From: a bacterium | GTDB taxonomy: Bacteria; JACRDZ01; JAJRWM01 | Direction of reading: 5' to 3' | Length of the DNA stretch: 12,329 bases | Assembly (NCBI GenBank): GCA_024276815.1 | Contig: JAJRWM010000224.1 | Location: 1-12,329 of the forward strand | Shown here: positions 1-12,329 of the stretch, one piece after another | Position numbering within the stretch: position 1 is the stretch's first letter | Layout: each line of letters begins with the position of its first letter | The notes under the pieces: generated by a model | Seen by the model: the letters and a program-made list of their open reading frames with translations, nothing else | Told to the model about the DNA's origin: nothing | The model's database searches: none | Position numbers and translations under genes: made by a program

Positions 1-732
1 GAACAAAACGTGATCCCGGGATTGGTGAACAGCCTCTTCCTAAACAAGGCCCGTCGGGTTTTTGCCGCTAATTTCGGTGTTCACGAAGCTAACGTGGTGA
101 ACTGCGGCAACCCGGTGCGGGAAGGTCTTTGGGATCATGATACGGTTGTCAGCCGGAAAGCGTTGGGGCTTGCTCCGGAAAAGTTTACCCTGCTGATCCT
201 GGGAGGCAGTCAGGGGGCTAAAATTATCAACCGGGTTGGTCAGGCAGTCTGGCGAAACTTGATGGATAATTAAAACATACAGGTTGTCTGGTCAACCGGC
301 GAATCAAACTACCAGAAACTGAAAGATGCCGGGCTTGAATCGGAGCGGCTGAAACTGTTCCCCTTTATTGAGGACATCGGTCCGGCCTATATGGCGGCTG
401 ACCTGGTACTCAGCCGGGCCGGAGCGATGACCATCAGCGAACTTAACGCCTGCGGGAGACCGGCTGTTTTGATTCCCTACCGGCACGCGGCCCATAATCA
501 CCAGTACCTGAACGCGCAGTATCAGGTTGAGCAAAATTCGGCCCTGATGATCGAGGAAAAGGAACTTGACGCCGGCAAATTAACAGCAATTATTCTGGAG
601 CTTTATGGCGACCGGGCGAAATTATCGGAGATGGCGGAGAACAGCCTCCGGCTGGGACGGCGGCAGGCCGCGCCCTTTATTATGACCGAGATGAACCGGA
701 TAGTAAGTGAATTGCGGGAGAGTGGTTTATGA
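1..732 (+). pseudogene. murG: MurG, UDP-GlcNAc:lipid I GlcNAc transferase; 5' end outside window, in-frame stop
   Basis: MurG is a membrane-associated glycosyltransferase (GT28, GT-B fold) that adds GlcNAc to lipid I to make lipid II. The frame is open from base 1 and begins in the N-terminal domain at EQNVIPGLVN, a typical MurG stretch. It then shows GNPVREGL, the C-domain glycine loop ILGGSQGAKIIN, FPFIEDIGPAYMAADLVLSRAGAMTI split over the N/C-domain interface, and the sugar-nucleotide region IPYRHAAHNHQYLNA. Codon 91 in the window (271-273) is TAA. The frame on both sides is unchanged and the flanking protein (NLMDN, stop, NIQVVWSTGE) aligns continuously with MurG, so this is a point nonsense change and not a frameshift. 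The 3' end overlaps murC as ATGA. The gene is normally essential, so either the base is wrong or an intact copy or variant exists elsewhere. Identification is sure; true pseudogene status is not. Confidence 0.85.
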
Positions 733-2120
733 AAAAGATCAGAAGAATTCATCTGGTGGGTATTGGCGGTTCCGGGATGAGCGGCATCGCTGAAGTGCTG
801 CTCAACCAGGGGTATCAGATTACCGGCTCGGATATCAGGGGGTCGGAGGTTACTGAACGCCTGGAAAAACTGGGAGCCGGGATCAGCCTGGGGCATAAGG
901 CGGAGAATGTCGATTCGGCGGATGTCCTGGTTATTTCAACAGCCGTGAAATCCGATAATCCGGAAGTTATGTTCGCCGCCGAGCACAAGATACCTACTAT
1001 TCCCCGGGCCCAGATGCTGGCGGAGCTGATGCGTCTGAAGACCGGGATCGCGATTGCCGGTTCCCATGGCAAGACGACTACCACCTCCATGATCGCCGAG
1101 GTCATCGGCGCCGCCGGGCTGGACCCGACAATTATCAGCGGCGGGATCGTTGACGCCTGGGGCACCAACGCCAAGCTTGGCCAGGGTGAGATCCTGGTGG
1201 CAGAAGCGGACGAAAGCGACGGTTCTTTCCTTTTTCTCTCGCCCATATTTTCGGTTGTGACCAACATCGACGCCGAACATCTGGATTATTATCATAACCT
1301 GGACAACATTAAAAAAGCCTATCTGGAATTTATCAATAAGATACCTTTTTACGGCGCGGCCATATTATGTCTGGATGACGAGAACATTCAGTCTCTTTTG
1401 CCGGCAATAAACCGCAAATACCATACCTATGGTTTGACCACGCAGGCCGATCTGACGGCGAGAAACCTCAAATACGAGGGTTTGAGCTGTAATTTTGATG
1501 TTTATTATCTGAAGGAAAAACTGGGTAATATTACGCTCAATATTCCCGGCGAGTATAATGTCAGCAACGCTCTGGCGTCCATTATGGTCGGGCTGGAGTT
1601 CGAACTGCCCTGGGAAAGCATCGCCAAAGCCCTGAAAGGGTTTGAGGGAGTCAACCGCCGCTTCCAGGTCCGTTACCGGGACGAGTTGATGATCGTCGAT
1701 GATTACGCGCATCATCCCACCGAGATCAAAGCGTTGCTGAAGGCGGCGAAAGATATTGACAGCAAGCGGGTTATCGCCCTGTTCCAGCCCCATCGATACA
1801 GCCGGACCAGAGACCAGTTGGCCGAATTTTATAAGGCGTTTTACCAAACGGATATCCTGATAGTCACCGAAATTTATCCCGCCGGCGAAAAGCCGATTCC
1901 GGGATTAAGCGCTTTACAGATAGCGCAAAAAGCCAAGGAGCATCACCACAAGGCGGTTCGCTTTTGTCCCACCCTGGAAGAAGCGACCGCTCTGTTGCGG
2001 GAGATCTGCCGCCCCGGCGACCTGATCCTGACAATCGGGGCCGGGAATGTCTGGCGGGTTGGGGTTGATCTGGCGAAGATACTTAGGAAAAAGCGGGAAA
2101 AAAATGACGTCACTGGTTGA
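729..2120 (+). CDS. murC: UDP-N-acetylmuramate--L-alanine ligase
   Basis: Cytoplasmic Mur ligase that uses ATP to add L-alanine to UDP-MurNAc, the first amino acid of the peptidoglycan stem. The 463-residue product has the normal MurC length. Visible in order: the N-terminal Rossmann loop GIGGSGMSGIAE (about residues 11-22), the ATP P-loop AGSHGKTTTTSM (110-121), the acidic segment VAEADESDGSF (157-167), NIDAEHLDYY (179-188), the central-to-C-terminal NVSNALA and GVNRRFQ, then DDYAHHPTEIKALL, FQPHRYSRTRD and the C-terminal TIGAGNVW. The start ATG overlaps the murG stop as ATGA, implying coupled translation, and the 3' end overlaps murB by 17 bases. Nothing is missing among the key residues I can see. 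Confidence 0.97.
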   Translation: MKKIRRIHLVGIGGSGMSGIAEVLLNQGYQITGSDIRGSEVTERLEKLGAGISLGHKAENVDSADVLVISTAVKSDNPEVMFAAEHKIPTIPRAQMLAELMRLKTGIAIAGSHGKTTTTSMIAEVIGAAGLDPTIISGGIVDAWGTNAKLGQGEILVAEADESDGSFLFLSPIFSVVTNIDAEHLDYYHNLDNIKKAYLEFINKIPFYGAAILCLDDENIQSLLPAINRKYHTYGLTTQADLTARNLKYEGLSCNFDVYYLKEKLGNITLNIPGEYNVSNALASIMVGLEFELPWESIAKALKGFEGVNRRFQVRYRDELMIVDDYAHHPTEIKALLKAAKDIDSKRVIALFQPHRYSRTRDQLAEFYKAFYQTDILIVTEIYPAGEKPIPGLSALQIAQKAKEHHHKAVRFCPTLEEATALLREICRPGDLILTIGAGNVWRVGVDLAKILRKKREKNDVTG

Positions 2121-2994
2121 GGAACTAAACAAAAATCTCAAGGGCGAGGTTAAGGCGGGAGAATTACTCAGTTCCCATACAACTCTTAAGGTGGGCGGGC
2201 CGGCGACCATTATGGCTTGGCCGGAGGATGAGGACGACCTGGCCGTCTGTCTGGAGTTGGCCGCCGGGATGCCCCGGCCTCCCTTGATTCTGGGTAACGG
2301 CTCCAACTTGCTGGTCAAGGATACCGGCTACCAAGGACTGGTGATAAAAATGTCGCGGTTCAAGCGGTTGGTCTTCGAGGAAGAAACGGTTTACGCCGAA
2401 GCCGGCGTTTTATTGCCCGGCCTGATAAACCGGGCTAAAGAACAAGCCCTGGGAGGGCTTGAGTTTCTCTGGGGCGTTCCCGCCTCAACCGGAGGTGCGG
2501 TCAAAATGAACGCCGGCGCTTTCAACCAGGAAATCGCTGATTTGATTATAGAACTGAAATTCATGGATTATCAGGGGGAAATATCGATAATTCCTAGAAA
2601 AAAGCTGGATTTTTCGTATCGTTTTGCCGATATTAATAACCGAGTAGTAATCGGGGGGAAGTTTTTATTGCAGAAACAGCCGCTAAATGATATCCTGAAC
2701 CGTTTAGAGGTAGTGAAGAGCAAACGCTTGAATAGTCAACCGCTTAATGAACGGAGCGCTGGCTCAATCTTCAAAAACCCCCCTGGAAAATATGCTGGTC
2801 AGCTGATTGAAGCAGCCGGCCTGAAGGGATTTCGACTCGGGGGAGCCGGGATTTCGACGAAACACGCCAACTTCATTGTTACGACTGATAACGCTACGGC
2901 AACCGAAGTGTCAGACCTGATAGCTCTCATCAAGGAAAAGGTAAAGGCGCGTTTTGATGTCAAGCTAGAAGAAGAGGTCAGCGTTGTTGGGTAA
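2104..2994 (+). CDS. murB: UDP-N-acetylenolpyruvoylglucosamine reductase (type II MurB)
   Basis: FAD-dependent, NADPH-using reductase that converts UDP-GlcNAc-enolpyruvate to UDP-MurNAc, the substrate of the upstream MurC. From ATG 2104 the product is 296 residues, usual for the shorter type II MurB. The FAD-binding part shows SSHTTLKVGGPA, GNGSNLLVKD and GVPASTGGAVKMNAGAF. The active-site region shows FSYRFAD, the serine-bearing SAGSIFKNP and a C-terminal glutamate cluster LEEEVSVV. The frame extends 19 codons upstream to an ATG at 2047 inside murC, but those residues (WRRYLGKSGKK and neighbours) look like a murC shadow. ATG 2104 puts the first conserved block at the normal distance and leaves a 17-base overlap with murC. 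The ribosome site before it is purine-rich but not a strong Shine-Dalgarno. The 3' end overlaps ddl by 11 bases. Confidence 0.95.
   Translation: MTSLVEELNKNLKGEVKAGELLSSHTTLKVGGPATIMAWPEDEDDLAVCLELAAGMPRPPLILGNGSNLLVKDTGYQGLVIKMSRFKRLVFEEETVYAEAGVLLPGLINRAKEQALGGLEFLWGVPASTGGAVKMNAGAFNQEIADLIIELKFMDYQGEISIIPRKKLDFSYRFADINNRVVIGGKFLLQKQPLNDILNRLEVVKSKRLNSQPLNERSAGSIFKNPPGKYAGQLIEAAGLKGFRLGGAGISTKHANFIVTTDNATATEVSDLIALIKEKVKARFDVKLEEEVSVVG
2972..2977 (+). promoter_or_regulatory. Shine-Dalgarno for the ddl TTG start
   Basis: AAGAGG ends six bases before TTG 2984, inside the murB 3' end. No ATG or GTG lies near the beginning of the conserved Ddl sequence, so this site supports TTG initiation at 2984. 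A second TTG follows directly at 2987. Confidence 0.6.
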
Positions 2995-3973
2995 AAGGCT
3001 GAAAGATTTGAAAATCGCTGTTTTGCGGGGCGGCTCTTCCGCCGAAAGGGATATCTCCCTGGTTACCGGTCAGGCTGTTGCCGAAGCCCTGGCCGAACTC
3101 GGCTATGAGGCGATTATTCTGGAGCTTGACCGGCGGACGGCGAACCGGTTGCTCGAAGAGAAGGTGGAGTTTGTCTTTAACGCCTTGCATGGCCCGCCGG
3201 GCGAGGACGGCAAGGTGCAGGGGATGCTGGAAGTCCTGGGGATTCCCTACAGCGGGTCCGGGGTTCTGGCTTCCGCGCTGGCAATGAATAAAACAGCCGC
3301 CAAACGAATGTTCGTTCAGGCCGGGATCGCTACGCCGGACTTTTTGGTCTGGCCGGCAAGGGGTGAAAAACCCGATATCAAAGAGATCAAGAAAAGACCG
3401 GGCTTTCCGCTGGTGGTTAAACCGTCGTCGCAGGGTTCAGCCATTGGGGTCAGGATAATCAGGGAAGAAAGGCAACTGGCCGCCGGGCTGAGTGAAGCGG
3501 GAAAATACGGCCCGGTTTTACTGGAAAAATATCTTGACGGGACCGAACTGAGCGTTGGGGTCCTGGGCGAGGTCTCGTTGCCGGTCGTGGAAATTATTCC
3601 CCGGGGCGAGTTTTACGATTATCAGGCCAAATACAGCCCGGGAGGCAGTCAGCATATTATCCCGGCGGGAATTAGCGAAGAAGTCGCCAGAGCGGCCCGG
3701 GAATTAGCGAGGAAAGCGCATGATGCCTTGTTTTGCGAGGTATATTCCAGGACCGACATGATTTTGGCGGGAGGTCGGCTCTATGTCCTTGAAGTCAACA
3801 CTCTGCCGGGTATGACGGCGACCAGTTTGATGCCGGAGGCGGCCAGACAAACCGGGGTCGATTTTAAGGAACTGATTGAGCGGATTATTAAATTAAGTCT
3901 GAATAAAAGGAGTTCCGTTACCGGTAACCAGGTTGGGGGGGGAATCGGGAAATGCTATGCGGAAAAACGTTGA
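2984..3973 (+). CDS. ddl: D-alanine--D-alanine ligase
   Basis: ATP-grasp ligase that joins two D-alanines to make the dipeptide later added to the muropeptide precursor. The N-domain has LRGGSSAERDISLVTG (14-29; the SAER glutamate is residue 21) and FNALHGPPGEDGKVQG (65-80). The central domain has the ATP-binding lysine region VVKPSSQGSAIGV (144-156) and LLEKYLDGTELSVGV. Mg ligands are visible as D258 (TDMIL), E270 and N272 (LEVNTLPGMTATSL). At 329 residues it is slightly long: the conserved part ends near IIKLSL (306), and about 23 poorly conserved residues rich in G, K and S run over an eight-G tract and into ftsQ. Initiation is TTG at 2984 or 2987, overlapping the murB end; the 3' end overlaps ftsQ by 17 bases. 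Confidence 0.95.
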   Translation: MLGKRLKDLKIAVLRGGSSAERDISLVTGQAVAEALAELGYEAIILELDRRTANRLLEEKVEFVFNALHGPPGEDGKVQGMLEVLGIPYSGSGVLASALAMNKTAAKRMFVQAGIATPDFLVWPARGEKPDIKEIKKRPGFPLVVKPSSQGSAIGVRIIREERQLAAGLSEAGKYGPVLLEKYLDGTELSVGVLGEVSLPVVEIIPRGEFYDYQAKYSPGGSQHIIPAGISEEVARAARELARKAHDALFCEVYSRTDMILAGGRLYVLEVNTLPGMTATSLMPEAARQTGVDFKELIERIIKLSLNKRSSVTGNQVGGGIGKCYAEKR

Positions 3974-4766
3974 GACAAACACCCGGCGCAAAAAACGAAT
4001 AAAAAAACGCCGGCCGGTTGTCGCCCGCCCCTCCCTGCTTTCGCGGGCGAAACAAAAAAGCCGGCGCCTGTTTAAATTTGCCAGACTGGTTGGTGCGCTT
4101 GTTTTACTGGGTTGGCTGGGATATTGCTTTTTGGGTGACGCCGGTTACCTGCGTTGCCGAAAGCTGGAGATTGACGGACTGAACCGGCTTGACCGGGAAG
4201 AGGTCGTTAACAGTTTGCCGCCAATTTTGAACAAAAACCTGCTGCTTTTGCCGCTGGGGCTTATCCAGCGGCGGGCGGAAGAATTAAAACTGGTTGAGAG
4301 AGCGGCTGTCAGCCGGGTTTTCCCCGGCCGGATCAGAATAACGATTAAAGAACGGGAGCCGTTCGCGGTCGCCATTATCGGCGAGCAAAGCTGGGCCGTG
4401 GATGATCAGGGGGGTGTTTTGTATCCCTTTAATTCCCGTCAGCTTGAAGACGCGGCTTTTATCACCGGGCTTAGCCCCGAGGATGAAGACAACGGGGCCA
4501 GGATCAACTGGGCGGTCTGTTTGATAAAACGTCTTAACCGCTATAGTGAGAGTTATGACGCGGTCTCGGAAATTAACGTCGCCGACCCCGAGAAGATCAA
4601 GCTTTACGCCTTCGCTAAGGGGCTGGAGATACGTTTGGATTACAGTTGTTTCCAGGAAGACAAATGGAAATACCTGGTCGATTTTTTGGCCGAGAGGAGT
4701 TTCGCGCCGGAAAAACTGGCCTATTTGGATTTACGCTATAAGGACATAGTGGTTCGGCCGCTTTAG
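3957..4766 (+). CDS. ftsQ: Cell division protein FtsQ/DivIB
   Basis: Bitopic divisome protein linking early and late division proteins in the periplasm. From ATG 3957 the product is 269 residues. It has a very basic cytoplasmic N-terminus (RRKKRIKKRR), one membrane helix around residues 42-61 (LVGALVLLGWLGYCFLG), then a POTRA domain opening with LRCRKLEIDGLNRLDREEV and ending at VFPGRIRITIKEREPFAVA, followed by the beta domain (WAVDDQGGVLYP). Family sequence conservation is low, so the call rests on this architecture plus position between ddl and ftsA. The same frame is open back to a TTG at 3933, a possible alternative start; I prefer the ATG, which overlaps ddl by 17 bases. Neither start has a well-placed Shine-Dalgarno. 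ftsA begins 11 bases after the stop. Confidence 0.9.
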   Translation: MRKNVETNTRRKKRIKKRRPVVARPSLLSRAKQKSRRLFKFARLVGALVLLGWLGYCFLGDAGYLRCRKLEIDGLNRLDREEVVNSLPPILNKNLLLLPLGLIQRRAEELKLVERAAVSRVFPGRIRITIKEREPFAVAIIGEQSWAVDDQGGVLYPFNSRQLEDAAFITGLSPEDEDNGARINWAVCLIKRLNRYSESYDAVSEINVADPEKIKLYAFAKGLEIRLDYSCFQEDKWKYLVDFLAERSFAPEKLAYLDLRYKDIVVRPL

Positions 4767-4777
4767 ATAAAGGAAAA

Positions 4778-6022
4778 ATGATGGCCAAAGAAAATATAGT
4801 TGTGGGCTTGGACATTGGCACTACCAAGATCTGCGTCATTATCGGCGAGATCAATAATAGCGGCGGGGTTGATATCGTCGGCATTGGCATCAGTCCGTCC
4901 AAGGGACTGCGCAAGGGCGTGGTTATCAATCTTGAAAGCACGACCAAGTCGATTGAACGCGCTCTCGAGGAAGCCGAACTGATGGCCGGCATTAACATCG
5001 AGAGAGCTTATGTGGGTATTGCCGGCGGGCATATAAAATGTTTTAATAGTCGTGGGGTGATCGCTGTCAGTCGTAAAAAACACGATGAGGTTACCGTGCA
5101 GGATGTTGAGCGGGTGCTGGAGGCGGCCAAAGCGATCGCCATCCCTCTTGACCGGGAAGTGATCCATGTCCTGCCGCAGGAATATATTGTCGATGACCAG
5201 GATGGCATAAGAGATCCGGTCGGCATGGTCGGGGTGCGTCTCGAAGCAGAAGTGCACATTGTTACCGGCGCTATCACCAGCGCTCAAAATGTCATCCGCA
5301 GCGTTAACAAGGCCGGCCTGGAGGTTGAGGATATCGTCCTGGAGCCGCTGGGTTCCAGCCTGAGCGTTTTAAGCGATGAGGAAAGAGAACTCGGGGTGGC
5401 GATTATTGACATTGGCGGAGGCACTACCGACCTGGCCGTGTTTATTAACGGCAGCATCCGTCACACCAGCGTTTTACCGATCGGCGGTGATCATGTCACC
5501 AACGATATCGCGATCGGTCTACGCACGCCCAATTCCGCCGCCGAGGACTTGAAGATAAAACACGGTTGCGCCAAGGCTTCTCTGGTCAGCAAGGATGAGG
5601 AGATTGAAGTGGCCAGCGTGGGCGGTCGCCGCTCCCGCAGTATGCAGAAACAAATCCTGGCCGAGATCATCGAGCCTCGGATGGAAGAGGTGTTTAGCTT
5701 GATAAAAAATGAAATGGTCAAGGGCGGTTTTGATGATCTGGTGGCCGCCGGCCTGGTGATTACCGGCGGCATGGCTAACCTGGAAGGTATCTGCGAACTG
5801 GCGGAAAAAACATTTGAGATGCCGGTGCGGGTTGGTATTCCGGTCGGCGTGGGCGGCCTGATTGACGTGGTTAACGGTCCGGCGTTCGCTACCGGGGTTG
5901 GTTTGGTTAAATACGGCGTCCAGGCCAAACTTGAAGGTCGCCAGGGACAGTTCCGCGACCAGAAAAATATGTTTGTGTCAATTCTTGCCAGAATGAAGCA
6001 TTGGTTTGAGGATTTCTTTTAG
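4778..6022 (+). CDS. ftsA: Cell division protein FtsA
   Basis: Actin-like ATPase that anchors FtsZ filaments to the cytoplasmic membrane. The 414-residue product shows the phosphate-1 loop VVGLDIGTTKICVIIGEI (8-25), the SHS2/1C region with INLESTTKSIERALEEAE and AYVGIAGGHIKCFNSRGV, the phosphate-2 loop VAIIDIGGGTTDLAVF (about 207-222), the adenosine motif VITGGMANLEGI and a C-terminal amphipathic membrane-targeting helix FVSILARMKHWFEDFF (399-414). AAAGGA lies just before the start; ATG 4778 and ATG 4781 are adjacent and either could be used. ftsZ begins 14 bases downstream, so the two are surely co-transcribed. All key nucleotide-binding motifs are intact. Confidence 0.98.
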   Translation: MMAKENIVVGLDIGTTKICVIIGEINNSGGVDIVGIGISPSKGLRKGVVINLESTTKSIERALEEAELMAGINIERAYVGIAGGHIKCFNSRGVIAVSRKKHDEVTVQDVERVLEAAKAIAIPLDREVIHVLPQEYIVDDQDGIRDPVGMVGVRLEAEVHIVTGAITSAQNVIRSVNKAGLEVEDIVLEPLGSSLSVLSDEERELGVAIIDIGGGTTDLAVFINGSIRHTSVLPIGGDHVTNDIAIGLRTPNSAAEDLKIKHGCAKASLVSKDEEIEVASVGGRRSRSMQKQILAEIIEPRMEEVFSLIKNEMVKGGFDDLVAAGLVITGGMANLEGICELAEKTFEMPVRVGIPVGVGGLIDVVNGPAFATGVGLVKYGVQAKLEGRQGQFRDQKNMFVSILARMKHWFEDFF

Positions 6023-6030
6023 GGAGGGGG
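6021..6030 (+). promoter_or_regulatory. Strong Shine-Dalgarno of ftsZ
   Basis: AGGGAGGGGG, with GGAGG centred about ten bases before ATG 6037, overlaps the last bases of the ftsA stop. It is the strongest ribosome site on the + strand of the window and fits the need for much more FtsZ than FtsA from one mRNA. Confidence 0.7.
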
Positions 6031-6036
6031 AAGAAA

Positions 6037-7182
6037 ATGTTAGAGTTTGAAAATGAATTTGGCCAGTCCGCTAAAATCAAGGTGGTTGGCGTAGGCGGGG
6101 GAGGCAGTAACGCCGTTGATCGCATGATTAACTCACAGTTGAGTGGCGTGGAGTTTATCGCGGTGAATACGGACGCGCAAGCTTTAAAAGGTTCCAGTTC
6201 CCCCTGCAAACTGCAAATCGGCACTGATATGACCAGGGGCTTGGGCTCCGGTTCCAATCCGCAGGTCGGAATGGAAGCCGCCATGGCCGACCGGGATCGG
6301 ATCAAGGAGTCTTTGGCCGGCTCGGATATGGTGTTTATCACGGCCGGAATGGGTGGCGGCACCGGTACCGGTGCCGCCCCGGTGATTGCCGAGATCGCGA
6401 AGGAACTCGATGTTTTAACGGTTGGAGTGGTGACCAAGCCCTTTTTGTTAGAGGGAGCCAGGCGTTCTTTGCAGGCGGAGGACGGGTTAAATAAACTTTG
6501 CAAAAGCGTCGATTCCCTGATTATTATACCTAACCAGCGTCTTTTGGCCGTTGTGGGTAAAAAAACCTCGTTGCTGGACGCTTTCAAAGTCGCGTACGAG
6601 GTTCTGCTTAACGCTGTCCAGGGGATTAGCGACTTGATTACCAAGCCGGGCCTGATCAATCTTGATTTCGCCGATGTCAGGACCGTGATGGCGGAAATGG
6701 GCGGCGCTTTGATGGGAACGGGTCAAGGCAGCGGCGAAGACCGCGCGATCAAAGCCGCGCATGGCGCTATCTCAAGCCCCTTGCTGGAAGAGACCTCCAT
6801 TGAGGGCGCCAGGGGTATACTTATCAACATCAGCGGCGGACCCGATCTGACTCTGTATGAGGTTGACGAGGCTATTTCGATTATCCACGAGTCGGCGGCG
6901 GACAGCGCTCATATTATTTTTGGCGCGGTTATCAACGAGGGAATTGAAGGCCTGCTCAAGGTGACGGTCATCGCCACCGGTTTTGAGGATCAAAAACGGG
7001 GCCGGGGCAAGAAAAACAATATTACCAAGCTGGATGAATACTCCAAGGCTTTTGACCGCCCGGCGTTTCAGAGAAAAGAGGGCGTGTTGACTCCAAATAT
7101 TGAAGGGATAGAAGAAAGGTTAGAAGGGTTTAGCGACAACGAACTGGATGTGCCAACATTCCTGCGTCGTCAAATGGACTGA
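6037..7182 (+). CDS. ftsZ: Cell division protein FtsZ
   Basis: Tubulin-like GTPase that polymerises into the Z ring. The 381-residue product shows VVGVGGGGSNAVDRMI (16-31), VNTDAQAL (43-50), the tubulin signature GMGGGTGTGAAP (104-115), KPFLLEGARR (134-143), and the T7 synergy loop NLDFADVRTVM (208-218) with its catalytic aspartates D210 and D213. A linker of roughly 50 residues follows, then the conserved C-terminal peptide LDVPTFLRRQMD, which binds FtsA. The segment IPNQRLLAVV has Q167 where most FtsZ proteins have aspartate (IPND); this is the one departure I see. It is preceded by a strong ribosome site and followed 14 bases later by the cytochrome b-ferredoxin gene, with only a short T-rich spacer between. 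Confidence 0.98.
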   Translation: MLEFENEFGQSAKIKVVGVGGGGSNAVDRMINSQLSGVEFIAVNTDAQALKGSSSPCKLQIGTDMTRGLGSGSNPQVGMEAAMADRDRIKESLAGSDMVFITAGMGGGTGTGAAPVIAEIAKELDVLTVGVVTKPFLLEGARRSLQAEDGLNKLCKSVDSLIIIPNQRLLAVVGKKTSLLDAFKVAYEVLLNAVQGISDLITKPGLINLDFADVRTVMAEMGGALMGTGQGSGEDRAIKAAHGAISSPLLEETSIEGARGILINISGGPDLTLYEVDEAISIIHESAADSAHIIFGAVINEGIEGLLKVTVIATGFEDQKRGRGKKNNITKLDEYSKAFDRPAFQRKEGVLTPNIEGIEERLEGFSDNELDVPTFLRRQMD

Positions 7183-7196
7183 CTTTTTTGTTTTAG

Positions 7197-8528
7197 ATGA
7201 ACATTCGAAACCGCAATCTGCACATGCTCTTTTTTACCAGTATGATTATTCTGTTGATTACTGGTTTCGCGGTATATTTTCCGCACAGTTGGGTTGAATA
7301 CCTAGGCAGCTATTCACAGATAATCTTTGAATACCGAACCCTGATTCACCGTATTGCCGCGTTGGTGTTTATCTTCACCGCGACTCACCACTTAATCTAT
7401 ATCATCAAGGCCAGAGAGGGACGCGCGCTGTTCCATGATCTGTTGCCGAAATGGCGCGATGTTCTCGGGCCGGTCAATCATCTGCTCAAGCTGGCGGGAA
7501 TTAATGACCCGCGGCCGGCCGCTAATTTTGAATATCATGAGAAACTGGAATACTGGCTGACCTTTATCGGAACGGTCCTGATTATCATCACCGGAGTCAT
7601 TCTCTGGCTCGAGGACTATTTCAGCAATCTGGAACTGGATATCTCTTTGGTTATTCATTTCTATGCCGGTTTATTGGCCTTGCTGGGTATGGTCGTCTGG
7701 AATTTTACCAACCTTCATCCTGAGTTTTATTTTTACCGTAAAGAAGAGGAACTGCCCTGTAGCCGGGAAGAGTGCGTTCAGTGTGACGCCTGCCTGGAGC
7801 AAAAAGATGCCCGGCCTCATGCCTGGACTTATTGTCTGGCGGATAACTCTGAACGGGCCAGAGCTTTTCTTAAGCGGGGCGTGGCGACCTGCGCCGAGGC
7901 TCAGTTGCTGATCACTGACGGCAGTTGTCAGCATTCCTGCCTGGAGTTGGCTACTTGCGCGTCAGTATGTCTGTACGGCTCCCGGATTATGAATGATGAG
8001 GGCTTGCTGGAACTGGAGAACGATAATTGCGTGGGCTGCGGTATGTGCGCGCGCGAATGTCCCACCCGGGTGATCTCTATGATGCCCAGGACTTTTTTCA
8101 TCCATATCATGTGTCACTCCCAGTTGCCGAAGTTTACCGCCTCGCTGAAATGTCCCACCCAGTGCCGCCGCTGCATGATGTGCCAGAAACGTTGTCCTAA
8201 AGAAGCGATTTCCTTTAACGGTCACCTGCCGGTTATTGATTACCGCAAATGTATTTCCTGCGGGCTGTGCGTCTCTAAGTGCCCGGTTAACATCATTACC
8301 GACGATCTCTATCAAAAGCGTCTCCCGGCTGAGATTTCAGAAGGTTGTAAGGGGTGCGGGTTGTGCCTCAGGGTTTGCCCGGTTGACGCGATCTCCGGTT
8401 ATCCCAAGGAGCGGCACGTGGTTGATCCCCAAAAATGTATCGCCTGCGGGTTATGTGTCCGTACCTGCAAGCAAAGCGCTGTTCGACTGGCCTGGATCGA
8501 CGAGTTGGTTGAGTTGGTCGCGAAATGA
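7197..8528 (+). CDS. Cytochrome b-like membrane domain fused to RnfB-like polyferredoxin
   Basis: 443 residues. Residues 1-180 are a four-helix membrane domain like cytochrome b561 or the formate dehydrogenase gamma subunit: helices about 10-28, 48-70, 118-138 and 150-170, with candidate heme histidines H9, H51, H64/H65, H154 and H174, and a characteristic EKLEYWLTFIGT and WNFTNLHPEF. A cysteine-rich linker follows (C188, C193, C196, C199, C213, C232). Then comes CX3CX5CX3C at 244-258 and CX2CX2CX3CP at 278, 323, 352, 384 and 414 (first cysteine of each; the last lacks the proline). The 244-258 pattern, the following cluster, the lone C306 and C319, and the next two clusters match the order in RnfB, the electron-entry subunit of Rnf complexes. 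The likely role is membrane electron transfer between ferredoxin-type carriers and heme or quinone; this is inference. No Rnf partner gene is visible. ATG 7197 lacks a Shine-Dalgarno. Confidence 0.8.
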   Translation: MNIRNRNLHMLFFTSMIILLITGFAVYFPHSWVEYLGSYSQIIFEYRTLIHRIAALVFIFTATHHLIYIIKAREGRALFHDLLPKWRDVLGPVNHLLKLAGINDPRPAANFEYHEKLEYWLTFIGTVLIIITGVILWLEDYFSNLELDISLVIHFYAGLLALLGMVVWNFTNLHPEFYFYRKEEELPCSREECVQCDACLEQKDARPHAWTYCLADNSERARAFLKRGVATCAEAQLLITDGSCQHSCLELATCASVCLYGSRIMNDEGLLELENDNCVGCGMCARECPTRVISMMPRTFFIHIMCHSQLPKFTASLKCPTQCRRCMMCQKRCPKEAISFNGHLPVIDYRKCISCGLCVSKCPVNIITDDLYQKRLPAEISEGCKGCGLCLRVCPVDAISGYPKERHVVDPQKCIACGLCVRTCKQSAVRLAWIDELVELVAK

Positions 8529-8567
8529 CCCGGCCTGCTTTCTCCCGGCATTGAAACTGGTTTCGGC

Positions 8568-9320
8568 ATGAAAAACTTCTTGCTCCGATTAAGTTATGAC
8601 GGTACCCGGTTTCACGGCTGGCAGTTCCAGAAGACCGGCGAGCGTTCGGTTGAAGGGGTTCTACTTGGAGCGTGGGAGAAAATCTCCAAGGGCGAAAAGA
8701 TCAAGCTGATTTGTTCGGGGCGGACTGACAAAGGAGTCCACGCTTACCAGCAGGCCGCCAACTTTGTCACGGGCAAGGATATTGACCCGGGCGGCATCAG
8801 AAGAGCGTTTAACTCCCTTTTACCCAAAGATGTGATGATCAACGCCGTGGAGCCGGTGGTCGCTGATTTTCACGCCCGTTACGACGCCAAAGAACGGTCC
8901 TATCTATACCTGCTGAGCAAGCAATATTCAATCTTCAATCGTTTTTATTCCTATTATTATAATCGGCGGCTTGAGGTGGCGAAAATGCGGGAAGCTTCGC
9001 TCTTCCTGGTGGGTGAACACGATTTCTCCGCCTTCAGGGCCAGCGGTTGTTTTTCCCCGACCCCGGTCAGAAATATCAAAGCGATAACGATTGAGGAAGA
9101 CGACTCGTTTATTCGCTGCCGGTTTACGGCCAACGCTTTTCTTTTCCGCATGATAAGGATTATCGTGGGCACCCTGATTGATGTCGGCTCCGCCCGTTTG
9201 GCGCCCATTGACGTGAAGAACATCCTGGCGGGCAAAGACCGTGCCAAGGCCGGCAAGACCGCTCCTCCCCACGGTTTATACCTGGAGAAGATTAAATATG
9301 ATGAAAGTCTTTTCCTCTAA
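8568..9320 (+). CDS. truA: tRNA pseudouridine(38-40) synthase TruA
   Basis: Cytoplasmic enzyme that isomerises uridines 38-40 in the tRNA anticodon arm. The 250-residue product shows the N-terminal LSYDGTRFHGWQFQ (8-21), the catalytic block SGRTDKGVHAY (50-60) with nucleophilic D54, RSYLYLLSKQ, GEHDFSAFRASGC and the C-terminal FLFRMIRIIVGTLIDVGSARL, all expected for TruA at normal length. It starts 39 bases after the cytochrome b-ferredoxin gene, without a clear Shine-Dalgarno, and is probably the last gene of the + strand operon. Its TAA stop (9318-9320) overlaps the stop of the opposing SGNH hydrolase gene. Confidence 0.96.
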   Translation: MKNFLLRLSYDGTRFHGWQFQKTGERSVEGVLLGAWEKISKGEKIKLICSGRTDKGVHAYQQAANFVTGKDIDPGGIRRAFNSLLPKDVMINAVEPVVADFHARYDAKERSYLYLLSKQYSIFNRFYSYYYNRRLEVAKMREASLFLVGEHDFSAFRASGCFSPTPVRNIKAITIEEDDSFIRCRFTANAFLFRMIRIIVGTLIDVGSARLAPIDVKNILAGKDRAKAGKTAPPHGLYLEKIKYDESLFL

Positions 9321-9326
9321 TCTTCT
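9286..9326. repeat. Inverted repeat across the convergent gene ends; possible bidirectional terminator
   Basis: AGAAGATTA at 9286-9294 is perfectly repeated in reverse complement at 9318-9326 (TAATCTTCT), with a 23-base loop that holds a weak inner pairing (GAAAG against CTTTTC). It spans the overlapping stops of truA and the opposing gene, where a bidirectional terminator would be expected. The stem is AT-rich and no uridine run follows directly, so intrinsic termination is only possible. Confidence 0.35.
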
Positions 9327-10339
9327 GTGGCAACGAAATCAGGTTGTTTTTCTTTAAGCCATTGATAGATTTCACGAGCGATCAGTTGGTGACCAAGCGA
9401 ATTAAAATGGCCATAGTCGTTTTTGAGATTATAAAGCTCTTCTAACGAATGTTTTTTAAATTGGGGGAGGATATCAATGGTTGGGAAACCGGCTTTGATC
9501 AATTCTTGTGAGATAACAATTTGTTGGTAGTTGTTGGATTCTAAAATCTGTTTGCCAAGCGGTAGGATAACAATTAAAACCTCGCAGTTTGCTTTGATTT
9601 TTATTGATTGGTAATATTTGATTAGCAAATAATTGACAGCTTTACTTAACGTTGCGGGCGGTAAATCATAAAGAAGGGTTAAGTCTCTGTAAATTTTATG
9701 TGGCCAGAACTTTTCTTTAAGGAGTTCAACTCTGGATAGAACAACTTTTAAGAGATAGGAATTATCAATCAGATAATCGTAAAAGGTAGGTTTTCCTTCC
9801 AACTCCATAGGATTGTCTTTGTCGTATATATAACCCCGGCTGTCGCAGAACTTGGTTTGGCTTAAGTCATTCATGACTAAGCCAATTATTACCAGGTCCG
9901 GCTGGTATTTATAACCTTCATACTGGAAGAAACGCATTTCTTGCCAAGCAGTGAATCCCGACACGCCAGCGTTTACAACTTCAGCCCCTGATAATAGTTG
10001 CTCCAGTTGTTTTGGATAAGTATTTTCGGATTTTACACCAAGTCCAAAAGTATATGAATCTCCCAATACTAAAATACGTTTTTTCCTTTTGGGTTCTTTT
10101 TGATAAGTGCGTTGTTCACGTAAGCCATCTTCATTGGTAAATACCGGTACACCAAAAGAATCAGCAATCTTGAGGTTTGGTTTTAGGCCATAGTAGTAAA
10201 ATGGATTCGCTAAGTAGAGTGTATCGCCAGCAACGGGTTTAATACTAAAAAGTCTAAATGCACCTTCAGCAAATAACAAAGCGAAAAATATACTAACTAC
10301 TACCAATATCAAGTTAAGTGTACTGTTTTTCCATTCCAT
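9317..10339 (-). CDS. Membrane-anchored SGNH/GDSL-family hydrolase
   Basis: 340 residues. One N-terminal hydrophobic helix (about 8-26, LNLILVVVSIFFALLFAEG) acts as an anchor or uncleaved signal, placing the rest outside the cytoplasm. The SGNH blocks are clear: block I VLGDSYTFGLGV with nucleophile S95, block II NAGVSGF (oxyanion glycine G125), block III GLVMND (N157) and block V NDYGHFNSLGH with D308 and H311 as catalytic acid and base. Such anchored SGNH proteins often add or remove acyl groups on cell-surface polysaccharides; the substrate here is unknown. Base composition differs sharply from neighbours: 9421-9480 is 19/60 G+C, against 37/60 at 7861-7920. ATG 10339 has a strong ribosome site. 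The stop (TAG on this strand, 9317-9319) overlaps that of truA. Confidence 0.88.
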   Translation of the reverse strand: MEWKNSTLNLILVVVSIFFALLFAEGAFRLFSIKPVAGDTLYLANPFYYYGLKPNLKIADSFGVPVFTNEDGLREQRTYQKEPKRKKRILVLGDSYTFGLGVKSENTYPKQLEQLLSGAEVVNAGVSGFTAWQEMRFFQYEGYKYQPDLVIIGLVMNDLSQTKFCDSRGYIYDKDNPMELEGKPTFYDYLIDNSYLLKVVLSRVELLKEKFWPHKIYRDLTLLYDLPPATLSKAVNYLLIKYYQSIKIKANCEVLIVILPLGKQILESNNYQQIVISQELIKAGFPTIDILPQFKKHSLEELYNLKNDYGHFNSLGHQLIAREIYQWLKEKQPDFVATED

Positions 10340-10345
10340 GTTTAG

Positions 10346-10351
10346 CCTCCC
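10346..10351 (-). promoter_or_regulatory. Shine-Dalgarno of the SGNH hydrolase gene
   Basis: GGGAGG on the - strand, six bases before the ATG at 10337-10339. It fixes the start. The AT-rich stretch 10352-10400 just upstream could hold a promoter, but I see no convincing -35/-10 pair. Confidence 0.65.
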
Positions 10352-10399
10352 AGAAAGTTTCAGCTATTCTTAGCCAGATAGATTAATGCTTTAATATTT

Positions 10400-10702
10400 T
10401 TATTCCGTTTGTTTACCGTTTCTTTCGCTGAAGATCCGTTCCCAACACGCGATATCTTCCTTGCTTGCTGACCGGGGGTTTTCCAGGCCGAGTTCGTCAG
10501 AGGGGTCGAAACCTTCGTTAGCGATTATGGCCCGTGGACAGCGGCTTTCAATGGCGGCGAGAATCTCCCCGATATCAAGATGGCCGTCTGCCAGTGCTGT
10601 ATGGGGAATCTCAGCGGTCGTGTTACTCAGGTGAAAGTGACTGACCTTGTCAATTTCACCAAGTGATTTAAGTGGCTTACTGAAACGACCAGCGTGAACG
10701 GC
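10400..10702 (-). pseudogene. 3' remnant of a TIM-barrel protein, sugar phosphate isomerase/epimerase type
   Basis: An open stretch of 100 codons ending in TAA (10400-10402) with no ATG, GTG or TTG in frame; upstream it runs into TGA at 10703-10705. It reads VHAGRFSKPLKSL, IDKVSHFHLSNTT, HTALADGHLDIGEILAAI and RAIIANEGF. This is the C-terminal pattern of the xylose isomerase-like (AP endonuclease 2) TIM-barrel family: a GHA-like histidine, a metal-site HxH/HLxN strand, an H..L.DG.(I/L)D loop and a final barrel strand with a glutamate. Roughly the N-terminal two-thirds of a barrel is absent. The fragment abuts, in a different frame, the C-terminus of the Calx-beta protein, so it looks like what was left after a deletion or insertion. 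Its G+C is like the core genes, unlike the adjacent SGNH gene. Family assignment is by motif reading only. Confidence 0.6.
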
Positions 10703-12329
10703 TCACGCCTGACGTCGCCGCCGGCTCGTTGTCTTGGTTCACCACGACAATGTCAGTGCCATCCAGACCCTGATAGTTTGGATCGGCCGAAACCGCCGGG
10801 GAGAGCTTAATCAGGTAAAGCTGGTCACCGTCAGCGATCTCATCATCGACAACCGTGACCGTGACCTCCCTCGCCACATCCCAGTCCGCCTGGGTGAAGG
10901 TCAGCAGAGAAGGAGAGACAACTCCTTCGCTCTCGTCTGAACTGGAGACGGCTATCATGACCCCGGAGACCGGCTCGCTCAACAACTTAACCGTGAAAAC
11001 TACCGGGGTGCCGCCTTCCACCGTCGTGATTCTGTTTAAGCTTACGAAAATGCCGGGGGAGTCATTGTCAGTATTGGTCAACACAACATCATTCGGATCG
11101 AGTTCATGATAGCTGGTGTCATTCGAAATCGCCGGCCATAAGTTTACCGTGTAATTCTGGTTGCCGTCGGCGATATTATCGTCAACGCCGGTCACCGTCA
11201 CGACCTGATCGGTGTTCCAGTCAAAGCTGGTGAAAGTCAGGGCGATCTTGTCCAGCGTTCCCTCGGTAAGGTCTGAGCAGCTTAGAATGATATCGACATT
11301 GTCCAGCGGTTCACTGTTAAGGCTGACCCTGAAGGTAAATGAATCCCCGTCTTCGGTCGTGGTCCCGGCGGCCGGCGTGACGTTAATCCTCGCCAGGTCG
11401 CCAAAGTCGAGATTAATGACCGGCACATCATCCGGGTCTAAGCCGTTATAAACAGGATCAGTGGAATTTGCCGCAGAAAGTTCGATCAGATACCCCTGGT
11501 CGCCGTCGGCGATATTATCGTCAACGCCGGTCACCGTCACGACCTGATCGGCGTTCCAGTTAAAGCCGGTGAAGGTCAGGCTCGGTTTGTCTGTTACGCC
11601 TTCGCTCTCGTCGGAACTGGCCACGGCGATTACGACCTCGGCCAGGGGTTCGCTGGTAAGGCGCACCGTAAATGTAGCGGTTGCACCGGCTTCACTGCTG
11701 TCGCCGCTGATAGCGCTGATGTTAAATCCGGGAGTCTCGCCAAAGTCGAGATTGACAACCGGCACGTCGTCCGGATCGAGTCCGTTATAAGCCGGATCGA
11801 CCGAGACCGCCGGCGAAAGTTCGATCAGATAGCTTTGATTCCCGTCGGCGATATCATCGTCAACGCCGGTCACTGTCACGACCTGGTCGGCGTTCCAGTT
11901 AAGGCTGGTGAAGGTCAGGCTCGGTTTGTCTGTTACGCCTTCGCTTCCGTTCGAACTGGTTACGGCTATTACGACCTCGGCTGTCGGCTGACTGTTAAGC
12001 TTAACCGAAAAGGTCGCGCTGCCGCCCACCGCTTCAGAGGTGTTTCCGCTAATGGCGCTGACGATAAAGCCCGGTGAGCGGATAGTAACCGTTCGGCTCT
12101 TGGACCAGCCGGAAACGATATCGGGATGAAGCCGGCAGCGGGAGCGGGCTTTGACGCTGTAAACGCCGGGCGCGTTCCACACCTTGCTCCAGTTTGAGCC
12201 GTCAGCCCGCCAGCCGGAGGTCGTGCCGTCGCCCCAGTCGAATTGATATTCCAGAGCGTCGCCGGAACTGGCGGTCGAGCCGGAGGCGGAATAATTGTAA
12301 GCGGTAGCGGTAGTCCCGGTAGTCGGGCC
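10677..12329 (-). CDS. Large surface/secreted protein with PKD-like and four Calx-beta-like domains; 5' end outside window
   Basis: The frame is open from the window edge to TAA at 10677-10679, giving 550 visible residues; an internal GTG near 12182 is not the start. The first part is a PKD-like Ig domain: SASGSTASSGDALEYQFDWG, DGTTSGW, NAPGVYSVKARSRC and a closing RTVTI. Then come four tandem Calx-beta-like repeats, each with a TFxVxLxSEP strand, SSxxSEGV, LTFT, W(N/D), VTVTGVDD, IADG, LxP and a closing Asx-rich turn. These are usually calcium-stabilised extracellular beta sandwiches for adhesion or spacing. After DNEP at 10722 the family pattern stops, and 14 unrelated residues (AATSGVSRSRWSFQ) lead to the stop over the TIM-barrel remnant. 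The C-terminus may therefore be truncated by rearrangement: no sorting signal, anchor or type-IX-like tail is visible. The ligand is unknown. Confidence 0.8.
   Translation of the reverse strand, partial: GPTTGTTATAYNYSASGSTASSGDALEYQFDWGDGTTSGWRADGSNWSKVWNAPGVYSVKARSRCRLHPDIVSGWSKSRTVTIRSPGFIVSAISGNTSEAVGGSATFSVKLNSQPTAEVVIAVTSSNGSEGVTDKPSLTFTSLNWNADQVVTVTGVDDDIADGNQSYLIELSPAVSVDPAYNGLDPDDVPVVNLDFGETPGFNISAISGDSSEAGATATFTVRLTSEPLAEVVIAVASSDESEGVTDKPSLTFTGFNWNADQVVTVTGVDDNIADGDQGYLIELSAANSTDPVYNGLDPDDVPVINLDFGDLARINVTPAAGTTTEDGDSFTFRVSLNSEPLDNVDIILSCSDLTEGTLDKIALTFTSFDWNTDQVVTVTGVDDNIADGNQNYTVNLWPAISNDTSYHELDPNDVVLTNTDNDSPGIFVSLNRITTVEGGTPVVFTVKLLSEPVSGVMIAVSSSDESEGVVSPSLLTFTQADWDVAREVTVTVVDDEIADGDQLYLIKLSPAVSADPNYQGLDGTDIVVVNQDNEPAATSGVSRSRWSFQ
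10692..10708. repeat. Small palindrome at the Calx-beta/TIM-barrel junction
   Basis: GCGTGA (10692-10697) and TCACGC (10703-10708) form a perfect 6-bp inverted repeat with a 5-base loop. It lies where the Calx-beta repeats have ended (10722) and the recognisable TIM-barrel frame begins (about 10702). It may mark the recombination point or be chance. Confidence 0.4.
10722..12068 (-). repeat. Four tandem Calx-beta-like coding repeats (112-114 codons each)
   Basis: Approximate units in gene order: 12068-11727, 11726-11388, 11387-11052 and 11051-10722. The segment coding VTVTGVDD(N/D)IADG recurs at 11841, 11502 and 11163 (339-base steps) with nearly identical DNA, and at 10827 (336 bases on) in a more diverged form. 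The first three units are close at DNA level, which suggests recent duplication or gene conversion; the fourth (3'-most) is the most diverged. Confidence 0.85.

Follow-up and report, generated by a model that had tools for sequence, protein, structure and literature searches.

In anaerobes, the routes by which electrons of ferredoxin reach quinones outside Rnf and complex I are poorly defined, and the enzymes proposed for them mostly consist of several subunits. In the FdnH-FdnI system electrons pass from a polyferredoxin to a b-type cytochrome, the heme ligands of which are H18, H57, H155 and H169; polyferredoxin and cytochrome are different polypeptides here, the former on the periplasmic side. 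The CbcL-type inner-membrane cytochromes (Geobacter CbcL and CbcL-like proteins) carry a periplasmic multiheme c domain at the N-terminus of their b domain. In RnfB from Clostridium tetanomorphum the structure revealed one cluster whose ligands are two cysteines from the RnfC-interface segment and two from the linker between FdII and FdIII (PMC9588780). In RnfB from Acetobacterium woodii seven clusters belong to the C-terminal part, and the mobile B8/FdI domain holds one more; the C-terminal domain is the ferredoxin acceptor in Rnf (PMC11889175). In Angelarchaeales an rnfB-like gene is found beside a cytochrome b complex (PMC9038741); there, as in ANME, electrons of ferredoxin have been proposed from genomes to reach a heme/quinone system via parts of Rnf (PMC9038741; PMC9012536).

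The window, i.e., the whole stretch of DNA analyzed (12,329 nucleotides, the entire contig), harbors a gene that expresses the same idea in one chain rather than in separate archaeal genes. The gene and its neighbors are:

7197 to 8528, plus strand: cytochrome b-RnfB polyferredoxin fusion gene (443 amino acids, ATG start, TGA stop)
6037 to 7182, plus strand: ftsZ, the upstream neighbor (PF00091 and PF12327)
8568 to 9320, plus strand: truA, the downstream neighbor (PF01416)

The fusion gene starts 14 bases after the ftsZ stop codon (which ends at 7182) and is followed by truA; open reading frame, gap, neighbors and the listed cysteine motifs, including the single C306 and C319, are all present as described in an initial annotation made from the DNA. 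An in-frame stop immediately 5′ of the ATG means that translation cannot start further upstream. A clear Shine-Dalgarno sequence was found neither 5′ of the gene nor 5′ of its orthologues. The GC content by codon position (0.52/0.40/0.61) resembles that of ftsA, ftsZ and truA. The gene is real, having a coding pattern like its neighbors and orthologues that are under strong purifying selection.

Elsewhere in the window a murG-like frame (1 to 732), otherwise continuous, is broken by an in-frame TAA at 271 to 273, which is either a genuine interruption or an error in the sequence; in truA the TAA codon serves as the usual stop. Convergent with truA on the minus strand (9317 to 10339) lies a gene for a membrane-anchored SGNH/GDSL hydrolase-like protein, and a gene for a Calx-beta repeat protein (10677 to 12329, minus strand) runs off the end of the contig. 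The genome copy containing the window (G000) is in 246 contigs.

Full-length fusions were found in 3 of 386 genomes, all from the same small phylum, of which four genomes were examined. The two orthologues, from G001 and G003, belong to another family than the window; these full-length orthologues have identities of 37–39%. Outside the phylum none of 382 genomes had a full-length fusion among its best four candidates, the matches there being to standard RnfB or to b-domain proteins; one candidate, in G199, turned out to be a long RnfB of the ordinary kind. Further small searches around other genomes gave no additional fusions, a scan of GTDB contigs of close relatives gave partial relatives only, and searches of open-access papers turned up no description of such a fusion. 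In G002 (78% complete) other genes follow ftsZ, and the fusion was not found.

The initial annotation had asked whether the same fusion follows ftsZ in other genomes and had called this place unusual for a redox gene. In G001 and G003 the gene indeed lies downstream of ftsZ, separated from it by a TIGR03960-like radical SAM gene (in G001 also by two further open reading frames) and followed by murJ. In two families the gene has thus stayed near ftsZ, but it does not always directly adjoin ftsZ and truA. Between G001 and G003 the fusion has a dN of 0.089 and a dS of 1.55, which is near ftsZ (0.093 and 2.14). In the b-domain tree the three fusions group in one clade (support 99/99). The tree of the Fe-S halves is poorly resolved, a single fusion clade not being rejected (p-AU 0.43); the window copy has a branch of 3.17 in this tree, while its b-domain branch is not long. 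From the b-domain clade, the AU test and the dN and dS values near those of ftsZ we conclude that a single fusion event probably gave rise to the gene, which is under selection. The full-length orthologues, the retention of all cysteines and the low dN/dS rule out that two genes were joined by chance or by misassembly. An origin from the genome's own RnfB is unsupported, as that protein lacks the two C-terminal clusters, although the Fe-S tree cannot place the fusions.

The N-terminal half is a cytochrome b with the following features:

7197 to 7730, plus strand: four-helix b-type cytochrome domain of the formate dehydrogenase gamma/CbcL type, residues 1–178 (PF01292, TIGR01583, 1kqf_C)
7221 to 7223, plus strand: His9 in helix I, family-invariant (14/14 aligned sequences)
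7347 to 7349, plus strand: His51 in helix II, family-invariant (14/14)
7389 to 7391, plus strand: His65 in helix II, family-invariant (14/14)
7656 to 7658, plus strand: His154 in helix IV, family-invariant (14/14)
7701 to 7703, plus strand: Asn169, where 13/13 aligned relatives have a second helix IV histidine

Pfam Ni_hydr_CYTB (PF01292) matches residues 5–168 of the window protein with 35.1 bits (cut-off 30.1); the orthologues score 22.7 and 20.7, under this gathering cut-off. TIGR01583 (formate dehydrogenase gamma) matches residues 1–178, but under the cut-off of the model. A family profile built from 14 relatives finds FdnI of Escherichia coli (1kqf_C) with an E of 8.6e-14, the hydrogenase-1 cytochrome with 0.0018 and cytochrome b6 weakly with 0.35. 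Helices are predicted at 3–27, 47–71, 113–137 and 149–173 from a weak structure model. AlphaFold models of the fusion had pLDDT values of 46 and 55, too weak to use, also for modelling a quinone site; in fold searches with the weak model FdnI came first in Foldseek (E 0.027) and was tied with ion-channel helix bundles in VIA-align (Z 10.0). Basic residues are seen in the N-terminus and in the long loop between helices II and III, a placement which predicts that both termini are cytoplasmic.

Of the heme histidines suggested in the initial annotation, H9, H51, H65 and H154 are family-invariant; H64 is not, and the invariance of H174 is limited to the three fusions. The spacing of H51/H65 and of H154/169 also recalls cytochrome b6. 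CbcL-like b domains have five conserved histidines, one above the four ligands of FdnI (alignment of window 7197 to 7767 with loci L009, L041-L064 and L099), and a helix II pattern HR-X12-H as in cytochrome b6; judging from these patterns, the heme pairing in CbcL may differ from that in FdnI.

The b domain finds its nearest relatives mostly in CbcL-like proteins, on one chain with multiheme c domains. With these proteins the fusion shares H9, H51, H65 and H154; it differs from them in having a polyferredoxin, predicted to be cytoplasmic, at its C-terminus, and Asn169. There is no CXXCH motif before the b domain, the chain starting at helix I, and the fusion, lacking c-hemes, is not a CbcL. 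The kinship with CbcL raises the question whether electrons of ferredoxin could cross both hemes to a periplasmic acceptor, e.g., a c-type cytochrome, instead of reducing a quinone. Two CbcL-like relatives are encoded in G000 itself; yet at an E of 1e-20 G001 and G003 yielded no CbcL-like b domain, so that a periplasmic acceptor shared by the three genomes is not evident. The fusion itself lacks a c-heme domain, and one of its hemes may be weakened by Asn169. We consider such a transmembrane wire quite unlikely.

One CbcL-like protein of G000 (L064:4396-6312, contig C88) is intact, has an N-terminal multiheme c and a C-terminal b domain and is followed by a second c-type cytochrome gene, which suggests quinol oxidation toward periplasmic or extracellular acceptors. 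Another gene for a CbcL-like multiheme c/b cytochrome (L065:7595-9790, contig C14) has one in-frame TAA where relatives have Glu or Asp (EKxEYW), the second such interruption in G000.

Both orthologues of the fusion keep all five family histidines, and the window protein keeps four. In cytochrome bc1 a change of a ligand from His to Asn gave a high-spin, high-potential heme without turnover (PMC8138165), and Asn169 therefore matters if it is real. Its codon is possibly a sequence error, given that in the same genome copy murG and a CbcL-like gene are each interrupted by an in-frame TAA. Together with the branch of 3.17 in the Fe-S tree, Asn169 could mean that in the window lineage the protein is decaying or has lost one heme, even though the orthologues work. 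This is highly improbable in our view: the set of 32 cysteines is complete, the other four family histidines are present, the frame of 443 codons is open with a normal GC content by codon position, the b-domain branch is not long, and the Asn itself may be an error.

The C-terminal half is an RnfB-type polyferredoxin (residues 205–431), predicted to be cytoplasmic and preceded by a cysteine-bearing linker, with these features:

7758 to 7793, plus strand: C188-X4-C193-X2-C196-X2-C199, proposed linker [4Fe-4S] cluster in place of FdI (invariant in the three fusions)
7833 to 7892, plus strand: C213 and C232 of the RnfC-interface segment, one half of the inter-segment cluster (44/44 aligned sequences)
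7926 to 8060, plus strand: FdII-like dicluster C244-C288, CX3CX5CX3C and CX2CX2CX3C (44/44; aligned to 9eri_B and 7zc6_B)
8112 to 8153, plus strand: C306 and C319 of the FdII-FdIII linker, the other half of the inter-segment cluster (44/44)
8163 to 8282, plus strand: FdIII-like dicluster C323-C362 (42–44 of 44)
8346 to 8468, plus strand: C-terminal dicluster C384-C424 as in the long-form RnfB of A. woodii, proposed ferredoxin entry (alignment to 9eri_B; PMC11889175)

Besides many Fer4 matches in Pfam, the best NCBIfam match is RnfB at residues 209–368 (E 6e-31; 107.7 of 252 bits, under the cut-off), the score on TIGR01944 is also under the cut-off (62 of 68.7), and the best PDB match is RnfB of A. 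woodii (9eri_B, residues 228–431, E 1.6e-35); RnfB of C. tetanomorphum (7zc6_B) aligns to residues 209–368 (E 1.2e-24). Taken with the Ni_hydr_CYTB match, these results bear out the chimera of cytochrome b and RnfB recognized in the initial annotation. The fusion shares with both RnfB proteins the cluster order and the inter-segment cluster (within residues 209–431), and with A. woodii RnfB also the two C-terminal clusters. The initial annotation had regarded these two clusters, which are nothing unusual, as extra and C306 and C319 as lone, whereas with C213 and C232 the latter make up the inter-segment cluster of RnfB. The conservation of these cysteines in 44/44 sequences rules out a generic ferredoxin.

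The first cysteine motif, C188/C193/C196/C199, had been overlooked. It was not found in the RnfB alignment, and we infer that it binds an eighth [4Fe-4S] cluster. The 32 cysteines, all invariant across the three fusions, fit eight [4Fe-4S] clusters, seven of which match B1-B7 of A. woodii RnfB.

PF04060, the mobile FdI, is absent from all three fusions and present in the genome's own RnfB (44–76), and instead of the single N-terminal anchor helix of RnfB there are the four hydrophobic helices of the PF01292 domain and the new four-cysteine motif. That a heme module takes the place of the membrane helix and first Fe-S domain of RnfB, as originally noted, is correct. Without FdI and single helix, under the model cut-offs and not encoded with rnfACDGE, the fusion is not an RnfB.

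A polyferredoxin feeding an FdnI-type cytochrome is also what makes FdnH-FdnI. By analogy, the fusion would work like FdnH-FdnI turned to the cytoplasm, with the input of RnfB, in one chain whose Fe-S part is predicted to be cytoplasmic.

All three fusion genomes contain rnfC above the curated cut-off, NuoH and MqnA/MqnD-family genes of futalosine menaquinone synthesis, from which it follows that the fusion comes on top of Rnf and complex I. Away from the fusion, G000 encodes rnfDGEAB, including a standard RnfB; it also has a nuo operon. In view of the rnf genes, any notion that the protein stands in for Rnf is unsupported; replacement of a missing Rnf is ruled out by rnfC. In G000 rnfC is separate from rnfDGEAB (L063:6738-10340 and L121:4101-5420); upstream of rnfD lie ABC-transporter genes in the opposite orientation, and rnfC stands after unrelated genes on another contig.

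The presence of Rnf in all fusion genomes would also allow the fusion to dock on RnfC as an alternative subunit B and to divert electrons of Rnf toward heme and quinone or draw them from there. The fusion retains C213 and C232 in their RnfC-interface segment, and a b-type cytochrome occurs in rnf clusters of ANME (PMC9012536). What is missing are FdI and the anchor helix, which contact RnfA/E; the gene is not among rnf genes, and the window copy is very diverged outside the cysteines (branch 3.17). We therefore regard an alternative subunit B as very unlikely.

The donor could also be a dedicated cytoplasmic partner (a hydrogenase, a ferredoxin-dependent oxidoreductase or a bifurcating flavoprotein) rather than free ferredoxin, with the path to menaquinone unchanged. 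Polyferredoxins often are docking wires, as are MvhB and FwdF, which rank next after RnfB among the PDB matches. Such a gene is found beside the fusion in none of the three genomes, however, and the Fe-S half is specifically that of RnfB, the known donor of which is ferredoxin; a dedicated partner thus appears unlikely. Of the donors to heme and quinone considered in the initial annotation, ferredoxin is also our best reading; input from NAD(P)H is unsupported, no flavin or nucleotide domain having been found.

Ferredoxin has a redox potential of about −0.45 V and menaquinone of about −0.08 V, and electron transfer from the one to the other is downhill. We give an even chance, on the basis of sequence comparisons, to the fusion being a single-subunit membrane ferredoxin:menaquinone oxidoreductase. 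Reduced ferredoxin would dock near the C-terminal clusters, and the electrons would move down the RnfB cluster chain to the linker cluster C188-C199, which would stand in for the mobile FdI shuttle, and from there via heme b to menaquinone. The reverse reaction would have to climb several tenths of a volt, and nothing obvious in the anatomy would let the membrane potential drive it, which argues for the direction from ferredoxin to menaquinone. With both reactants cytoplasmic the reaction would be electrically neutral; were the quinone site periplasmic, the membrane would even be discharged. Hence the protein looks like an Rnf-independent, probably non-pumping outlet for low-potential electrons.

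For a ferredoxin:menaquinone oxidoreductase speak the Fe-S half, which is that of RnfB down to the diagnostic inter-segment cysteines, the b half from the family of the quinone-linked cytochromes FdnI and CbcL, the predicted cytoplasmic termini, the invariance of all 32 cysteines, the dN and dS values, the menaquinone genes in all fusion genomes and the single clade of the b halves (99/99). Against it speak the neighbors (ftsZ, truA, radical SAM, murJ), which give no sign of ferredoxin or quinone use, Asn169 in place of the histidine of 13/13 relatives, with the bc1 precedent (PMC8138165), and the energy that a strong non-pumping outlet would waste in cells with Rnf and complex I. Somewhat more tentatively, and at less than an even chance, we propose from the sequences that a single graft of the ferredoxin-input domain of RnfB onto a cytochrome of the CbcL/FdnI type gave rise to a one-gene, Rnf-independent ferredoxin:menaquinone oxidoreductase, which a small phylum has kept in addition to Rnf and complex I as a second, non-pumping outlet for electrons of ferredoxin.

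If this is true, the whole path from ferredoxin to a membrane heme would be on a single polypeptide, providing a compact and expressible test case. It would mean that the input module of RnfB is transferable to a new electron acceptor, comparable to the exchange of RnfB for NqrF in NQR, and it would mark an uncultured phylum as a user of ferredoxin-linked respiration.
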